Source of the DNA: Lachnospiraceae bacterium
GTDB taxonomy: Bacteria; Bacillota; Clostridia; Lachnospirales; Lachnospiraceae
Direction: 5' to 3'
DNA: 64,000 nt
Assembly: GCA_022792335.1 (NCBI GenBank)
Contig: JAAWAV010000021.1
Location: forward strand, 1-64,000
The position numbers and the translations under genes are program-made. Each line of letters starts with the position of its first letter. Positions within the stretch are counted from its first letter, which is position 1. Shown here one piece after another: positions 1 to 64,000 of this stretch. The notes below the pieces were generated by a model. The model saw only the letters and a list, made by a program, of their open reading frames with translations, was not told where the DNA came from and made no database searches.

Positions 1-23
1 CTGGGTTTCGTCTTTTTGTACAT
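1..23 (-). CDS. 5' end of an unidentified CDS (MYKKTKP...) running off the window; possibly a transposase
   Basis: ATG (minus) at 23 preceded by GGAGGTC 9 nt upstream; only 7 codons visible. Confidence 0.4.
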
Positions 24-30
24 AATAAAA

Positions 31-87
31 GACCTCCTATAGATTTATTAAAAGCACCAGGCTTTCTATCAAAATCTATAGGAGATC
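31..87 (-). promoter_or_regulatory. Long hairpin whose 3' arm contains the Shine-Dalgarno of the ORF starting at 23
   Basis: GACCTCCTATAGATTT (31-46) / AAATCTATAGGAGATC (72-87), 16-nt arms with one mismatch. Confidence 0.5.
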
Positions 88-165
88 CTATATAAAATCA
101 AATATCAAAGACCACTCGATGTTGTGGTGGCTCTCAAGCATTAGAATACCAAAATCAAATGGCTC

Positions 166-435
166 TCAAGCTATAAAACGGTGGCTCCGAAGCGTTAGAA
201 TATTCAATTTACCGCTTCCGAAGAATCCAGAAATCCAAACGCCCATATCGGCGGTCGGCTGGTCAAAAGCGTCTCCATAGTAGTTAAAAAATGTAATGAA
301 ATGTTTCTTCAGTTCTCTGGTGATGACATATTCATTTAATTCCTGCCAGGCGATTTCATCTGCTGCCTGGTCTACTTTGATCACACCATTGATTTTACGG
401 TTGATGTCGTCCGCAAACATATCACGAATTATCAT
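166..435 (-). pseudogene. brxC: Truncated BREX P-loop protein BrxC, ends at the Walker A (GFFGSGK|LNIL...)
   Basis: N-terminus MIIRDMFADDINRKINGVIKVDQ... through WISGFFGSGK, then non-homologous sequence. Confidence 0.75.
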
Positions 436-448
436 AGCGCTATCCCCC

Positions 449-1006
449 TCAAATCACATTAAATGCTCTGTAATAATCATTCGGTTTCAGTCGGTTAAAC
501 AGTTTCACATGGCGTCCGTCAAACTCTCCTGGATACATAACCAAAATCGGAACATCCGAAAAATATGGCTGCAAGGCTTCCAACAAGGTATGGATTCTCA
601 TAAATGGGAATACTTCACCCACGCCTGTCAGCATCAGTACGTCCCCCGACTCGTGCGGCTCGTACTGGATTTTATCAATGAACTCTCCATTGCCGATTGT
701 AGAGTTAAGCTGTTCCAGAAGATAGGCGCTTCCGTCTGCTTCCTCCATATCGGGAATTGCATCTGTAATGTCCAAATCATCGCAGATAGAGAGAAATATT
801 TTATACAAATTGCAAATTTTCAAATGGCAACTCAAAGACTGGTCCGTACCCAGCTGATTCACAAAGTGCCGGACGATCATTTCATTCTCCGGCTCATAGC
901 AAAAGATTCTGATATTAACTTCGTTGCTTAGTCCCTTGCCTTCCAGAAACTCCGGTTCTTGAATCAATGCCCGGACTTTGTCCAGGCGTTTTTTTATCTC
1001 ACTCAT
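449..1006 (-). CDS. brxB: BREX protein BrxB (DUF1788 family)
   Basis: Family-like sequence (FNRLKPNDYYRAFNVI C-terminus), position between brxA and brxC. Confidence 0.75.
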   Translation of the reverse strand: MSEIKKRLDKVRALIQEPEFLEGKGLSNEVNIRIFCYEPENEMIVRHFVNQLGTDQSLSCHLKICNLYKIFLSICDDLDITDAIPDMEEADGSAYLLEQLNSTIGNGEFIDKIQYEPHESGDVLMLTGVGEVFPFMRIHTLLEALQPYFSDVPILVMYPGEFDGRHVKLFNRLKPNDYYRAFNVI

Positions 1007-1017
1007 CGGACTACCTC

Positions 1018-1638
1018 CTAAGAAAAACGATTAAATGCCGGCAGCGCTGCCATATCGCCATTGCTTCTGATCCCATTCTCCAAAATAGGATACAGCCATA
1101 CTGGATTTAGATGATCCGCCTCCCGGTTATCGAGATATTCCATTTCAACAAGCACTCTGGCAATTATCTGTTTTAACTTCGTTATTGTGGTATCGCTCCA
1201 GGAAGCCACGGTATCGTTTTGCTCCTGCAAACGCATAAAAAATGTATTCAAATCTATCTTGCCAAAAGACATGTCCCTTAATCTGTATTTCTCGCCAATG
1301 ACCGTCAGCATAAATTCCCAGATCAGTCGGCTCTGCCTCATCATCGCATACAGGCAAATCTGCTTTGCCACATCCATTGGCTGTGAAACAATACCAGAAA
1401 TCAACGGTTCGTTTTCCAGACCATGAAGTCGTTTTATACAGGCCCTAGCGATTCTGGAAATAGATTTTTCCGTTGGATACTGAAAAAGATTCTGCTTTAC
1501 AATCTGCTTTACCAGTTCATCATCATTTAAACCATTGCACATCCATTTCGCAGTAGTGCGCATCTCATAGAAAAGGAACGGTTCTCTGGTCAAAGACGCA
1601 AGATAAGGATATGAATGATCCACGCTACACCTCCTCAT
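1018..1638 (-). CDS. brxA: BREX protein BrxA (DUF1819 family)
   Basis: Family-like sequence and brxA-brxB-brxC order. Confidence 0.7.
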   Translation of the reverse strand: MRRCSVDHSYPYLASLTREPFLFYEMRTTAKWMCNGLNDDELVKQIVKQNLFQYPTEKSISRIARACIKRLHGLENEPLISGIVSQPMDVAKQICLYAMMRQSRLIWEFMLTVIGEKYRLRDMSFGKIDLNTFFMRLQEQNDTVASWSDTTITKLKQIIARVLVEMEYLDNREADHLNPVWLYPILENGIRSNGDMAALPAFNRFS

Positions 1639-1861
1639 TTCTCTTCTTTGGAATGTAAATCCTTCTCTTTTATATCTTTATCAATTAACAATTTCCATAA
1701 TTTTTTGTAACTTACCGACATATTCCCATCTCTACACAAACTTCCAAGTAAAAACTCAGTGTCTACAACTCTTCAATCACCATATCATATGATTGCAGGT
1801 TAAGCAATCAAAAAAGATCGTTTAGTAAAATAAGTAAGCTCCTTCCATTCTCTCAGACTGG

Positions 1862-1900
1862 GCAAAAAAAAGCAGGATACCTTTTCCGGTTTTCCTGCTT
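1862..1900 (-). terminator. Intrinsic terminator
   Basis: Minus strand AAGCAGGA-loop-TCCTGCTT followed by T-run. Confidence 0.65.
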
Positions 1901-1972
1901 GGGTTTGCCGCTGGTAGCGGTAGAGTATTTTGTTTTTATTTGGCTGCAATTCTATAAACGGGAAGTCGTTTG

Positions 1973-2248
1973 TCAACCATCCATCGAAAAATACTGCAAA
2001 TTCTGAAAGTCATCATCCAAAAATTTAAATGTAAATATGCGCTCTTGTCAAGCGACGGTATCATCAAACGATTGTTCAAAGTAATTCACCTGTCCATTGT
2101 CGTAGTTGATAACAGGCCTCCCCAATTTCTCTTTGATTTCATCAGAACTTAACTCACCAAAAACTTCTGTAAGATCAGGCCTCATAAACTCTACAATTAG
2201 GTTTAGATGCTCATGATATTTTTCAGATATTGTTTTGACCCGTTCCAT
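1973..2248 (-). pseudogene. Small acidic conserved protein (DUF2004-like), interrupted by an in-frame stop within a 17-bp repeat unit
   Basis: ORF ...NYFEQSFDDTVA* then, in the same frame, QERIFTFKFLDDDFQNLQYFSMDG* (stop 1973-1975); upstream frame also open toward 2340. Confidence 0.6.
2044..2060. repeat. Solo copy of the TACCGTCGMTTGACAAG repeat unit
   Basis: CTTGTCAAGCGACGGTA identical to 27774-27790. Confidence 0.85.
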
Positions 2249-2346
2249 ATAATCTTCCTCAGGTTCTTCATCCCAAGCAAAAAGCAGTCCATGATACTCA
2301 AATATAAATTGTTCTAAATCTTCATTAAATTCCGCGATGTCCTCCT

Positions 2347-3318
2347 CTACAAATCAAAAAGCCTCATCTGATATTCTTTACATGAAGTTACTTTTCGCTC
2401 CTTTATCACGTCGTCCATCCCAACCTTCCCAAAAAGAAGCGGTGACGCCGGATTATGAATCTGTGTATTTTCCATAACCGTTTTATCACTATGATTTGCG
2501 TAACAATACAGGCATCCATTTCTACAGGTATCATAGGTTCCGATATCGATACTGGCAATACAGCCGCATTCTGTTCGTTGATTCGGATCTTTACCTATAG
2601 TCAGTTTACATTTTCCAATCCGTTCAAATCTCTCCCTATCGATACAATGAGCACGAGAAATTCCCAATTTGTCAAATTCGATTGCTTCCGCACAGGTGTC
2701 TATATAAAATCCATATTCTTTCGCAATATCTGAAAATCTCTGCATAATTTCAAATTGCTGCTCTCTTGTCTCTTGTTGTATTTTTAAAGGTTTCATATTT
2801 CGAGCAGTATTTCGATATAAATCAAGAAAACTTACAGTACATTTTTCAGTATAGTCGCCAAGTTTTGCTGCTAATACCTTAAAATATTTACAGTGGTATT
2901 CCATGGTATATCTATCATTGAAAAAAATAGGGTCATACCTCCATATTACCTTTTCACGCCCGATTGTTTGAGATAGCTTTTGAAATGCAGGTATAATGAT
3001 ATTGTTCTTTGATGGAATATTGGGTTCCACATCTTTGTCATATGCATTCAAAGTAAACTGAAAGTAGTAATGATATCTATCCAGTTCAGAAAGACGGCTC
3101 AGCATTGGCACAGGGTTTTTCGTCCAAAAGACAATTCCATCAACAACATCTGGAGACAGATTTATTCTACCTATTTGATGAATATTCACAGGATTTCTTA
3201 CCAGAGTATACCCTTCTTTGAGTCTGTGAAACAGCCATTCAGAATAGTATGTTGGAATATCCGTCCTTCGACTTGCACTGATTATCACTCCTTCACCACC
3301 TCTTGTAAAATTCTGCAA
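2347..3318 (-). CDS. DUF1848 family protein
   Basis: IISASRRTDIPTYYSEW...; DGIVFWTKNP; Cys cluster near C-terminus. Confidence 0.85.
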   Translation of the reverse strand: MQNFTRGGEGVIISASRRTDIPTYYSEWLFHRLKEGYTLVRNPVNIHQIGRINLSPDVVDGIVFWTKNPVPMLSRLSELDRYHYYFQFTLNAYDKDVEPNIPSKNNIIIPAFQKLSQTIGREKVIWRYDPIFFNDRYTMEYHCKYFKVLAAKLGDYTEKCTVSFLDLYRNTARNMKPLKIQQETREQQFEIMQRFSDIAKEYGFYIDTCAEAIEFDKLGISRAHCIDRERFERIGKCKLTIGKDPNQRTECGCIASIDIGTYDTCRNGCLYCYANHSDKTVMENTQIHNPASPLLFGKVGMDDVIKERKVTSCKEYQMRLFDL

Positions 3319-3365
3319 ATATATTTTGAAGAAATATTGAAAATTTCAAATCACGTTTACGCCGC

Positions 3366-3770
3366 CTATATGCTACGCTTGATTTGCACCAGCAGAAATA
3401 CCAAGCTGACACCCAGCAAGATATGCCCGATCCCGGCGATGCCGGAGATTGCCGCACTCATACTGGAGGAAAGCGTGGGCACTAGCACCTGGCTCACTCC
3501 CCGAACGATAAACATCACAGCAGTCAGATTCAGACCGATATGATAGACCACCAGTATTCTCCCGCTTTTCGTGGTGGTGAAAGAAAAACTCTTTTCCAGT
3601 AAGAGTAGTAGCAGGAAAAACACCATGCCCAGCAAAAAATAATGGGTATGGACCACAGAGAGGGTGGTTTTGGCGGTAAAACCGTTGAATTTGGTAAACT
3701 CCCGATAAACCACGCCGCCGGCCATCGCAAGGATAGCGTACATCAGAGCCATATTGATATAACGTTTCAT
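3366..3770 (-). CDS. Four-TM membrane protein (DUF2871-like)
   Basis: Hydrophobic segments; family-like sequence. Confidence 0.65.
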   Translation of the reverse strand: MKRYINMALMYAILAMAGGVVYREFTKFNGFTAKTTLSVVHTHYFLLGMVFFLLLLLLEKSFSFTTTKSGRILVVYHIGLNLTAVMFIVRGVSQVLVPTLSSSMSAAISGIAGIGHILLGVSLVFLLVQIKRSI

Positions 3771-3783
3771 AGTCGTTCCTCCT

Positions 3784-4110
3784 TTATTTCCCTTCCTGTT
3801 TCATAGCAAAATATCCGATAAGTACTGTCCATACATAAGCACAGGTCTTTGGAATCATCAGCATCCCGATCTCTGAGGTAATCCACTTTCCAAGGCCCAG
3901 AGGAACGGTGTAATTCTCCAGACCTGTGGTACGCAGGGCAAACGCGCGGGGAACCAGATGGAACGAGTCGCCCGCCCCCAGCACCACTGCCATCCATCCA
4001 AACAGACGGAATTGAGTATCGCCTTTGCTGTCTCGGATCATCAAAATCCCGATGGTAATGACAGAAATCAGGTAGACCGCATCAAACAGGGTTTCTACGA
4101 TCGCTTGCAT
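3784..4110 (-). CDS. Membrane protein, possibly internally deleted
   Basis: MQAIVETLFDAVYLISVITIGILMIRD...; LGLGKWITS joined directly to EIGMLMIPKTCAYVWTVLIGYFAM. Confidence 0.55.
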   Translation of the reverse strand: MQAIVETLFDAVYLISVITIGILMIRDSKGDTQFRLFGWMAVVLGAGDSFHLVPRAFALRTTGLENYTVPLGLGKWITSEIGMLMIPKTCAYVWTVLIGYFAMKQEGK

Positions 4111-4319
4111 AGTTTATTCTCCTTTTCCTTTATGCTCCGTTTTACTTTCATAATCTGCCGCCCTCAGTGAACATCGTTCATTTTCCAGAGTTCTCCACCT
4201 GCAACACGTTACGTCAGCAACATGATTCCTTACCGCCGCAGTGTGAGCCCCGTAGAGCGTTTTTATTTTATAGGACGCACTTTCCTGTGAAACAAAAAAT
4301 ACCACCACTCAGTGGGATT

Positions 4320-4877
4320 TTAATAAAGGGTCCTGCAGACGATCTCCAGTATCGCGGTGGAATCATAGTCCTGCCGCAGCAAAGCCGACAACATCAGAGA
4401 AAACAGGACATCTGCAAATCGTTCCACTGTAAACTGCTCTGTAAAGGCATCGGCCCGAATCCTGGGATCCCGTCTTAAGACAAAACAAAGCCCATCCAAC
4501 ATATGCTGCCAGGTCTGCTGCATTCTCCGTTTCCCATCCGCTTTGTCCTCCCGCAAAAATCCCAAGGAGTGCAGCGTAAAAAATCCGGGATACTTTTTGC
4601 AACCGTATTCCATCTGCCCATATACCCAGGTAATACAGGCTTGAGTGTCCTCAAATGCTGCCCCATCCTCCGCGCGATGAAAGATCTCCCCCCAGATGCT
4701 TTCTACTGTAGCGCTCACTAGCGCCGCTTTAGAATCAAAATAATTGTAAATCGATCCCACCGATACCCCGCAGGCCGCCGCAACGGAACGGATATTGAGC
4801 GCCGACCAACCCTGTTGCTCCATCAGTTCCCGACTGGTTTTCAAAATATCTTCTTTTGACGTTACAACTGTATTCAT
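4320..4877 (-). CDS. TetR/AcrR family transcriptional regulator
   Basis: N-terminal HTH: SWSALNIRSVAAACGVSVGSIYNYFDSKAALV-like. Confidence 0.9.
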   Translation of the reverse strand: MNTVVTSKEDILKTSRELMEQQGWSALNIRSVAAACGVSVGSIYNYFDSKAALVSATVESIWGEIFHRAEDGAAFEDTQACITWVYGQMEYGCKKYPGFFTLHSLGFLREDKADGKRRMQQTWQHMLDGLCFVLRRDPRIRADAFTEQFTVERFADVLFSLMLSALLRQDYDSTAILEIVCRTLY

Positions 4878-4987
4878 CCAATCACCCCAACATGAACATT
4901 GTTCAGTATAGTGGTTTATAACCCCTTTGTCAAGTACTTTTACCTGATTTTTATCTGCCTGTCACGATATGCCAAAATTGCTTACCA

Positions 4988-5386
4988 TCAACTCAACAAA
5001 CGGGGGTCTTTTTTTAATTGCTCAATCAAATCCAGATCGGCCGGCAACCAGGCTACGCTGTCCAGTTCTTCTCCGGAAAGCCATTTCGCCGCCTGATGTT
5101 CTTTTAAAACCGGCTCTCCAGAAATAATTTCCGCCCAAAAGCAGTCCATTGACAAATGAAATTCCGGATAATCATATTCGATGTGAGCAACCGGTTCTCC
5201 TACCGCCACTCTAACAGCAAGCTCTTCTTCTATCTCCCGGAGAAGGGCGGTTTTTGGCGTCTCTCCCGGCTCTATCTTTCCTCCCGGAAACTCCCAGTCG
5301 TCTTTAAAGGCGCCATATCCCCGCTGAGTCGCAAGGATTTTATTCCCCTTCCGTATAATTGCCGCCACCACTTGTATGGTTTTCAT
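4988..5386 (-). CDS. NUDIX hydrolase (MutT-like)
   Basis: Nudix box GGKIEPGETPKTALLREIEEEL; start at MKTIQVVAAII. Confidence 0.9.
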   Translation of the reverse strand: MKTIQVVAAIIRKGNKILATQRGYGAFKDDWEFPGGKIEPGETPKTALLREIEEELAVRVAVGEPVAHIEYDYPEFHLSMDCFWAEIISGEPVLKEHQAAKWLSGEELDSVAWLPADLDLIEQLKKDPRLLS

Positions 5387-5438
5387 GATCTGCCCTTCCT
5401 TTTCTCCTCCGGAAATGCCGGCGATAACCGTACAAAAA

Positions 5439-6422
5439 TCAGACTTTTCGAAACTTCCTATGTAAAAATTCGTAAACATAGGAACAGGTTCCGCTGATGA
5501 GTCTCCCCTCTACACAGACGTAATTCCAGAACCGATTCGGGGAAAATCTCACCTTTTTGCAAGCTTTTCTCGTTCTCCAGCCCTCCTTCAGCCCTTCCCG
5601 GTATTCCTGTCCAAAACCGATTTTCTTAAAAAACCGGCTTTTTATATAATATCCTATCAGAAGCGCCGGAGCATTGAGAATGATCTGAAACAGGGGCATG
5701 TTTTTATAATTCAGATAAATGCTGTTTCTGGCCGCCAAACGTACTTTAAATGCATTGTATTTGGAGCCGCTGGTTCCGCTCCCCACATGCTCCACCTTCG
5801 CACCCGGCTCGTAAAAATTCTTCCAGCCATACAGTCTGGCTCTGTAGCCTACGTCCAGATCCTCCAGGTAAGCGAAATGCTTCTCATCAAAGTATCCAAT
5901 CTGTTCAAATACCTCCCGCCTGTAAGCCGCCGCTCCTGCACAGGCTGAAAATACCTGCGCCGGTTTCTGATAGCGTTTCACAGAATGAGCTACCCCCCTC
6001 TGGAAAGCCCACCCAAGGACAGTATACTGATCCCCGGCGTCGTCAATCAATTCCGGCCGATACATTTGTATCATCTTGGCGCTGACGGAAAATGCTTTTG
6101 GGGTCTTATCCAGCACGCGGACCAGGGCCTCCACATAACCGGGCCCCGCTTTCGTATCGTTATTCAGAAGAATTACATATGGAGTCTGAGCCGCCCGGAT
6201 TCCCACATTTACTGCATGACTGAAGCCATAATTCTGATCCAGAGCCAGAATCTGGAGTTCTGGGTAATGCTCCCGCACAAACTCCACGCTTTCGTCTGTG
6301 GAACCGTTGTCCACAAACAGTACCTGAAATTCTATTCCTTTCTGCCTCCGAAGTCCTTCCATACAAGCTTCCATAAACTTTTTTCCGTTGTAATTCGGAA
6401 TAATAATGGTTACTTTTTCCAT
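5439..6422 (-). CDS. Glycosyltransferase family 2
   Basis: MEKVTIIIPNYNGKKF..., LLNNDTKAGPGYVE. Confidence 0.9.
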   Translation of the reverse strand: MEKVTIIIPNYNGKKFMEACMEGLRRQKGIEFQVLFVDNGSTDESVEFVREHYPELQILALDQNYGFSHAVNVGIRAAQTPYVILLNNDTKAGPGYVEALVRVLDKTPKAFSVSAKMIQMYRPELIDDAGDQYTVLGWAFQRGVAHSVKRYQKPAQVFSACAGAAAYRREVFEQIGYFDEKHFAYLEDLDVGYRARLYGWKNFYEPGAKVEHVGSGTSGSKYNAFKVRLAARNSIYLNYKNMPLFQIILNAPALLIGYYIKSRFFKKIGFGQEYREGLKEGWRTRKACKKVRFSPNRFWNYVCVEGRLISGTCSYVYEFLHRKFRKV

Positions 6423-6632
6423 ATTGACAATAAAACTCCATTTCTTCCGCCCGGATCTTTGCCTGTTTAATTTAAGTATTATAGCGGATAATCCCGAAAA
6501 ATGCAAGATTTCGGAAACCTCTGGCCTATTTCAGAACATTCTGTGCTATAATATTTCTGGAAGTGTCAGGAAAATGCTTCCGGAATATTGACTGATATTC
6601 AGACTCATTACTGATCAGAAAGGAATCTTTTT

Positions 6633-8318
6633 ATGAAAACATCTACAAACCTGGAATCTATGCTCCGGGATATGGATCGCAAAAGTTACCCCGCCTACAA
6701 AGCGCTGCGGGGAAGCTATCGTTTCGGCACTTATATCCTCTCCGTCGATCATGTACAGGGAGATCCCTTTGCTGCTCCGTCAAGATTAACCGTCCATATT
6801 ACAGACAAGGCCTCCGGGTTTTCTTCGGAACTTTGGAGCTCTCCGGATAGGAAAACGGCTTTTTGTGATTTCCTTCTCCGACAGTTTGCTGTGGCTGTCC
6901 GAAAATATTCCTTCCAGGCCAAAGGCTCTGGAAAAAGCGGCGCCCTTTTCACCACTCAGCCGGGGCAGGAGGTCCTAAGCCGTACGGCCTGTACCATTGA
7001 CCGGGACGGACATACCATTCTCATGCGATTTGAAGCCGGTTTCCCCGCCAATGGACGGACTATCAATTCCAGAGAGCTTCACAAAATTCTTTTTGATTAC
7101 CTTCCTTCTGTGGTTTCTGACAGCCTGTACAGCAAGCACACGGACCAAAAGGCGCTTCAGGCAGCCCTTGAGCTTTATGAAGATCAGCAGGCTTTAAGAG
7201 TTCTGCTTTCGGAACATGAACTTGCCGCCTTTGTTGCGGACGGCGCCATTCTTCCCAGAAAAACCGGTGTGGCTAACACCCCGTTAAAAGAAGCCGTTCC
7301 TTTTCGTTCTCCTGACTCCATGCGGCTTACGCTCTCTCTTCCCCACCGGGGAAAAATCTCCGGAATGGGGATCCGAAAAGGTATTACTCTGATTGTCGGC
7401 GGCGGTTATCACGGAAAGTCTACGCTTCTCAAAGCCCTGGAAGCCGGCGTTTACAACCATATCGCCGGAGACGGACGGGAGTTTGTGATCACAGACTCCA
7501 CGGCCGTCAAGCTTCGGGCGGAGGAGGGGCGTATCGTAAAACGTGTGGATATTTCTCCCTTTATCAATCATCTGCCCAACGGAAAGGATACTGGCTGCTT
7601 TTCTACAGAGGACGCCAGTGGAAGTACTTCTCAGGCTGCCGGAGTTATGGAAGGAATCGAAGCCGGTACAAAGCTGTTTCTCATCGATGAAGATACTTGT
7701 GCCACCAATTTTATGGTACGGGATGCACTGATGCAGCGGGTCATTGCCCCGGACAAAGAACCGATCACTCCTTTTCTTGACCGCATCCGTCCTCTGTTTT
7801 CCGGACTTGGAATCTCTACCATCCTGGTTGTCGGAAGTTCCGGCGCCTTTTTCCACATTGCCGATAGGATTATTCAGATGGACAGTTATCGGACTGTCGA
7901 TATCACAGAAGAGGCCAAAAAAGAAGCGGCTCATTTTCCCTCTTCCTCTTCAGAATTTGATTTTTCCGGCGGTCCTGCTCCCAGAACGCTCCGCTTTTCC
8001 TTCAAACGACGGGAGGACAATCGCTCTCCCAAAATCAGAGTACAGAGCAAAGACGTGTTGACTTATGACAGGGAGACCATTGATCTGCGATATGTGGAGC
8101 AGCTTGCCGATGAGGAACAGACCCGCGCCCTCGGATATCTCCTGCAGTATCTGGTGGAGCATCCCCAGTCTGCCTCCATGGCGGAACAACTTACCTTCCT
8201 TTATCAGAAGCTTTTGACGGAAGGGCTGGAGTCCATCGTTTCTTCGGACTGTCCGCCTTTCATGGCTCTTCCCAGACTTCAGGAGGTCTTTGCCTGCGTC
8301 AACCGGTGCCGGTTTTAG
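6633..8318 (+). CDS. Predicted ATPase of the ABC class
   Basis: VGGGYHGKSTLLKALEAGVYNH, FLIDEDTCATNFMVRD; upstream RBS. Confidence 0.85.
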   Translation: MKTSTNLESMLRDMDRKSYPAYKALRGSYRFGTYILSVDHVQGDPFAAPSRLTVHITDKASGFSSELWSSPDRKTAFCDFLLRQFAVAVRKYSFQAKGSGKSGALFTTQPGQEVLSRTACTIDRDGHTILMRFEAGFPANGRTINSRELHKILFDYLPSVVSDSLYSKHTDQKALQAALELYEDQQALRVLLSEHELAAFVADGAILPRKTGVANTPLKEAVPFRSPDSMRLTLSLPHRGKISGMGIRKGITLIVGGGYHGKSTLLKALEAGVYNHIAGDGREFVITDSTAVKLRAEEGRIVKRVDISPFINHLPNGKDTGCFSTEDASGSTSQAAGVMEGIEAGTKLFLIDEDTCATNFMVRDALMQRVIAPDKEPITPFLDRIRPLFSGLGISTILVVGSSGAFFHIADRIIQMDSYRTVDITEEAKKEAAHFPSSSSEFDFSGGPAPRTLRFSFKRREDNRSPKIRVQSKDVLTYDRETIDLRYVEQLADEEQTRALGYLLQYLVEHPQSASMAEQLTFLYQKLLTEGLESIVSSDCPPFMALPRLQEVFACVNRCRF

Positions 8319-8484
8319 ATACCTTTCCGGATTCTAAGAAGCCGGAAAGCTTTGCCGCTGCCATTTCCATAGTTACAACAAACGTCCCGCGACCGTTCCA
8401 TCGGCCCCGGGATGTTTTCTACTGTTTCTTATCTCTCGTTTTTATTTTTAATTTCTCTCTTCTGTTTCTGAGTCGCCTGACCTT

Positions 8485-9258
8485 TTATTCCTCCTGGATT
8501 TTCCTGAGCTCGTCAAATACCACGTCATTCAATACCTTGATATAAGTTCCCTTCATTCCTGAGGAACGAGACTCAATGACTCCGGCGCTTTCAAACTTTC
8601 GGAGCGCGTTGACAATGACGGAACGGGTAATTCCCACCCGGTCGGCAATTTTGCTGGCCACCAGGATTCCCTCGTTTCCCTCCAGCTCTTCAAAAATATG
8701 CTGAATCGCCTCCAGCTCGGAAAATGACAGCGTACTGATCGCCGATTTTACAATCTGAATCTTTCTTGTCTCTTCTGCATTTTCTTCATTGACGGAGCGC
8801 ATCATCTCCAGACCCACCACCGTCGTACCGTACTCGCTCAGAATAATATCGTCAATCCCATACTGAGACGCCGACTTATAAATAAACAAGGTACCCAGCC
8901 GTTCTCCGGCAATGTCAATCGGCGTAATGATCGCCTGATACTTTTTTACATTTGTTTCTGCAAAACCCAGAGTTTCCAGATTTACATTTTCTTTGGTAGA
9001 AAGAACACTGAGAAGTCTCTCGTTTAGCAGCTTATCTACGAATCCGCCAACCTGGTCCTCAATAAGCTCCTCGATCTCCTCCACACCTTCGCTGAGTCCT
9101 ACTCCCAACACCTTACCCTTTTTGCTGATTACAAGGATGTTTGAATCGAGGATATCGCTTAGTACTGCACAAATATCATTAAAGACAACTTTACTGGTGC
9201 TGTTGTTGTGAAGCAATTTGTTGATTTTTCTAGTTTTGTCCAATAATTGTACACTCAT
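8485..9258 (-). CDS. codY: GTP-sensing pleiotropic regulator CodY
   Basis: MSVQLLDKTRKINKLLHNN...; C-terminal wHTH. Confidence 0.95.
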   Translation of the reverse strand: MSVQLLDKTRKINKLLHNNSTSKVVFNDICAVLSDILDSNILVISKKGKVLGVGLSEGVEEIEELIEDQVGGFVDKLLNERLLSVLSTKENVNLETLGFAETNVKKYQAIITPIDIAGERLGTLFIYKSASQYGIDDIILSEYGTTVVGLEMMRSVNEENAEETRKIQIVKSAISTLSFSELEAIQHIFEELEGNEGILVASKIADRVGITRSVIVNALRKFESAGVIESRSSGMKGTYIKVLNDVVFDELRKIQEE

Positions 9259-9406
9259 TGCAGTCCTCCTGTTTTTTTCGGGCAATTAGTTCTGTTAAAA
9301 ACTATCGTACCATACTTTCAGAACGACCGCAATACTTTTCGGAATTTTTCACCACTAACCGCTGAAACTTGGTTCATTATTCCGTTTTTTCCAGATTCTA
9401 TTCCGA

Positions 9407-11473
9407 CTATTCCGTTTTTTCCATCAGATAGCCACAAGTCTGCTGGGAACAGATGAGTTTATTTCCCTTTTCCACCATATAATTTCCACAATTTGGACAC
9501 TTCTTAGCTGACGGCTTCTGCCAGGACATAAATTCACACTCCGGATGATTGCTACAACCGTAATACCGCCGTCCCTTCTTTGTTTTCTTTACCACCACAT
9601 CGCCGCCGCAAAGAGGACAGGGAACGCCGATCTTTTCTAAATACGGCTTCGCATTTTTACAGTCCGGAAAACCGGGACAGGCCAGAAAGCGTCCGTGCGG
9701 GCCATACTTGATGACCATATTTCTCCCGCAGTTCTCGCAGATTTCTTCTGTCACCTCATCTTCAATTTTTACCGTCTCCAGCTCTTTCTGAGCCGCCATC
9801 ACCGCTTCATTGAGATCCGGGTAAAAGTTCCGAATGACTGTTTTCCATTTAACACTGCCATCCTCCACCCCGTCTAGAAGGGACTCCATATTGGCTGTGA
9901 AAGCTACGTCTACCAGACTGGGAAAGGCTTCCTTCATCATATGGTTGACTACTTCGCCAAGTTCCGTCACATACAGATTCTTATTTTCCTTTGCCACATA
10001 GCGTCTTGCAATAATCGTAGTAATGGTGGGCGCATAAGTACTGGGACGGCCAATTCCCGCTTCTTCCAGTGCCCGCACTAAAGACGCCTCCGTATAATGA
10101 GCCGGCGGCTGTGTGAAATGCTGTTTATAATCAAAGGCTTTCAGGGAAACTTTTGTGTCTACTGACAGATTCTTCGCCAGAGTGTTTGGCTCCTTTTTCT
10201 CATCGGAATCCCCATAGACGGTCAGGAATCCTTGAAATTTCACTTTGGAAGCTGAAGCGCTGAACCGGTATTCTCCGGCGTCCAGCTTCACATTCGTCGT
10301 CTCGTAGACTGCCGCTTTCATTCTGCTGGCTGTAAATCTCCGCCAGATAAGCTGATATAAACGAAACTGATCCCTGGACAGAGATTCCTTAATCTTTGCC
10401 GGGGTCAAAGTAATATCTGTAGGGCGGATAGCCTCGTGGGCATCCTGAATCCGCCCCTCGTTCTTTTCCTTCCTCTCGTCCAAAAGAACGTATTCTTCTC
10501 CGTACTGTCCGGCGATAAACTGTGCTGCCGCTCCCTTTGCCTCCTCTGAAACACGGGTGGAGTCCGTACGCAAATAGGTAATAATACCGGCTGTACCGCT
10601 CCCCTTGATATCGACTCCTTCATAAAGCTGCTGGGCCAGACGCATGGTTTTCTGCGTGGAAAAATTCAAGGATCCCGCCGCCTCCTGCTGAAGAGTACTG
10701 GTGGTAAACGGAAGCGGCTGTTTTTTTACCCGCTCTCCTGTCTTAATATCAGAAATCAGAAACGGTTCGTTCTCTGTCGCCTGAATAATCTGATCCAACG
10801 TCTCTTTATTTTCTATGGTAAGTTTCTGTTTTTTATTTCCATAAAATTTGATCCGCATAGGTTTTTTTTCGCCGTCGCACAAAACATCGGCTTCCAGGCT
10901 CCAATACTCCTGCGGAATAAATGCAGAAATCTCTTCTTCTCTGTCACAGATAATTCTAAGAGCCGCCGACTGCACACGGCCCGCCGAAAGCCCTCGTTTC
11001 ACCTTGACCCACAGAAGGGGGCTGATGCTGTAGCCCACCATCCGGTCCAGAACTCGGCGGGCCTGCTGGGCATCCACCAGATTCATATCCAGTTCCCTTG
11101 GCGTTTTCAAAGATGCTTTCACCGCAGTCTTTGTAATCTCATTAAAGCTGATCCGCTGTACTTTTTTGCCTTCCAGCTTAAGAGCCGCCAGAAGATGCCA
11201 GGAGATCGCTTCACCCTCCCGGTCCGGGTCGGTTGCAAGATAAATTTTGTCTGCTTTTTTTACTTTTTTCCTGAGATTTGCAAGAATATCTCCTTTTCCT
11301 CGAATGGTAATGTATTTCGGATCGTAATCATGTTCTATATCAATGCCCATCTGGCTTTTCGGCAGATCTCTCACATGCCCGTTGGAGGCCTCTACGTCAT
11401 AGTTCTGCCCCAGAAATTTTTTTATGGTCTTTACCTTTGCAGGGGACTCTACAATCACCAGATACTTCGCCAT
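9407..11473 (-). CDS. topA: DNA topoisomerase I
   Basis: MAKYLVIVESPAKVKTIKKFLG, YLRTDSTRVS, C-terminal zinc ribbons. Confidence 0.96.
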   Translation of the reverse strand: MAKYLVIVESPAKVKTIKKFLGQNYDVEASNGHVRDLPKSQMGIDIEHDYDPKYITIRGKGDILANLRKKVKKADKIYLATDPDREGEAISWHLLAALKLEGKKVQRISFNEITKTAVKASLKTPRELDMNLVDAQQARRVLDRMVGYSISPLLWVKVKRGLSAGRVQSAALRIICDREEEISAFIPQEYWSLEADVLCDGEKKPMRIKFYGNKKQKLTIENKETLDQIIQATENEPFLISDIKTGERVKKQPLPFTTSTLQQEAAGSLNFSTQKTMRLAQQLYEGVDIKGSGTAGIITYLRTDSTRVSEEAKGAAAQFIAGQYGEEYVLLDERKEKNEGRIQDAHEAIRPTDITLTPAKIKESLSRDQFRLYQLIWRRFTASRMKAAVYETTNVKLDAGEYRFSASASKVKFQGFLTVYGDSDEKKEPNTLAKNLSVDTKVSLKAFDYKQHFTQPPAHYTEASLVRALEEAGIGRPSTYAPTITTIIARRYVAKENKNLYVTELGEVVNHMMKEAFPSLVDVAFTANMESLLDGVEDGSVKWKTVIRNFYPDLNEAVMAAQKELETVKIEDEVTEEICENCGRNMVIKYGPHGRFLACPGFPDCKNAKPYLEKIGVPCPLCGGDVVVKKTKKGRRYYGCSNHPECEFMSWQKPSAKKCPNCGNYMVEKGNKLICSQQTCGYLMEKTE

Positions 11474-12689
11474 ACTGCTCTCCTTTATCTCTTTTCGCCG
11501 CATAATAATGCCGAAACGGCTGTACAGCCAATCCTTCCAGTTCAAGCTCCACCAGACTGGCTGCAACAATTCCTCCGTCCAATCCGCTCTCTATGCAAAG
11601 CTGTTCCTCGGATTTCAGGTCGGAATCCAAATAACTATACACCTTTTCCGTATTTTTATCAAGAGATAACCTGGTTTTCTTATAAATTCTTAATCTTTTC
11701 TTTACAAAGTTCCAGCTTCCCAAAATATCTTCAAAAGCAGTCAAGGGCATTGCTCCGTCCCGGAGCAGTCGGTTGGTTCCCCTGCTCAAAAAATCCCCCA
11801 TCCGCCCCGGTACCGCCCAAATATCTTTTCCCTGCTCCAGAGCCATCGACGCGGTAATCAGCGATCCGCTCTTTACTCCTGCCTCTACGACAACAATACA
11901 GTCAGAAAGGCCGCTGATAATTCGGTTTCTGGCGGGAAAATGCCACCCCTCCGGCCTTGTCCCCGGAGGATACTCAGAAAGTAATCCCCCGGCCTTTGCC
12001 ACCTGTTCATAGAGAAACTGATTTTCCCTCGGATATACCACATCCGGCCCGCATCCCAGGATACCAAACGTTTTTCCTCCGGCTTCCAAAGCTCCCTCGT
12101 GGCCTGCCGCATCGATGCCCCGGGCCAGCCCGCTTATCACCTGCACTTCTGCCCCGGCCAGAGTTTTTCCAAGCTCCCTCGCTGTGTTTCTTCCATAATA
12201 ACTGCATTCTCTGGAACCTACGATGGCGGCTGCCGGCTTTTCCCCATCTGGAAGCTCTCCTTTTACAAACAATCCGGGCGGGCAGTCCGGCAGCGTCAGA
12301 AGTCCATTCGGAAAATCCGGCGCCTCCGCGGTCACCAGACGGATTCCAAGTTGCTTCATCCTTTCAAAATCCCTATGAATTTTTTCTTCTTCTCTGCTCG
12401 ATCCCATCTGTTTCCAGACTCGCTCTACAGCGTTCGAGCTGTGAAAGGGAAGCAAAGCTCTCTCCATCTCTTCCTTTTTTATATTATAGATTGCTGCCGG
12501 GCTTTCAAATCGTTTTCGAAGCTGGTTCCGTACCGCCGGCCCTACCTGAGTCAGACTACAATACCAGAACCAATATTCTTCCTCTTTGAGCACTTCCTTC
12601 CTCCTTGCACTATAAAATAGTAATGTTGATACTCCCTTTCCATTCCATATCAAGCGCCTAATCATATACATTTTCGATCCGGTAGGCAA
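11397..12689 (-). CDS. dprA: DNA-processing protein DprA (start uncertain)
   Basis: GLARGIDAAGHEGALEAGGKTFGILGCGPDVVYP; adjacent to topA. Confidence 0.93.
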   Translation of the reverse strand: MPTGSKMYMIRRLIWNGKGVSTLLFYSARRKEVLKEEEYWFWYCSLTQVGPAVRNQLRKRFESPAAIYNIKKEEMERALLPFHSSNAVERVWKQMGSSREEEKIHRDFERMKQLGIRLVTAEAPDFPNGLLTLPDCPPGLFVKGELPDGEKPAAAIVGSRECSYYGRNTARELGKTLAGAEVQVISGLARGIDAAGHEGALEAGGKTFGILGCGPDVVYPRENQFLYEQVAKAGGLLSEYPPGTRPEGWHFPARNRIISGLSDCIVVVEAGVKSGSLITASMALEQGKDIWAVPGRMGDFLSRGTNRLLRDGAMPLTAFEDILGSWNFVKKRLRIYKKTRLSLDKNTEKVYSYLDSDLKSEEQLCIESGLDGGIVAASLVELELEGLAVQPFRHYYAAKRDKGEQYGEVSGDCRVPCKGKDHKKISGAEL

Positions 12690-14178
12690 GCGCTTCCTTC
12701 AAATGGTAAACTCTGATGCAAGGTTCCCCTTCCAGGTCGGCAATCGTCCTGGCTACCCGTATGATTCGATGATATGCTCTGGCGCTAATCTCCATGACTT
12801 CAAATGCTTTTCTGAGAAAGGTCTCTTCCTCAGAACCAAGGGGGCAGTATTCTCGAATGTTTTTCCCCGGTATCGCTGAGTTATAATGAATGCTACTTCC
12901 GGAAAATCGTCTCTCCTGAAAGCGCCTGGCCTGTTCCACCCGTTTTCTGACAGTCTCCGAAGGTTCTTCCTTTCCGTTCTCCTGCAAAATTTCCACCTTG
13001 ACAGACTCTACCAGCACTCGAATATCCATCCTATCCAGAAGTGGCTTTGAAAGTTTTTCCTGATACCGTCTGATCTGCCATTCACTGCATCGACATCTGT
13101 TCCTGTCCGGATAATAGCCGCAGGGACAGGGATTCATAGCAGCCGCCAGCATAAACCTTGCCGGAAATTCACAGGAACCATACAGCCTGGAATGTACCAC
13201 CCGTCCCTCCTCCAGGGGTTGCCGCAGCGCCTCAATGGTGTGCAGAGACATTTCCGGCAGTTCATCCAGAAAAAGAACGCCATGGGTAGCCAGAGAGACT
13301 TCTCCTGGTTTCGGCACCTTCCCTCCTCCAATCAATGCGGCTGCCGTAATTGTATGGTGGGGCGCCCGGAAAGGGCGTTTCCCGATTAATGCCTGTCCGT
13401 CCGGCATTTTTCCGCATATGCTGTAAACCCGGCTGATCTCCCGGCTTTCTTCCAGGGTAAGCTTCGGCAGGATTCCCGGAATGCTGCCTGCCAGCATGGT
13501 TTTCCCTGCCCCAGGCGGACCGGAAAGCAGAAGATTATGCATGCCTGCAGCCGCCACCTCGATAGCCCTCTTTGCGCTTTTCTGTCCCCGAATATCCTGT
13601 AGATCAATGGTAGCGGAGGTATCTTTAAGTAGTTTCTCTGTACAGACAAACGTTTCCTCCATCCTCTCTGGTTCCTGCAAACAGGCAATCGCCTGTTCCA
13701 GATTCCTGACTCCGCAGACACGGACCTTTCCACAGGCTGCTCCTTCTCCAGCATTGGGTTCCGGTACCATAGCCCAGGAAAGCCCCGCTTTTCCCGCACA
13801 GTCAGCCAGGGCTAAAATCCCCGGTACTGGTCGTACCTCCCCGCCAAGTCCAAGTTCTCCTGCCAAAAGAATCTTTTTCAGATTCTTCGTCGGAATAACT
13901 CCCATCGCCGCAAGTACGGCTGCCGCTACGGGCAGATCAAAGGCCGTCCCATATTTTTTTACATTGGCCGGAGCCAGATTGATGACAATTCTCCTGGGAG
14001 GAAGCCGATACCCCATGTTTTTAAGAGCTGTCCGCACTCTGGATGCGGCCTCCCTGATTTCTCCAGAAAGCGCTCCTACCATATCAAAACTTGGAAGCCC
14101 GTCTCCCAGATCTGCTTCTACTGTGACAAGCTGACCCTCCAGACCATGGAGGGCAGCGCTATAAACTCTACTGTACAC
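12658..14178 (-). CDS. YifB/ComM family Mg-chelatase-like AAA ATPase
   Basis: GPPGAGKTMLAGSIPGILP, RPFRAPHHTITAAALIGGG. Confidence 0.95.
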   Translation of the reverse strand: MYSRVYSAALHGLEGQLVTVEADLGDGLPSFDMVGALSGEIREAASRVRTALKNMGYRLPPRRIVINLAPANVKKYGTAFDLPVAAAVLAAMGVIPTKNLKKILLAGELGLGGEVRPVPGILALADCAGKAGLSWAMVPEPNAGEGAACGKVRVCGVRNLEQAIACLQEPERMEETFVCTEKLLKDTSATIDLQDIRGQKSAKRAIEVAAAGMHNLLLSGPPGAGKTMLAGSIPGILPKLTLEESREISRVYSICGKMPDGQALIGKRPFRAPHHTITAAALIGGGKVPKPGEVSLATHGVLFLDELPEMSLHTIEALRQPLEEGRVVHSRLYGSCEFPARFMLAAAMNPCPCGYYPDRNRCRCSEWQIRRYQEKLSKPLLDRMDIRVLVESVKVEILQENGKEEPSETVRKRVEQARRFQERRFSGSSIHYNSAIPGKNIREYCPLGSEEETFLRKAFEVMEISARAYHRIIRVARTIADLEGEPCIRVYHLKEALAYRIENVYD

Positions 14179-14307
14179 CTATCCGTCCCCTTTCTTTGCA
14201 GCAAGCTCCCACCAGAAAGTCTCTGAAGGAAAGTTTCTGGCAACTATTTTCTAACAGGATTTTTTAGCAATCATTTTTCATAACTCTTTTATTCATTTGG
14301 AAGTTTG

Positions 14308-14429
14308 TACTGTCGATTGACTATTTTAGATTTTCAGATATAGAAAGATACTGTTGATAGATAAGAACAGACACAGCCGGACAAGGGAGAAATACAGCCG
14401 GAAGCATGTGTCCTTGTCCATTGGCGATA
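14308..14429. repeat. Degenerate TACCGTCG/TTGACAAG element
   Basis: Left TACTGTCGATTGAC (14308); right GAAGCATGTGTCCTTGTCCATTGGCGATA resembles GAAGCGTGTGTGTCCTTGTCAATCGATGGTA at 49.9 kb. Confidence 0.55.
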
Positions 14430-14491
14430 TAGAATTTGGATACAAAATTTCTCCGGTTTGTCAGGGGAGGCGAAGGCCTCCCCTATCCGGA

Positions 14492-15442
14492 CTACAGATT
14501 CCCCGTCACCCGGTCAAGCCATAAGGCAAGATCCTCAAACACCATATGACGGTCAAGCTCGTTTAGAATTTCATGTCGGTCGCCAGGATACAGCTTCAAA
14601 GTCACATCTTTAAAGCCCAGTTCCTGGAACTGCTTGCAACAGGCCTTTACTCCTTTTCCATAATTTCCCACCGGATCTTCCTCTCCCGCCACAAAAAGTA
14701 CGGGAAGTTCCCGGTTCATAGTACTGAAATTCTTCTTCGCTGCCAGGTCTGTCAGAATCGTAAAAAAGTCTCTGTAGGCTCCCGCCGTGAAAATAAACGT
14801 ACAAAATGGATCCTGATTATAAGCATCCACTGATTCCTCATTGGTACTGAGCCAGTCATTTTCTGTCCGGAGATCTTTAATCCGGCGATTATTCCCACCC
14901 AGAGTCAGTTTATAGAGCAGCCTGCTCCGGTAACGACTTCCCCGTACTTTACAGATGAGCCCTGCTACCAGTTTCCCGAAGGATACCAGAGAGAATCCCA
15001 TAAATCCAGTCCCCATAAGGATGGCTCCATCCACCTTTCTACTGTATCTGGTCAGGTATTTTCTTGTGAAAAATGATCCCATGCTATGCCCCATAATTAC
15101 GAGCGGAACGCCAGGCCAGCGCTTCCTTCCGGCGCAGGTCATCCGGTACATATCTGCAATCACATGTTTATCCCCGTCTTTTTTCGAGAAGTATCCCAGT
15201 TCCTCCCTGGTGGCCGCCGTTTTTCCATGCCCCAGATGATCATGACCGATAACGGCATAACCGCGTTCTGCCAGAAAACAGGCAAACGCTTCATATCGCT
15301 CCACATATTCCACCATCCCGTGGACAATCTGAAGAACTGCTTTTACCTGTCCTGATTCCGGATGCCAGGCGATACAGTGAAGTTTCTGCCCTCTTTCATC
15401 AGATTCCACATAAAATTCTTCTTTTTTGATTTTTTCCCTCAT
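14492..15442 (-). CDS. Alpha/beta hydrolase (monoacylglycerol lipase-like)
   Basis: GHDHLGHGKTA, GHSMGSFFTRKYL, PGDRHEILNE. Confidence 0.9.
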   Translation of the reverse strand: MREKIKKEEFYVESDERGQKLHCIAWHPESGQVKAVLQIVHGMVEYVERYEAFACFLAERGYAVIGHDHLGHGKTAATREELGYFSKKDGDKHVIADMYRMTCAGRKRWPGVPLVIMGHSMGSFFTRKYLTRYSRKVDGAILMGTGFMGFSLVSFGKLVAGLICKVRGSRYRSRLLYKLTLGGNNRRIKDLRTENDWLSTNEESVDAYNQDPFCTFIFTAGAYRDFFTILTDLAAKKNFSTMNRELPVLFVAGEEDPVGNYGKGVKACCKQFQELGFKDVTLKLYPGDRHEILNELDRHMVFEDLALWLDRVTGNL

Positions 15443-15653
15443 GGTTCCATCTCCATTCCTGCGGCTCTTTTTCTGCCACCCATTCCTGCTTTCTTTTCTC
15501 CATTTTAATATGGAACCTGGATTCTGACAAGCTACCCGTTTATTTTCCTGCAACATTTTTTTTCTTTTTGTACACTATATATGTGTAACCCGTACCAATC
15601 ACAATTTTCTGCCTCAAATACCTGTGGCAGGCAACCAATATGGAGGAACTGAT

Positions 15654-16652
15654 ATGAAAAAACATAAACTTGCAAAAACTTTGACTCTTCTTTTTGCTAC
15701 CTCTGTTCTCTTAATCGGCTGCGGCAAAAAAGATGTAGAGCCTTCTAAGGAATCTCAAAGTAAAGAACAGACAATCTCAGAAGAAACAAACCCTACGGAA
15801 GCGAACACAGAGCCTTCCAGTCAGGCTGACGCGATGAAGCTATCCCTGCCCCCCAGCCGCCAGGAACCGGGAGAAACGCTGGACTACGGCATTCCCGAAG
15901 AGGGAGTCCTTCGTTCTATGGTCCTTGCCGACGCTGACGGAAACCTTTACTATATAGACGTCAATACAGGAACCTTTTTTACTGCTCCCATTCCTGAAGA
16001 TCTGACAGATGCTGATGGAAATTCACTTTCCCCTGATGCTATCAAAGCCGGATCTGTGGTGGATATCTACGGAAACGGCATGATGTTGGAGAGTTATCCC
16101 GGCCAGTATCCCGGTGTCTCAAAAATGGTGCTGATCAAAGAAGGAACTGCACAAGACGCCGCCCCCTATCAACATCTTGTGGACGAAATCACCATGCCGG
16201 CCGACCCTTCCGAACCGCCCTTCATGAACGCGGAATATCAGACAGATCTTGCCTCCGTCACCGTTCTTCTGACCCGTGGCAATTATAACTGGAAATATAT
16301 AGACGAGGCTGGCCAGCCTCAGAATGTAATCGCCGATGGTTCCCATATTCTGGCCTGGCCGGAACTGAACGATATCACCATCGATGAATCCATTCCAAAT
16401 GGGCTGGAACTGAATCTTATATCCTCCCGAAAGCCTCAGTCTATAACCGTTACCCGCTTCCCTCTGGATCTTTGGAAAAAGGACGCTTCTCCGGAAAGTG
16501 AAAATACTCAGGAAGGCGAAGTCTCCGGAGAACCTGTAGCTGTTCAGGAAGGCCAAAACGGCTACACTATGACGGCGGAAGCCGGATACGTCTATCTGGT
16601 GGAAGCTCAGTGGGAAGAAGGGCGAGTGGAATTTGGATTCTGCACCAAGTAA
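15654..16652 (+). CDS. Lipoprotein of unknown function
   Basis: MKKHKLAKTLTLLFATSVLLIGC lipobox. Confidence 0.75.
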   Translation: MKKHKLAKTLTLLFATSVLLIGCGKKDVEPSKESQSKEQTISEETNPTEANTEPSSQADAMKLSLPPSRQEPGETLDYGIPEEGVLRSMVLADADGNLYYIDVNTGTFFTAPIPEDLTDADGNSLSPDAIKAGSVVDIYGNGMMLESYPGQYPGVSKMVLIKEGTAQDAAPYQHLVDEITMPADPSEPPFMNAEYQTDLASVTVLLTRGNYNWKYIDEAGQPQNVIADGSHILAWPELNDITIDESIPNGLELNLISSRKPQSITVTRFPLDLWKKDASPESENTQEGEVSGEPVAVQEGQNGYTMTAEAGYVYLVEAQWEEGRVEFGFCTK

Positions 16653-16758
16653 AAATTTTCATTTTATAATTTCAGTTTTTACATGAAATCACTCTGGGAA
16701 AAAGAAACAATCCATGGTATACTGAAAATCACTATTATACAGAAATGGGGAACTTATC

Positions 16759-17694
16759 ATGGATAAAAAACGGATTGTGGTTGCCTTAGGCAGAAATGCC
16801 TTTGGCACCCTGTTTCCTGACCAGAAAAAAGCTGTGGCAAACGCTGCTGCCGCCATCGCCGATCTGGTAGAGGACAAATATCAGATCGCTATCACTTTCA
16901 GCAATGGTCCTCAGGTCGGTATGATTCACACGGCCATGACGGAATTTTCCCGTCTCTCGCCGGAACACACAGTCGCTCCCATGTCTATCTGCGGCGCCCT
17001 GAGCCAGGGATATATCGGCTACGATCTGCAAAATGCCATTCGCACAGAACTTTTAAACCGGGGAATCTTCAAACCCGTATCTACCATCATCACTCAGGTG
17101 CGGGTAGATCCTTTCGACGAGGCTTTCAGCGAACCAACCAAAGCCCTCGGCCGCTATATGAATGAGGAAGAAGCGCGGGCGGAAACTGCCAAAGGCAATT
17201 ATGTGATAAAGGAAGAAAACGGTTACCGAAGAATTGTGGCTGCTCCCAAACCCATCGATATTTATGAGATCGATGCAATCCGGGCGCTGCTTGACGCCGA
17301 TCAGCTTGTCATCGCCGGAGGCGGGGGCGGTATCCCTGTACTTCAACAAGGTACCCGACTGAAGGGAGCCAGCGCGGTGATCGAAAAGGACTTGACAGCC
17401 GCCCGTATGGCCGATATGGTAGACGCCGAAGGGCTTCTTTTCCTTACAGGAACGGAAAAAGCTGCTATTCACTACCGGCAGCCCGGAGAAACCTTCCTGG
17501 ATCACCTTTCCGCTGCAAAAGCCCGCGCATATATGGAAGAGAATCAGTTTGAATCCGGCTCCATGCTTCCCAAGATCGAAGCCGCCGTAGAATTTGTCTC
17601 TTCCCGCCCCGGAAGAATGGCCGTCATCACGGCCCTCTCAAAGGCCAGAGATGGGATGGCAGGCAAAACAGGGACGCTCATCACAGCAGAATAA
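16759..17694 (+). CDS. arcC: Carbamate kinase
   Basis: RIVVALGRNAFGTLFPDQ, NGPQVGMI, VIAGGGGGIPV. Confidence 0.92.
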   Translation: MDKKRIVVALGRNAFGTLFPDQKKAVANAAAAIADLVEDKYQIAITFSNGPQVGMIHTAMTEFSRLSPEHTVAPMSICGALSQGYIGYDLQNAIRTELLNRGIFKPVSTIITQVRVDPFDEAFSEPTKALGRYMNEEEARAETAKGNYVIKEENGYRRIVAAPKPIDIYEIDAIRALLDADQLVIAGGGGGIPVLQQGTRLKGASAVIEKDLTAARMADMVDAEGLLFLTGTEKAAIHYRQPGETFLDHLSAAKARAYMEENQFESGSMLPKIEAAVEFVSSRPGRMAVITALSKARDGMAGKTGTLITAE

Positions 17695-17918
17695 TGTTTC
17701 AGCAAAAAGAGCTTCCAGCTTTTGTAAGAAAAAATCAATTTGGGGAATCTATGACCGATCGGCCATGCGCTTTGATGGGTGGTTTAAGTCTAACAGAAGA
17801 ATCTTATTTTGTCAAGATTTTCTCCGAGTTTCCACTTTCCTTTCTGTCGCTCCGGTGCTATACTGATAAAAGAATCGGAATCCGGCATCTGCCGTCAGAA
17901 CACATGGAGGACAAGACT

Positions 17919-18371
17919 ATGAACGTGAAAATTCAGGATTTGAAAGACGTAACCATCCAGGGGGTCCATGTAGCCTTTACAGAGACCTGTGAAGCTTACA
18001 AAGAAGATTTCTTTGAGTGGACTGCATTCCCCGTTGTCACAGAATTTAAAACAAATAAGATTATGTCCGGGGTGCTTCAGGGATGGCACCATACTCCCAA
18101 CTTCAGCCAGATTGAATACCATGAAGATGCGGAACAGTTCTTCTTCACTGAGGGAACGGCTCTCATGTTGTTTATCGATATCAAAGACGGAAAACCCGCC
18201 ATGGATACAGCCCAGATTGTCCGTATTCCTGCAGGTACCCAGCTTGATATCGACGCCGGCAAGGGTCATTTCGTGGCCGTGGCGGAAAACTGCACCTTCA
18301 AAGCTATCGTTATTTCTCCTGTCCAGGAGGCTCCCAGAATAGAGCTGCCTGAAATGGTATGCGGAGAATAA
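17919..18371 (+). CDS. Small cupin-like protein (ureidoglycolate lyase/cupin fold guess)
   Basis: GGAGG RBS at 17906; beta-rich sequence HEDAEQFFFTEGTALMLFI. Confidence 0.5.
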   Translation: MNVKIQDLKDVTIQGVHVAFTETCEAYKEDFFEWTAFPVVTEFKTNKIMSGVLQGWHHTPNFSQIEYHEDAEQFFFTEGTALMLFIDIKDGKPAMDTAQIVRIPAGTQLDIDAGKGHFVAVAENCTFKAIVISPVQEAPRIELPEMVCGE

Positions 18372-18403
18372 TATTTCCCCGGTTCACTCCCCGGTATGCA
18401 ACC

Positions 18404-18440
18404 AAAAACGAACCCTGCAAAACAGGGTTCGTTTTTTTTT
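18404..18440 (+). terminator. Intrinsic terminator (bidirectional-looking)
   Basis: AAAAACGAACCCTG CAAAA CAGGGTTCGTTTTTTTTT. Confidence 0.9.
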
Positions 18441-18587
18441 GTGCACAGGGGCGCAAGAGGAAATTAGTTGCCAGAGCAACATGCACCCCGCGCGGCGAGC
18501 AGGGCCTGCCCCAGCGAAGCAAGATTACTGCAGCGGTAGGGAATCCTGTTGCGAAAGCAGCCCGCCGCAAATAACCGTATCCTTTTC

Positions 18588-19997
18588 TTATGCCGCTACA
18601 AATCCCACAATCAGATAACCGACCATCGCCAGTCCGCCACAAATTAGTGCGTAAGGAAGCTGGGTCTTTACATGATCCAGATGATCCGAAGCAGAACCCA
18701 TGGAAGAAAGAATCGTCGTATCCGATAGGGGCGAGCAATGATCGCCAAACACACCGCCGCCGGCCACAGCCGCAAATACCGCCACCACAATGGTTGTCAG
18801 CTCCCCGCCGGTGATACTGAACGCCAAGGGCAGGGCAATGGGCATGCAGATGGCAAACGTCCCCCAGGAAGAACCTGTGGCAAAAGCCATGATTGCCGAA
18901 ACGACGAAAATCAGGGCCGGAAGTACATGAGGGGTCAGCAAACCTTCACAGAGAGAAATAATATAGTTGGCCGTTCCCATCTGCTTGCTCAAGGCGTTGA
19001 CAGAATAAGCCAAAGCCAGAAGAACGATCGCCGGAAGGGCTCCTTTGATACCGTCCATCATGGTATTCATCACTTCTTTAAAGGGGATTCCCTGAATCAT
19101 CATACTGATCATCATGAAAATTCCCACAAACAGAAATGCTTCCATGGTCTTGGCCGACTTGAACGCAAGATAAGTGCCAAGCGCCATGGTAATAATCATC
19201 AACACAGGCAACACGAAATTCAAGAATACCCTAGGCTTAAAGCCAGGATAAGGTTCCATATCCGTAAGTTCTTTGCCAGTCAAAGGCGTCGCACCGTCTG
19301 CCAGGACCTTTCCCTCCTCCATGGCACGCCTCTCTGCCTTCTTCATGGGGCCAAAATCTTTAATAATCCCGGATCCAATCAGACCTACAAAGATCACTGC
19401 GATCAGAGCGTAAAAATTAAACGGAATCGCTTTCATAAAGAGCGCCGCACCGTCCGCCTCCGTCGCAATACAACCGACCCCTACAGCCAGACCGCTGAGG
19501 TAAGCCGCCCACCCGGTGATAGGCACCAGGACGCTGACAGGAGCCGACGTCGAATCAGCGATATAAGCCAGCTTTTCTCTGGAAATCCTGGCCTTATCTG
19601 TAATGCTCCTCATGGTACATCCAACAAACAAAGGGCTGAAGGAATCGCTGAAGTATACAAACATGCCCAGCACCCAGGCCATGAGCTGAGCGCCCCGTCT
19701 GCTCAAATGCTTGTCGTGGACCCACTGAGAGAATCCCTGAATGGCCCCTGTTTTCTGAAAATAAGCCACCAAAATACCAATAAAGGTATTGAGCAGCATA
19801 ACCCAGGAAAAACTGGTAGTACCCAGACTTTCCTTAAGGAGCGTCGGAAATCCCAAAAATCCCTGGCCTGCCAGGAGTGTCCCCGTGATACAGGCAATCG
19901 CCAGAGACACAATGGTGTTCTTGGTCACAAAGGACAGCACAATGGCCAGAATCGGGGGAATAATTGAGATAAAACCCATGTTAATTAATTCTTCCAT
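18588..19997 (-). CDS. Na+/H+ antiporter NhaC family protein
   Basis: Multi-TM; GDHCSPLSDTTILSS motif. Confidence 0.9.
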   Translation of the reverse strand: MEELINMGFISIIPPILAIVLSFVTKNTIVSLAIACITGTLLAGQGFLGFPTLLKESLGTTSFSWVMLLNTFIGILVAYFQKTGAIQGFSQWVHDKHLSRRGAQLMAWVLGMFVYFSDSFSPLFVGCTMRSITDKARISREKLAYIADSTSAPVSVLVPITGWAAYLSGLAVGVGCIATEADGAALFMKAIPFNFYALIAVIFVGLIGSGIIKDFGPMKKAERRAMEEGKVLADGATPLTGKELTDMEPYPGFKPRVFLNFVLPVLMIITMALGTYLAFKSAKTMEAFLFVGIFMMISMMIQGIPFKEVMNTMMDGIKGALPAIVLLALAYSVNALSKQMGTANYIISLCEGLLTPHVLPALIFVVSAIMAFATGSSWGTFAICMPIALPLAFSITGGELTTIVVAVFAAVAGGGVFGDHCSPLSDTTILSSMGSASDHLDHVKTQLPYALICGGLAMVGYLIVGFVAA

Positions 19998-20029
19998 ACT
20001 CGTTCCTCCTCAGAAATGATAGATTATTC

Positions 20030-21208
20030 CTAAATCGTAACCTCCTCTTTCGAAATATAATTCTCAGAGCGGGACACTGTGGCAGGCGGAGCCATATCAA
20101 GGTTTCTGCCTGAGAGTTCCAGAATGTCTTCCGGCCGGATCCAGGGACGGCCCTGAAGAGCGCTTGTTTCCTCGTGGGTCAGATAACCCTTATAGGCTGT
20201 GAGGCTTCTTCGCAGGAACCCGTCCCTTGCACACGCTTCGGCCACCCCCAGATTTAAGATATTTCGGAAGTGAGGCAGCACAGAAGCCGCATAAGCTACA
20301 GAAGTAGAATTGGCAATGGCGCCCGGAATGTTGCTCACACAGTAGTGGACCACTCCCTCCTCAATATAACAGGGATCCTCGTGGGTCGTCTCATGGAAGG
20401 TCTCGATAACTCCCTCATCGTTGCTGATGTCCACGATCACAGAACCTTTTCCCATCGTCCTCACCATCTCCCGGTCAATGAGATGATCTGTACGTCCCTT
20501 CGGCCATTTCACACAGTTTAACACCATATCTGTTTCCGGTAAGAGAGCCGCAATATTTTCCCTGGTAGAGATCATCGTATTGACCTGTTCCTGATACTGG
20601 CGGCTCAAAGAACGAAGCGTTCCGATATTGATATCCATGACCGTCACCCAGGCTCCAAGAGCATGGAGCACCGACAGAGCAGCCTGTCCTACAACCCCGC
20701 CTCCCAGTATCAGTACCTTCATCCCCGGAGCTCCGCCCAGGCCATTGACAAACTTGCCCTTTCCCCCGTTAATGGAAAGCATCGCATAAAGCCCCATCAA
20801 AGCTCCCTGTTTTCCGGCCGCCTCGCAGTTGGGAGACCCGTAGCGATGAGAATCCTCCGCCGTAAAGGCAATCACCTTCTTATCCAGAAGAGCCTGTACC
20901 TCCTCCGGGTGAGCCGCCGGATGAATGCAGGTAAACACAATCTGCCCCTCTCTCAGCAGCCCGAACTCGCAGGATTCAAACTCCTTGACCTTGACAAGAA
21001 AATCACACTTGGCATACAGCTCTTCTGCTGTCGCCACGAGCTTGGCCCCGGCCTGTTCATACTCCTGGTCCTCAAAACCGGCCTTCTCCCCGGCGCCTTT
21101 CTGTACCAGCACTTCATGGCCATCGGCCGCGATGGACGCTGCCTCCGAGGGCGTCACGATCACCCGGTACTCTCCGTTTTTAATGTCTTTTAATACGCCA
21201 AAAACCAT
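20030..21208 (-). CDS. Alanine dehydrogenase-like oxidoreductase
   Basis: MVFGVLKDIKNGEYRVIVTPSEA; VLILGGGVVGQAAL Rossmann motif. Confidence 0.85.
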   Translation of the reverse strand: MVFGVLKDIKNGEYRVIVTPSEAASIAADGHEVLVQKGAGEKAGFEDQEYEQAGAKLVATAEELYAKCDFLVKVKEFESCEFGLLREGQIVFTCIHPAAHPEEVQALLDKKVIAFTAEDSHRYGSPNCEAAGKQGALMGLYAMLSINGGKGKFVNGLGGAPGMKVLILGGGVVGQAALSVLHALGAWVTVMDINIGTLRSLSRQYQEQVNTMISTRENIAALLPETDMVLNCVKWPKGRTDHLIDREMVRTMGKGSVIVDISNDEGVIETFHETTHEDPCYIEEGVVHYCVSNIPGAIANSTSVAYAASVLPHFRNILNLGVAEACARDGFLRRSLTAYKGYLTHEETSALQGRPWIRPEDILELSGRNLDMAPPATVSRSENYISKEEVTI

Positions 21209-21313
21209 TTTCCCGTTCCTCCATAATAATATCGCTTCTATACTAACACAGGCTACTGGGGAGGTCAAGAAAGGGGATGGAAGTTTCCGCGGCCTTTTTC
21301 AATGCCAGGGCAG

Positions 21314-21363
21314 AAAAAAAGCGGCCTTTTCTCCCAAAACCTCTAAGAGAAAGACCGCTTTTT
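21314..21363. terminator. Bidirectional intrinsic terminator
   Basis: AAAAAAAGCGGCCTTTTCTC / GAGAAAGACCGCTTTTT. Confidence 0.85.
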
Positions 21364-21395
21364 CCTGAGTATGATTGAATACCCTGCATCGCTTT

Positions 21396-22739
21396 TTAGC
21401 CGATTCCGTTATATATGAAACCGAGAATCAGAACAATGACTGTAAGAGGCACATAGATGTATTTTGCCAGAAAACCGAAAACCGGGGGAAGCGGTTTTTT
21501 CCGGCCCTCTTCCAGTTCCTCTCGGATATTCTTGTAGCCAAGAATATAATAGATAGAAACTGCGCCAAGTACAGCGCCGATGGGTACGATAATGATGGTG
21601 ATAAAATCCATCCAGTGTCCCACCACGTCCCCATGCTCTAAAAACAGTCCCACACCAAGAGCTATACCGCCGCACAGAAGCACGGAAAGCCGTCTGCCCA
21701 GGCCAAATCTGGTCTGCCAGCTTTCGATCACCGCTTCAAACATATTCATAAGAGAAGTGATTCCCGCAAAAGCCACTGACAGGAAAAAAATCGCCGCAAA
21801 CAGCTGCCCCATGGGCATCTGCCGAAACACATTGGGCAGGGTGACAAACATAAGAGAGGGTCCTCTGTCCGGCGCAATACTGAAGGCAAAAACAGCCGGC
21901 ATAATAGCCAGAGCTGCCAAAAGGGCCGCCACTGTATCAAAAACTGCTGTCTGCACAGACGCCTGAGGAATATTTTCTTTCTTGTTCAGGTAAGATCCAT
22001 AGACAATCATTCCTGAGCCGGTAATGGACAGAGAAAAGAACGCCTGTCCCATAGCCATGACCCAGGTATCCGCCCGCAACAGATATTCCCATTTAGGAAT
22101 GAACAAAAATTCATAGCCATGGGAGGCTCCCGGAAGAAACGCTACCCGGACTGCCAGAATGATAAACAGTAAGAAAAATACCGGCATCAAAATCTTATTG
22201 GCCTTCTCAATGCCAGAGGCCGCATTGCACAAAAGGATCACCACCGCAATTCCTACCACCAGCACATGCCAGGGCACACTTCCCAGATGTCCTGTGGCTT
22301 CTGCAAAGTAAGCGGCAGAATCAGCCGTTAAAATAACCCCTGTCAAAGAACCGGCAAAAGAACGGACGACCCAGCCGATGATGATGGAATATCCAATGGC
22401 AATTCCCAGAGAGCCTAACAGCGGAATCCAGCCCAGAAGCTGTCCGAATTTCCCTTTTTTGATCCGCTCAAAGCAATATTTATAAGAGCCCAGCGTTCCC
22501 GTTCCGGCCCGCCTTCCCAGGGCAAACTCCGCCGAAAGCCCCACATACCCAAACAGAGCGATAAACAAAAAGTAGGGAATCAGGAAGGCCGCCCCGCCAT
22601 ATTGTCCCAGACGGTACGGGAACATCCAGATATTCCCCAGCCCCACTGCTGATCCTACGCAGGCCAGAACAAAGCCCAAAGAACTTGAAAACCCTCCGTT
22701 GACATGTCTCTTTTCATTCATAAGATAAACCCCTTTCAA
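21396..22739 (-). CDS. Sodium-dependent (NSS family) transporter
   Basis: SSLGFVLACVGSAVGLGNIWMFPYRLGQYGG. Confidence 0.95.
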   Translation of the reverse strand: MKGVYLMNEKRHVNGGFSSSLGFVLACVGSAVGLGNIWMFPYRLGQYGGAAFLIPYFLFIALFGYVGLSAEFALGRRAGTGTLGSYKYCFERIKKGKFGQLLGWIPLLGSLGIAIGYSIIIGWVVRSFAGSLTGVILTADSAAYFAEATGHLGSVPWHVLVVGIAVVILLCNAASGIEKANKILMPVFFLLFIILAVRVAFLPGASHGYEFLFIPKWEYLLRADTWVMAMGQAFFSLSITGSGMIVYGSYLNKKENIPQASVQTAVFDTVAALLAALAIMPAVFAFSIAPDRGPSLMFVTLPNVFRQMPMGQLFAAIFFLSVAFAGITSLMNMFEAVIESWQTRFGLGRRLSVLLCGGIALGVGLFLEHGDVVGHWMDFITIIIVPIGAVLGAVSIYYILGYKNIREELEEGRKKPLPPVFGFLAKYIYVPLTVIVLILGFIYNGIG

Positions 22740-22755
22740 TCATTCTCCCTTGTAT

Positions 22756-23388
22756 TTATAAAATCCTGGGCAGGTCCCAGCAAAAATGGGCGGCCAGAAG
22801 CCGGATAATCAGAATCAGAACAAAACCAGTTACCATGGCCGGCTCCCTTCCTATCCATTCCCAGAGAAAGGATGTCGCCGCCGCCCCGGCCAAAGAAGCA
22901 CAGGCATAAACCCGTTTGACAAAGATCGAAGGCGTCTCCCCGGCCATCATATCTCGCAAAACGCCGCCACCCACTCCAGTAAGCGCTCCCACAAAGATCA
23001 TCAGAAACCATCCGTACCCTGCTCCGGCCATGGTTCCTTCTACTGTAAAAGCCGCCAGTCCCAGCGTATCCATCCAAAACAGAAGCTTCTCATAATAAAC
23101 GGCCGGTAAGCGAGGCCTCTTCCGTTTCTTTCGTACCAGGTACAACGTCCAGAAAACCACATTGGCAGTGAGGACCGCCGCCAGGGCATAGACTGGATTT
23201 CGAAAAGTGACTGGCGGAATCTGGCCGATAATCAGATCCCGGATTACTCCTCCGCCCACTGCCGTCGTGAGGGCCAGAATATTGACTCCGAACACATCCA
23301 TTCGCTTTTTAATGGCCAACATTGCCCCTGAAAAAGCAAACGCAACCGTCCCCATCAGATCCATGACAAACATAAGTGTATCATTCAC
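22756..23388 (-). CDS. Trimeric intracellular cation channel (UPF0126) family protein
   Basis: Duplicated GAxTGVGGGVLRDM / TTAVGGGVIRDL motifs. Confidence 0.9.
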   Translation of the reverse strand: MNDTLMFVMDLMGTVAFAFSGAMLAIKKRMDVFGVNILALTTAVGGGVIRDLIIGQIPPVTFRNPVYALAAVLTANVVFWTLYLVRKKRKRPRLPAVYYEKLLFWMDTLGLAAFTVEGTMAGAGYGWFLMIFVGALTGVGGGVLRDMMAGETPSIFVKRVYACASLAGAAATSFLWEWIGREPAMVTGFVLILIIRLLAAHFCWDLPRIL

Positions 23389-23392
23389 TGCT

Positions 23393-24298
23393 TCATTTCC
23401 CCTTTTTATCCCCTCTTAGAACCTGCTCCATATCCTCCGGCAGAGGCGCCGTAAACTCCATCCTCTCCCCTGTCACCGGATGGCAGAACGCGAGCCGGTA
23501 GGAATGAAGCGCCTGCCGTCCGATCGATTCCATATCCGGATTGTAAAGATAATCCCCAATCAAGGGATATCCCAGGTACTTCATATGGATTCGGATCTGA
23601 TGCGTTCGCCCCGTCTCCAGCTTAAGCGCTACCAGACTGTGACCATTTCCTTCTGAGAGAACGCGGTAATGGGTCACTGCATATTCGCCGTCATCAAAAT
23701 CCACCCGCCGCTCAATGACTGACCCCGGTTTTCTCCCCAGGGGCGCCGAAATCGTTCCCAGGAGCGGTTCCACGCGCCCCCGTACAATGGCCCGGTACTC
23801 CCGCTCTATTTCCTTTCGTACCGTCATGCCGGCTAATACGCAGGAGCTAAGCAGATGTTTCGCCACCACTGTAAGGCCCGATGTATCTCTGTCCAGCCGA
23901 TTGGTACACCGAAAAACGAAAGGCTTCCCCTGCTCCTTGAAATACCAGGCCAGGGCGTTGGCCAGAGAATTGTCATAATTCTTCATGGACGGGTGGGTGG
24001 GCATCCCGGCCGCCTTGTTGACTACCAGAAGATCCTCATCCTCATAAATAATATTCAGAGGAAGATTCACCGGAAGGATCTGCTCAGAACTCTCTGTTTC
24101 ACAGAGATGAATCACAAGCACATCCCCGGTCTGAAGCCGTTCATTCAGATATCGGGGCCGGTCGTTCACCATTGCTCCGCCTAGCCTCTGCTTCAGATGA
24201 GCAAGACAGCCTCTTGAATATCCCCGTCGCCTTAAAAACTGTTCGATCCGAAGCCCTGTCTCCTCTTCCACCACTCTATAGCTGATCCTTCGTTCCAT
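23393..24298 (-). CDS. RluA family pseudouridine synthase
   Basis: RLDRDTSGLTVVAK, GRTHQIRIHMKYLGYPLIGD; start assigned at MERRISYRV. Confidence 0.92.
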   Translation of the reverse strand: MERRISYRVVEEETGLRIEQFLRRRGYSRGCLAHLKQRLGGAMVNDRPRYLNERLQTGDVLVIHLCETESSEQILPVNLPLNIIYEDEDLLVVNKAAGMPTHPSMKNYDNSLANALAWYFKEQGKPFVFRCTNRLDRDTSGLTVVAKHLLSSCVLAGMTVRKEIEREYRAIVRGRVEPLLGTISAPLGRKPGSVIERRVDFDDGEYAVTHYRVLSEGNGHSLVALKLETGRTHQIRIHMKYLGYPLIGDYLYNPDMESIGRQALHSYRLAFCHPVTGERMEFTAPLPEDMEQVLRGDKKGK

Positions 24299-27200
24299 GG
24301 ACGCCTCCCGGCAAAGCCTGTCCGCCCCTCGTTCTGTTTGATCCTGGTTTCTTCCTGGCCTCTTTCTCCGGTCCTGGTTTTCGGGCAGTCTCTTTTCCAG
24401 CCCCCGGTCTCTGGACATTCTCTTTTCCTGTCCCTGCTCCCGGTTTCCGGCCGGTCTCTTTTTCTGCTCCTGGTTTCTTCCTGGTCTCTTTCCTTGTTCC
24501 CAGGCTCTGGTCAATCTCTTTTTCCTTCCCCGATTGACTGGCGCCTTCTCCCCAGCCCAGCTCCTGTTTGCCCAGCCGTACCTCTTCCATATAGTCCGCC
24601 AGTTCTTCCGGAAGCTGATCAAAGAGGTAGTTTTTGCTGCCTCTGGGCCTTTCCGCACAGATCTCCCGAATCTCGATATCAGCCGCCTCAATTTCTTTCT
24701 TCAGCCCCTGGGCCGACATCCGCCCGGCTCCCTGGCCTAAAATAATCACCTGCTCCAGGGCATCAGAGGTGGCGACTGTCACCCGATATTTCCTGCCGAT
24801 CTCATGAACCGTCTTTTCGATATACTGATCTGCCGTCTCTGCCTCCTTTGTAAATACCACATGAATGTTGTGATACTGAAAAACCTCCCCCAGATTCCCT
24901 TCCACCTTGTAAGCGTCAAAAACCAGAATCACCGTGCATCCTTTGTACCCCTGATAGTTGGACAGAACATCCATCAGTCTGTCCCTGGCAGCTCCTATAT
25001 TTCGTTCTGCCAGATCCTTCAATTCTTCCCAGGCGAAAATAATGTTGTAACCGTCCACCAGAAGATACTCTTTCCCCTCTGGAGCGCCTCTCCGGCTTTC
25101 CAGGCGACTTCTCTGGTCCATTCCGGAAGGACTACCGGCCTGCCCTCTGTGACCCATAGAGGCGCTTTCCATATGAGCTGAACGGTTTTTATAAACCGTT
25201 CCCCCAAACCCACTCTGCCTCCGATCCTCCTGCTTTCCATAGGTGCGGGCAAAAATCTCCTCCAACTCTTTATCTCTGGCCTCCATGGATCGGAAATCTC
25301 CCGGCGTAGCTGACCTGTCAGCTCCTCCTGCCCGTGCTCCTTTTCCTCCTGGCATATTTGGGCTGTTCGAGCGCTCTGCTCCGACCCCATTTTGTCCGGT
25401 GGTTTCTTCCCCCAAAGCCCCCTCTTTCTGTTTCAGAACCGGATCCAGATGCATATAATCCGGCACCTCATTCCAGGGAACCACGAAGCCAGCCCCATGA
25501 GCACAAAATACAGAACCTGTCGGATTTGCCACATCTGCCTCCGGATCATACCTGGAAGCAGAAAGAACTTCTTCTGTATTGTGGCAAGGTTCATATCCCT
25601 TTAGCGAACAGAACAGACGCCCTCTGCCCTTCGTATAAGAAAGAACTTCCGATTGATACCCCCGCATGGTGGCTACAGGCGCTGTCCCTGTAAGCACCGT
25701 TTTCTCTCCTGTCTGTTCCGGCGGCGAAAAACTCCCGTGCATTCTCTGCAAGTCGCTTAAAGCCCGCCCCACTGATTCTACCGGCACTTCCAACCGATAC
25801 TCATAGACCGGTTCCAAAAGTACGGACTCTGCATTCATAAGCCCCTGGCGCACAGCCCGATACGTGGCCTGCCTGAAGTCGCCCCCCTCCGTGTGCTTCA
25901 CATGGGCTTTCCCTGCCGCCAAAGTAAGTTTCACATCCGTAAGCTCCGCCCCGAGAAGGACGCCTCTGTGCCGCTTTTCTGCCAGGTGGGTAAGAATCAG
26001 CCGCTGCCAATTTCGCTCTAACAAATCCTCGCTGCAAATGCTTCCAAACTGGAGACCACTCCCGCGCTCTCCCGGCTCCAGAATCAGATGCACCTCTGCA
26101 TAATGGCGCAGCGGTTCAAAATGTCCGACTCCTTCCACCTGATTCCGGATGGTTTCTTTATAGACAATGCTTCCTGTCCCAAATTCTACGTCCATACGGA
26201 ACCGCTCCCGGATCAGACCCTTTAGAATCTCTGTCTGGACCTCCCCCATGATCTGGGCATGGATCTCATTTAACTCCTCCTCCCAGGTCATATGAAGAAG
26301 CGGTTCCTCTTCCTCCAATTCCTTAAGTTTTAAAAATGCCTGGTGGACATCCACTTCCTCTGAAAGCAGAATCCGGTAACTTAATACCGGCTCCAAAAGT
26401 GGAACTGTCGCGTCCTTAGAAATCCCGATTCCAAGGCCGCTGGATGTCTGCTCCAGCCCTGTGACTGCGCAGACCGATCCCGCCACTGCTTCCTGTACCA
26501 TCCGGAAAGACGCTCCTGAATAAATCCGGATCTGATCTGCTTTCTCTTCGCCCACCAGACCTTTCACCTTCAGACTTCCACCGGTGATCTTCATGTGGGT
26601 GAGTCGCGCCCCCTGGGCGTCTCTGGAAATCTTAAAAACTCTTGCGCCAAATTCCTCCGGATATCTGGGCGGAACGCCATAGGACTCGATCCCTGACAGA
26701 AGTTCCTCCACCCCCTGCATTTTCAAAGCAGATCCAAAATAACAGGGGAACACCTTCCGATTCCGAATCAACCCAATCATATCTTCCCGCTCCAGAGTAC
26801 CTTTTTCCAGATACTGTTCCAGAGATGTCTCATCGCACATCGCAAGGCTCTCCAGAAATTCTGAATCTTCCAGGTCTTTCCCAAAGTCCAGGCATCGTTC
26901 TGAAAGTCTCTCCGAAATCTCTGAAAATAATTGCTCTCTGTCGCAGCCTGTCAGATCCATCTTATTGATAAAAAGGAACACCGGAACTTCATACCGTTTT
27001 AAAAGCTTCCACAAGGTTTCCGTATGGCCCTGCACCCCGTCGGCCCCATTGATCACCAGCACCGCATAATCCAGCACCTGCAGCGTTCGCTCCATCTCCG
27101 CCGAAAAGTCCACATGTCCCGGAGTATCCAGAAGTGTCACCGGCCTCCCGCCAAGGATCACCTCCGCCTGCTTGGAAAAAATTGTAATACCTCTGGATTT

Positions 27201-27386
27201 TTCCATCGCATGAGTATCCAGAAATGCGTCCCCGTGATCCACTCTCCCCGGCTTTCGAATACTCCCGCCAAGATATAGAATGCTTTCCGCCAGAGTTGTC
27301 TTACCCGCGTCCACATGGGCCAAAAGCCCCACACAGACTGGGCGGCCCGGCTCCCCTCCCCATTTATTTTCAGACGTATCTTCCAT
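24276..27386 (-). CDS. TetM/EF-G-like translation GTPase fused to a Rae1/YacP-like NYN domain with a basic repetitive C-terminal tail
   Basis: LLAHVDAGKTTLAES, DTPGHVDFSAEM, NKMD; then EYLLVDGYNIIFAWEEL...VIVFDAYK-type NYN; then KETRKKPGAEKETGRKPG tail. Confidence 0.9.
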   Translation of the reverse strand: MEDTSENKWGGEPGRPVCVGLLAHVDAGKTTLAESILYLGGSIRKPGRVDHGDAFLDTHAMEKSRGITIFSKQAEVILGGRPVTLLDTPGHVDFSAEMERTLQVLDYAVLVINGADGVQGHTETLWKLLKRYEVPVFLFINKMDLTGCDREQLFSEISERLSERCLDFGKDLEDSEFLESLAMCDETSLEQYLEKGTLEREDMIGLIRNRKVFPCYFGSALKMQGVEELLSGIESYGVPPRYPEEFGARVFKISRDAQGARLTHMKITGGSLKVKGLVGEEKADQIRIYSGASFRMVQEAVAGSVCAVTGLEQTSSGLGIGISKDATVPLLEPVLSYRILLSEEVDVHQAFLKLKELEEEEPLLHMTWEEELNEIHAQIMGEVQTEILKGLIRERFRMDVEFGTGSIVYKETIRNQVEGVGHFEPLRHYAEVHLILEPGERGSGLQFGSICSEDLLERNWQRLILTHLAEKRHRGVLLGAELTDVKLTLAAGKAHVKHTEGGDFRQATYRAVRQGLMNAESVLLEPVYEYRLEVPVESVGRALSDLQRMHGSFSPPEQTGEKTVLTGTAPVATMRGYQSEVLSYTKGRGRLFCSLKGYEPCHNTEEVLSASRYDPEADVANPTGSVFCAHGAGFVVPWNEVPDYMHLDPVLKQKEGALGEETTGQNGVGAERSNSPNMPGGKGARAGGADRSATPGDFRSMEARDKELEEIFARTYGKQEDRRQSGFGGTVYKNRSAHMESASMGHRGQAGSPSGMDQRSRLESRRGAPEGKEYLLVDGYNIIFAWEELKDLAERNIGAARDRLMDVLSNYQGYKGCTVILVFDAYKVEGNLGEVFQYHNIHVVFTKEAETADQYIEKTVHEIGRKYRVTVATSDALEQVIILGQGAGRMSAQGLKKEIEAADIEIREICAERPRGSKNYLFDQLPEELADYMEEVRLGKQELGWGEGASQSGKEKEIDQSLGTRKETRKKPGAEKETGRKPGAGTGKENVQRPGAGKETARKPGPEKEARKKPGSNRTRGGQALPGGVHGTKDQL
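24300..24520 (-). repeat. Degenerate repeats encoding (K)E-x-x-RKPGxxK-like tail units
   Basis: Repeated TCCTGGTTTCTTCCTGGTCTCTTT-like units. Confidence 0.6.
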
Positions 27387-27513
27387 CGAAAATATCCCTT
27401 TCCGTTCTACGACAATCAATTCTTATCATATCACAGAAACCAGGATAAGTCGACATATTCTTGATTCCGTAAACAGCCTTCGGCTCCTTCTCCAAACTTC
27501 TTTCCATACAGGA

Positions 27514-27790
27514 TACCGTCGCTTGACAAGGACATACACGCCCTGAACCACGATATTTGCTTGATTTTCTGCGTTATCCTTAGTCGATGTACGTCCGGTA
27601 CACCTCCATCGTCTGCCTTGAAAATCAAGCAAATGTCAGTGGTCAGGGTTGAAAAGTCGAAAAGGGATGAAATTCAGCCCCTGCAAGACACTTGACCGAC
27701 GCGTACTGGACGTACGCGGAGTGAAAGTAACGCTGCAGGAGCTGAATTTCCCCCTTTTTCGACCGTGCGTGCTCTTGTCAAGCGACGGTA
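27514..27790. repeat. 277-bp non-coding element with perfect 17-bp terminal inverted repeats and two internal hairpin arms
   Basis: TACCGTCGCTTGACAAG (27514-27530) / CTTGTCAAGCGACGGTA (27774-27790); internal ATTTGCTTGATTTTC/GAAAATCAAGCAAAT and GAAATTCAGC..GCTGAATTTC. Confidence 0.9.
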
Positions 27791-27865
27791 ATACAAAATC
27801 CCATATTTGAAATCTACTTTCATCGTTTCTTTTCGTCTAAGTCCTCCCTTTTCCCGGTGTTTTTC

Positions 27866-27894
27866 TTGACATGGCAATTTGTACATACTAAAAT
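27866..27894 (+). promoter_or_regulatory. Sigma-A promoter
   Basis: TTGACA-N17-TAAAAT. Confidence 0.7.
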
Positions 27895-28110
27895 GGAGGA
27901 TATCAAAATGATTGATAGCGCGTTCGCTTATATCGTTTGAGTATTTTTTGCAATGAACAATGTGAATGAAAACGACTTTCGAAAATCGGATCAGGGTTAA
28001 AAAGCGCAGAAAGCTCGTTTCATGACAGAATCCTTTCTCGTGTGATTTACTCGCCTGGTACGTTTTTTATTCGGATTTCATAATCTTTTACCCAAGGGAG
28101 AATCCTCATA

Positions 28111-28932
28111 ATGAAAAACAAAGCGACTATTCTTTTTGCTGCTCTTTCTCTGGTTCTGACGGTGATCTTGCTCCTGCAAAACCTGGGTGTCCTCGGTCTG
28201 TTATCGAAAGGCGGTACTGGCGGTTCCTCCACCCAAAGGCTGGAAGGGAACGGATATGACTCTGCCGAAGAAGCGCTGGAGGCTTATATCGAGGCAATAA
28301 GAAACGGGGACGTCCCGGCCATGCTTTCTACCTTTGCCATAGAGACTTATATAGACAGCTATGATACAAAAGCCAGCCTCCTTCGCACAGGGGCCTGGCT
28401 TCCCCCCATTAATTCCGAAGGCACTTATGAGATTATCGGCAGTGATTATGAGCGACAGCTTCGTCTCTTTGCAAGGCAGGCTTCTATCGTGAGAAAAGTC
28501 TATGAGCAGCTTATCACCTATTCGGCTTTTTTTGTAGAAGATTCCAACTCCTATAATGGCCTGGAACCGATTACCTTTCATACGGAAGAGGATGTCGAAC
28601 GCTTCCTCAATGCCTACCGGAAAAGCTCTTTTGGTAAAGCTTTGACCGAAATAAAACTGGAAGAATTTATAAAACCGGAACAGTTAAGTGAGCCTTACGG
28701 TTCTGAAGCCCACCTAAAGAATATGAAGCAGCTTGGAAACATCTGCGGGTGTGACGAATACAAGAGCGTCGCCGCCCGCATCACCTTAAATGGAGAATCC
28801 TGGCTCCTAACTATGGACTGTGGAAGTTACCATGGACGCTGGTACAACATCAGTCTGCCCGGCACTCTGGCCACTTTACTTGGGGCCAACGTTCAACAGT
28901 ACGGGCTGATTCCCTATTTCCAGATTCAGTAA
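28111..28932 (+). CDS. Membrane-anchored protein of unknown function
   Basis: N-terminal TM; coherent ORF, RBS GGGAGAA. Confidence 0.7.
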   Translation: MKNKATILFAALSLVLTVILLLQNLGVLGLLSKGGTGGSSTQRLEGNGYDSAEEALEAYIEAIRNGDVPAMLSTFAIETYIDSYDTKASLLRTGAWLPPINSEGTYEIIGSDYERQLRLFARQASIVRKVYEQLITYSAFFVEDSNSYNGLEPITFHTEEDVERFLNAYRKSSFGKALTEIKLEEFIKPEQLSEPYGSEAHLKNMKQLGNICGCDEYKSVAARITLNGESWLLTMDCGSYHGRWYNISLPGTLATLLGANVQQYGLIPYFQIQ

Positions 28933-29001
28933 GGAATTTTTCCTGAAATCACGCAGATTGGAGTATTGGGGTACATCGGTAAAGGCCATGGGCTTTGCCG
29001 T

Positions 29002-29054
29002 AACTACAGGAGGGCTGTTTTCCTTAAATGTTGGAAAACAGCCCTCCTGTAGTT
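29002..29054. terminator. Perfect 22-bp stem bidirectional terminator-like hairpin
   Basis: AACTACAGGAGGGCTGTTTTCC TTAAATGTT GGAAAACAGCCCTCCTGTAGTT. Confidence 0.9.
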
Positions 29055-29063
29055 TTCAATCTC

Positions 29064-29612
29064 TTATGGATGCTGAATCGCCTCCCGCACGTTTGCTGAA
29101 ACTTCCTCGCTCACCAATACTTTGAGAAGCTCCAAGCCTTCGTCGATGGCAAAGCCAAGCCCCCGCCCTGTAATCACATTGCCATCCCGAACCACGCCTT
29201 CTTTAGAGTGCTCCGCCCCCAGAAGTTTATCCTCCCAGCCAGGATAGCAGGTGGCCCGCTTTCCTTCCAGGCAATGGTATTTTCCAAGAACACTGGGCGC
29301 CGCGCAGATGGCCGCCAACACTTTTCCTTCTGAATAGAACTTCTGGAGCATCTCTCCCAGTTCCTCATGTTCTGCCAGGTGTGCCGTCCCAGGCATGCCT
29401 CCTGGCAGAAAGATTGCATCGCATTCCTCGCAGGCTTCCTTTGACCACATGTGATCTGCCCGGATCACCATCTTGTGAGAGCCAGTCACCCACAGTTCCT
29501 CTCCCATAGATGCCAGAACCACTTCAACACCGCCTCGTCTCAAAATGTCCACAACTGCCAGACATTCCACTTCTTCCAGCCCCTCGGCCAGACAAGCGTA
29601 CACCTTACTCAT
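29064..29612 (-). CDS. DJ-1/PfpI family protein
   Basis: DAIFLPGGMPGTAHL, LAAICAAPSVLG. Confidence 0.93.
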   Translation of the reverse strand: MSKVYACLAEGLEEVECLAVVDILRRGGVEVVLASMGEELWVTGSHKMVIRADHMWSKEACEECDAIFLPGGMPGTAHLAEHEELGEMLQKFYSEGKVLAAICAAPSVLGKYHCLEGKRATCYPGWEDKLLGAEHSKEGVVRDGNVITGRGLGFAIDEGLELLKVLVSEEVSANVREAIQHP

Positions 29613-29886
29613 CAAACAACCTCCTCCTGTCAAATCTCATTCCCTCTGTAACGATAGCTTCATTATATCATTTCCTTTTGTCTTTCACAATGCAGGACAG
29701 ATTTTTTATCCAGGCAATTTCTGAGGCAATGTCTTGCTTCCAGCCGGAAAATAGAAAGGAATGAGGGGAAGGTAATACTGATTTTTCGCCTCTTTTCCTG
29801 TATTCAAAAGAATGGGAATATGATATAGTAATAAACAAACTATCTGAAAAGAAATGACCAGATTTTTTGCTGAAAGGAGCCCTCTG

Positions 29887-30318
29887 ATGGAAATCGAACG
29901 AAAATTCCTGGTAAAGAAACTTCCGGAACAACTGGAGACTTATCCCTGTCTCTCTATCGAACAGGCCTACCTTTGCACGGATCCGGTGATCCGCATCCGT
30001 CGTCAGAACGACGATTACTATATCACTTATAAAGGGCGTGGGCTGATGGAACGGGAAGAGTATAACCTTCCGCTAAACGCCGAAGCTTATGCCCATCTGA
30101 GGACCAAGGCAGACGGCCGTATTATCACTAAAAATCGCTACTGTATTCCTCTGGGAACGCTCACTGTCGAGCTGGATCTGTTTGCTTCTCCCAAAGGTCT
30201 GATTCTGGCCGAGGTGGAATTTCCCACAAGGGAGGCCGCCCTTTCTTTCACGCCTCCGGAATGGTTCGGTGAAGATGTGACGGCCGATGTCCGGTATCAT
30301 AACAGTAATATGATTTGA
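29887..30318 (+). CDS. CYTH domain protein
   Basis: MEIERKFLVKKLP. Confidence 0.93.
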   Translation: MEIERKFLVKKLPEQLETYPCLSIEQAYLCTDPVIRIRRQNDDYYITYKGRGLMEREEYNLPLNAEAYAHLRTKADGRIITKNRYCIPLGTLTVELDLFASPKGLILAEVEFPTREAALSFTPPEWFGEDVTADVRYHNSNMI

Positions 30319-30396
30319 AATTTCCTTCCGGAAACGCTTTATGCTCAGAAAAACCTAGGCAGACGTCTGTTCCAGGGCAGAGCCGTAAATTTCCGT

Positions 30397-30906
30397 TTAT
30401 ACAGAGACAGAAATATTGGTACCGGACTCTGCCTGGCTCTGGCTTATCTCCCCGGATTCTGTATACACTACAGGTTCTATTTGAATGGCATCTGCCGTTG
30501 TTCCGGCAAAAACGCCGCTGTTGGAAGCGGTCGTATTCGAATTGATATTTTCCTCTAACGATGCTTTACCATCTTTACTGATTTCAACAATATCTGTATT
30601 TTTATCTCTGGTTTCTTCTATCCTCTTTTCAAGTGCTTCCCGCTCTTCCTTGCAGTTTTGGATTGCTTCTTCCCGTTCTATTTCTGCTTTTTCCTTTGCC
30701 GCCTCGGCCTCCTCTTCCATTCCCTTCTCAGCCTTTGTCTTGTATTCCTCCGCCTGCTCTGAAAGTTCATTGGCATATCCCATTGCCCGTTCCATCGTTG
30801 CAGTATCGCCTCTACGCTCTGCTTCCTCACAGACTCTGAGTGGAGTATTGATCAGATTTATGTTCGTATTGGCCCCCAGAAGTCCTTCCATCGTTTTCGT
30901 ATGCAT
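30397..30906 (-). CDS. Coiled-coil hypothetical protein
   Basis: Heptad-like charged sequence. Confidence 0.5.
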   Translation of the reverse strand: MHTKTMEGLLGANTNINLINTPLRVCEEAERRGDTATMERAMGYANELSEQAEEYKTKAEKGMEEEAEAAKEKAEIEREEAIQNCKEEREALEKRIEETRDKNTDIVEISKDGKASLEENINSNTTASNSGVFAGTTADAIQIEPVVYTESGEISQSQAESGTNISVSV

Positions 30907-31319
30907 CCCATGCTCCTTTCTACACCTATCGCCCGGTTTCTCTTGCCCTCACTGATACGGCCGTCCGCCGGACAATATCATTCACAGAACTTTACTCTCT
31001 TTATCTCTTTCGACTGTATCAGTCAACCAGTTATCTCCCCTGCTGTGAGACGCCTCCTGAATGCTGTGAAAGAATAAACAACACACTGTAGGCAAGTATC
31101 ATACTCTGTGCCTTTCCCTTCATTCCTCTCTCCGTAATACCACAATGTTTGTTGTCGTCCTGGATTGATAAAAATATGGACGACCAAAACAAAGTGGTTC
31201 CGGTTTAAAAAATAGACGGCAAAGGGATATAACGCTTTACCGGTGAATGACGACATTTCAATTCCGGTTCCCACGGAGAGGGCAATATTTGTCACTTCGG
31301 CAGTGAACACCAACTACCA

Positions 31320-32606
31320 ATTTCAATCCACGCTCCCGCCAAGGGAGCGACTCTGAAATTCTAATGGCGTATATAAGTTTACAAATTTCAATCCACGCTC
31401 CCGCGGAGGGAGCGACATTTTATACGATGAATCAAGTGCGATGTTGCACAATTTCAATCCACGCTCCCGCGAAGGGAGCGACGAACCTTTTCAGTGATGA
31501 ATGTAATAAGGTTCCAATTTCAATCCACGCTCCCGCGAAGGGAGCGACATGGATTTACCGACTACGAGTCGGATAGCATTGAGATTTCACTCCACGCTCC
31601 CGCGAAGGGAGCGACGGTGGCAATTGGTCTTAGATAACAGTATAAGCAAATTTCAATCCACGCTCCCGCGACGGGAGCGACGTCAATCGACTTTTCAAAT
31701 GCTTGCACCCATTACGATTTCAATCCACGCTCCCGCGAAGGGAGCGACAGGGTTCGTTTTGAGTGAGGATAAGAACATGCAGATTTCAATCCACGCTCCC
31801 GCGAAGGGAGCGACCGGTGGAAACTGTGGATGTAACGGTTGCTAGTGATTTCAATCCACGCTCCCGCGAAGGGAGCGACCGTCTCGGATTGACTGGAACC
31901 GTGGTGAGGCCAATTTCAATCCACGCTCCCGCGAAGGGAGCGACGAGAAAATGCTGCCATTATTACAGTAGTAAAGATTTCAATCCACGCTCCCGCGAAG
32001 GGAGCGACAAAGTTTGTTCAATTTGTTCGTTTTTTTATGGTAATTTCAATCCACGCTCCCGCGAAGGGAGCGACTATTTGAGGGTGTCAAAATTTGTATG
32101 GTCTACTGATTTCAATCCACGCTCCCGCGAAGGGAGCGACGACAAACAGCCGGGGTACTTCATGGAGCAGTCTCAATTTCAATCCACGCTCTCGCGAAGG
32201 GAGCGACGCAGAAAAAGCGTGAAATGCAGCGGAAAGCAGAGATTTCAATCCACGCTCCCGCGAAGGGAGCGACCGCGAAGCTGCTTGTAAGATACCTGTC
32301 CGATGTAATTTCAATCCACGCTCCCGCGAAGGGAGCGACGTTGCAGTGCCGCCGACATGTGATAGACCCACGCAATTTCAATCCACGCTCCCGCGAAGGG
32401 AGCGACGCAGGTGGTACACTGATTGCGTATATTATCGGAATTTCAATCCACTCTCCAGCGAAGGGAGCGACAATGTGGTCAAGGACAAAACGCTGGTTGC
32501 CGGTAGATTTCAATCCACGCTCCCGCGAAGGGAGCGACTAGGCAGCCTTGTTGGGTCTGTTCTTGGCGTAATCGATTTCAATCCACGCTCCCGCGAAGGG
32601 AGCGAC
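31320..32606 (-). CRISPR. Type I-C CRISPR array, 20 repeats / 19 spacers; crRNA-sense repeat GTCGCTCCCTTCGCGGGAGCGTGGATTGAAAT
   Basis: 32-bp repeats starting at 31320, 31385, 31451, 31517, 31584, 31650, 31717, 31783, 31848, 31913, 31977, 32043, 32109, 32176, 32242, 32308, 32375, 32440, 32507, 32575; spacers 32-36 bp. Confidence 0.99.
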
Positions 32607-32785
32607 AGCAAAAACAAACAAATTCACAGTGAAAACTCATCTTTCATTTGTTTATTTCTGCCATGTATTATCATATATTTTTTATTTTACCTTATTTAAG
32701 CGTATATGTGTACAAGATTTTCCAGAATTTTTGGTGCGAATCTCCCAGCGTTTTCATGTATGCTGGAAGTTCGCACCGAAGGCTT
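32607..32785 (-). promoter_or_regulatory. CRISPR leader with palindrome
   Basis: A/T-rich between cas2 and first repeat; GGTGCGAAtctccCAGC...GCTGGaagTTCGCACC (32733-32777). Confidence 0.75.
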
Positions 32786-33076
32786 CTACAGAAACAAAGG
32801 AGCTTTCATATCCACGCTTTCTTTCACGCCTATATGCTCGACTTTATTTTTATAATTATTTCCAAGGTAATAAAAGCGCAGGCTGTCTGTCCTGGTGTCA
32901 ATGATTTCCTCCAAGATCGCTTTTACCTCCCTGCATTTGGCCGCATCCATCTCACATTCAAAGACGGAGTTTTGGACTCTCGTACCATAATTGACGCATT
33001 GCTTTGCCACCTGCCGCAGCCGCTTTTTCCCTGCTGCTGTTTCTGTATTGACGTCATAAGTGATCAATACCAACAT
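32786..33076 (-). CDS. cas2: CRISPR-associated endonuclease Cas2 (type I-C)
   Basis: MLVLITYDVNTETAAGKKRLRQVAKQC. Confidence 0.95.
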   Translation of the reverse strand: MLVLITYDVNTETAAGKKRLRQVAKQCVNYGTRVQNSVFECEMDAAKCREVKAILEEIIDTRTDSLRFYYLGNNYKNKVEHIGVKESVDMKAPLFL

Positions 33077-33084
33077 CCCGTCAC

Positions 33085-34116
33085 CTACTTCCACATGAAC
33101 GGCGGATAAGCATCCAGGTCGCCCCGGATATAACGCGCCAGGAGCAGCGCCTGTGCATAAGCCGCCATTCCCCATTCCATTTTTACTTCCAGAAACGGAT
33201 GTTTGATGCTTTCCTGCTTTCTTGCCTGCCAGGCCGATAATACCGCTTTCCTCGTGTCGTCATCCATAATGACCGCTCCATTCTCCTTCCTAAAAAATCC
33301 AGAAGGCGAAACAATTCTCTTGTTAATCAAAGAAAGCACAAAGCGGTCTGCGTATACTGGACGCAGTTCTTCCATAAGATCCAACGCCAGAGAAGCTCTT
33401 CCTGGGCGGTCCGTATGCAGAAAACCCACATACGGATCAAGACCCACAGTTTCCAGTGCAGCCGCAGTCATATGGGCCAACAGAGTATAAGTAAATGAAA
33501 GCAGCGCATTGACCTCGTCCAGCGGAGGCCGTCGGTTCCTTCCCCTGAAGGAAAACGTTTCTTTTTGCTGAAGAATCAGTTCGTCGAACACGGAAAAATA
33601 CAGACTCGCCGCCTCCCCCTCGATCCCCCGAAGAGTTTCCATAGAATCACAGATCTGTACGGCTTTCAACGCATTTTTTAATCTGCCGGAGACCAGTTTC
33701 AGCCGCTCCACGTCCACCCGCATAGCATGGTCTCTCGTCGCCCGCTCCAGCACCCATCTTCCATTAAACAGCTTTCCGCTAATGAAGCTTTTTGCGATAT
33801 CCAGACTGCTCTCTGTATCCTCCGACAGAAAATACTGCCTTTTGCGAAGCAGAACGTTTCCCCGGCTCTCGCCGGAAACTCTTGCAAGAAAGCGGCCGGA
33901 CCGGGAAAGAAACGAAAGCGCCACGTTCCGCTTTGCACAGGCTCCCATCAGGGCCGGACTGGCGCCGGCAAAGCCAAGGGTCACAATGGCCTCCAGGTTA
34001 TGGAGCGGTATCCTTCCCACTTCTTCACCCTCTGACAGGACGACCACATTTTCTCCGTCCAGCGACAGATATCGGTCAGGAGAAGTCACATATAATGTAT
34101 TCAGAAGTCTCTTCAA
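33085..34116 (-). CDS. cas1: CRISPR-associated endonuclease Cas1 (type I-C)
   Basis: MKRLLNTLYVTSPDRYLSLDGENVVV; NALLSFTYTLL; DPYVGFLH. Confidence 0.97.
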   Translation of the reverse strand: MKRLLNTLYVTSPDRYLSLDGENVVVLSEGEEVGRIPLHNLEAIVTLGFAGASPALMGACAKRNVALSFLSRSGRFLARVSGESRGNVLLRKRQYFLSEDTESSLDIAKSFISGKLFNGRWVLERATRDHAMRVDVERLKLVSGRLKNALKAVQICDSMETLRGIEGEAASLYFSVFDELILQQKETFSFRGRNRRPPLDEVNALLSFTYTLLAHMTAAALETVGLDPYVGFLHTDRPGRASLALDLMEELRPVYADRFVLSLINKRIVSPSGFFRKENGAVIMDDDTRKAVLSAWQARKQESIKHPFLEVKMEWGMAAYAQALLLARYIRGDLDAYPPFMWK

Positions 34117-34799
34117 TCTTCATCCTCCTTCACCCGTCTGGAAATATATTCTTTTGCCGATCTCTTTTTCATTAACTGGGGCAGGCAAAGATCTTTCAGC
34201 GAACAGGCATTGCAGGCTTTCGTTCTCTTTACCATCGGCGTATGCTTCCGCTCATAATACTGATGCATCTCCCGAAAGGCATCTTTAACCCGCCTCCGGA
34301 TCTCTTCGCCCAGTGGCACCTCGATCCGCCGCCTGATCTCCCCGTAGAATAGATATCCTTTCCTGATCTCACATCCGAGCATTTCCTCCAGGCACATGGC
34401 CTGGGCCGCCATCTGGAGGATGTCCGTTTCCTCCTCCTTTGGCTGACCTTTCTTATATTCTACCGGATATACCAGATATCTGCCCTCCCGTCCCCGCAAA
34501 GGAATCCCGTCTCCATCTGTCCGGTGAAATTCAACGATGTCGCAGACACCGTTTGTACCAAGGGTTCTGGAAAACACGGGCATCCCCCTGGAAATCAGGA
34601 TATCTCCCCTTTTTTCCGTGGAATAACCGTCGTGGGCTTTTTTATGGAACAGCTTTCCCTCCACAGTTCTCAGATTCTCTTCCCACTGCTGTTCCAAATG
34701 GATCAATGCCCACTGCCTTCTGCAGAATAAAAAATGTTGGATGCCGGAGAGCATCAAATAATCCTCTTCCTCATATCCATTCAGTTCTTCCGAATACAT
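34113..34799 (-). CDS. cas4: CRISPR-associated exonuclease Cas4
   Basis: LSGIQHFLFCRRQWALIHLE; VEYKKG; C-terminal Cys cluster. Confidence 0.96.
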   Translation of the reverse strand: MYSEELNGYEEEDYLMLSGIQHFLFCRRQWALIHLEQQWEENLRTVEGKLFHKKAHDGYSTEKRGDILISRGMPVFSRTLGTNGVCDIVEFHRTDGDGIPLRGREGRYLVYPVEYKKGQPKEEETDILQMAAQAMCLEEMLGCEIRKGYLFYGEIRRRIEVPLGEEIRRRVKDAFREMHQYYERKHTPMVKRTKACNACSLKDLCLPQLMKKRSAKEYISRRVKEDED

Positions 34800-35671
34800 G
34801 TCACTCCTTCCGGAATCTGTTCTTCACAGACGGTCACTTCATAATCTCCATAGCATCGGGGCTGCATTTCGGCTTTCCTCTTTTTCACCTTCACGGCGTC
34901 AAACAATTTATGGGCCGGCGCATCGCCAAGCTCTGAATGATGTTTGAAAATGATCAGCTCCCGGACTGCCATTTTTCCTCTGGCCGCCGAACGGTCATGT
35001 TCAAACATATTTAAAATCGCTTCCCACAAAAGCTCCGTATCCGCTTCACTGAATCCTGTCACCTTCCTTGCCAGATTGGCAGACACAAATCCCTCCGCCC
35101 GATACAATCCGTAGGGGACGATCTCCTTTCTTCCCATCTCCGTTTTCTTTTTCTCCGCATCCTTTTCCGTAGTAATGGCAACTCTCGTTATGGTCAGGCT
35201 CTGTGGCACGATGGGATCCACTGACCGGGCAAAACCAAACTGTACCGGCCCCCTCACCTGCCCGCAGTTTAAATTGGCTTTGACGAAGGTGGTCATGACT
35301 GCCCCAAAGGCTCGGATATCGAAAAATCGGGAGCACATAAAGTCCCGGATCCTCCGGTCCAGCTCCGGGTCGTCCTTTTTTAACGCCGGGATCTTTTTTT
35401 CATCGATGGATAATTCTGCAAAAGCCCCGGCATCCTTGACGTTTAAAGGCGTTCCTTCTTTAATATAAATCTGATATCCCGGATCTTCTTCCTTCACAGT
35501 CTCCACATAGTTGCGGATCTTCCGTTTCAGACAGACGTCGGTTACGATCCCATGCCCCGTATCCAGGTCCACTCTGGGCGCATTTCCATTGTCCGGGTCT
35601 CCATTGGGATTTCCGTTTTCCACGTCGAACAATACCACAAAATCATATCTGTTTCTGATTGCTTCTCCCAT
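34781..35671 (-). CDS. cas7c: Type I-C Cas7
   Basis: RYDFVVLFDVENGNPNGDPDNGNAPRVD. Confidence 0.96.
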   Translation of the reverse strand: MGEAIRNRYDFVVLFDVENGNPNGDPDNGNAPRVDLDTGHGIVTDVCLKRKIRNYVETVKEEDPGYQIYIKEGTPLNVKDAGAFAELSIDEKKIPALKKDDPELDRRIRDFMCSRFFDIRAFGAVMTTFVKANLNCGQVRGPVQFGFARSVDPIVPQSLTITRVAITTEKDAEKKKTEMGRKEIVPYGLYRAEGFVSANLARKVTGFSEADTELLWEAILNMFEHDRSAARGKMAVRELIIFKHHSELGDAPAHKLFDAVKVKKRKAEMQPRCYGDYEVTVCEEQIPEGVTCIRKN

Positions 35672-35673
35672 AG

Positions 35674-37407
35674 TTAAGCCTCCTCTTTCTTTTCGTATCT
35701 TGTCTGTGTCTGGTGATAATATCCGAGCATAAATACTGCCTGTTCCTCCGGGCCGAACTGCCTGGGAACCGGAGCCTCCAGCCGGCCGATAATTTCTACG
35801 ATTTGCATTTCCAGTTTGTCCGCCAGTTCCGGTCTATCCCGTTTCAGCTTTTTCATATGGCTTTCTTTTAACTTCAAAAGTGGCGCGAATGCTAAAACTG
35901 GCGTACAGCACATACTGTTTAAATAGCGATCTTTAATTGTCGTGTTTAAAGGATCTTTCTGGGAATCCTTTCCTTTTGCCGCCGTCACCTGCACATTCTC
36001 CAGCAGAGAAAACAGCCGTCCCAAAAGATACGCCTGATGATTCGTCTCCATGTTCAGTCCCACGCTACATCCCTCCTTATTTTTATCACTCATGCTGTTT
36101 TTCCATAAATATGCTTTCAACATAGCCGCCCGCTTCCAGTTTAGATCATGGTCTGCCCGGATTCTCCGCAAAGTACAAAAAAGCAGTTCCTCCGGATATC
36201 TGGAATCCATAAGGACCGACTGGAAAAAGGCCGTCGTCAAGGTCGGAAGCTTGTCCTTCCCTCCTGGAGCCTTCATTTCATCCAGTATCACCCAAACAGG
36301 CAGGTAAGGCTTTTTTACAAACGCCGGAAGAACGATCTCCAGCCGTTTCTCGTGGGCCCGGATATTGGCCAGCCATCTCCCAAACTGGTCTTTCAAAAAG
36401 AAGCGTACTGAAAGTCGGGCCGCATTGGGAGAAAGGCCCAGGATATAAAACAGATGATCCGGCCGAAGCTCCTGATCTTTCCACTCCACCTTTTCGCCCC
36501 GGCACAGCTTTTTAAGCGCTGCCTGGACATCCGCGTCCCGGATAGAATCCTCCTGATTTAAATATGCCATCAAAATATCCTGATGAACCGTATTTCCCTC
36601 GAAGGCCCAGCCAACCACCGTCACATCCCCCGCCCTAAAAACCCGTTGTGAATCCGACAAAAGATAATTGAGAGCTGCGCCATAGGCTCTGGCCGCACTT
36701 TCTCCAGTCTGTGCGTTTCCTCCATTCTCCATCTCATAAGAACAAAACGCCTCCGCATTGAAAGATACCAGCGACGCTCCGCTGGACTGGGCCCCCCATA
36801 CCCCCTTGATTAAGGGATGGAGCCTTGCGATCGGCTCCCGCTTTCCGGTCACCAGGCAGATTCCCGATTCTCCATCCTTCTCCCGGTTCCTGTACTGTTC
36901 CCAGGCCTCCCGGATTTCAGGATTTTCCGCCACCGGCTTCCCTTCATAATAAAAGACCAGATTTGCACCTTTTTGAAGCTCCTCCATTTCTGGCTTCAGT
37001 ACTTCATGTTCCGAGATACATTTGGGATTCCAACTGCCAAAAAAATTTTTCACTGCCTCCGCCGCTTCCGTATGCACCTCTTCCAAAAGCTCCAGGTGTT
37101 TTTTTTGTGACGCGGCAAACCGTTCCATCGCCTTCTCTGGCTTTCCTCCGCCGTCCGTTCCCAGAAGGTATCCGGCGTTGTCCCAGAGGAAAAATGCCAG
37201 CACCCCGCTTGTCCTTGTCTGGTGCTCTGGTACTCTCATCTTCCGAGGCTTTCCATTCTCGTCCTTCAGAGAAAGAAGCTGTCGGATCTCTCCGTCTTTC
37301 CCAAGCAGGATTCCGTAAGACACCTTTTCATCCATCCAGCCAGGGGCGCCGATCTTCCCCTGCTTCACAAGTTTTTCATATAGTCTTGTAAGTTCATAAA
37401 AGATCAC
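35674..37407 (-). CDS. cas8c: Type I-C Cas8c/Csd1
   Basis: MIFYELTRLYEKLVKQGKIGAPGW; GVWGAQSSGASLVSFNAEAFCSY. Confidence 0.96.
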   Translation of the reverse strand: MIFYELTRLYEKLVKQGKIGAPGWMDEKVSYGILLGKDGEIRQLLSLKDENGKPRKMRVPEHQTRTSGVLAFFLWDNAGYLLGTDGGGKPEKAMERFAASQKKHLELLEEVHTEAAEAVKNFFGSWNPKCISEHEVLKPEMEELQKGANLVFYYEGKPVAENPEIREAWEQYRNREKDGESGICLVTGKREPIARLHPLIKGVWGAQSSGASLVSFNAEAFCSYEMENGGNAQTGESAARAYGAALNYLLSDSQRVFRAGDVTVVGWAFEGNTVHQDILMAYLNQEDSIRDADVQAALKKLCRGEKVEWKDQELRPDHLFYILGLSPNAARLSVRFFLKDQFGRWLANIRAHEKRLEIVLPAFVKKPYLPVWVILDEMKAPGGKDKLPTLTTAFFQSVLMDSRYPEELLFCTLRRIRADHDLNWKRAAMLKAYLWKNSMSDKNKEGCSVGLNMETNHQAYLLGRLFSLLENVQVTAAKGKDSQKDPLNTTIKDRYLNSMCCTPVLAFAPLLKLKESHMKKLKRDRPELADKLEMQIVEIIGRLEAPVPRQFGPEEQAVFMLGYYHQTQTRYEKKEEA

Positions 37408-38084
37408 CGGAGCACCTCGCTTTCCGAAAGGTCCAAAACTCCGTCCGAAAGTATCGCCCGGAAAAATGTCGGACTAGCGTCATAAACCACGGTTCCGTCT
37501 TTCAGTTTGCGGGAACTGTATTCCATGTGGTGGAGCATGAGTCCCAGATCTTTCTCCCGTCCTTTGTATTCCGAATCCGGAACCTCTCCCTCCAACAGTC
37601 TAAAGTGGGCTGGAAACTCCCGGACTCCGAAATAAGGTTGATGGTAGCATTGCCCCTTCCGCGCCCGCCGCTTCAAGATATCCTGGAATTTCCCCGAATT
37701 ATCCGTGTCATTGGCTTCCGGGCCAATGTCAAAATGTGCTTCGATTACGTAGCGGACGTTTTTTAACACAGTAGACGCCCGCTGTACGATATCCGTTTTC
37801 GTATTCAGATAAAGCCCTCCGAACGCTTCTTTCTTGATGATGGTTTTCACTCCGGAGCATCCGATCTTGGACTTCACCTCGTTTCTCCGCACTCCCGCAA
37901 ACTGTATGGCATTTAACACATGGATTCGGTCGATCTGATAATGCAGGCCCGGATGCCAGAATATGGCCTCCAGAATCCCGACTGCCGCTCCCGGTGTCAT
38001 AACGTCGTAGCTATACCGCTCCGTCTTAAGCTCCGGCCTGGTAAAGCATGCGTAATCTCCCCATACCTCCAGTTTTATGGACAT
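37404..38084 (-). CDS. cas5c: Type I-C Cas5c (crRNA-processing)
   Basis: LEVWGDYACFTRPELKTERYSYDVMTPGAA. Confidence 0.96.
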   Translation of the reverse strand: MSIKLEVWGDYACFTRPELKTERYSYDVMTPGAAVGILEAIFWHPGLHYQIDRIHVLNAIQFAGVRRNEVKSKIGCSGVKTIIKKEAFGGLYLNTKTDIVQRASTVLKNVRYVIEAHFDIGPEANDTDNSGKFQDILKRRARKGQCYHQPYFGVREFPAHFRLLEGEVPDSEYKGREKDLGLMLHHMEYSSRKLKDGTVVYDASPTFFRAILSDGVLDLSESEVLR

Positions 38085-38101
38085 GTCTTTCCTCCTTTCT
38101 C

Positions 38102-40234
38102 TTACACAAAAATTGCAGCGCCTTCCTCCTCCGAAAAGGTAAGGCCGGCACGTTTATCATACAGTTTCTCATTTATTAAAACTGCCGTTCCCTGAATCAG
38201 CTCTATATCTCCCAACCGCAAGAGTTCCCGGTAATGAGGTTCGTAGACATTCACGCTGTATCTCCCCAATTTTCGGAAAAGCCCCCCGCCTGTCTGCCCG
38301 CCCCGAAGCTTTCGGACCAGTTCTTTTCCCTCTTCCTTCCAGGGAATATAAACCGTATCCGTATCCTCATTGATCAGCCGGAAGGTTTTCGCAATCTCCC
38401 GGAACGCATACTGCTCCACCTTCTCCATGATCTTTTTTCGATCCAGGTTTTCCTTCCCCCGAAGCTCCCTCCAGAAGCGGAAATAGGCTTCAATCGCCTC
38501 CAGGCTGTCCCATTCCTTATACTCCTCCATAATACAGCGAGCCACCTTCACCTGCTGACTGATGGAATCCGGAAGCCTGCCGCCCTCCAGGGAGAACACC
38601 TCCACGATGCTTTCCTCCGGTTTCCCCATTCCGTTCCGGTTACACCGGCCCGCCGCCTGCAAGATCGAGTCCAGCCCGGCCTGTTCCCTGAGCACATACT
38701 GGAAGTCCAGATCCACGCCCGCTTCCACCAGGGAGGTGGCGATCACAAGGCAGGGAAGGTTTTCTTCAAGCCGCCTTTTAATCTCAGAAAGTACTTCTTC
38801 CCTGTGAGCCGGGACCATCATCGTTGTCAGATGAAAACACTCTTCCCGTCTTTCCAACAGTTCATACAGCCTCCTTGCTGTCCGCTTCGTATTGACAATG
38901 CAGAGCGCCTGTCTGTGGGACTTCAGTTTTTCCGCAATTTTTTCCAGTGGCAACGCCCCTCCATTCACGAACGTGACCCGTTTCAGCCGTTCAAACTGCT
39001 TTTTCGTGTCTTTCGTAATCTCCTCCGGCTCTGTCCCCTTTGGAAATGTAATTGCCGGCTGAGTCGCCGTGCAAAGAACCTGAGTTGCCCGAAAAAGAGC
39101 AGATAGTTCCTCCATGGCATGGATACAGGGTGTCCAGTAAGCGACCGGAAGCATCTGTACCTCGTCATAAATGATCACGCTGTTCGCGATATTATGGAGT
39201 TTTCTGCACCTGGAAGATTTATTGTGAAACAGAGATTCAAAGAACTGAACTGCCGTCGTTACAACAATCGGCATGTCCCAGTTTTCACTGGCCAGTTGGA
39301 ACGGACTCCACTCCTCCTCAGAACCTGCTTCATAAATCACATTGGAATGATGCTCCAACACATTTTCTTCCCCCAGAATCTCCCGGAATTTCTTTGCCGT
39401 CTGCTCAATGATATTCATATAAGGGATCACATAGATCACTCTGTCCAGTCCCTGAGATACCCCGTGGCGTAACGCCCAGTATAGGCTGCTCACAGTTTTT
39501 CCGCCTCCCGTGGGCACTGTCAGTGTGTAAATTCCCCGCTTCGCTTCCTGCCCATGAGCCGCCACAGTCTGGAGAAGCTCCGAACGCATTCCGTTTATGC
39601 CTGTTTTCCCCATCAGCCAGCCCTGTTCTTTCAACCAGGCTTCCAGCCTCCCCAGCAGTGTTTCCAGACATTCGCCCGTTCCCCTTGACGCTGGTTTTCC
39701 ATTCATAAATTCTTCTGTATTTAAAAAATCAGCGTCCACCAGAGACGAATACAAAAATTTCGTCTCCATGTATCTATCAAAAGTCGTCTGAGAAGGATCC
39801 ATTTCCGGTACATCATGGATATGTAGAAAAGGACAGAGCTCCTCCCATCCGCTGTAGTCCGGAATTTTCCCGGACTGTCCTTTTTTTAAACGTCCCCGGA
39901 CTGTTCCGTCGTCGGTATCCATCTGCCCGCCAAAATCCAACAAGCCGCTGTGATGTCCCATTATACACATAGCCGCCGTCATCTGTCTCCTTTTAAACGC
40001 CTCCAGGGCTCCGGCTGTGGAATGATCACATCTTTCTGTGGACTTCGGATTCCGAAGCCTGGCCTGAAATTCCTCGCTGCATTTCCCAAGATCATGGAAA
40101 CCTCCCGTCAGTTCTCCCAAAGGCTGCTTTCCGAATGCGGCTGCAAATTCCCCCGCTAACTTCGCCGTCTCCTGCAGATGCTCCAAAACAGTCTGTTCTC
40201 TGTCCTCTGCTTTGTGTGCCAGATAAGTTTTCAT
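38102..40234 (-). CDS. cas3: Cas3 helicase-nuclease
   Basis: HD (GGFHDLGKCS), PTGGGKTVSSLYWAL, IIYDEVQMLP. Confidence 0.97.
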   Translation of the reverse strand: MKTYLAHKAEDREQTVLEHLQETAKLAGEFAAAFGKQPLGELTGGFHDLGKCSEEFQARLRNPKSTERCDHSTAGALEAFKRRQMTAAMCIMGHHSGLLDFGGQMDTDDGTVRGRLKKGQSGKIPDYSGWEELCPFLHIHDVPEMDPSQTTFDRYMETKFLYSSLVDADFLNTEEFMNGKPASRGTGECLETLLGRLEAWLKEQGWLMGKTGINGMRSELLQTVAAHGQEAKRGIYTLTVPTGGGKTVSSLYWALRHGVSQGLDRVIYVIPYMNIIEQTAKKFREILGEENVLEHHSNVIYEAGSEEEWSPFQLASENWDMPIVVTTAVQFFESLFHNKSSRCRKLHNIANSVIIYDEVQMLPVAYWTPCIHAMEELSALFRATQVLCTATQPAITFPKGTEPEEITKDTKKQFERLKRVTFVNGGALPLEKIAEKLKSHRQALCIVNTKRTARRLYELLERREECFHLTTMMVPAHREEVLSEIKRRLEENLPCLVIATSLVEAGVDLDFQYVLREQAGLDSILQAAGRCNRNGMGKPEESIVEVFSLEGGRLPDSISQQVKVARCIMEEYKEWDSLEAIEAYFRFWRELRGKENLDRKKIMEKVEQYAFREIAKTFRLINEDTDTVYIPWKEEGKELVRKLRGGQTGGGLFRKLGRYSVNVYEPHYRELLRLGDIELIQGTAVLINEKLYDKRAGLTFSEEEGAAIFV

Positions 40235-40272
40235 ACCATTTTTCTCCTTTTTCCACGGTCCAGGCGTGTGCT

Positions 40273-40289
40273 CTTGTCAATCGACGGTA
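40273..40289. repeat. Solo copy of the TACCGTCGMTTGACAAG unit in the cas3 5' region
   Basis: CTTGTCAATCGACGGTA. Confidence 0.8.
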
Positions 40290-40294
40290 GCTGA

Positions 40295-40323
40295 ATGATA
40301 ACATTTTTACATTTAAATTTCAA
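40295..40323 (-). promoter_or_regulatory. Predicted cas operon promoter
   Basis: Minus strand TTGAAA (40323-40318) -N17- TATCAT (40300-40295). Confidence 0.65.
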
Positions 40324-40335
40324 TTAACTTATAAT
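40306..40335 (+). promoter_or_regulatory. Predicted divergent promoter
   Basis: TTTACA-N18-TATAAT. Confidence 0.55.
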
Positions 40336-40356
40336 ATATAAGATATCATATCTGGA
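40319..40356 (+). promoter_or_regulatory. Candidate operator: TTC PAM + partial protospacer for the crRNA-like RNA at 40438
   Basis: TTC|AATTAACTTATAA vs guide AATTATCTTATTA: mismatches only at positions 6 and 12 in first 13. Confidence 0.7.
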
Positions 40357-40402
40357 AATAAAAGGCAAGCAGAATTTGTCGAAATAAATATTTTTTTTAA
40401 CT

Positions 40403-40431
40403 TTGCTTCTCTCTTCTTTCTGTGTTATGAT
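40403..40431 (+). promoter_or_regulatory. Promoter of crRNA-like RNA
   Basis: TTGCTT-N17-TATGAT, predicted +1 at about 40438. Confidence 0.65.
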
Positions 40432-40437
40432 AGCTTT

Positions 40438-40550
40438 GTCGTGGAAAAAATATCAGATCCATTTTCCATGTGGATTGAAATAATTATCTTATTAAGCGAG
40501 TGCTTTCCAGCCATGCATCTTTCATGCCGGACCGGACGCACTCTTTTTTT
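40438..40550 (+). ncRNA. crRNA-like regulatory RNA (CreA/CreR-like) with diverged type I-C repeat and partial-match guide
   Basis: GT[CGTGGAAAA..TTTTCCATG]TGGATTGAAAT (40438-40481), guide from 40482, terminator GAGTGC..GCACTCTTTTTTT (40498-40550). Confidence 0.7.
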
Positions 40551-40553
40551 ACA

Positions 40554-40599
40554 CAAAAAACCGGCACGGCTGGCAACTCTATGCCAAACCATGCCGGTT
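40554..40599 (-). terminator. Terminator of the spoIIQ-like gene
   Basis: AACCGGCATGG..CCGTGCCGGTTTTTT on minus strand. Confidence 0.8.
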
Positions 40600-40604
40600 C
40601 TCCT

Positions 40605-41423
40605 TCAATCCTCTGCGTAATCCACAAAATCCAGCGGGTCGATGGGCGCACCGTCCTTGGTCATCTTAAGATACAGATTGACGCCCTCTACCACATAATA
40701 TTTGGTAGGAGAAGCCAGCGTTCCAACCTGAGCTCCCGCCTCCAGATAATCACCGGGGGTCACCTGTGGATCGGCAAGCTGCCCGTAGGTAAGCTCGTAT
40801 CCGTTCCCCAGATCCAGAGTCACATAATTCCCAAGTTCAGCGTCTGTTCCAACTACTTTTACAACGGCTGCCGCCGCGGCTGTCACAGGCATTCCCACTT
40901 CGCCCTGAATGAGCACCGCCGGATTGCATTTATACTGATCCAGCGTGGGGAAATAGACCGTCTTGTCCATGGAATATTCCATAATGACATTGCCCTGGGC
41001 CGGCCAGAGAAGTCCGTTCTCTGCCTGGAAGTTTACCGTCTGCACCTGGGATACGGCTGCCGGAGCTTCAGAAGGCTCTTCCGGTTCTTCTTCCGGCGCT
41101 TCCGTCTCATGGCGGGCTTCCAGTGTGGGAGCCTCCGTCGTCTGCTCTCTCTCTTCCGTTTCCACAGGCGTCGTCTCTCTTGCTTCTCTCACGGTCTCTT
41201 TCGTTTCTGTCACGGCTTTCGTCGTCTCTTCTTTTGTACCTGTTGTTTCTTCGTCATTCCATAAGAGTTGTTCTGAGGAACCGTCTGATTCCGCGTATTG
41301 ACGATCCTCTTCATCCTTCTTGCCCGTTCCCTGCCATACCAGTACTCCGGCGATGGCGCTCACGGCAACAAGACACCCCAGCAGCATGACCAGCAATCCT
41401 TGCTTCTTTTTCACGATAATCAC
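40605..41423 (-). CDS. spoIIQ: SpoIIQ-like protein with M23/LytM-like domain
   Basis: Single N-terminal TM, Thr/Glu-rich linker, LytM-like domain; next to spoIID. Confidence 0.75.
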   Translation of the reverse strand: MIIVKKKQGLLVMLLGCLVAVSAIAGVLVWQGTGKKDEEDRQYAESDGSSEQLLWNDEETTGTKEETTKAVTETKETVREARETTPVETEEREQTTEAPTLEARHETEAPEEEPEEPSEAPAAVSQVQTVNFQAENGLLWPAQGNVIMEYSMDKTVYFPTLDQYKCNPAVLIQGEVGMPVTAAAAAVVKVVGTDAELGNYVTLDLGNGYELTYGQLADPQVTPGDYLEAGAQVGTLASPTKYYVVEGVNLYLKMTKDGAPIDPLDFVDYAED

Positions 41424-41465
41424 CTCTGTATTATTCTTACCCGATTACCGTGTCCTATTCAAAAA

Positions 41466-42416
41466 TTAACTGGGCATTTCTGGTTGAGATATTTCGCCGC
41501 CATACCTTTCTATGGTAATATTCTGAAAATAATAGTTTAAAATATCTGCCGCGCCTTTTCCTTCCAGCGCCAGCTTGTTGGCTCCCCACTGACTCACTCC
41601 GTAGCCGTGGCCGGAACCTTTTACAACAAACTTAAGCCCCTTTTCTGTCTGGGAAATGGAAAACGCCGAAGAAGGAAGAGCCAAGGCAGCCGCCAGTTCT
41701 TCACCCGTATATTCCTCTGTGCCTGCCATGACCTGCTCCACATAACCTGCCTGATCTCTGGATACAATCTGAAGTCCCAGAGCTTCTCCAGTTCCCAAGT
41801 TCTGGCCGCGAATGCCGCCAATGGCCGCTGCCAGCTCCGATTCGGAATACTCTTTGATGGTCACATAATTTTCCATATCCACATCACTGCCGCTGTCCAC
41901 ACTCTTCATATAAGGCATCCCTTCACCGCCGTCTCTGGTAACACCTGCACTTGCCCGGTGAAACATGGCGTCTGCCAGCCCGCCTTCGTAAAGGATCACC
42001 TGGCCGGCTGTCTCTGAGGCTACCGCCTCAAATTTTTCTTCGTATTCGGAAAACGCTTCCCCCCATTCCTTCTTTCTTCCGGATACATCCAGATATGTAC
42101 AATATAAATCTGCTTCCGAAATACTATCTGCCTCCCCCATGGCTTTATACAGATATGTTCTGGCAAGAATCATCTGGACTTTCACAGCTTCCTTTTCATA
42201 ATTTCCCGGAATCTGCGAAGCCGTCACGCCAAGAATATATTCTTCCAGATCGATCTCCTCTCTTCCGTATACCCCTTCCCGCAAAATCGTTTTTCCGCTC
42301 TTTGCGATTTCCTTTGGTTCCTCCGAAATACTTCCACTCACAAACAAAGTAAATATATAGGGAAACAGAAAGAGGAGGATTGTCCCCCCGAGAACTGTGG
42401 AATAACTCTTTTTCAT
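41466..42416 (-). CDS. spoIID: Stage II sporulation protein D
   Basis: LEEYILGVTASQIPGNYEKEAVKVQMILARTYL; GSGHGYGVSQWGAN. Confidence 0.93.
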   Translation of the reverse strand: MKKSYSTVLGGTILLFLFPYIFTLFVSGSISEEPKEIAKSGKTILREGVYGREEIDLEEYILGVTASQIPGNYEKEAVKVQMILARTYLYKAMGEADSISEADLYCTYLDVSGRKKEWGEAFSEYEEKFEAVASETAGQVILYEGGLADAMFHRASAGVTRDGGEGMPYMKSVDSGSDVDMENYVTIKEYSESELAAAIGGIRGQNLGTGEALGLQIVSRDQAGYVEQVMAGTEEYTGEELAAALALPSSAFSISQTEKGLKFVVKGSGHGYGVSQWGANKLALEGKGAADILNYYFQNITIERYGGEISQPEMPS

Positions 42417-42496
42417 GAAAAAACTCCTTTGGCCTGTCTTATAAAACAGTGTACGCCAAAGAAACTCTTTCTATGATTTATTTTTCTCTGATCGCT

Positions 42497-43210
42497 TCAC
42501 TTACGTCCCATGCCAATCGCCATGTTTAAAAGAAATATCCGGTGGGCCCCCGCCGAAAGAAGCGCCGCTGTACACGCCTCGGCCGTCGCTCCTGTGGTAT
42601 AAATATCATCCACCAGAAGCAATGTCTCAAGGCCGTCGCAGTCTGTCGCCTGAAATGCCTTCTCCTCATTTTTCTGACGTGCCTCGTAACCCAGCTTTTT
42701 CTGGGCCGTCGTATTTTCCACCCGAAACAAAAGCGTTTTCACTGGTATGGAAAGTCGCTTTGAGAGTCCTCCTGCCAGGAGCTCCGCCTGATTATAGCCT
42801 CTCTCCCGGCGACGTTTTTTATGAATCGGGACCGGTACGAGAGCATCCGCCTTCAGTCTAAGAATCTGCCTTCCATGACGTTTTACCATCTCTTCTGTCA
42901 GAAACTCTGCATATTCCCTACGGTTTTTATATTTAAGTCCCGCCATCAGCCTTCTGGCCGCCTCATTATAATTAAGCAGGGCAATTCCCCCGGAAAAACT
43001 TCGCATATGGCGCATACAGTCCGGACAGTATTCTACTGCTCCGAAACTGTCAAAGCCGCTACTTTCCAGTTCTTTTCCACAACTCATGCAGACTGGCTGA
43101 CTGACAAAAGAAAGAGTCCTCCCGCAGTCTGGGCAGATCCCCCGGTTCCCATAGGGTAACACTTCGTTGCACACAGGACAACGTCTGGGATAGAGCAGAT
43201 CCAATATCAA
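42497..43210 (-). CDS. ComF family protein
   Basis: Zn fingers; RRRERGYNQAELLA; LLVDDIYTTGAT PRPP motif. Confidence 0.93.
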   Translation of the reverse strand: MILDLLYPRRCPVCNEVLPYGNRGICPDCGRTLSFVSQPVCMSCGKELESSGFDSFGAVEYCPDCMRHMRSFSGGIALLNYNEAARRLMAGLKYKNRREYAEFLTEEMVKRHGRQILRLKADALVPVPIHKKRRRERGYNQAELLAGGLSKRLSIPVKTLLFRVENTTAQKKLGYEARQKNEEKAFQATDCDGLETLLLVDDIYTTGATAEACTAALLSAGAHRIFLLNMAIGMGRK

Positions 43211-43270
43211 GTACGCACCGTTCCTTTCTCATAAAGAATTTACAAAGAAGCTGTCTACAGGAAAACTTAT

Positions 43271-45481
43271 TTATAACTCCTCAAGACGTTTGTCCAGGCT
43301 GGAATAGCGCCTCTGTTCCGTCTCATTCTGAGCCATAGCCAGAAAGGTTTCCGCAAGTCCCACAATACAGACACAAGACCTGGCTCTGGTGACTGCTGTA
43401 TAAAGAAGATTTCTCGTCATTAACATCCGTGGACCGGAAAGGAGCGGAATGACTACTGCAGCATATTCACTGCCCTGAGCCTTATGAATGGTAATGGCGT
43501 AGGCCAGCTCCAACTCATGGAACCCTTCAAAGTCGTAAACGACAACTTTTCCCTCATCAAACTCTACTTTCATCTCCTCCGCAAAAACATTGATCTCCTT
43601 TACAATACCGATATCGCCGTTAAAGACCCCCGTCCCGTGGTCTGCTATCGTCCCACTCTGGCCTGGGATTTCCCACTCTAGCTGATAATTGTTTCTAATC
43701 TGCATAACCTTATCGCCCTCGCGGAATATTCCTTGGCTCCACTCCCTTTCCGCTTTCTTTCCGTCCGGCGGATTCAAATATTCCTGGAGGATTCGGTTCA
43801 GCCGTTCCACTCCCAACGCTCCCTTGCGCATGGGCGTGATAACCTGAATATCGTATTCAGATACTCCCAGATACTCCGGCAGTTTTCGACACAATAGTCC
43901 AATGACTGCATTGATCACCGCGTTGGCGTCCGGTCGTTTCACAAACAGGAAATCTCGGCTCCTCCCATGGACGTCCACCGGCTCCCCCCGATTGATCCGA
44001 TGTGCATTGACAATAATATCACTGGCCTCCGCCTGTCTGAAAATCCTGGTCAGCCAGACCACATGGAACCGATCCGACTGGATGATATCCTTCAGCACAT
44101 TTCCCGGCCCTACGCTGGGGAGCTGATCTCTGTCTCCCACCAGGATCAGCCTGGTCCCTGCCGCCACTGCATCTAAGAGGGAATCCATGAGCTGAATATC
44201 CACCATGGACATCTCGTCGATGATGATTACATCTGCTTCCAGAGGATTCGTCCTGTTTCTGGAAAACCGAACCTTTTCCTGTTCCTCCTCCTGCATCCCA
44301 TTGAGCTCCAAAAGACGATGGATCGTCCTTGCCTCGCGCCCGGCCGCCTCCGACATACGTTTGGCCGCCCGCCCCGTAGGCGCCGCCAGCTCGATTTTCA
44401 ACCCTTCCAGCTCAAAAAAACGGATGATCGCTCTGATGGTGGTGGTCTTTCCTGTTCCCGGACCTCCAGTAATCACCAGAACCCCCCTGGCGGCTGCCCC
44501 TCGTACTGCTTCCCGCTGTTTTTCGTCCAGCTTCTGGCCTTCTTCTTTTTCAATCCGGGAAAGTCTGGAACTTACCTCTTCCTCCGACATCTCCCAGGAA
44601 AAATCCAGCTCCAGAAGCCGCTTGGCCGCTGTCATTTCCATATAATAATATTTCGCCGCATAGACGATGGGTCCGCTTTCTTCTTTCTTGACAATCAGCC
44701 GCTTATCCATAACCAGGTCCATCACATACTCCTCAATGGAGGGCAGGTCCACGCCCAAAAGCCGGTTGGTCCCCTGCCAGAGCTCCTCCATGGGCAGATA
44801 CGTATGCCCTCCTGTAATGGCCTGTAAAAGTGTATACAGAATCCCGCTCTTAATCCGATAGTCAGAATCTGACCGGATCCCTGCTTTTACGGCAATGTCA
44901 TCGGCAATTTTAAATCCCACCCCGGCAATATCATCAGCCAGGCGGTATGGATTCTGTTCTATAATGGTATAAAGTTCAGAACCGTACTGCCGAAAGATCT
45001 TTGCCGCCAGATTCAGAGAAATCCCATATTTCTGCAAAAACAGCACTGCTTCGCGCATATCCCGTTTTTCTGCTATCTGACTTCCAAGCTCCATGGCCAT
45101 CCGTTCGCTGATTCCTTTTATCTGAACCAGCCGTTCCGGCTCCTCCTCCAGGATCCGAAAAGTATCTTCCCCGAATTTTTTTACAATCCGCGCCGCCAGC
45201 GCCGGTCCGATTCCCTTTATGGCTCCGGAACTTAAATACCGCTCTATGGACATGGCATCCTCCGGCGCCTCTACCTGGTAGGACTCCACCACGAGCTGTT
45301 CTCCGTAAACAGGATGCGTCTTTACAATGCCCTCCGCCTTTATGTACTCCCCCTCTTCCAGCATGGAGAGGGAGCCGACCACCGTGGTCTCTTCTCCTCC
45401 GCCAAACAGTTCCACCACCGCATAGCCGGTTTCTTCATTCCGATATACGATTTTGTTTACATAACCAGAAACAGTTTCCAT
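43271..45481 (-). CDS. recD2: RecD2-like ATP-dependent helicase
   Basis: ITGGPGTGKTTTIRAII; AITIHKAQGSEYAAVVIPL. Confidence 0.95.
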   Translation of the reverse strand: METVSGYVNKIVYRNEETGYAVVELFGGGEETTVVGSLSMLEEGEYIKAEGIVKTHPVYGEQLVVESYQVEAPEDAMSIERYLSSGAIKGIGPALAARIVKKFGEDTFRILEEEPERLVQIKGISERMAMELGSQIAEKRDMREAVLFLQKYGISLNLAAKIFRQYGSELYTIIEQNPYRLADDIAGVGFKIADDIAVKAGIRSDSDYRIKSGILYTLLQAITGGHTYLPMEELWQGTNRLLGVDLPSIEEYVMDLVMDKRLIVKKEESGPIVYAAKYYYMEMTAAKRLLELDFSWEMSEEEVSSRLSRIEKEEGQKLDEKQREAVRGAAARGVLVITGGPGTGKTTTIRAIIRFFELEGLKIELAAPTGRAAKRMSEAAGREARTIHRLLELNGMQEEEQEKVRFSRNRTNPLEADVIIIDEMSMVDIQLMDSLLDAVAAGTRLILVGDRDQLPSVGPGNVLKDIIQSDRFHVVWLTRIFRQAEASDIIVNAHRINRGEPVDVHGRSRDFLFVKRPDANAVINAVIGLLCRKLPEYLGVSEYDIQVITPMRKGALGVERLNRILQEYLNPPDGKKAEREWSQGIFREGDKVMQIRNNYQLEWEIPGQSGTIADHGTGVFNGDIGIVKEINVFAEEMKVEFDEGKVVVYDFEGFHELELAYAITIHKAQGSEYAAVVIPLLSGPRMLMTRNLLYTAVTRARSCVCIVGLAETFLAMAQNETEQRRYSSLDKRLEEL

Positions 45482-45593
45482 CCGGTTTCTCCTCCTGTAT
45501 GTCCATCTGCCGGAGCTCTTTTGGTATTGCCAAAAAGGCTCCGAAAGCCCATGGCTTCCGCAGCCTCTCTTTGAAAAATCAACATTGTAAGAT

Positions 45594-45652
45594 TACCGTC
45601 GGTTGACAGGAACCTACAGCTCTACGCTGCATATTTCTGTCAACCGGCAGTA
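45594..45652. repeat. 59-bp minimal TIR element
   Basis: TACCGTCGGTTGACAGG ... CTGTCAACCGGCAGTA. Confidence 0.75.
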
Positions 45653-45661
45653 AGGTTGTCC

Positions 45662-46660
45662 TCAGTCGGAATCCCTTTGTCCATGCATAAATTCAATAAA
45701 CTTTCCTGTACCAATCGCCACTGCAGTCAAAGGCTCCTCAGCAATGACCGTATTGATTCCTGTTTTTTCCTCAATCAGTGCGTCCAGGCCGCTGAGCAGA
45801 CTGCCGCCTCCTGTCATCACAATACCTCTGTCGTATACATCCGCCGCCAGTTCCGGGGGAGTCCTCTCCAGTACATTGTGTACGGCGTCCACGATCTGCA
45901 TGGCGGGCTCTCTGAGCGCCTCCAGAGTCTCGTCTGAAGTAATGGTAATGGTCTTGGGGAGGCCAGTCACCAGGTTCCGGCCCCGGACATCCATCGCCAC
46001 AAGCTCCGGCCGTTTGAAGGCACAACCAATCTGGATCTTAATCTCTTCTGCCGTTCTCTCGCCAATCAGCAGATTGTGTTTCTTCCTCATAAAACGGACA
46101 ATCGCCTCGTCAAAATCGTCGCCGGCCACCTTGACGGAAGTGCTGACCACTGTTCCGCCCAGGGAGATCACCGCAATATCGGCAGTGCCGCCGCCGATAT
46201 CCACGATCATATTTCCGCAGGCCTTGGAAATATCAATGCCAGATCCAATGGCAGCCGCCACAGGCTCCTCAATGATCGACACCTCCCTGGCTCCTGCCTG
46301 ATAAGTGGCGTCTTCCACAGCCTTCTTCTCTACCTCCGTCGCTCCGCTAGGTATACAGACACTGATCCTCGGCTTTCTCAGGGTTTTCTTCCCAAGCGCC
46401 TTTCGGATAAAATATTTTAACATTTTTTCCGTCACCGTATAATCAGAAATAACTCCCTGGCGCAGCGGCCGGACAGCCACGATATTCCCCGGTGTTCTTC
46501 CAATCATCAGACGCGCCTCCTCGCCGATGGCTTTGATCTGATTGCTGTCCCGGTCAAAAGCCACGACTGAGGGTTCTTTTAATACGACACCTTTTCCTTT
46601 TATATAAACCAATATGCTGGCAGTACCCAAATCAATTCCGATATCCGTTGATAATAACAT
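45662..46660 (-). CDS. Rod shape-determining protein MreB/Mbl
   Basis: DIGIDLGTASILVYIKGKGVVLKEPSVVA. Confidence 0.96.
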   Translation of the reverse strand: MLLSTDIGIDLGTASILVYIKGKGVVLKEPSVVAFDRDSNQIKAIGEEARLMIGRTPGNIVAVRPLRQGVISDYTVTEKMLKYFIRKALGKKTLRKPRISVCIPSGATEVEKKAVEDATYQAGAREVSIIEEPVAAAIGSGIDISKACGNMIVDIGGGTADIAVISLGGTVVSTSVKVAGDDFDEAIVRFMRKKHNLLIGERTAEEIKIQIGCAFKRPELVAMDVRGRNLVTGLPKTITITSDETLEALREPAMQIVDAVHNVLERTPPELAADVYDRGIVMTGGGSLLSGLDALIEEKTGINTVIAEEPLTAVAIGTGKFIEFMHGQRDSD

Positions 46661-46838
46661 TTTCTTTCCTCCTATGCTGTTCGCTGCCCGTTTCTAATCC
46701 TTTATATTATAAACAATTTTCTGGGTTTTTCAATTCCATTTTCAAAACTCCCTGGAAATTTTGTATTTCCATAAAATTTCTTTTAGGTTCTTAATGTTTT
46801 TTTCATAGTCTGAACATATTTTGGTCACATTTTCTCCG

Positions 46839-46970
46839 TATACTATAGGCATACCAATTGAGGTTGGTATAAACAAGCTTTTTCATACTCACGCCCGGCA
46901 GCTTAAGGCTGCCGGGTCCCCCCCTTTTATTCCCACCCGGTCAAACGGGTGTGTTTTATTTTTGGAATTA
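46839..46970 (+). ncRNA. Candidate small RNA with C-rich linker
   Basis: TATACTATA box; hairpin CCCGGCAGCttaaGGCTGCCGGG, TCCCCCCCTTTTATTCCCA, hairpin CACCCGGTCAAACGGGTG + TTTTATTTTT. Confidence 0.45.
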
Positions 46971-47093
46971 TCCATATTTTCTCCCAATGGCAAAAAGGAA
47001 CACCTTCCGAATGGAAAAAAACGAGGGTTCTATCCCTATCTTTAGAAAATCTTTCTTTAAAAAAGCCAGGCGATAGGGTTTTTACTTTTTTTC

Positions 47094-48053
47094 TTACTTT
47101 TCTTTTTTCTTCTGTTTCTCCTGTCTGCGTCTCTCATACCACTTGACCTGTTCCTCGCGCACCTGAGAAAATTCTTCTTTAAACTTTCCCGAAGTGGCAG
47201 TCGGATTCCGTCGGAACATCTTAAGCTTCAGATAAGCCATCCGTTCTGTCTGGGATTCATTTTCCCGTTTCAGAGATTTTAACCGCTCTTTTAATCCGGA
47301 GAGTGCGCGGATATCTTCCTGCTCTCCTTCTCCAGGCGTTCCTGTCAGGGCATTCAGCCGCTCATTCACTGCATCCACCAAAGCATTCAGGCGTTCTCCG
47401 GCCGAACTCTTTCCAAACTCCATAAGCCTGTCCCCAAAAGATTCTGCCAGATTCTCCCATAGATTCCCAAGACGTTCGGAAAACTGCTCTGCCAGCTCTC
47501 CAACTTCTTTCTTAAACCGTACTCTGGCATCCAGCATGTCCCGGATCCCCAGAGCAACTTTCACAGACACCACTGTGTCACACACAAATATCACAGATAT
47601 CACGACCACCGCCACCAGTACCGTAATCCAGGAAAGCCCCAGGACAAACTCTTCCACCGGCCTGTGGATGTATTGATTTAAAAGTACGGTAAACAGTCCC
47701 CAGCACAGGGAAGAGGACAGACAGATAACTCCCTTGTAACTAAACTTCTGATTGCTGTAATCCCAGTATTTCACTTTGAAAATCGCTTCCATGGCAAGGC
47801 CGACTACCAATTCTAGCAGCGTGGCTCCTACCATACCGGCCAGAAACATGAGCACAAGGTGTTCTCTGAGTTTAAGCGTCACAAGCAGCATCACCACTGC
47901 TCCAGACCCATAAATCGGCAGCATAGGCGAATGAAGGAAGCCCCTGTTTACAAAACGGCGCTTCCTGATCGATACATAGCTGCTTTCAAAACACCAGCCC
48001 AAAAAACAGTAGATATAAAAAAACAGCAGCCACTGCTGAATGGAATAGCTCAT
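47094..48053 (-). CDS. Membrane protein, putative ABC transporter permease CmpB-like family
   Basis: FYIYCFLGWCFESSYVSIRKRRFVNRGFLHSPMLPIYGSGA. Confidence 0.85.
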   Translation of the reverse strand: MSYSIQQWLLFFYIYCFLGWCFESSYVSIRKRRFVNRGFLHSPMLPIYGSGAVVMLLVTLKLREHLVLMFLAGMVGATLLELVVGLAMEAIFKVKYWDYSNQKFSYKGVICLSSSLCWGLFTVLLNQYIHRPVEEFVLGLSWITVLVAVVVISVIFVCDTVVSVKVALGIRDMLDARVRFKKEVGELAEQFSERLGNLWENLAESFGDRLMEFGKSSAGERLNALVDAVNERLNALTGTPGEGEQEDIRALSGLKERLKSLKRENESQTERMAYLKLKMFRRNPTATSGKFKEEFSQVREEQVKWYERRRQEKQKKKEK

Positions 48054-48074
48054 ATTCTTACCCCCTGCATATCC

Positions 48075-48103
48075 AGTCTAGTGCAAGTACCGCCTTCTGT
48101 CAA
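48075..48103 (-). promoter_or_regulatory. Sigma-A promoter for the 48053 gene
   Basis: Minus TTGACA-N17-TAGACT. Confidence 0.7.
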
Positions 48104-48121
48104 CCCCAATCCAGCCTTTGT

Positions 48122-48297
48122 AAAAAGCCGCGCCCCTGTCTGTCGTTTCTCCAAACCAGGGGCTGCGAAGTGCGGAGCCTCTCTCTAAACAGACGAAAGG
48201 CTCCGGCCGCTGCCTCTTTGAACCATAAACTTGCGTCCCATGTGCCGCAACCGGACCGGAAGAACTCCGGCAGCCCACAGCAGTAAGAAATGGATGT
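48122..48297 (-). ncRNA. Candidate ~175-nt structured ncRNA (6S-like architecture possible)
   Basis: Own TATAAT (48308-48303), GGGCTGC/GCAGCCC closing pairing, CGGAGCCT/AGGCTCCG, terminator CCCCTG..CAGGGG + T-run. Confidence 0.45.
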
Positions 48298-48624
48298 CTG
48301 TTATTATACCCCATTTCTTTCAAATTACAGAATATCCGACTGAAATCGACAGATTTTTCTGCGCAATTTTCTCCTTTCGACATCAATACCATCCATAACA
48401 ATAGAAAAACTCCGGGGCTATCGCTTTAATGAGCCGTTTCTCTTGGCTTGAATGTTTGTTTTAAGATGTTTAAATTTGAGCACTTTTCACTGGAAAAATC
48501 CGGTCTGCTCCGAAGGCTTATCACTTCAAAACAGACCGAAAATCTCTGTATCCCATTTAATTATTCAAACGTCCTAATTATCTCCATCCTATCTTTCAGA
48601 GAAAAACAGGAAAGATATCCTGTA

Positions 48625-49668
48625 TCAGTCCATCTCCTCCTCCACATGTTCCGCTTTTTCTGGAAATCTGGCATCGACAAACTGTTTCTTTACCAGAAGA
48701 AAATCCTCCATATCCATCAGGATATGATACAGGAGCGCCCGGTGCTCAAACTCTTCTGCGTTTGTCGGCAAAGGTTCCTTCTCCATATCGCTGAAGATTT
48801 CCTTCAGCCGTCTAAGTTGTGGTTCTGGTACGTTTAATTCCAGTACATAATCCGTCATGTAAAGCATATAGTCCGCCACCAGCCTGGCCTGGTCCGGCAT
48901 CGTCCGAAGCCGCCGCAGTTCAGAGTGAAGATGATACAGCACTTTGCACTGATCCATTCGCATTTCAAAATAATCAATGTAATATCCAGGGTCTGAGCGA
49001 AAGGAATTTTCCTGATATTCGTAAGACTCCCTGATATATTCGTGAATGCGTTCTTCCAGACGGCAGATATGATCCCAGACATTGATCTGCATCGGTTTAT
49101 CTGAAAGATAGGCGGCTGTCTCTCCCAGAATTAACTGCATCTGCTCTTCAATATAAACCATCTGCTCCCGCAGATGTTCTTTCTGGCTGCGATTATGGTG
49201 AAAAAGATTGAGCACAAAAGCGATGGCGCTCCCAATAAATACCAGCAGAAATTCATTCAGAAAAAAAGAGGGACTGAAATCAAGCGTTGTCAGAAAATGG
49301 GTCCCGATCACCGCATTGACTGACAAGGTTGCCATCCAGCCCGATGCCTGACACATGAGAACGGTCAGAAAAATAAAGATTCCAAAAGCAAGCCACTCGC
49401 TTCGAAAGGGAATAAAGGTGATCCAAGAAAATAAAACAACAACTGCAAAAGTCACAAACCGGGCGATGGAAAGCTTGATTGTACCACGTTTCGTCGTAAC
49501 CAAAGTCAGCAGCGTCACAATGCCTGCTGAAGCTGAAAACTGCAACTCAAGAAGTTCTGCCACATAAATGGCAATACTGCTTCCCACTGCAATTTTCGCG
49601 GCAAGCATCAGCATCTTGATGATCTGTCTTTTTCCTGGCAGTAACCTTTTCTTTAACTGTTCTCCCAT
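48625..49668 (-). CDS. Aromatic acid exporter (FUSC/ArAE-like) membrane protein
   Basis: Multi-TM N-half, cytosolic helical C-half. Confidence 0.8.
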   Translation of the reverse strand: MGEQLKKRLLPGKRQIIKMLMLAAKIAVGSSIAIYVAELLELQFSASAGIVTLLTLVTTKRGTIKLSIARFVTFAVVVLFSWITFIPFRSEWLAFGIFIFLTVLMCQASGWMATLSVNAVIGTHFLTTLDFSPSFFLNEFLLVFIGSAIAFVLNLFHHNRSQKEHLREQMVYIEEQMQLILGETAAYLSDKPMQINVWDHICRLEERIHEYIRESYEYQENSFRSDPGYYIDYFEMRMDQCKVLYHLHSELRRLRTMPDQARLVADYMLYMTDYVLELNVPEPQLRRLKEIFSDMEKEPLPTNAEEFEHRALLYHILMDMEDFLLVKKQFVDARFPEKAEHVEEEMD

Positions 49669-49715
49669 ACCTCACCCTCTCCTTCGTGTCCCAGTTTACA
49701 ATTATCTCCTGATCT

Positions 49716-49917
49716 TACCATCGGTTGGCAAGCGCATACACGGTCGGAGAAGGAGAAAAATTTCCCTCTTTCCGACTTTTCGACTCCATCTGCAAGGATT
49801 TGACTACTTTTCAAAGCGGACGACAGAGGCGTACTGGAGTACGCCGATAGAAAGCAACACGAAAAAACCGTCCAATCATGCAGGTTGAAGCGTGTGTGTC
49901 CTTGTCAATCGATGGTA
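49716..49917. repeat. 202-bp TIR element, same family as 27514-27790
   Basis: TACCATCGGTTGGCAAG / CTTGTCAATCGATGGTA; internal GCGTACTGGAGTACGC. Confidence 0.85.
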
Positions 49918-49995
49918 TAAACATTCCTTCCTCTTCGATGGCCGCCCATTCTATCGGAATTGCTGTTCCTTTCTGTTATTATATCATCCTCTTAT

Positions 49996-50277
49996 CTATA
50001 AAGTAAACACATGATTGTCTTTCGGTGGAACCTGATGAAGGTATTTTTCCTTCGTAGCCATCCCTCCCCGGATATGCCGCTCCGACTTGTTCACATCCAG
50101 CACCAGACGGGCTTTTGAGGCCAGCGCGGGATTGATCCGTACAAGACGGTCTGTGACGTCTTTATGTACCGTACTCTTGCTGATTCCGAACTTTTTTGCA
50201 GTCTGACGCACGGTCGCGTTGGTTTCAATAATATAAGTGGCAATCTCCACTGCCCGCTCTTCAATATAATCTTTCAA
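49996..50277 (-). CDS. spoIIID: Sporulation transcriptional regulator SpoIIID
   Basis: MKDYIEERAVEIATYIIETNATVRQTAKKFGISKSTVHKDV. Confidence 0.97.
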   Translation of the reverse strand: MKDYIEERAVEIATYIIETNATVRQTAKKFGISKSTVHKDVTDRLVRINPALASKARLVLDVNKSERHIRGGMATKEKYLHQVPPKDNHVFTL

Positions 50278-50521
50278 GGCTTAGCCCCTGCAACTGTTTT
50301 TTACATATTATGCAGGAGCACCACAGATTATTAATCACTGAAAAGCGCTCATGGGTTCTGCTTCTTTATATTATTAGAACTTTTGTTATCAGAAATTCAT
50401 CTATGATGTTCCAGTTCTAGAAAAAACTGGAAATAGTCTGCCTCCTCTTTCCTCCATCTGCTCTGTTATAGATCACTTAAGAATCCAATTTCTCCCCAAA
50501 TTTATACAATTAACAATAGGA

Positions 50522-50559
50522 GCTATCGCATTGATAGACACAACTATCAATGCGATAAC
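50522..50559. terminator. 16-bp stem hairpin, likely terminator downstream of 50605 gene
   Basis: GCTATCGCATTGATAG ACACAA CTATCAATGCGATAAC. Confidence 0.6.
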
Positions 50560-50604
50560 CCCTAGTTCTCTCTTACTCTAAGATTCCCACCGACTGTTCC
50601 ACTG

Positions 50605-51189
50605 TCATTCACTTTTATACAGATTTCGGATTTCCTTCAAATATTTTCTGTATCCTTTGATGAGCGCGGGAGGGGTGTTCAGTCGAACCTGGCAGCCAAA
50701 TCCGGCCAACCAGCCATAAAATGCTTCCCCCGGATTTACTCTGAGCCGAAGGACCTTACCTCCGGCCTTTTTTCCCGGTTTTTCTCTGATAGAAACTGCT
50801 TCTCCAAGTTCCTTTTGAATCACAGCCGCCATTCCTTCCTCACAGGAAAGCTCTACCTTGGTATCTCCGGAAAACCGCTCGTACCTCTCTCTCTCCCTGG
50901 AGGGCGCCGAAACTTCCTTCCGTTCCCAGCCAGAGACAGAAAGAAGCCCGTCTGTTCCCTTTTCCGACAGATAATATCCCGCCATGCGGCCCCGTCTCAC
51001 AGTTACAGGATAGCCAAAGTCGCGAAGAGCGCCCAAATCGTCATAAATTCGTTTCCGTTCTGCCCGGATTCCATGACTGGCCAGCTCACCCAAAATCGCT
51101 TTCATGGTCACCACATGCGTTTCGTCACTCTGCTCCAAAAGCTTCAGGATATACAAAATCTTCAGTTTCTGATTCGCCGCCCTCGCCAT
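50605..51189 (-). CDS. HTH/WYL-like transcriptional regulator
   Basis: N-terminal HTH (ILYILKLLEQ..RKRIYDDLGALRDFGYPV), WYL-like C-terminus. Confidence 0.75.
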   Translation of the reverse strand: MARAANQKLKILYILKLLEQSDETHVVTMKAILGELASHGIRAERKRIYDDLGALRDFGYPVTVRRGRMAGYYLSEKGTDGLLSVSGWERKEVSAPSRERERYERFSGDTKVELSCEEGMAAVIQKELGEAVSIREKPGKKAGGKVLRLRVNPGEAFYGWLAGFGCQVRLNTPPALIKGYRKYLKEIRNLYKSE

Positions 51190-51267
51190 ATTCAGCCCTC
51201 CTTTCTGTCATTCCCTACATCCGGTTTCTTTCCATCGTCGAGGTTGTGTCTCCTCCGGTCCCATTGA

Positions 51268-52770
51268 TCAATAGCGATGATATACATGCACCAGGAAACG
51301 TAAAAAGTCAACCTCATGATGCCCAAGTTGCCCTTTTCGCAACCTCCACTTCCAATTATCCCCCAGAGTAGAGGGGAAATTCATCCTGGCAGAATTGTCC
51401 AGACCAAGTACGTCCTGAGCCTGGAAAATAACCACGTCTGCGATACTTCCATAAGCCTGGCGGAATAGTCCTTCTACGATCTTATCCCTGTCCCTTGTAC
51501 CCAGGAGCTGAAACAGATAGGTTAAAACTTCGTCTGATTTATCACAAAATAGTCCTGTCAGCGTCTCATTGTCATGGGTGCCTCCATAAGCTACGCAGTT
51601 GGAGGTCCTATAATTATGAGGAAGGTGTTCGTTCGCCGGATCTCCGTCAAAACCAAAGGCCAGCACTTTCATTCCCGGATAACCGTTTTCCTTAAGAAGT
51701 TTCCGTACCTCAGGCGTCACCGTTCCCAGATCTTCCGCGATGATCTTCATTTCTCCGGCTTCCTCATTGATGACATCCGTAAGTTTTGTCCCCGGCCCCT
51801 GCCGGTAAGAGCCTTTTATACTGTCTTTTGCACCACCTGGCACTGCATAGTATCTCGTAATTCCAATAAAATGATCAATCCGCAGAGCATCATAAAGTTC
51901 CCTGGACGAACCGATTCTCTTCCGCCACCATGTAAAATCATCCTTCTCCATGGCTTCCCAGTCATAAAGAGGATTTCCCCAGAGCTGCCCTGTCTCACTG
52001 AAAGCATCCGGCGGTACTCCTGCAATAAATTTGGGCAGAAGATTCACCTCATCCAACTGAAATAGCCCCGTATGGCTCCACACGTCCGCACTATCCATCG
52101 CCGCGTAGATGGGAATATCGCCGATAAGCTGAATCCCTCTCTCCTTCGCATAAGATCTGAGTTTCTTCCACTGGCGGAAAAAATGGTACTGGCAAAATTC
52201 CCAGAACTCCATCTCCTTCTGCAAAAGATTCCGGTATTTGCTGAGAGCCTCTTTTTTCCGAAACCGGATATCTTCCTCCCAAAGCAGCCAGCTGGTATTC
52301 TCAAAATGCTCCTTGCAGGCCATATAAAGGCTGTAATCTTCCAGCCAGTAGCTATTTTCCTCCCGGAATTTCTGAAATTCCGCTGTTTCTTTATGAGCGC
52401 TACTCTCAAAAGCTTTCTTCAGAACGCGAAATCTGTTTCTGTAAATATCCTCATAGGAAACATAAGACTCCTGATCCCCCCAGAAGAACTTCTCCGCATC
52501 CCATTTCTCCAGCAGTCCTTCCTCCATCAAAATTTCCAGATCAATAAAATAGGGATTTCCTGCAAAGACGGAAAACGACTGATAAGGACTGTCTCCATAG
52601 CTGGTCGGTCCCATGGGAAGTACCTGCCAGTATTTTTGTCCCGCGCTCTTTAAAAAATCTATAAATTCGTAGGCGGCCTTTCCGAAAGTCCCAATTCCAT
52701 AAGGAGACGGAAGGCTGGTGATCGGAAGCAAAATCCCTGCTCCTCTCTCTAAAGTCTGACTTTTCATCAT
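51268..52770 (-). CDS. malQ: 4-alpha-glucanotransferase
   Basis: RGAGILLPITSLPSPYGIGTFG; ALRIDHFIGITRYYAVP. Confidence 0.95.
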   Translation of the reverse strand: MMKSQTLERGAGILLPITSLPSPYGIGTFGKAAYEFIDFLKSAGQKYWQVLPMGPTSYGDSPYQSFSVFAGNPYFIDLEILMEEGLLEKWDAEKFFWGDQESYVSYEDIYRNRFRVLKKAFESSAHKETAEFQKFREENSYWLEDYSLYMACKEHFENTSWLLWEEDIRFRKKEALSKYRNLLQKEMEFWEFCQYHFFRQWKKLRSYAKERGIQLIGDIPIYAAMDSADVWSHTGLFQLDEVNLLPKFIAGVPPDAFSETGQLWGNPLYDWEAMEKDDFTWWRKRIGSSRELYDALRIDHFIGITRYYAVPGGAKDSIKGSYRQGPGTKLTDVINEEAGEMKIIAEDLGTVTPEVRKLLKENGYPGMKVLAFGFDGDPANEHLPHNYRTSNCVAYGGTHDNETLTGLFCDKSDEVLTYLFQLLGTRDRDKIVEGLFRQAYGSIADVVIFQAQDVLGLDNSARMNFPSTLGDNWKWRLRKGQLGHHEVDFLRFLVHVYHRY

Positions 52771-52999
52771 TGGTTCCCTCACTTTTTGTTTTTTTATTAT
52801 TATACTGAAAAGCCGAGGAATGTACAACAAAAACCGAATTTTTCCTTGCCAAGTACTTTGTATCTACCGCACGCAAACGTCCAGACTACGAACGCCAAAC
52901 GCTCATAACAAGCTCACAAAACCGGCAAGCTCTGTCTGTCGGGCCAGGACAGAGACGCCAAACGGACAGGCGACGACAGAGGCAAAAATATAGGTAAAA

Positions 53000-54085
53000 T
53001 CAGGCTGATTCCCCGCCTTCCAGCTCATACAGCGCGTCCAGGAACTGTTTCATATGGCAGGTCTCTCCAGTAGTCACACGAAGGCAGGTTCCAAGTTCTC
53101 CAATTCCCTTGTAGGTTTTAATTAAAATCTTTTTCTCCGATTTCATCCTCTGAACCAGAATACCGGCGTCTGTTTTGGGCCGGATGAAAATAAAGTTCCC
53201 CTCTTTGGCATTGAACTGGTATCCATGCTCTGCTAAAGAAGCCGCCAGATATTCCTTTCCCTCTCTTTGGCGTCGAATCAAATCGTCCAGCATGCCGTCC
53301 GTTTCCAGAATGGCCTTCACAAACTTCATGGCAAAGGCGTTTACGTTGTGAGGCGTACACAGTTTCTGAACCATTTTAATCCCTTCCGGCCAACCTGTCA
53401 CATAGCCCAGGCGGCAGCCGGCCAGGGAAAACAGCTTGGAAAAAGTCCGCGTTACAAAAATATGCTCCCTGGTCAGCGCATAATCGATAAACGTATTCGG
53501 ATAAAAATACACATAAGCTTCATCCACCAGCACCGTGATTTCCTGCTCTTTCGCCGCCTGTATAATCGCAGCAAATTCTTCCTCCGAATATACATTACCC
53601 ATGGGATTGTTCGGATTTACCAGAATCAGAAGCTCCACCTCCGGCGTCAGATTCTCAATGATACGCTCCACAGGCATTTCCAGATTTTCCGTATAAGAAA
53701 CTGGTAAAAAGGTCCTGCCATACATCTTGGCATAAACTTCAAACATGGCATAAGAGGGCGTCACGCCTACAATCTTCCCGCCCGGAGAGGTAAACGCCTC
53801 TATAATATTCCGGATTCCTTCCGAGGAACCGTTCACCAGGCAGATATGCTCAATATCCGTACCCAGAAACTTTGCCAGGGTCTCCGTAAACTCCAGAGTC
53901 TCCGGATACTGGGAGACAAACTCCGGAGTCACATCCTTCAGGACTTCTGAAATAAACTCCTGTGGAAGTCCTCCAGGATTTTCATTCAGATCAAGACGCA
54001 AATATCCCGCCCTCTTATTCTGATCAAAAATTCTGTCAAGCGTCTCGATCTCCTTATTCAAATAGTACATTCCTCTGTCCTCCAA
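53000..54085 (-). CDS. HisC-like PLP-dependent aminotransferase
   Basis: RLDLNENPGGLP, NGSSEGIRNII, RTFSKLFSLAGCRLGY. Confidence 0.9.
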   Translation of the reverse strand: MEDRGMYYLNKEIETLDRIFDQNKRAGYLRLDLNENPGGLPQEFISEVLKDVTPEFVSQYPETLEFTETLAKFLGTDIEHICLVNGSSEGIRNIIEAFTSPGGKIVGVTPSYAMFEVYAKMYGRTFLPVSYTENLEMPVERIIENLTPEVELLILVNPNNPMGNVYSEEEFAAIIQAAKEQEITVLVDEAYVYFYPNTFIDYALTREHIFVTRTFSKLFSLAGCRLGYVTGWPEGIKMVQKLCTPHNVNAFAMKFVKAILETDGMLDDLIRRQREGKEYLAASLAEHGYQFNAKEGNFIFIRPKTDAGILVQRMKSEKKILIKTYKGIGELGTCLRVTTGETCHMKQFLDALYELEGGESA

Positions 54086-54241
54086 AATATAAAAACCAAT
54101 TGCCCAGCAAAACGAAGTATGCTATACTTTATCGTATCGTGCAGACGATTCCCCATAAAGTCTGCACTTATTATAACAAGCCTGCCTTCTGATTTCAATA
54201 CGGCAACGTACAAAATATCTGAAAGAGGGGAGCCTCCTGTC

Positions 54242-55570
54242 ATGAAAAAAGTCATCACCTACGGTACCTACGACCTGCTCCATCATGGCCATATCCGGCT
54301 TCTGGAACGTGCAAAAGCTCTGGGAGATTATCTGATTGTCGGGGTCACTGCGGATGATTTTGACAAGGTACGCGGGAAGATTAACGTACAGCAGTCCCTG
54401 ATGGAACGCATTGAAGGAGTCCGGGCCACCGGACTGGCCGATGAGATCATTGTGGAAGAATATGAGGGTCAGAAAATCGACGATATCCGTCGATTTGGTG
54501 TGGATATCTTTACCGTCGGCTCCGACTGGGTCGGCAAATTTGACTACCTGAATGAATACTGTCAGGTCGTCTACCTATCTCGAACAAAAGGGGTCTCCAG
54601 CTCCGACGAACGGGCCAGAAAACGCGCCATCCGCCTGGGGCTTGTAGGAGAAACCAATATTCTAAGCAAATATAAAAATGAATGCGCCTTTGTCAACGGC
54701 CTCCAGGCCACCGGAATCTATACGACGGATCCCAAACTTCTGAAGATGGAAAAGCCTTCTCTCTTTACCGGAAGCTACGAGGAGCTGCTTGAACAAAGCG
54801 ACGCTGTCTATCTCGTCTCCCATCCGGACGTCCACTATGAACAGATAAAAAAAGCTCTGCTTGCAGGAAAGCATGTCCTTTGTGAGTCGCCGATCGCCCT
54901 CACAAAAAAACAGTGCCGGGAACTTTTTGCTCTGGCTGATAAACAACGTCTGATTTTAATGGAAGCCGTAAAAACAGCCTACTCGACGGCCTATAACCGC
55001 CTTCTGCTTCTCATAAAAAGCGGGCAAATCGGAAAACTGGTCTGCATAAACGCCGTCTGTACCAGTCTGGCCTCTGACAAGGGCACGCAATTGGATGCCC
55101 GATGGAATAGTATTTGCGCCTGGGGGCCTACTGCCATGCTCCCGATTTTTCAGTTGTGCGGCGTGGATTATTCGGAAAAATCTATGATTTCCTGTGTAAA
55201 AGACAAGCATTTTGATATCTTCACAAAAATTGATTTCCTCTATCCGGAGGCCGTCGCCACTCTGAAAGTAGGAAACGGCGTCAAATCAGAAGGAGAACTG
55301 GTGATTTCCGGAACGAAGGGTTATCTCTATGTCCCCGCTCCCTGGTGGAAAACAGATTATTTTGAAATCCGGTATGAAAATCCGACAGAGAACAAACGGT
55401 ATTTTTATCATCTGGAGGGAGAGGGGATTCGGTATGAACTTGTGCACTTTGCCCGATCCATTGAGGCCGGTCAGCCCAGCCAGTACATTGACAGGGCCGT
55501 ATCCGAGACCATCAGTGCGGTGATCGAAGACTTCTATAATAACAAAGACTTGCGACATCTCTCTATCTAA
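54242..55570 (+). CDS. Bifunctional TagD-like cytidylyltransferase / Gfo-Idh-MocA oxidoreductase
   Basis: TYGTYDLLHHGHIRLLERAKALGDYLIVGV then AVYLVSHPDVHYEQIKKALLAGKHVLCESPIALTKKQ. Confidence 0.93.
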   Translation: MKKVITYGTYDLLHHGHIRLLERAKALGDYLIVGVTADDFDKVRGKINVQQSLMERIEGVRATGLADEIIVEEYEGQKIDDIRRFGVDIFTVGSDWVGKFDYLNEYCQVVYLSRTKGVSSSDERARKRAIRLGLVGETNILSKYKNECAFVNGLQATGIYTTDPKLLKMEKPSLFTGSYEELLEQSDAVYLVSHPDVHYEQIKKALLAGKHVLCESPIALTKKQCRELFALADKQRLILMEAVKTAYSTAYNRLLLLIKSGQIGKLVCINAVCTSLASDKGTQLDARWNSICAWGPTAMLPIFQLCGVDYSEKSMISCVKDKHFDIFTKIDFLYPEAVATLKVGNGVKSEGELVISGTKGYLYVPAPWWKTDYFEIRYENPTENKRYFYHLEGEGIRYELVHFARSIEAGQPSQYIDRAVSETISAVIEDFYNNKDLRHLSI

Positions 55571-55661
55571 TCAGACAGCCCGAAGGCAATGGGAATTTTC
55601 CGCATACCGACGGGCCGTTCGTCTGTTTTGAAGATATTTTTCTCCGTTTTTCGCCGGAAAC

Positions 55662-57032
55662 TTATTTCAGGAAAAATCTCAACAGCCGTTCTTTTCCCCT
55701 GGAATAGGGCTGATAGCGGATCGGCATGTCTATCCAGTTATATTTCTTCACAATACTTTTCTCATGACTGAAGGTTTCAAAGCTTTTTTTCCCGTGATAA
55801 CTTCCCATTCCACTGTTTCCCACGCCGCCAAACCCCATGCGGGAAGTGGCCAGATGAATAATCGTATCGTTGACACAACCGCCGCCAAAGCTTAAGGAGG
55901 AGAGAAGCTTCCGCTCCGTTCCCTTATCTTTTGTAAAAAGATAACAGGCCAGAGGTTTTTCTCTCTCTTTTATAAAAGCTTCCGCCTCTTCAATTTCTTG
56001 GAACGTAAGTACCGGAAGCACCGGCCCGAAAATTTCTTCCTGCATCACGGCGGCCTCTGCCGTCACATGGTCAAGCACAGTCGGGGCAATCTGAAGCGTT
56101 TCTCGGTTCCTTTCTCCGCCGGTCTGAATCGTCATCCCCTCCAGCAAAGCGCTGATCCGTTCAAAATGTTTTTCATTGATGATTTTCGGATAATCTGGAT
56201 TCTCCAGAGGATACTTTCCATACATTTTCGTAATTGCCTTCTCAAACAGACCCAGAAACTGGTCTTTCACTGAATCCTGAATCAGGAGATAGTCCGGCGC
56301 CACACAGGTCTGCCCTGCATTGAGAAATTTTCCAAAAGCCAGACGTTTGGCGGCTATTTTTAAATCTGCTGTCTTGTCAATGATGCAGGGGCTCTTTCCC
56401 CCCAGTTCCAGAGTCACCGGAGTCAGATGGCGGGAAGCCTTTTCCATGACAAGCTTTCCCACCTTGACTCCGCCGGTGAAAAAGATATAGTCAAACCGCT
56501 GTTCCAAAAGAGCTGTATTTTCTGCCCGTCCCCCCTCTACCACAGTCACATATTCCGGCGGAAATATGGCCTCCACCAGTTCTTTGATCACTGCTGAAAC
56601 TGCAGGCGCATAAGCAGAGGGCTTCAGGATGCAACAATTTCCGGCAGCTATGGCCCCTACCAGAGGCTCCATACATAACATAAAGGGATAATTCCAGGGA
56701 GACATAATGAGAACCACTCCATAAGGTTCCGACAGTACAAAGCTCTTTCCATGAAACTGGGCCAGGGGAGTCCTCTTCCTTTTGGGGCGGGCATAATTTT
56801 TCAGATGTTTTTTCATATAACCAAGTTCTGAAAGTGTTAGGCCTGTCTCCGTCATATAAGATTCAAACTCCGATTTGTTCAGATCTGTCTTTAACGCCTG
56901 GTGAATCCGTCCCTCCTGTCTCCTGAGTTCTCGTTCCAGCGCGCGCAGCGCTTCCAAACGAAAAGCCACAGGTCTGGTAACTCCTGTGGCAAAATAATCT
57001 CTCTGTTTCTTTACAACTGCTTCCATTTCCAT
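55662..57032 (-). CDS. Aldehyde dehydrogenase
   Basis: SPWNYPFMLCMEPLVGAIAAGNCCILKPS; VTLELGGKSPCI; NAGQTCVAPDY. Confidence 0.95.
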   Translation of the reverse strand: MEMEAVVKKQRDYFATGVTRPVAFRLEALRALERELRRQEGRIHQALKTDLNKSEFESYMTETGLTLSELGYMKKHLKNYARPKRKRTPLAQFHGKSFVLSEPYGVVLIMSPWNYPFMLCMEPLVGAIAAGNCCILKPSAYAPAVSAVIKELVEAIFPPEYVTVVEGGRAENTALLEQRFDYIFFTGGVKVGKLVMEKASRHLTPVTLELGGKSPCIIDKTADLKIAAKRLAFGKFLNAGQTCVAPDYLLIQDSVKDQFLGLFEKAITKMYGKYPLENPDYPKIINEKHFERISALLEGMTIQTGGERNRETLQIAPTVLDHVTAEAAVMQEEIFGPVLPVLTFQEIEEAEAFIKEREKPLACYLFTKDKGTERKLLSSLSFGGGCVNDTIIHLATSRMGFGGVGNSGMGSYHGKKSFETFSHEKSIVKKYNWIDMPIRYQPYSRGKERLLRFFLK

Positions 57033-57141
57033 CCTGCCACCTCTTCCTTCTCTTCCCAAAAATTTCCTGCTATGATTCAGACTTACCAAGCCAGAATCGC
57101 TGTCTCCCAGATCTTTCGTTCTCCTCTGAGCACCTTTTTCC

Positions 57142-57196
57142 ATGAGGCTGTTACAAAAACATTCCAGTAAATTTTGTTTTGCAACAGCCTCATAGA
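57142..57196 (-). terminator. Hairpin downstream of NhaC gene
   Basis: CATGAGGCTGTTacAAAA..TTTTgTTTTGCAACAGCCTCAT. Confidence 0.6.
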
Positions 57197-57211
57197 TGTC
57201 TTATTTTCGTC

Positions 57212-58696
57212 TTATTTGGTTGTGGCTTTTCTGCCTGCCACAAACAGTATCAGACCCAGCTCTGCCAGGCCGACAGCTGTTCCAACCCATCCGTTCGCAG
57301 TAATACCACCCGCCAGGAATCCTATCAGACAGCAGCCCGCCACAGTCATTGCATAGGGAATCTGTGTCGATACATGGCTGATGTGATTGCACTGAGCTCC
57401 TGCGGAGGCCAGAATTGTCGTATCGGAAATCGGCGAAATGTGATCCCCGCACACGGCTCCTGCCAAAATTGCCGCCGTGGTAATGGTCAGCATATTGATA
57501 TCTGCCGTGCCCACCACCTGAACTGCAATGGGAATCAGAATACCAAAGGTCCCCCAGGACGTACCAGTGGCAAAAGAAAGCCCGGTGGCAACTACAAACA
57601 GGATCGCCGGAAGCAGCATTCCTACCAGGACGCTTCCTCCCACCACATTGCTGACAAAACCGCCGATATTCAGATAATCGTCGCGGCATACGCCGGACAG
57701 TGTCCATGCCAGACAGAGAATCATAATCGCAGGCGTCATGGCTTTGAAGCCTTCCACAAAACTGTCGCAAAACTCCCGGAAGGTAATCACTTTTCTGGGC
57801 AGATACATGATAAACACTACAACCAGCGTAAAGAAAGAACCAATTACCAGGCTTCTTGCGGAATCACAGTTGGCAAAGGAATCCACGATCCCAGCCCCGT
57901 CCAGGATTCCTCCTGTATAAAGCATGGCTCCAATGCAGAACACAATCAGTACCGCGATGGGTAAGACCAGATCGATGACCTTTCCTTTTCCTGTCACTTC
58001 CAGATCTTTGTCGTCGCTGGTTTCCTCTCCTTCTGTAGCAACTTTCGCCTCATAGGCTTTCATGGTTCCATAATCCACGTCTCGGACAATCAGATAAATC
58101 ATGAAAATAATTGTAAGAATTGCATACAGGTTAAAAGGAATTGTCCGTAAAAACAAGTTAAATCCGTCGATACCACTGTTTTCCGGCAAAGAAGAGCCCA
58201 CTGCCGCCGCCCAACTGGAAATCGGGGCAATGATACAGATCGGAGCTGCCGTCGCATCAATGATATAGGCTAACTTTGCCCGGCTCACCTGATACTTGTC
58301 CGTCACCGGCCGCATCACCGTGCCGACCGTCAGACAGTTGAAATAATCATCCACAAAAATCATAGAACCCAAAAGTACTGTAGAAAGCTGCGCTCCTTTT
58401 TTTGTTTTGATTGCTTTGGAAGCCCAGTTTCCATAGGCTCTGGAAGCTCCCGACTTGGTAATCAGCGCAACCAGGATTCCAAGCAGTACCAGAAATACCA
58501 GAATATCCACATTTCCGCCGATCTTCTCTCCCATAATGGTAAAAGTCGTCTCCACAGAAGTCAAGGGATTAAATCCGGTAATCAAAAGTGCTCCCGACAA
58601 AATACCGATCAACAAAGACAGATAAACTTCTCTTGTAATCAGTGCCAGTGCGATTGCCACCACTGGAGGCAACAATGCCCATACTGTTCCTGCCAT
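57212..58696 (-). CDS. Na+/H+ antiporter NhaC family protein (second in window)
   Basis: GDHISPISDTTILAS; multi-TM. Confidence 0.92.
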   Translation of the reverse strand: MAGTVWALLPPVVAIALALITREVYLSLLIGILSGALLITGFNPLTSVETTFTIMGEKIGGNVDILVFLVLLGILVALITKSGASRAYGNWASKAIKTKKGAQLSTVLLGSMIFVDDYFNCLTVGTVMRPVTDKYQVSRAKLAYIIDATAAPICIIAPISSWAAAVGSSLPENSGIDGFNLFLRTIPFNLYAILTIIFMIYLIVRDVDYGTMKAYEAKVATEGEETSDDKDLEVTGKGKVIDLVLPIAVLIVFCIGAMLYTGGILDGAGIVDSFANCDSARSLVIGSFFTLVVVFIMYLPRKVITFREFCDSFVEGFKAMTPAIMILCLAWTLSGVCRDDYLNIGGFVSNVVGGSVLVGMLLPAILFVVATGLSFATGTSWGTFGILIPIAVQVVGTADINMLTITTAAILAGAVCGDHISPISDTTILASAGAQCNHISHVSTQIPYAMTVAGCCLIGFLAGGITANGWVGTAVGLAELGLILFVAGRKATTK

Positions 58697-58709
58697 ACTC
58701 TTTCCTCCT

Positions 58710-58946
58710 TCATAGATGTTTATATTTATTTTTCTCCGGATACATCCAGCTCTCTGATATCTGCTTTCGCTCCTCTGCGTCAAGCTCCACCCATCTGGAA
58801 TAAGGAATATCGCAGAGGTTCATAGCCGCTCCGCAGCAGTGACAGTCTGCTTTCAAAAGCTTTGACACCATTCTTGTCCTTCCGCATTCCGGACATATAA
58901 ATACCCGAATCACTGTTCTTTGTCCCTCCCTGTCTGGGAAAAACAC
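58710..58946 (-). CDS. Small zinc-ribbon-like protein (start uncertain, overlaps the S-subunit 3' end)
   Basis: CPECGRTRMVSKLLKADCHCCG. Confidence 0.5.
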   Translation of the reverse strand: MFFPDREGQRTVIRVFICPECGRTRMVSKLLKADCHCCGAAMNLCDIPYSRWVELDAEERKQISESWMYPEKNKYKHL

Positions 58947-60331
58947 CCTTCAAAAATCTGTTCGTTTTCCTTTAAAAGAGTTTTCCTAGCCGCCTTTAAC
59001 TGGAACGCTTTCCTGATGAGGGCGGTGATCTCTCTCATCCGCTCCGGCTCTTCTAAAGGAATCTCCAGAGCCTTAAGTCGCTCCTCTCTCAGATGGGGAA
59101 TCGTCGAAGCCACGACAGTTCTCCGGACAGCCCCATATCCCCCGATCTCTGGCAGCGACAGCGCTGCAAATAGATATTCTTGGGTCAGTCCAGAAGCCAG
59201 GGCCTCCTCCTTCAGCCTTAGAATCCCGATTCCCGACGACAAAACCATATCATCCGCCTCAGTCACCAATCCCACGCATCCGATTTTTCCATCTTTAGTA
59301 AAAATAACATCACCGGCTTTCACTCGTTGTTTCACTTCCTCCAAAGCATCTGCCGATACATAATAATCCGGATATAGATCCACTTCCCAGTTTACAATAT
59401 CAGAAGTACGTATAAAAGGTTTATCTTCTCTGTTTCTCTCGATAAATTCTTTGTAATTTTCACTCCCGACCTCGTCTCCCCTGCTAATATTTACAATCAT
59501 TCCCAGAGGAACCGCCTGATTACACTCTTCCAGCCGCTTTGCAGTTTTCACATACAATCTATCATAATAGTTCACGGACCAGAGGTTACTTTCCCGCAGT
59601 TCTGAAAAAGAAACTCCGAAGGAAAACTCCCGTTTAATCTCCTTTGGTTCAAACTGCAACCCTTCATATAGCTTCTCCTGGGCCTTTCGGATCAGAGTCT
59701 GCGCCTCTATTTCATATTCCACAGCAATTTTCTCATTTTCTGTGATCTGCCTTATCAGTTCCTTCTGGGCAAGCGGTACCTCCAGTTCCCGCAGATTTTT
59801 CAAAGAAAGAAGCTGCTGAATATTTCCTGTCATAAAACTGAACATCTGACGTTTCCCTGCTTTGGAGCGAAAGTAGGCTGTCAGATACTCCGGAGTAATC
59901 GGTGCGCTGTTTTTTAGAGTAATGTTGGCAATATGGCGGGGAATCCCCGCTTTTCCCACATATTCCTCCCTGTAGACAGCCGATTTCCCTACAGTCCCGT
60001 AAATGGCAATCAGCACATCTTTCTGTCTGATATGGCACCGGAGATAACATTTATAATCGAGCTCCGTAATATAAGGATCGTCGGAGACCCCGTCAAAATC
60101 AATAATTCCTTCTTTGATATTTCGCCCGTACAGGTACCGGATCCCGCCCTTTTTATTTCGTGGAATATGGGAATGTTCCCCGTCTGAAATGTCGCTGTAT
60201 TCTCCGAGAATCAAAGACTCCATTCCTCTTGCCTGATTTTCCTCCCTGATTACCTTTGTATAGTAATAAAAAGAAGGAACCAGTCTGTCTCCAAATCTTA
60301 ACTCTGTCGTAGATGCCGTAAAAATCTTCAT
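58910..60331 (-). CDS. HsdS-like specificity subunit with two target-recognition domains
   Basis: Duplicated TRD architecture; IAIYGTVGKSAVYREEYVG, DVIFTKDGKIGCVGLV. Confidence 0.85.
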   Translation of the reverse strand: MKIFTASTTELRFGDRLVPSFYYYTKVIREENQARGMESLILGEYSDISDGEHSHIPRNKKGGIRYLYGRNIKEGIIDFDGVSDDPYITELDYKCYLRCHIRQKDVLIAIYGTVGKSAVYREEYVGKAGIPRHIANITLKNSAPITPEYLTAYFRSKAGKRQMFSFMTGNIQQLLSLKNLRELEVPLAQKELIRQITENEKIAVEYEIEAQTLIRKAQEKLYEGLQFEPKEIKREFSFGVSFSELRESNLWSVNYYDRLYVKTAKRLEECNQAVPLGMIVNISRGDEVGSENYKEFIERNREDKPFIRTSDIVNWEVDLYPDYYVSADALEEVKQRVKAGDVIFTKDGKIGCVGLVTEADDMVLSSGIGILRLKEEALASGLTQEYLFAALSLPEIGGYGAVRRTVVASTIPHLREERLKALEIPLEEPERMREITALIRKAFQLKAARKTLLKENEQIFEGCFSQTGRDKEQ

Positions 60332-60334
60332 TTT

Positions 60335-62164
60335 CTAGTTTGCTCTTTCCAAGATGCCCTGGGCCTTAGCCCATCTATGGTACTCCTCAGCAACCCGTTT
60401 GATATCGTCGCTTAAAGTCTCATTGCCCCTCCTGTCATGTCCACAGGTTTCTGCTATGGCCATAAAGATCTCATACTCCTTTGGAATCTCTTTCTCCGGA
60501 AGCTTCTGAAAAATCAGCACGCTGGTTTTTGTGGATGTATTCGGCTGAAAGGTTTCAATGGGAATATCAATAATCGCCAAGATTCGTCCCTGTTTCCTCA
60601 GCCAGTTTCTGATATAGGCGAAGGTGTCATTGCCGAATATTCCGTCCGGCAAAACAATCCCCATCCGTCCATAGTCCTCCAGAAGCTGAATATCTCTCTC
60701 AATAAATAAGACCTGAGGAGACTCTTTTTCCTTGAGTTTACCTTTCTCCCATTGTCCGCTCTTCCCGTTATATTTCCATTTATGAGCCAGCTCATACTGT
60801 TTTAGCTTTTCTTCCCCACGGACCGGAATCTTGGAGCCAAAAGGAGGATTGGCCATCAGAACATGAAACCGCCCCTCTCCGATTTTAATTCTCGTCTTGC
60901 TCTGCCAGTTTGTCATCAGATCCAGACTATCCTCACAGAAAATGCCGCTCTTTCCATCCCCCAGGATCGCCATATAAGCCTTGGCGACCTTAGATAGAAA
61001 ATAGTCCTTGTCTAACCCGCAGATTTTATTTAAAGCGACTTCCATTTTCTCTTCTTTTAAGTTCGCCGCGCTCCAATGATATTTTTTTCCTTCTAAATCC
61101 AGCCTTCTCCATACATGCCTGAGCGCCTCCACCAAAAAGCCGCCACTCCCACAGGAGGGATCGATTATGGAATCTTCGTCGGAAGGATCCAGAATATCCA
61201 CAATCATTTTTACCACATTGCGTGGTGTAAAAAACTGCCCCTGCCCACCTTTTAAAGCATGACCGATGAATGTCTCAAAAGCGTCGGCTACAGTATCCCG
61301 TTCAGCCTCCACCAGACAGTAATTCTGCAACTCTCCAACCACATAGACAATGGATTTGGCATCCAGCGTAATGCTGTCGTTAGAGTCAAGAACTTCCTTG
61401 TATTTCCGTTTCACCTTCTGAAACAATTCCAGAATCCGTTCCTGTACTTTCCCAGCCTCTTCATCAACCCCAGCCCGGAAAGTCACTATTTCCTCCGGCT
61501 CTGTAAATCGTTCGTCATAAATCTTGCAGAAAATCAAATTGATGAGCTGTTGGGCTAACACCTCATCCCGTGTGGCTCCCACCGTGTTCGCCGCCAGATG
61601 GTTTCGTATGGCCTTGAAAACTGCTTTCAGATTGTGGGTCGATTTTAAATCTTTCCTTTTGAACTGGCCGATATCCTCCAGTCTCTGGCCAAATCTCGGA
61701 ATATTGGGTATCTCGTCGAAGAATACTTTTCCATCCTTCTCGTATTTTCTCAGGAAAAAACGTTCTTCCCCATTGAACCATACTCCCAGCCTGGCTTCGC
61801 AGAACCGCAGATAAGACTCAAGCTGTCCTCTTCCGTCTTTTCGGTTCTTCTTTTTACACTCAACGACGATTTCCAGGTCCCCCGCTTCTGACAGTACGCC
61901 AATATCGATGGGGTACTCCTTTTTTTCATCGGAAGGGCGCACCCGCACCCGGTACTGGGGATGAGTAACAATTTGTTTCTTCGGATACCCGTAGTCCTCC
62001 ACAAGAATCCTGGCAAAGACCTGGACAGCCTCCACCTCCTCCGGGGTTCCCTTCACTTCCAGACCGGAGATATAATCGACAATGTAACCTTCTTTCATTC
62101 TACACTCCCTGGTTTTCTCCCAGCTTTGTAAGCTTCGCCGCCTGATCCGCCGCGATACAGGCAT
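60335..62164 (-). CDS. Fused nuclease-methyltransferase subunit (HsdR_N-like PD-(D/E)XK + N6-adenine MTase)
   Basis: [47 protein letters not shown]. Confidence 0.9.
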
Positions 62165-63182
62165 CCATGATTTCCTGGATATCCCCGTTCATAATCTTAT
62201 CCAGTTTATAGAGGGTCAGGCCGATCCGGTGATCCGTGACACGTCCCTGTGGAAAATTGTACGTGCGAATTTTTTCAGATCGATCTCCTGTTCCAATCTG
62301 GCTCCGTCTGGCCTCGGCCTCAGCATCGTGAGCCTTCTGGCATTCGATGTCATAAAGCTTCGTACGAAGCAGGGCAAACGCCTTGGCTTTGTTCTGAAGC
62401 TGGGACTTCTCCGTCTGGCTGTAAACCACAATACCAGTAGGATAGTGGGTCAGGCGGACTGCGGAGTCTGTGGTATTGACGCACTGTCCGCCATTTCCGG
62501 ACGCCCGCATGACGTCGATGCGGATATCTTTCTCATCAATCTGCACATCCACTTCTTCTGCCTCCGGCATCACTGCCACCGTAATGGTGGACGTATGGAT
62601 TCTTCCACCAGACTCTGTCTCCGGTACCCGCTGTACCCGGTGAACGCCGGATTCATATTTCATCACGGAATAAGCGCCCTGTCCTTTGATCATAAAACTG
62701 ACGCTTTTCATTCCGCCGATTCCGATTTCATCCGACTCCATCAATTCCAGCTTCCAGCGTCTCGTCTCCACATAATGCGCATACATCCGGTAAATCTCCG
62801 CTGCAAAAAGCGCCGCCTCGTCTCCGCCGGCTCCTGCCCGGATTTCCACGATTACATTTTTGTCGTCATTGGGATCTTTGGGAAGCAGAAGGATTTTCAG
62901 TTGTTGCTCCAGGTCCGTGATCTTTTCTCTGGCCATAGCCAGCTCCTCCTTGAGCATTTCCCTCATTTCCCCGTCGTTTTCTTCCTCCAACATGGAAAGG
63001 CTGTCCTGGGCATCCTGCTTCGCCTTTTTATATTCCCTGTAAGCCTCTACCACAGGCGAAAGCTCTGTCTGTTCCTTCATCAGTTTCCGGAATCTTGTCT
63101 GGTCCTCCACCACATAAGGGTTATTCAGTTCCTCCAGGATTTCCTCAAACCGAATCAGGATATCATCCAGCCTGTCAAACAT
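62100..63182 (-). CDS. prfA: Peptide chain release factor 1
   Basis: [28 protein letters not shown] (GGQ). Confidence 0.97.
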
Positions 63183-63273
63183 GGCTCTTTCCTCCTTTTT
63201 CTTTCTCTCGGTATTCGCCGTCAGTCTCCGGTCACCGCCGTTTTCTGTCCTTTCAGGCATATACCCTTCTTTC

Positions 63274-64000
63274 TTATTCCGGCCGCGCTGCTTTCACCAC
63301 CCGGTCATTTCCCGTCAAATCTTTCACCACTTCTATGGAGACAAAACCGGCTGTTTGCAGAAGCCTTGGTACAGACCTCCCCTGGTCCCAGCCAATCTCC
63401 AGATAAAGGCGCCCTCCGGGAACCAGATATTTCATCGCCTCTTCGCTGATCGCTCTGTAAAAAGTCAGACCGTCCTTTCCCCCGTTCAGGGCCATTCCCG
63501 GTTCATGGTCCCGTACCTCCGGCGAAAGCTTCTCAATCTCTCCCTCTGCAATATAGGGCGGATTCGATACAATACAGTCAAACTGCTGTTCCTCAAAAGC
63601 CTCAAACAAATCAGACTGTGTGATCGTGCAAAGTCTTTCCAGACCAAGGCGGCCGATATTTTCTTCCGCCACAAGAAGCGCTTTTTCGGAAACATCGCTG
63701 AGGATGATTTCCATTCTCGCCCTTCCTGCTTCTGATTTTTCTTCTCTACTTTGTTCTCTTGGGATTCCATCCCACGTATGCCATTCCCCGGGCAGATATA
63801 CGGCCAGGCTCAGACCAATACATCCGGATCCTGTACACAGATCCAGAAGCCGGGTCGGCTGCCTTCGCCTCTCTGACGAAAGAACAGTCTCCACCAGTGT
63901 TTCCGTATCCTGCCTGGGAATCAATACATGCTCATTGACAAAAAAGGAGAGCCCCATAAACTCCTGACTCCCCAGAATCTGCTGCAGAGGAATCCGTTTT
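63274..64000 (-). CDS. prmC: Release factor glutamine methyltransferase, partial at window edge
   Basis: [29 protein letters not shown]; frame open to 64000. Confidence 0.95.

What the first reader, a model, noticed from the sequence alone, without database searches (positions are those of the whole stretch)
40319..40356. The crRNA-like guide has a PAM-flanked seed match in the cas3 promoter, with mismatches only at flipped-out positions
SEEN: guide from 40482 = AATTATCTTATTAAGCG...; site at 40322 = AATTAACTTATAATATA..., preceded by TTC (40319-40321). Positions 1-5, 7-11 and 13 match; 6 and 12 do not; after 13 the match is random. KNOWN: TTC is the usual I-C PAM, and in type I Cascade every sixth crRNA base is flipped out and not read. 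The site overlaps the -35 of the predicted cas promoter (minus TTGAAA-N17-TATCAT) and the -10 of a divergent + strand promoter. INFERENCE: seed-only pairing allows Cascade binding without full interference, so cas transcription is repressed when Cascade is abundant and released if Cascade is lost or inhibited. My rough chance estimate for PAM plus 11 read positions in about 300 positions is ~1e-6, but AT-richness and post hoc search weaken this considerably.
Basis: partly seen in the sequence, partly recalled or inferred. Interest (0 to 1): 0.95.

Follow-up and report, generated by a model that had tools for sequence, protein, structure and literature searches.

The report
RNA-guided self-repression of CRISPR genes
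Next to a type I-C CRISPR-Cas operon in a Lachnospiraceae-type genome lies a small crRNA-like RNA gene whose guide matches the operon's own promoter, and in relatives guide and promoter change together or are lost together, so the immune system most likely uses its own targeting complex to keep its own genes in check.

Summary
Site 40319-40334 is TTC plus a match to the guide (from 40482) at positions 1-5, 7-11 and 13, with mismatches at 6 and 12. It is the only TTC-flanked 10/10 match in the 2.67-Mb genome; shuffles of the 203-bp region give it in 8 of 60,000. Across the window and four orthologous loci, guide and operator carry the same changes at positions 3, 7, 10 and 11, while 6 and 12 stay mismatched. 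Four further type I-C loci or locus families have unrelated guides, each matching a YTC-flanked site upstream of its own cas3; guides against foreign upstream regions gave no 10/10 match in 1,211 trials. Two relatives lack both RNA and operator. The RNA has a promoter, a degenerate repeat whose hairpin is kept by compensatory changes, a 16-nt guide and an intrinsic terminator. This is a CreR (cas-regulating RNA), a kind published for types I-B, I-E and V-A; here type I-C, single-repeat, terminator-capped. Repression itself is inferred, not measured.

The parts
40319..40321 (+). PAM (TTC) of the operator
   Evidence: Sequence; TTC in W, L145, L146, L117, L151, L011, L125 and L139 pairs, CTC in L169
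40322..40334 (+). Operator seed: matches the guide at 1-5, 7-11, 13 (a 34-nt protospacer would run to 40355)
   Evidence: covariation in orthologs
40340..40368 (-). Conserved cas promoter: -35 TTGCCT 40368-40363, N17, -10 TATCTT 40345-40340
   Evidence: Same -35/N17/-10 arrangement at the equivalent place in L145, L146, L116, L147, L117, L151; consensus reading, not mapped
40295..40323 (-).
   Evidence: Consensus match; no room for it between operator and cas3 in L145, L117, L151
40403..40431 (+). Promoter of the crRNA-like RNA: TTGCTT-N17-TATGAT, TG before the -10
   Evidence: Position; aligned and kept in L145 and L146
40438..40481 (+). Degenerate CRISPR repeat (psi-R): GTC + 9-bp stem with 13-nt loop + handle GTGGATTGAAAT identical to the array repeat's 3' end
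   Evidence: Fold; three stem pairs with compensatory double changes in 4 orthologs, 97% of cells paired against 25-72% for slid versions
40482..40497 (+). Guide, 16 nt before the terminator stem
40498..40550 (+). Intrinsic terminator: GAGTGC...GCACTC followed by T7, in place of a second repeat
   Evidence: Fold; stem kept in relatives, GAGTGT/ACACTC in L117 and L151
38102..40234 (-). cas3
   Evidence: PADLOC Cas3c E=1.5e-213; NCBIfam TIGR01587 and TIGR01596
37404..38084 (-). cas5c (in type I-C the enzyme that processes crRNA)
   Evidence: TIGR01876; role from PMC11127173
35674..37407 (-). cas8c
   Evidence: TIGR01863; PADLOC Cas8c
34781..35671 (-). cas7c
   Evidence: TIGR02589
34113..34799 (-). 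cas4
   Evidence: TIGR00372
33085..34116 (-). cas1
   Evidence: TIGR03640 type I-C Cas1
32786..33073 (-). cas2
   Evidence: TIGR01573
31320..32606 (-). CRISPR array, 20 repeats GTCGCTCCCTTCGCGGGAGCGTGGATTGAAAT

Best explanation
A CreR-type cas-regulating RNA for a type I-C system. The RNA gene at 40438-40550 is transcribed divergently from the cas operon. Cas5c probably trims it at the degenerate repeat to give the normal type I-C 5' handle followed by a 16-nt guide capped by the terminator hairpin. Cascade carrying it finds the TTC-flanked operator between the RNA gene and cas3 and pairs at the read positions of the first two six-base segments, with positions 6 and 12 not read. The pairing is too short for a full R-loop and Cas3 attack, so the complex only sits over the start site and -10 of the cas promoter and blocks transcription. 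Cas expression would then rise when Cascade is scarce, occupied by ordinary crRNAs or blocked by anti-CRISPR proteins. Shown: the sequences, the covariation, the co-loss, the conserved hairpin and the complete I-C operon. Inferred: transcription of the RNA, its processing, Cascade loading, repression, and the response to crRNA load or anti-CRISPRs (by analogy with published CreR).
For: Exact match and PAM, unique in the genome. Orthologs W, L145, L146, L117, L151: 49 of 50 read positions match; paired guide/operator changes at positions 3, 7, 10, 11; permuting operators among loci reaches this in 2 of 120, i.e. only the true pairing and the swap of two identical seeds. By parsimony on the cas3 tree that is at least five paired changes. 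Unrelated guides with their own operators in L011 and near-identical loci, L125, L139 and L169, the last with a different handle, GTGAGTAGAAAT, equal to its own array repeat. Foreign guide x upstream region: 0 of 1,211 reach 10/10, 2 reach 9/10. Position 12 matches in 0 of 9 loci and position 6 in 2 of 9, against 8-9 of 9 at every other position from 1 to 11; 1-5 and 7-11 were selected by the scan, 6 and 12 were not scored. L116 and L147 lack the RNA and their best operator match is 5-6 of 10; they fall on separate branches of the tree. Stem covariation. Complete I-C operon.
Against: No transcript, binding or reporter data. All five W-type loci come from two genera, so the number of independent events is small. 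L117 has one read-position mismatch (5), L011 one (1). The operator's place relative to the cas promoter varies: over -10 and start site in the W type, just upstream of or over the -35 in L011, L125 and L169, so the mode of repression may differ. In L139 the operator lies about 500 bp from cas3. The PAM of this very system was not established: four spacers had no exact match in IMG/VR.
Confidence: 0.9

Rival explanations
1. CreTA/CrePA-like module: the RNA represses a toxin (RNA or small protein) whose promoter lies at the operator, with cas genes only nearby, so that losing Cascade is punished.
For: Same RNA architecture. In L146 a 32-aa ORF, hydrophobic by eye, with a ribosome-binding site, lies between operator and cas3. 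In the window a + strand promoter-like site TTTACA-N18-TATAAT overlaps the operator.
Against: No equivalent peptide ORF in W, L145, L117 or L151. The + strand promoter is not kept in relatives. The only gene shared downstream of the operator is cas3. The peptide matches no Pfam family and NCBIfam only at E=0.056.
Confidence: 0.06
2. Decayed remnant of an old CRISPR array or orphan repeat with no present function; the operator match is an accident or fossil.
For: A single degenerate repeat. The same element has been deleted in two relatives.
Against: A decaying remnant would not keep paired changes between guide and operator, a hairpin with compensatory changes, a promoter and a terminator. The RNA gene and its operator disappear together.
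Confidence: 0.02
3. The RNA mainly senses or controls something else (for example its own transcription, or other genes in trans), with cas repression secondary.
For: In L011 the operator lies between the divergent RNA and cas promoters, so Cascade there could affect both (sequence; geometry). Three other sites in the genome match more loosely, with only TC required and the first guide base free.
Against: With the full PAM and all ten read positions, the cas promoter is the only site in the genome. In the window the operator is about 70-80 bp from the RNA promoter.
Confidence: 0.05

Closest known systems
CreR, cas-regulating RNAs (Liu et al. 2023, Cell Host Microbe 31:1481; not held, read through the reviews PMC12737573 and PMC13131331)
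   Same: crRNA-like RNA beside cas, degenerate repeat, partial match to the cas promoter, effector-mediated autorepression (here inferred), expected relief by crRNA load and anti-CRISPRs
   Different: PMC13131331 names types I-B, I-E and V-A; this is I-C, where Cas5 rather than Cas6 processes crRNA, with one repeat, a 16-nt guide and an intrinsic terminator instead of a second repeat. Whether the original paper lists I-C predictions could not be checked
CreTA / CreA antitoxin RNAs (PMC9458426, PMC10097628)
   Same: One or two degenerate repeats, partial guide, TTC PAM in haloarchaeal I-B, 11-bp seed in archaeal cases; in the I-F CreA the 6th base is among those not paired
   Different: Target is a toxin promoter; here it is the cas promoter and no toxin was found in the window
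Computationally predicted standalone-repeat regulatory RNAs (Shmakov et al. 2023, NAR; title found in reference lists; content from memory)
   Same: Standalone repeats with guides partly complementary to cas promoters
   Different: Not held here; whether type I-C loci of this clade are listed is unknown
Racr RNA anti-CRISPRs (PMC10651486)
   Same: Solitary repeat-like RNA
   Different: Phage-encoded inhibitors; this RNA is host-encoded beside cas, matches a chromosomal operator, and has no match in the phage collection

Membership tests
CreR | Located with the cas operon it regulates | tested here: met
   About 200 bp upstream of and divergent from cas3 of a complete I-C operon
CreR | Degenerate repeat that keeps the effector-binding 3' handle | tested here: met
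   GTGGATTGAAAT kept; hairpin kept by covariation with an enlarged loop
CreR | Guide partly complementary to a PAM-flanked site at the cas promoter | tested here: met
CreR | Guide-operator pairing under selection | tested here: met
   Paired changes and unrelated pairs
CreR | RNA expressed and processed, effector-dependent repression of cas | not testable with these tools
   No expression data
CreR | Relief by crRNA load or anti-CRISPR proteins | not testable with these tools
   Expected by analogy only (PMC12737573)
CreTA / CrePA | A toxin gene under the repressed promoter | tested here: not met
   No toxin RNA or ORF conserved among the orthologs; L146 peptide unexplained
Type I-C CRISPR-Cas | cas3, cas5c, cas8c, cas7c, cas4, cas1, cas2 and an array | tested here: met

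The most novel reading that the evidence does not exclude
A distinct, recurrent form of RNA-guided cas autorepression in type I-C systems of Clostridia: one repeat, a guide cut short by an intrinsic terminator so that it can pair only over about two to three six-base segments, reinvented or rewritten with unrelated guides in several lineages and lost together with its operator; in some lineages (L146) it also controls a small membrane-like peptide placed between operator and cas3, turning the autorepressor into an alarm.
Probability: 0.25. Interest if true: 0.7.

Novelty: new member of a known kind. Interest (0 to 1): 0.55.

Why it matters
It extends RNA-guided self-repression of CRISPR systems to type I-C, one of the commonest subtypes, with natural covariation data that separate read from unread guide positions. 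That makes the pairing rule for repression without cleavage directly testable. It also predicts that anti-CRISPRs blocking I-C Cascade should switch cas expression on.

Tried and rejected
Rfam scan of 31-41 kb: only chance-level matches, no known RNA family. PAM from protospacers: four spacers searched exactly in IMG/VR, none found, so TTC rests on published I-C PAMs (for example PMC8406640) and on the operators themselves. Looser repeat-agnostic scan: hits in 13 of 240 shuffled regions, so single weak hits there (L116, L121, L119, L109, L045, L070, L084 and the extra ones in L005 and L117) were discarded; only pairs whose guide follows a repeat-type handle like that of the locus's own array were kept. 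My first reading of L011 as needing a 33-nt repeat was a miscount (it stands uncorrected in notebook entry 1); it fits the 32-nt repeat with a mismatch at position 1. Most distant cas3 loci gave no pairs. A second GTGGATTGAAAT at C18:15063 has no convincing target. A family search repeated from another centre gave the same sample. The Cell Host Microbe, NAR 2023 and Mol Cell 2023 papers are not held. The 32-aa peptide was too short for the homology search. MAFFT of the whole intergenic region misaligned L151 (wrong strand end given) and is used only for the close relatives.

Full report
WHAT IS THERE. The window lies on contig C44 of a 2.67-Mb draft genome whose nearest named relatives are Lachnospiraceae MAGs. 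It carries a complete type I-C CRISPR-Cas locus on the minus strand: cas3 (38102-40234), cas5c, cas8c, cas7c, cas4, cas1, cas2, then an array of 20 repeats (31320-32606). Upstream of cas3, on the plus strand, is a small RNA gene: -35 TTGCTT (40403-40408), N17, -10 TATGAT (40426-40431); a degenerate repeat (40438-40481); a guide (40482-40497); an intrinsic terminator GAGTGC...GCACTC-T7 (40498-40550). The degenerate repeat keeps the 12-nt handle GTGGATTGAAAT of the array repeat. That handle occurs only twice in the genome outside the array.

THE OBSERVATION. Guide AATTATCTTATTAAGC and site TTC-AATTAACTTATAATATA agree at 1-5, 7-11 and 13 and differ at 6 and 12. In 60,000 dinucleotide shuffles of the 203-bp region between cas3 and the repeat, a TTC-flanked 10/10 match on either strand appeared 8 times and an 11/11 match once. 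In the 2.67-Mb genome the full pattern occurs once, at this site.

COVARIATION. Upstream regions of cas3 were collected from genome and metagenome searches: 139 distinct regions. Four orthologous loci carry the RNA: L145 (=L013), L146 (=L005), L151 and L117, with cas3 84 to 62% identical. Guides and operators over positions 1-11: window AATTATCTTAT / AATTAACTTAT; L145 same; L146 AACTATCTTAC / AACTAACTTAC; L117 AATTATTTTAT / AATTTATTTAT; L151 AACTACTTTGT / AACTAATTTGT. Positions 3, 7, 10 and 11 differ between loci and change in guide and operator alike. Position 6 is always guide T or C against operator A. Position 12 is always mismatched. The cas3 tree groups the window, L145, L146, L116 and L147, with L117 and L151 as sister; by parsimony (my reading) this needs at least five paired changes. 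The single exception at a read position is L117 position 5.

CO-LOSS. L116 and L147 belong to the same five-member group but have no such RNA. In L116 the RNA promoter region is joined directly to the remains of the terminator. Their best PAM-flanked match to the window or L146 guide is 5-6 of 10. L116 is sister to L146 and L147 branches elsewhere (support for the L147 fork is moderate, 84/83), so these are most simply two losses, each with loss of the operator.

INDEPENDENT PAIRS. With unrelated guides: L011 (and near-identical L041-L043) TTAGAATAGGATATGTA / TTC-ATAGATTAGGAAATGTA; L125 ATAATAGTGAGCATTAA / TTC-ATAATAGTGAGTATTAA; L139 TACAATATAATCTATAT / TTC-TACAATATAATATATAA; L169 TTAGTGATTGTTATTTC / CTC-TTAGTAATTGTAATTAA. 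In L169 the handle is GTGAGTAGAAAT, which is that system's own array repeat end. Over the nine distinct loci, positions 2-4 and 7-11 match in 9 of 9, positions 1 and 5 in 8, position 6 in 2, position 12 in 0. The scan required at least 9 of the 10 read positions, so their high score is partly by construction; 6 and 12 were not scored, so their freedom is a result. As a control, the same guides against unrelated upstream regions gave 0 of 1,211 with 10/10 and 2 with 9/10.

THE RNA FOLD. In four orthologs the degenerate repeat has a 9-bp stem in the same place as the array repeat's stem but with a larger loop; three pairs show compensatory double changes, 97% of cells pair, against 25-72% for slid partners. 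The sample is four sequences and the three double changes separate the two genera, so they may be few events. Folded alone, the whole RNA's minimum-energy structure pairs the repeat differently, although the repeat on its own forms this stem; protein binding may decide.

PROMOTER. Six relatives share with the window a -35/N17/-10 on the cas strand (window: TTGCCT 40368-40363, TATCTT 40345-40340; L151: TTGATA-N17-TATGAT). The operator's seed lies at its predicted start site, and a full 34-nt protospacer footprint would cover the -10. In the window the longer leader contains one end of a repeated element with about 50 copies in the genome. In L011, L125 and L169 the operator lies just upstream of or across the -35 of a cas-directed promoter.

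MECHANISM. In class 1 complexes every sixth guide base is flipped out, and in type I-C Cas5 processes the crRNA (PMC11127173) and binds its 5' handle (PMC7684278). A guide of 16 nt before a terminator hairpin, matching over two segments, fits binding without full R-loop formation and therefore repression rather than cleavage. This last step is inference from general type I knowledge.

WHAT IS KNOWN. CreR RNAs that mediate autorepression of cas genes through partial promoter complementarity are published for types I-B, I-E and V-A (PMC13131331; also PMC12737573, which describes relief by crRNA load and anti-CRISPRs). Related CreA RNAs have one or two degenerate repeats (PMC9458426), and in the I-F case the 6th, 11th and 18th guide bases do not pair (PMC10097628). 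The present case is the same kind, in type I-C. The original CreR paper and the 2023 NAR survey are not held, so whether this I-C clade was already predicted there is unknown.

VERDICT. The feature is real and under selection; autorepression is very likely; the principle is known. Interest 0.55.

Noticed in passing
L146 (G406:C27), about 200 bp upstream of cas3, between operator and cas3: A 32-aa ORF MEIFISLLVSVLGGVACHYVIKWLDDGGKSNN with a good ribosome-binding site, hydrophobic N-terminal half, under the CreR-controlled promoter; by eye it resembles small membrane peptides of type I toxin-antitoxin systems but has no confident family match.
   Followed up: partly
window 40273-40289: One end of a repeated element (CTTGTCAANCGACGGTA, about 50 copies in the genome, several as inverted pairs about 30-260 bp apart, MITE-like) sits in the cas3 leader and probably explains its extra length.
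   Followed up: partly
window 31320-32606: All 19 spacers (and the base after the last repeat) begin with C or T; nearly so in L179 but not in L178. Cause unknown; the CreR guide begins with A.
   Followed up: partly
G000:C18:15063 (L001:1501-1512): A second GTGGATTGAAAT outside the array, preceded by a possible hairpin and near a tmRNA-like sequence; chance expectation is about 0.3 and no clear target was found.
   Followed up: partly
L177 / L145 (G405:C1): The degenerate repeat carries a 16-nt tandem duplication of the handle region (CCATGTAATTGAAATCCATGTGGATTGAAAT).
   Followed up: no
L125 upstream of cas3: Here the RNA gene lies inside the cas3 leader, antisense to it, downstream of the cas promoter, and the guide-operator match is 17 of 18.
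   Followed up: partly
L139 upstream of cas3: Between operator and cas3 lies a fragment that reads like a PD-(D/E)XK nuclease domain (by eye, not searched).
   Followed up: no
window 40370-40403: The stretch TTTGTCGAAATAAATATTTTTTTTAACTTT is strongly conserved even in L116, which lost the RNA; possibly an upstream element of the cas promoter or a protein site.
   Followed up: no

Follow-up and report, generated by a model that had tools for sequence, protein, structure and literature searches.

RNA-guided autorepression of cas genes is said to be exerted by tracr-L in type II-A systems (work of Workman et al. in 2021), and stand-alone repeats partly complementary to cas promoters were reportedly predicted in diverse type I systems by Shmakov et al. 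in NAR in 2023. CreR is listed for types I-B, I-E and V-A in the passages of two reviews (PMC13131331; PMC12737573) that treat Liu et al. (2023, Cell Host Microbe). The CreA RNA of H. hubeiense has been found by mutation to require exactly positions 1–5 and 7–11 plus TTC (PMC8501985), and transcription is repressed when I-C Cascade occupies a TTC-flanked site that covers a -10 (PMC10865793). No CreR-type RNA for type I-C was found in the reviews and texts covered; the primary surveys (Liu 2023; Shmakov 2023) lay outside this scope, and an earlier I-C prediction in them is possible.

Here, we describe a unit located upstream of cas3 in the window, which is the whole 64,000-nucleotide stretch of gut-bacterial DNA that was analysed. 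The unit is very probably a CreR-type gene belonging to a type I-C system, through which Cascade would repress its own synthesis. This reading is drawn from the anatomy of the guide, its unique PAM-flanked target, the covariation of guide and target, and the pairing periodicity of Cascade, all of which are evident at the level of the sequence. Against it speak the weak -35 hexamer of the guide promoter, the unexceptional fold of the RNA, the single repeat with its terminator inside the spacer, and a pairing in the window that barely passes position 11.

The guide gene and the neighbouring cas operon

The window carries a complete cas set, read in one direction in the order cas3-cas5-cas8-cas7-cas4-cas1-cas2 (Table 1), together with a CRISPR array, which would be the source of the canonical crRNAs competing with the guide. 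A stand-alone, diverged (psi) I-C repeat is located outside this array, flanked by two host chromosomal genes, a spoIIQ-like gene and cas3. As the preliminary description of this DNA had stated, the repeat is rewritten, with the GT, the stem position and the 11-nt handle kept; its stem sequence is unrelated to that of the array repeats, while the handle is intact. Of the 20 copies of the handle 11-mer in the window, 19 are in the array repeats and one is in the guide gene; 0.08 would be expected by chance.

The promoter and the terminator proposed in the same description were both borne out by the analysis. The predicted +1 of the guide RNA is the G of the psi-repeat GT, and the -35 and -10 are both kept in two relatives of the same genus (G007 and G010). 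This promoter was absent from the list of the consensus promoter scan because its -35 hexamer is weak. The 3' end of the guide RNA is formed by the predicted terminator, which occupies the 3' half of the spacer, with no second repeat.

The guide RNA was no more stable than its shuffled versions (z -1.4), and folding alone was uninformative. In the centroid fold, the handle pairs with the loop; the pairable segments are GATCCA in the loop and TGGATT in the handle (within 40449-40481), which may reflect either chance or a second conformation. A search of Rfam with the guide RNA matched no family.

Table 1. Coordinates of the guide gene, its target and the type I-C locus in the window.
Feature	Position	Strand	Details
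Psi-repeat	40438-40481	+	diverged I-C repeat
Psi-repeat GT	40438-40439	+	
Psi-repeat arms	40440-40448 / 40462-40470	+	CGTGGAAAA / TTTTCCATG; 9-bp stem, 13-nt loop
Psi-repeat handle	40471-40481	+	11 nt, TGGATTGAAAT
Guide-gene promoter	40403..40431	+	TTGCTT-N17-TATGAT; TG-extended -10, +1 at 40438
Psi-spacer (guide)	40482..40515	+	34 nt behind handle, starts AATTATCTTAT
Guide pairing positions 1-5 / 7-11	40482-40486 / 40488-40492	+	
Intrinsic terminator	40498..40550	+	GAGTGC 40498-40503 / GCACTC 40538-40543 + T7
TTC PAM of target	40319..40321	+	
Protospacer	40322..40355	+	over -10 and start of cas3 operon promoter; seed match 40322-40332
cas3 operon promoter	40340..40368	-	TTGCCT-N17-TATCTT; TG-extended -10, predicted start ~40333
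cas3	38102..40234	-	first gene of operon; TIGR01587, TIGR01596
cas5c	37404..38084	-	predicted processing nuclease; TIGR01876; 18 bp behind cas3
cas8c	35674..37407	-	TIGR01863
cas7c	34781..35671	-	TIGR02589
cas4, cas1, cas2	32786..34799	-	TIGR00372, TIGR03640, TIGR01573
CRISPR array	31320..32606	-	repeat GTCGCTCCCTTCGCGGGAGCGTGGATTGAAAT; 19 repeats with handle

The target at the cas3 promoter and its conservation

The 34 nt located 3' of the handle were compared with the region upstream of cas3. Besides the guide itself, the best seed match was found on the + strand at 40322, directly 3' of a TTC, where the sequence reads AATTA-A-CTTAT versus AATTA-T-CTTAT in the guide. Positions 1–5 and 7–11 are identical, positions 6 and 12 are the only mismatches in the first 13, and pairing barely goes beyond position 11. 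The sequence TTCAATTANCTTAT has a single occurrence in the 2.67-Mb genome, which is this target site. A 10/10 seed match was reached by 1 of the 3,229 TTC sites in the window, the runner-up scoring 8, and a 10/10 TTC-flanked site appeared in 0.011% of Markov-random versions of the intergenic region (~1e-4 for the region alone). The target at 40319-40332, which was not part of the preliminary description, is the strongest evidence for the guide reading.

Three candidate promoters were considered for the cas3 operon. TTGCCT-TATCTT was preferred over TTGAAA-TATCAT (40323-40295) and TTTCCA-TATTAT (40358-40331) because it is the sole candidate conserved in position; its position and TG extension are kept in the relatives G004, G007, G009, G010 and G390. 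The choice is immaterial to the conclusion since the protospacer overlaps all three candidates. A dispersed intergenic repeat of ~40 nt (CGTCGATTGACAAGAGCACACGC core) was also observed, with 19 genomic copies; window copies are located at 27765-27787 and at 40264-40286, the latter falling within the cas3 5' leader.

Guide and target were followed together in the near relatives. Both are kept in G007, where the flanks are 73% identical. The guide of G010 reads AACTATCTTAC and its promoter TTC-AACTAACTTAC, so that guide and promoter share the changes at positions 3 and 11 and retain the mismatch at position 6. A member of another genus (G390, Cas3 63% identical) has the guide AATTATTTTAT versus the target AATTTATTTAT, a match of 9/10, and a psi-repeat whose stem differs (CATATGAAA/TTTCATATG). 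In G004 (L031, ~8500), a deletion has removed the guide promoter and repeat and joined the guide terminator to the region upstream of cas3, which represents a loss intermediate of the guide. No guide was found in G009, and the target is absent in both of these guide-less relatives. The preliminary description had tied its reading to the conservation of the handle and stem in related loci, and when this was checked both were found to be conserved.

These comparisons also bear on a Racr-like decoy, that is, a solitary repeat RNA, possibly phage-derived, which would jam Cas proteins. The repeat is indeed solitary with its own promoter, and a I-C Racr exists (RacrIC1; PMC10651486). Racrs are, however, encoded by a virus or plasmid, whereas the guide sits at a chromosomal cas locus between host genes (spoIIQ-like and cas3) and is kept at the cas promoter across genera; a covarying, PAM-flanked guide would moreover be needless for a decoy. 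We regard this explanation as highly improbable.

Type I-C guides across the scanned loci

A scan for guides of the CreR type covered 128 fetched loci (853 kb, partly redundant) and selected TTGAAAN with, directly behind it, a spacer that agrees at positions 1–5 and 7–11 with a TTC-flanked site no more than 1.2 kb away. It yielded 20 distinct 10/10 matches with TTC, and 0–3 for each of six control PAMs; spacers read in other registers were mostly array artefacts. Manual inspection removed nine implausible matches (L029 at 11257, two in L041, and one each in L046, L072, L077, L080, L083 and L087), which were inside genes or without a repeat-like handle and stem. With these and the duplicates removed, the family comprises 26 loci, whose handles vary slightly (CGGATTGAAAA, TGGGTTGAAAT, AGGATTGAAAC). 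On the Cas3 tree, the guides are scattered, yet clustered within Bacillota.

The position profile of the 26 loci, which gave the clearest result, presented a match at positions 13–17, which played no role in the selection, in 99/130 cases where ~51 were expected, while positions 6, 12 and 18 matched in 18/78 (~23 expected) and positions past 18 at chance level. Family pairing therefore covers positions 1–5, 7–11 and 13–17, and complementarity stops at 17. In guides held in type I Cascade, every sixth base is unpaired. The 6-nt periodicity in the predicted pairing is the footprint of such a Cascade guide.

A plan in which GT precedes an arm of ≥4 bp, a loop and a complementary arm abutting the handle is fitted by 22/26 members (1.6 expected). 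These show 18 distinct arm pairs, all of which start with C and end with G as in the array repeats. This variation is read as compensatory change under a kept plan of the putative Cas5c substrate. Only the register-fixed stem test, with GT immediately 5' of the arm, was informative; when the register was left free and any stem abutting the handle was accepted, most members fell short of significance.

The repeat might alternatively be what remains of a decayed array, its match to the promoter being accidental. Its diverged sequence and unremarkable fold z-score would suit a relic, but the guide-target covariation, their co-loss, the stem compensation and the family-wide periodicity make this scarcely credible. 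The PAM-flanked seed match, together with the covariation, stem compensation and periodicity, supports the earlier proposal of a crRNA-like RNA that would load Cascade for regulation.

The location of the guides differed with the layout of the operon. Six of the 26 guides are at the promoter upstream of cas3, and 20 are in the cas3-cas5 interval and target the promoter there. The cas3-cas5 gap is 18–81 bp in 6/6 of the former and at least 230 bp in 19/19 of the latter, L054 not being counted as its cas5 is outside the fetched stretch. The promoter predicted to be regulated is always the one driving the Cascade genes. Guides tracking the Cascade promoter in this way are as expected if the guide-loaded complex autoregulates.

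Further genes were seen behind some of the targeted promoters. In L055, L057, L058, L064, L065, L118 and L119, two ORFs lie between the guide-targeted promoter and cas5. One encodes a DUF3990 protein (PF13151; the L064 copy scored 172 bits), the other a conserved protein of ~150 aa for which no Pfam match was found; L117 has only the ~150-aa ORF, without DUF3990. The DUF3990 loci are possibly a CRISPR-regulated toxin module in type I-C. In G010, the first ORF that follows the targeted promoter, located before cas3 (L029, 13707-13805), encodes a hydrophobic peptide of 32 aa, MEIFISLLVSVLGGVACHYVIKWLDDGGKSNN. In L054, the targeted promoter is followed from ~3908 by an ORF (MDLATIQSMLKIGETVAVEFKR...) that by eye resembles an AlbA_2-type protein, with cas5 not directly behind.

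A CreA-type antitoxin, an RNA that mainly represses a toxin in the operon leader with cas control as a by-product, would make the loss of Cascade kill or arrest the cell. The DUF3990 protein and second ORF driven ahead of cas5 in the seven relatives' loci favour this explanation, as does the peptide before cas3 in G010. In the window, however, no toxin gene or toxic RNA is visible behind the targeted promoter, the ~100 nt from the predicted start to the cas3 ATG hold no convincing ORF, and in G007 and G390 a distance of only 26–35 nt from target to cas3 leaves no room for cargo. An antitoxin is therefore judged unlikely, and the CreR-type reading is retained. A broader proposal, which we hold tentatively and at slightly less than even confidence, is that guide autorepression is general in Bacillota I-C systems and re-targeted to the Cascade promoter, and that one Lachnospiraceae clade uses it to hold down the DUF3990 cargo as well. 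If this were true, a single promoter would, on silencing of Cascade, free both a putative DUF3990 toxin and new Cascade, the cargo being ahead of cas5.

Proposed mechanism and comparison with known systems

The steps we infer for the CreR-type gene are transcription, cleavage, loading, repression and de-repression. A short RNA would start at the psi-repeat and stop at the terminator, and Cas5c would cut it at the stem base of the psi-repeat to give a normal 11-nt handle, 5'-UGGAUUGAAAU... The guide would load Cascade, and the resulting CreR-Cascade would bind TTC-AATTA(A)CTTAT in the promoter of its own operon, at the start region. Because pairing stops early, at ~11 nt, it would not support a full R-loop and attack by Cas3, yet it would block RNA polymerase. 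When Cascade is occupied by canonical crRNAs or anti-CRISPRs, repression would be lifted, a step modelled on CreR as given in the reviews.

Autorepression of cas genes by an RNA guide would then include type I-C, whose guides are made by another enzyme, Cas5c. The 26 matched guide-target pairs further make the Cascade pairing rule of positions 1–5, 7–11 and 13–17 readable without experiment. Under this mechanism, I-C expression is predicted to respond to crRNA load and anti-CRISPRs, which matters for I-C expression from native promoters.

Among the known systems, tracr-L involves Cas9 and a long tracrRNA, while the guide in the window is repeat-derived. CreA of CreTA (I-B, haloarchaea; PMC8501985, PMC9458426) follows the same seed rule of positions 1–5 and 7–11, with a TTC PAM and a degenerated repeat, and CreA of H. 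hispanica likewise has one repeat and a T-rich terminator. It differs in that the target in the window is a cas promoter and no toxin was seen there. With CreR, as portrayed in the review passages, the unit shares a stand-alone diverged repeat and a spacer partly complementary to a cas promoter, beside the cas operon; the guide likewise has its own promoter, a PAM-flanked target and seed-limited pairing. A two-repeat mini-array is common but not obligatory for CreR, whereas the window has one repeat followed by a terminator. CreR is reported there in types I-B, I-E and V-A, whereas the window is type I-C, in which Cas5c and an 11-nt handle are expected instead of Cas6. The preliminary description had called the RNA CreA/CreR-like; of the two, CreR suits the window better than CreA, given a targeted promoter that drives cas genes and the lack of any visible toxin.
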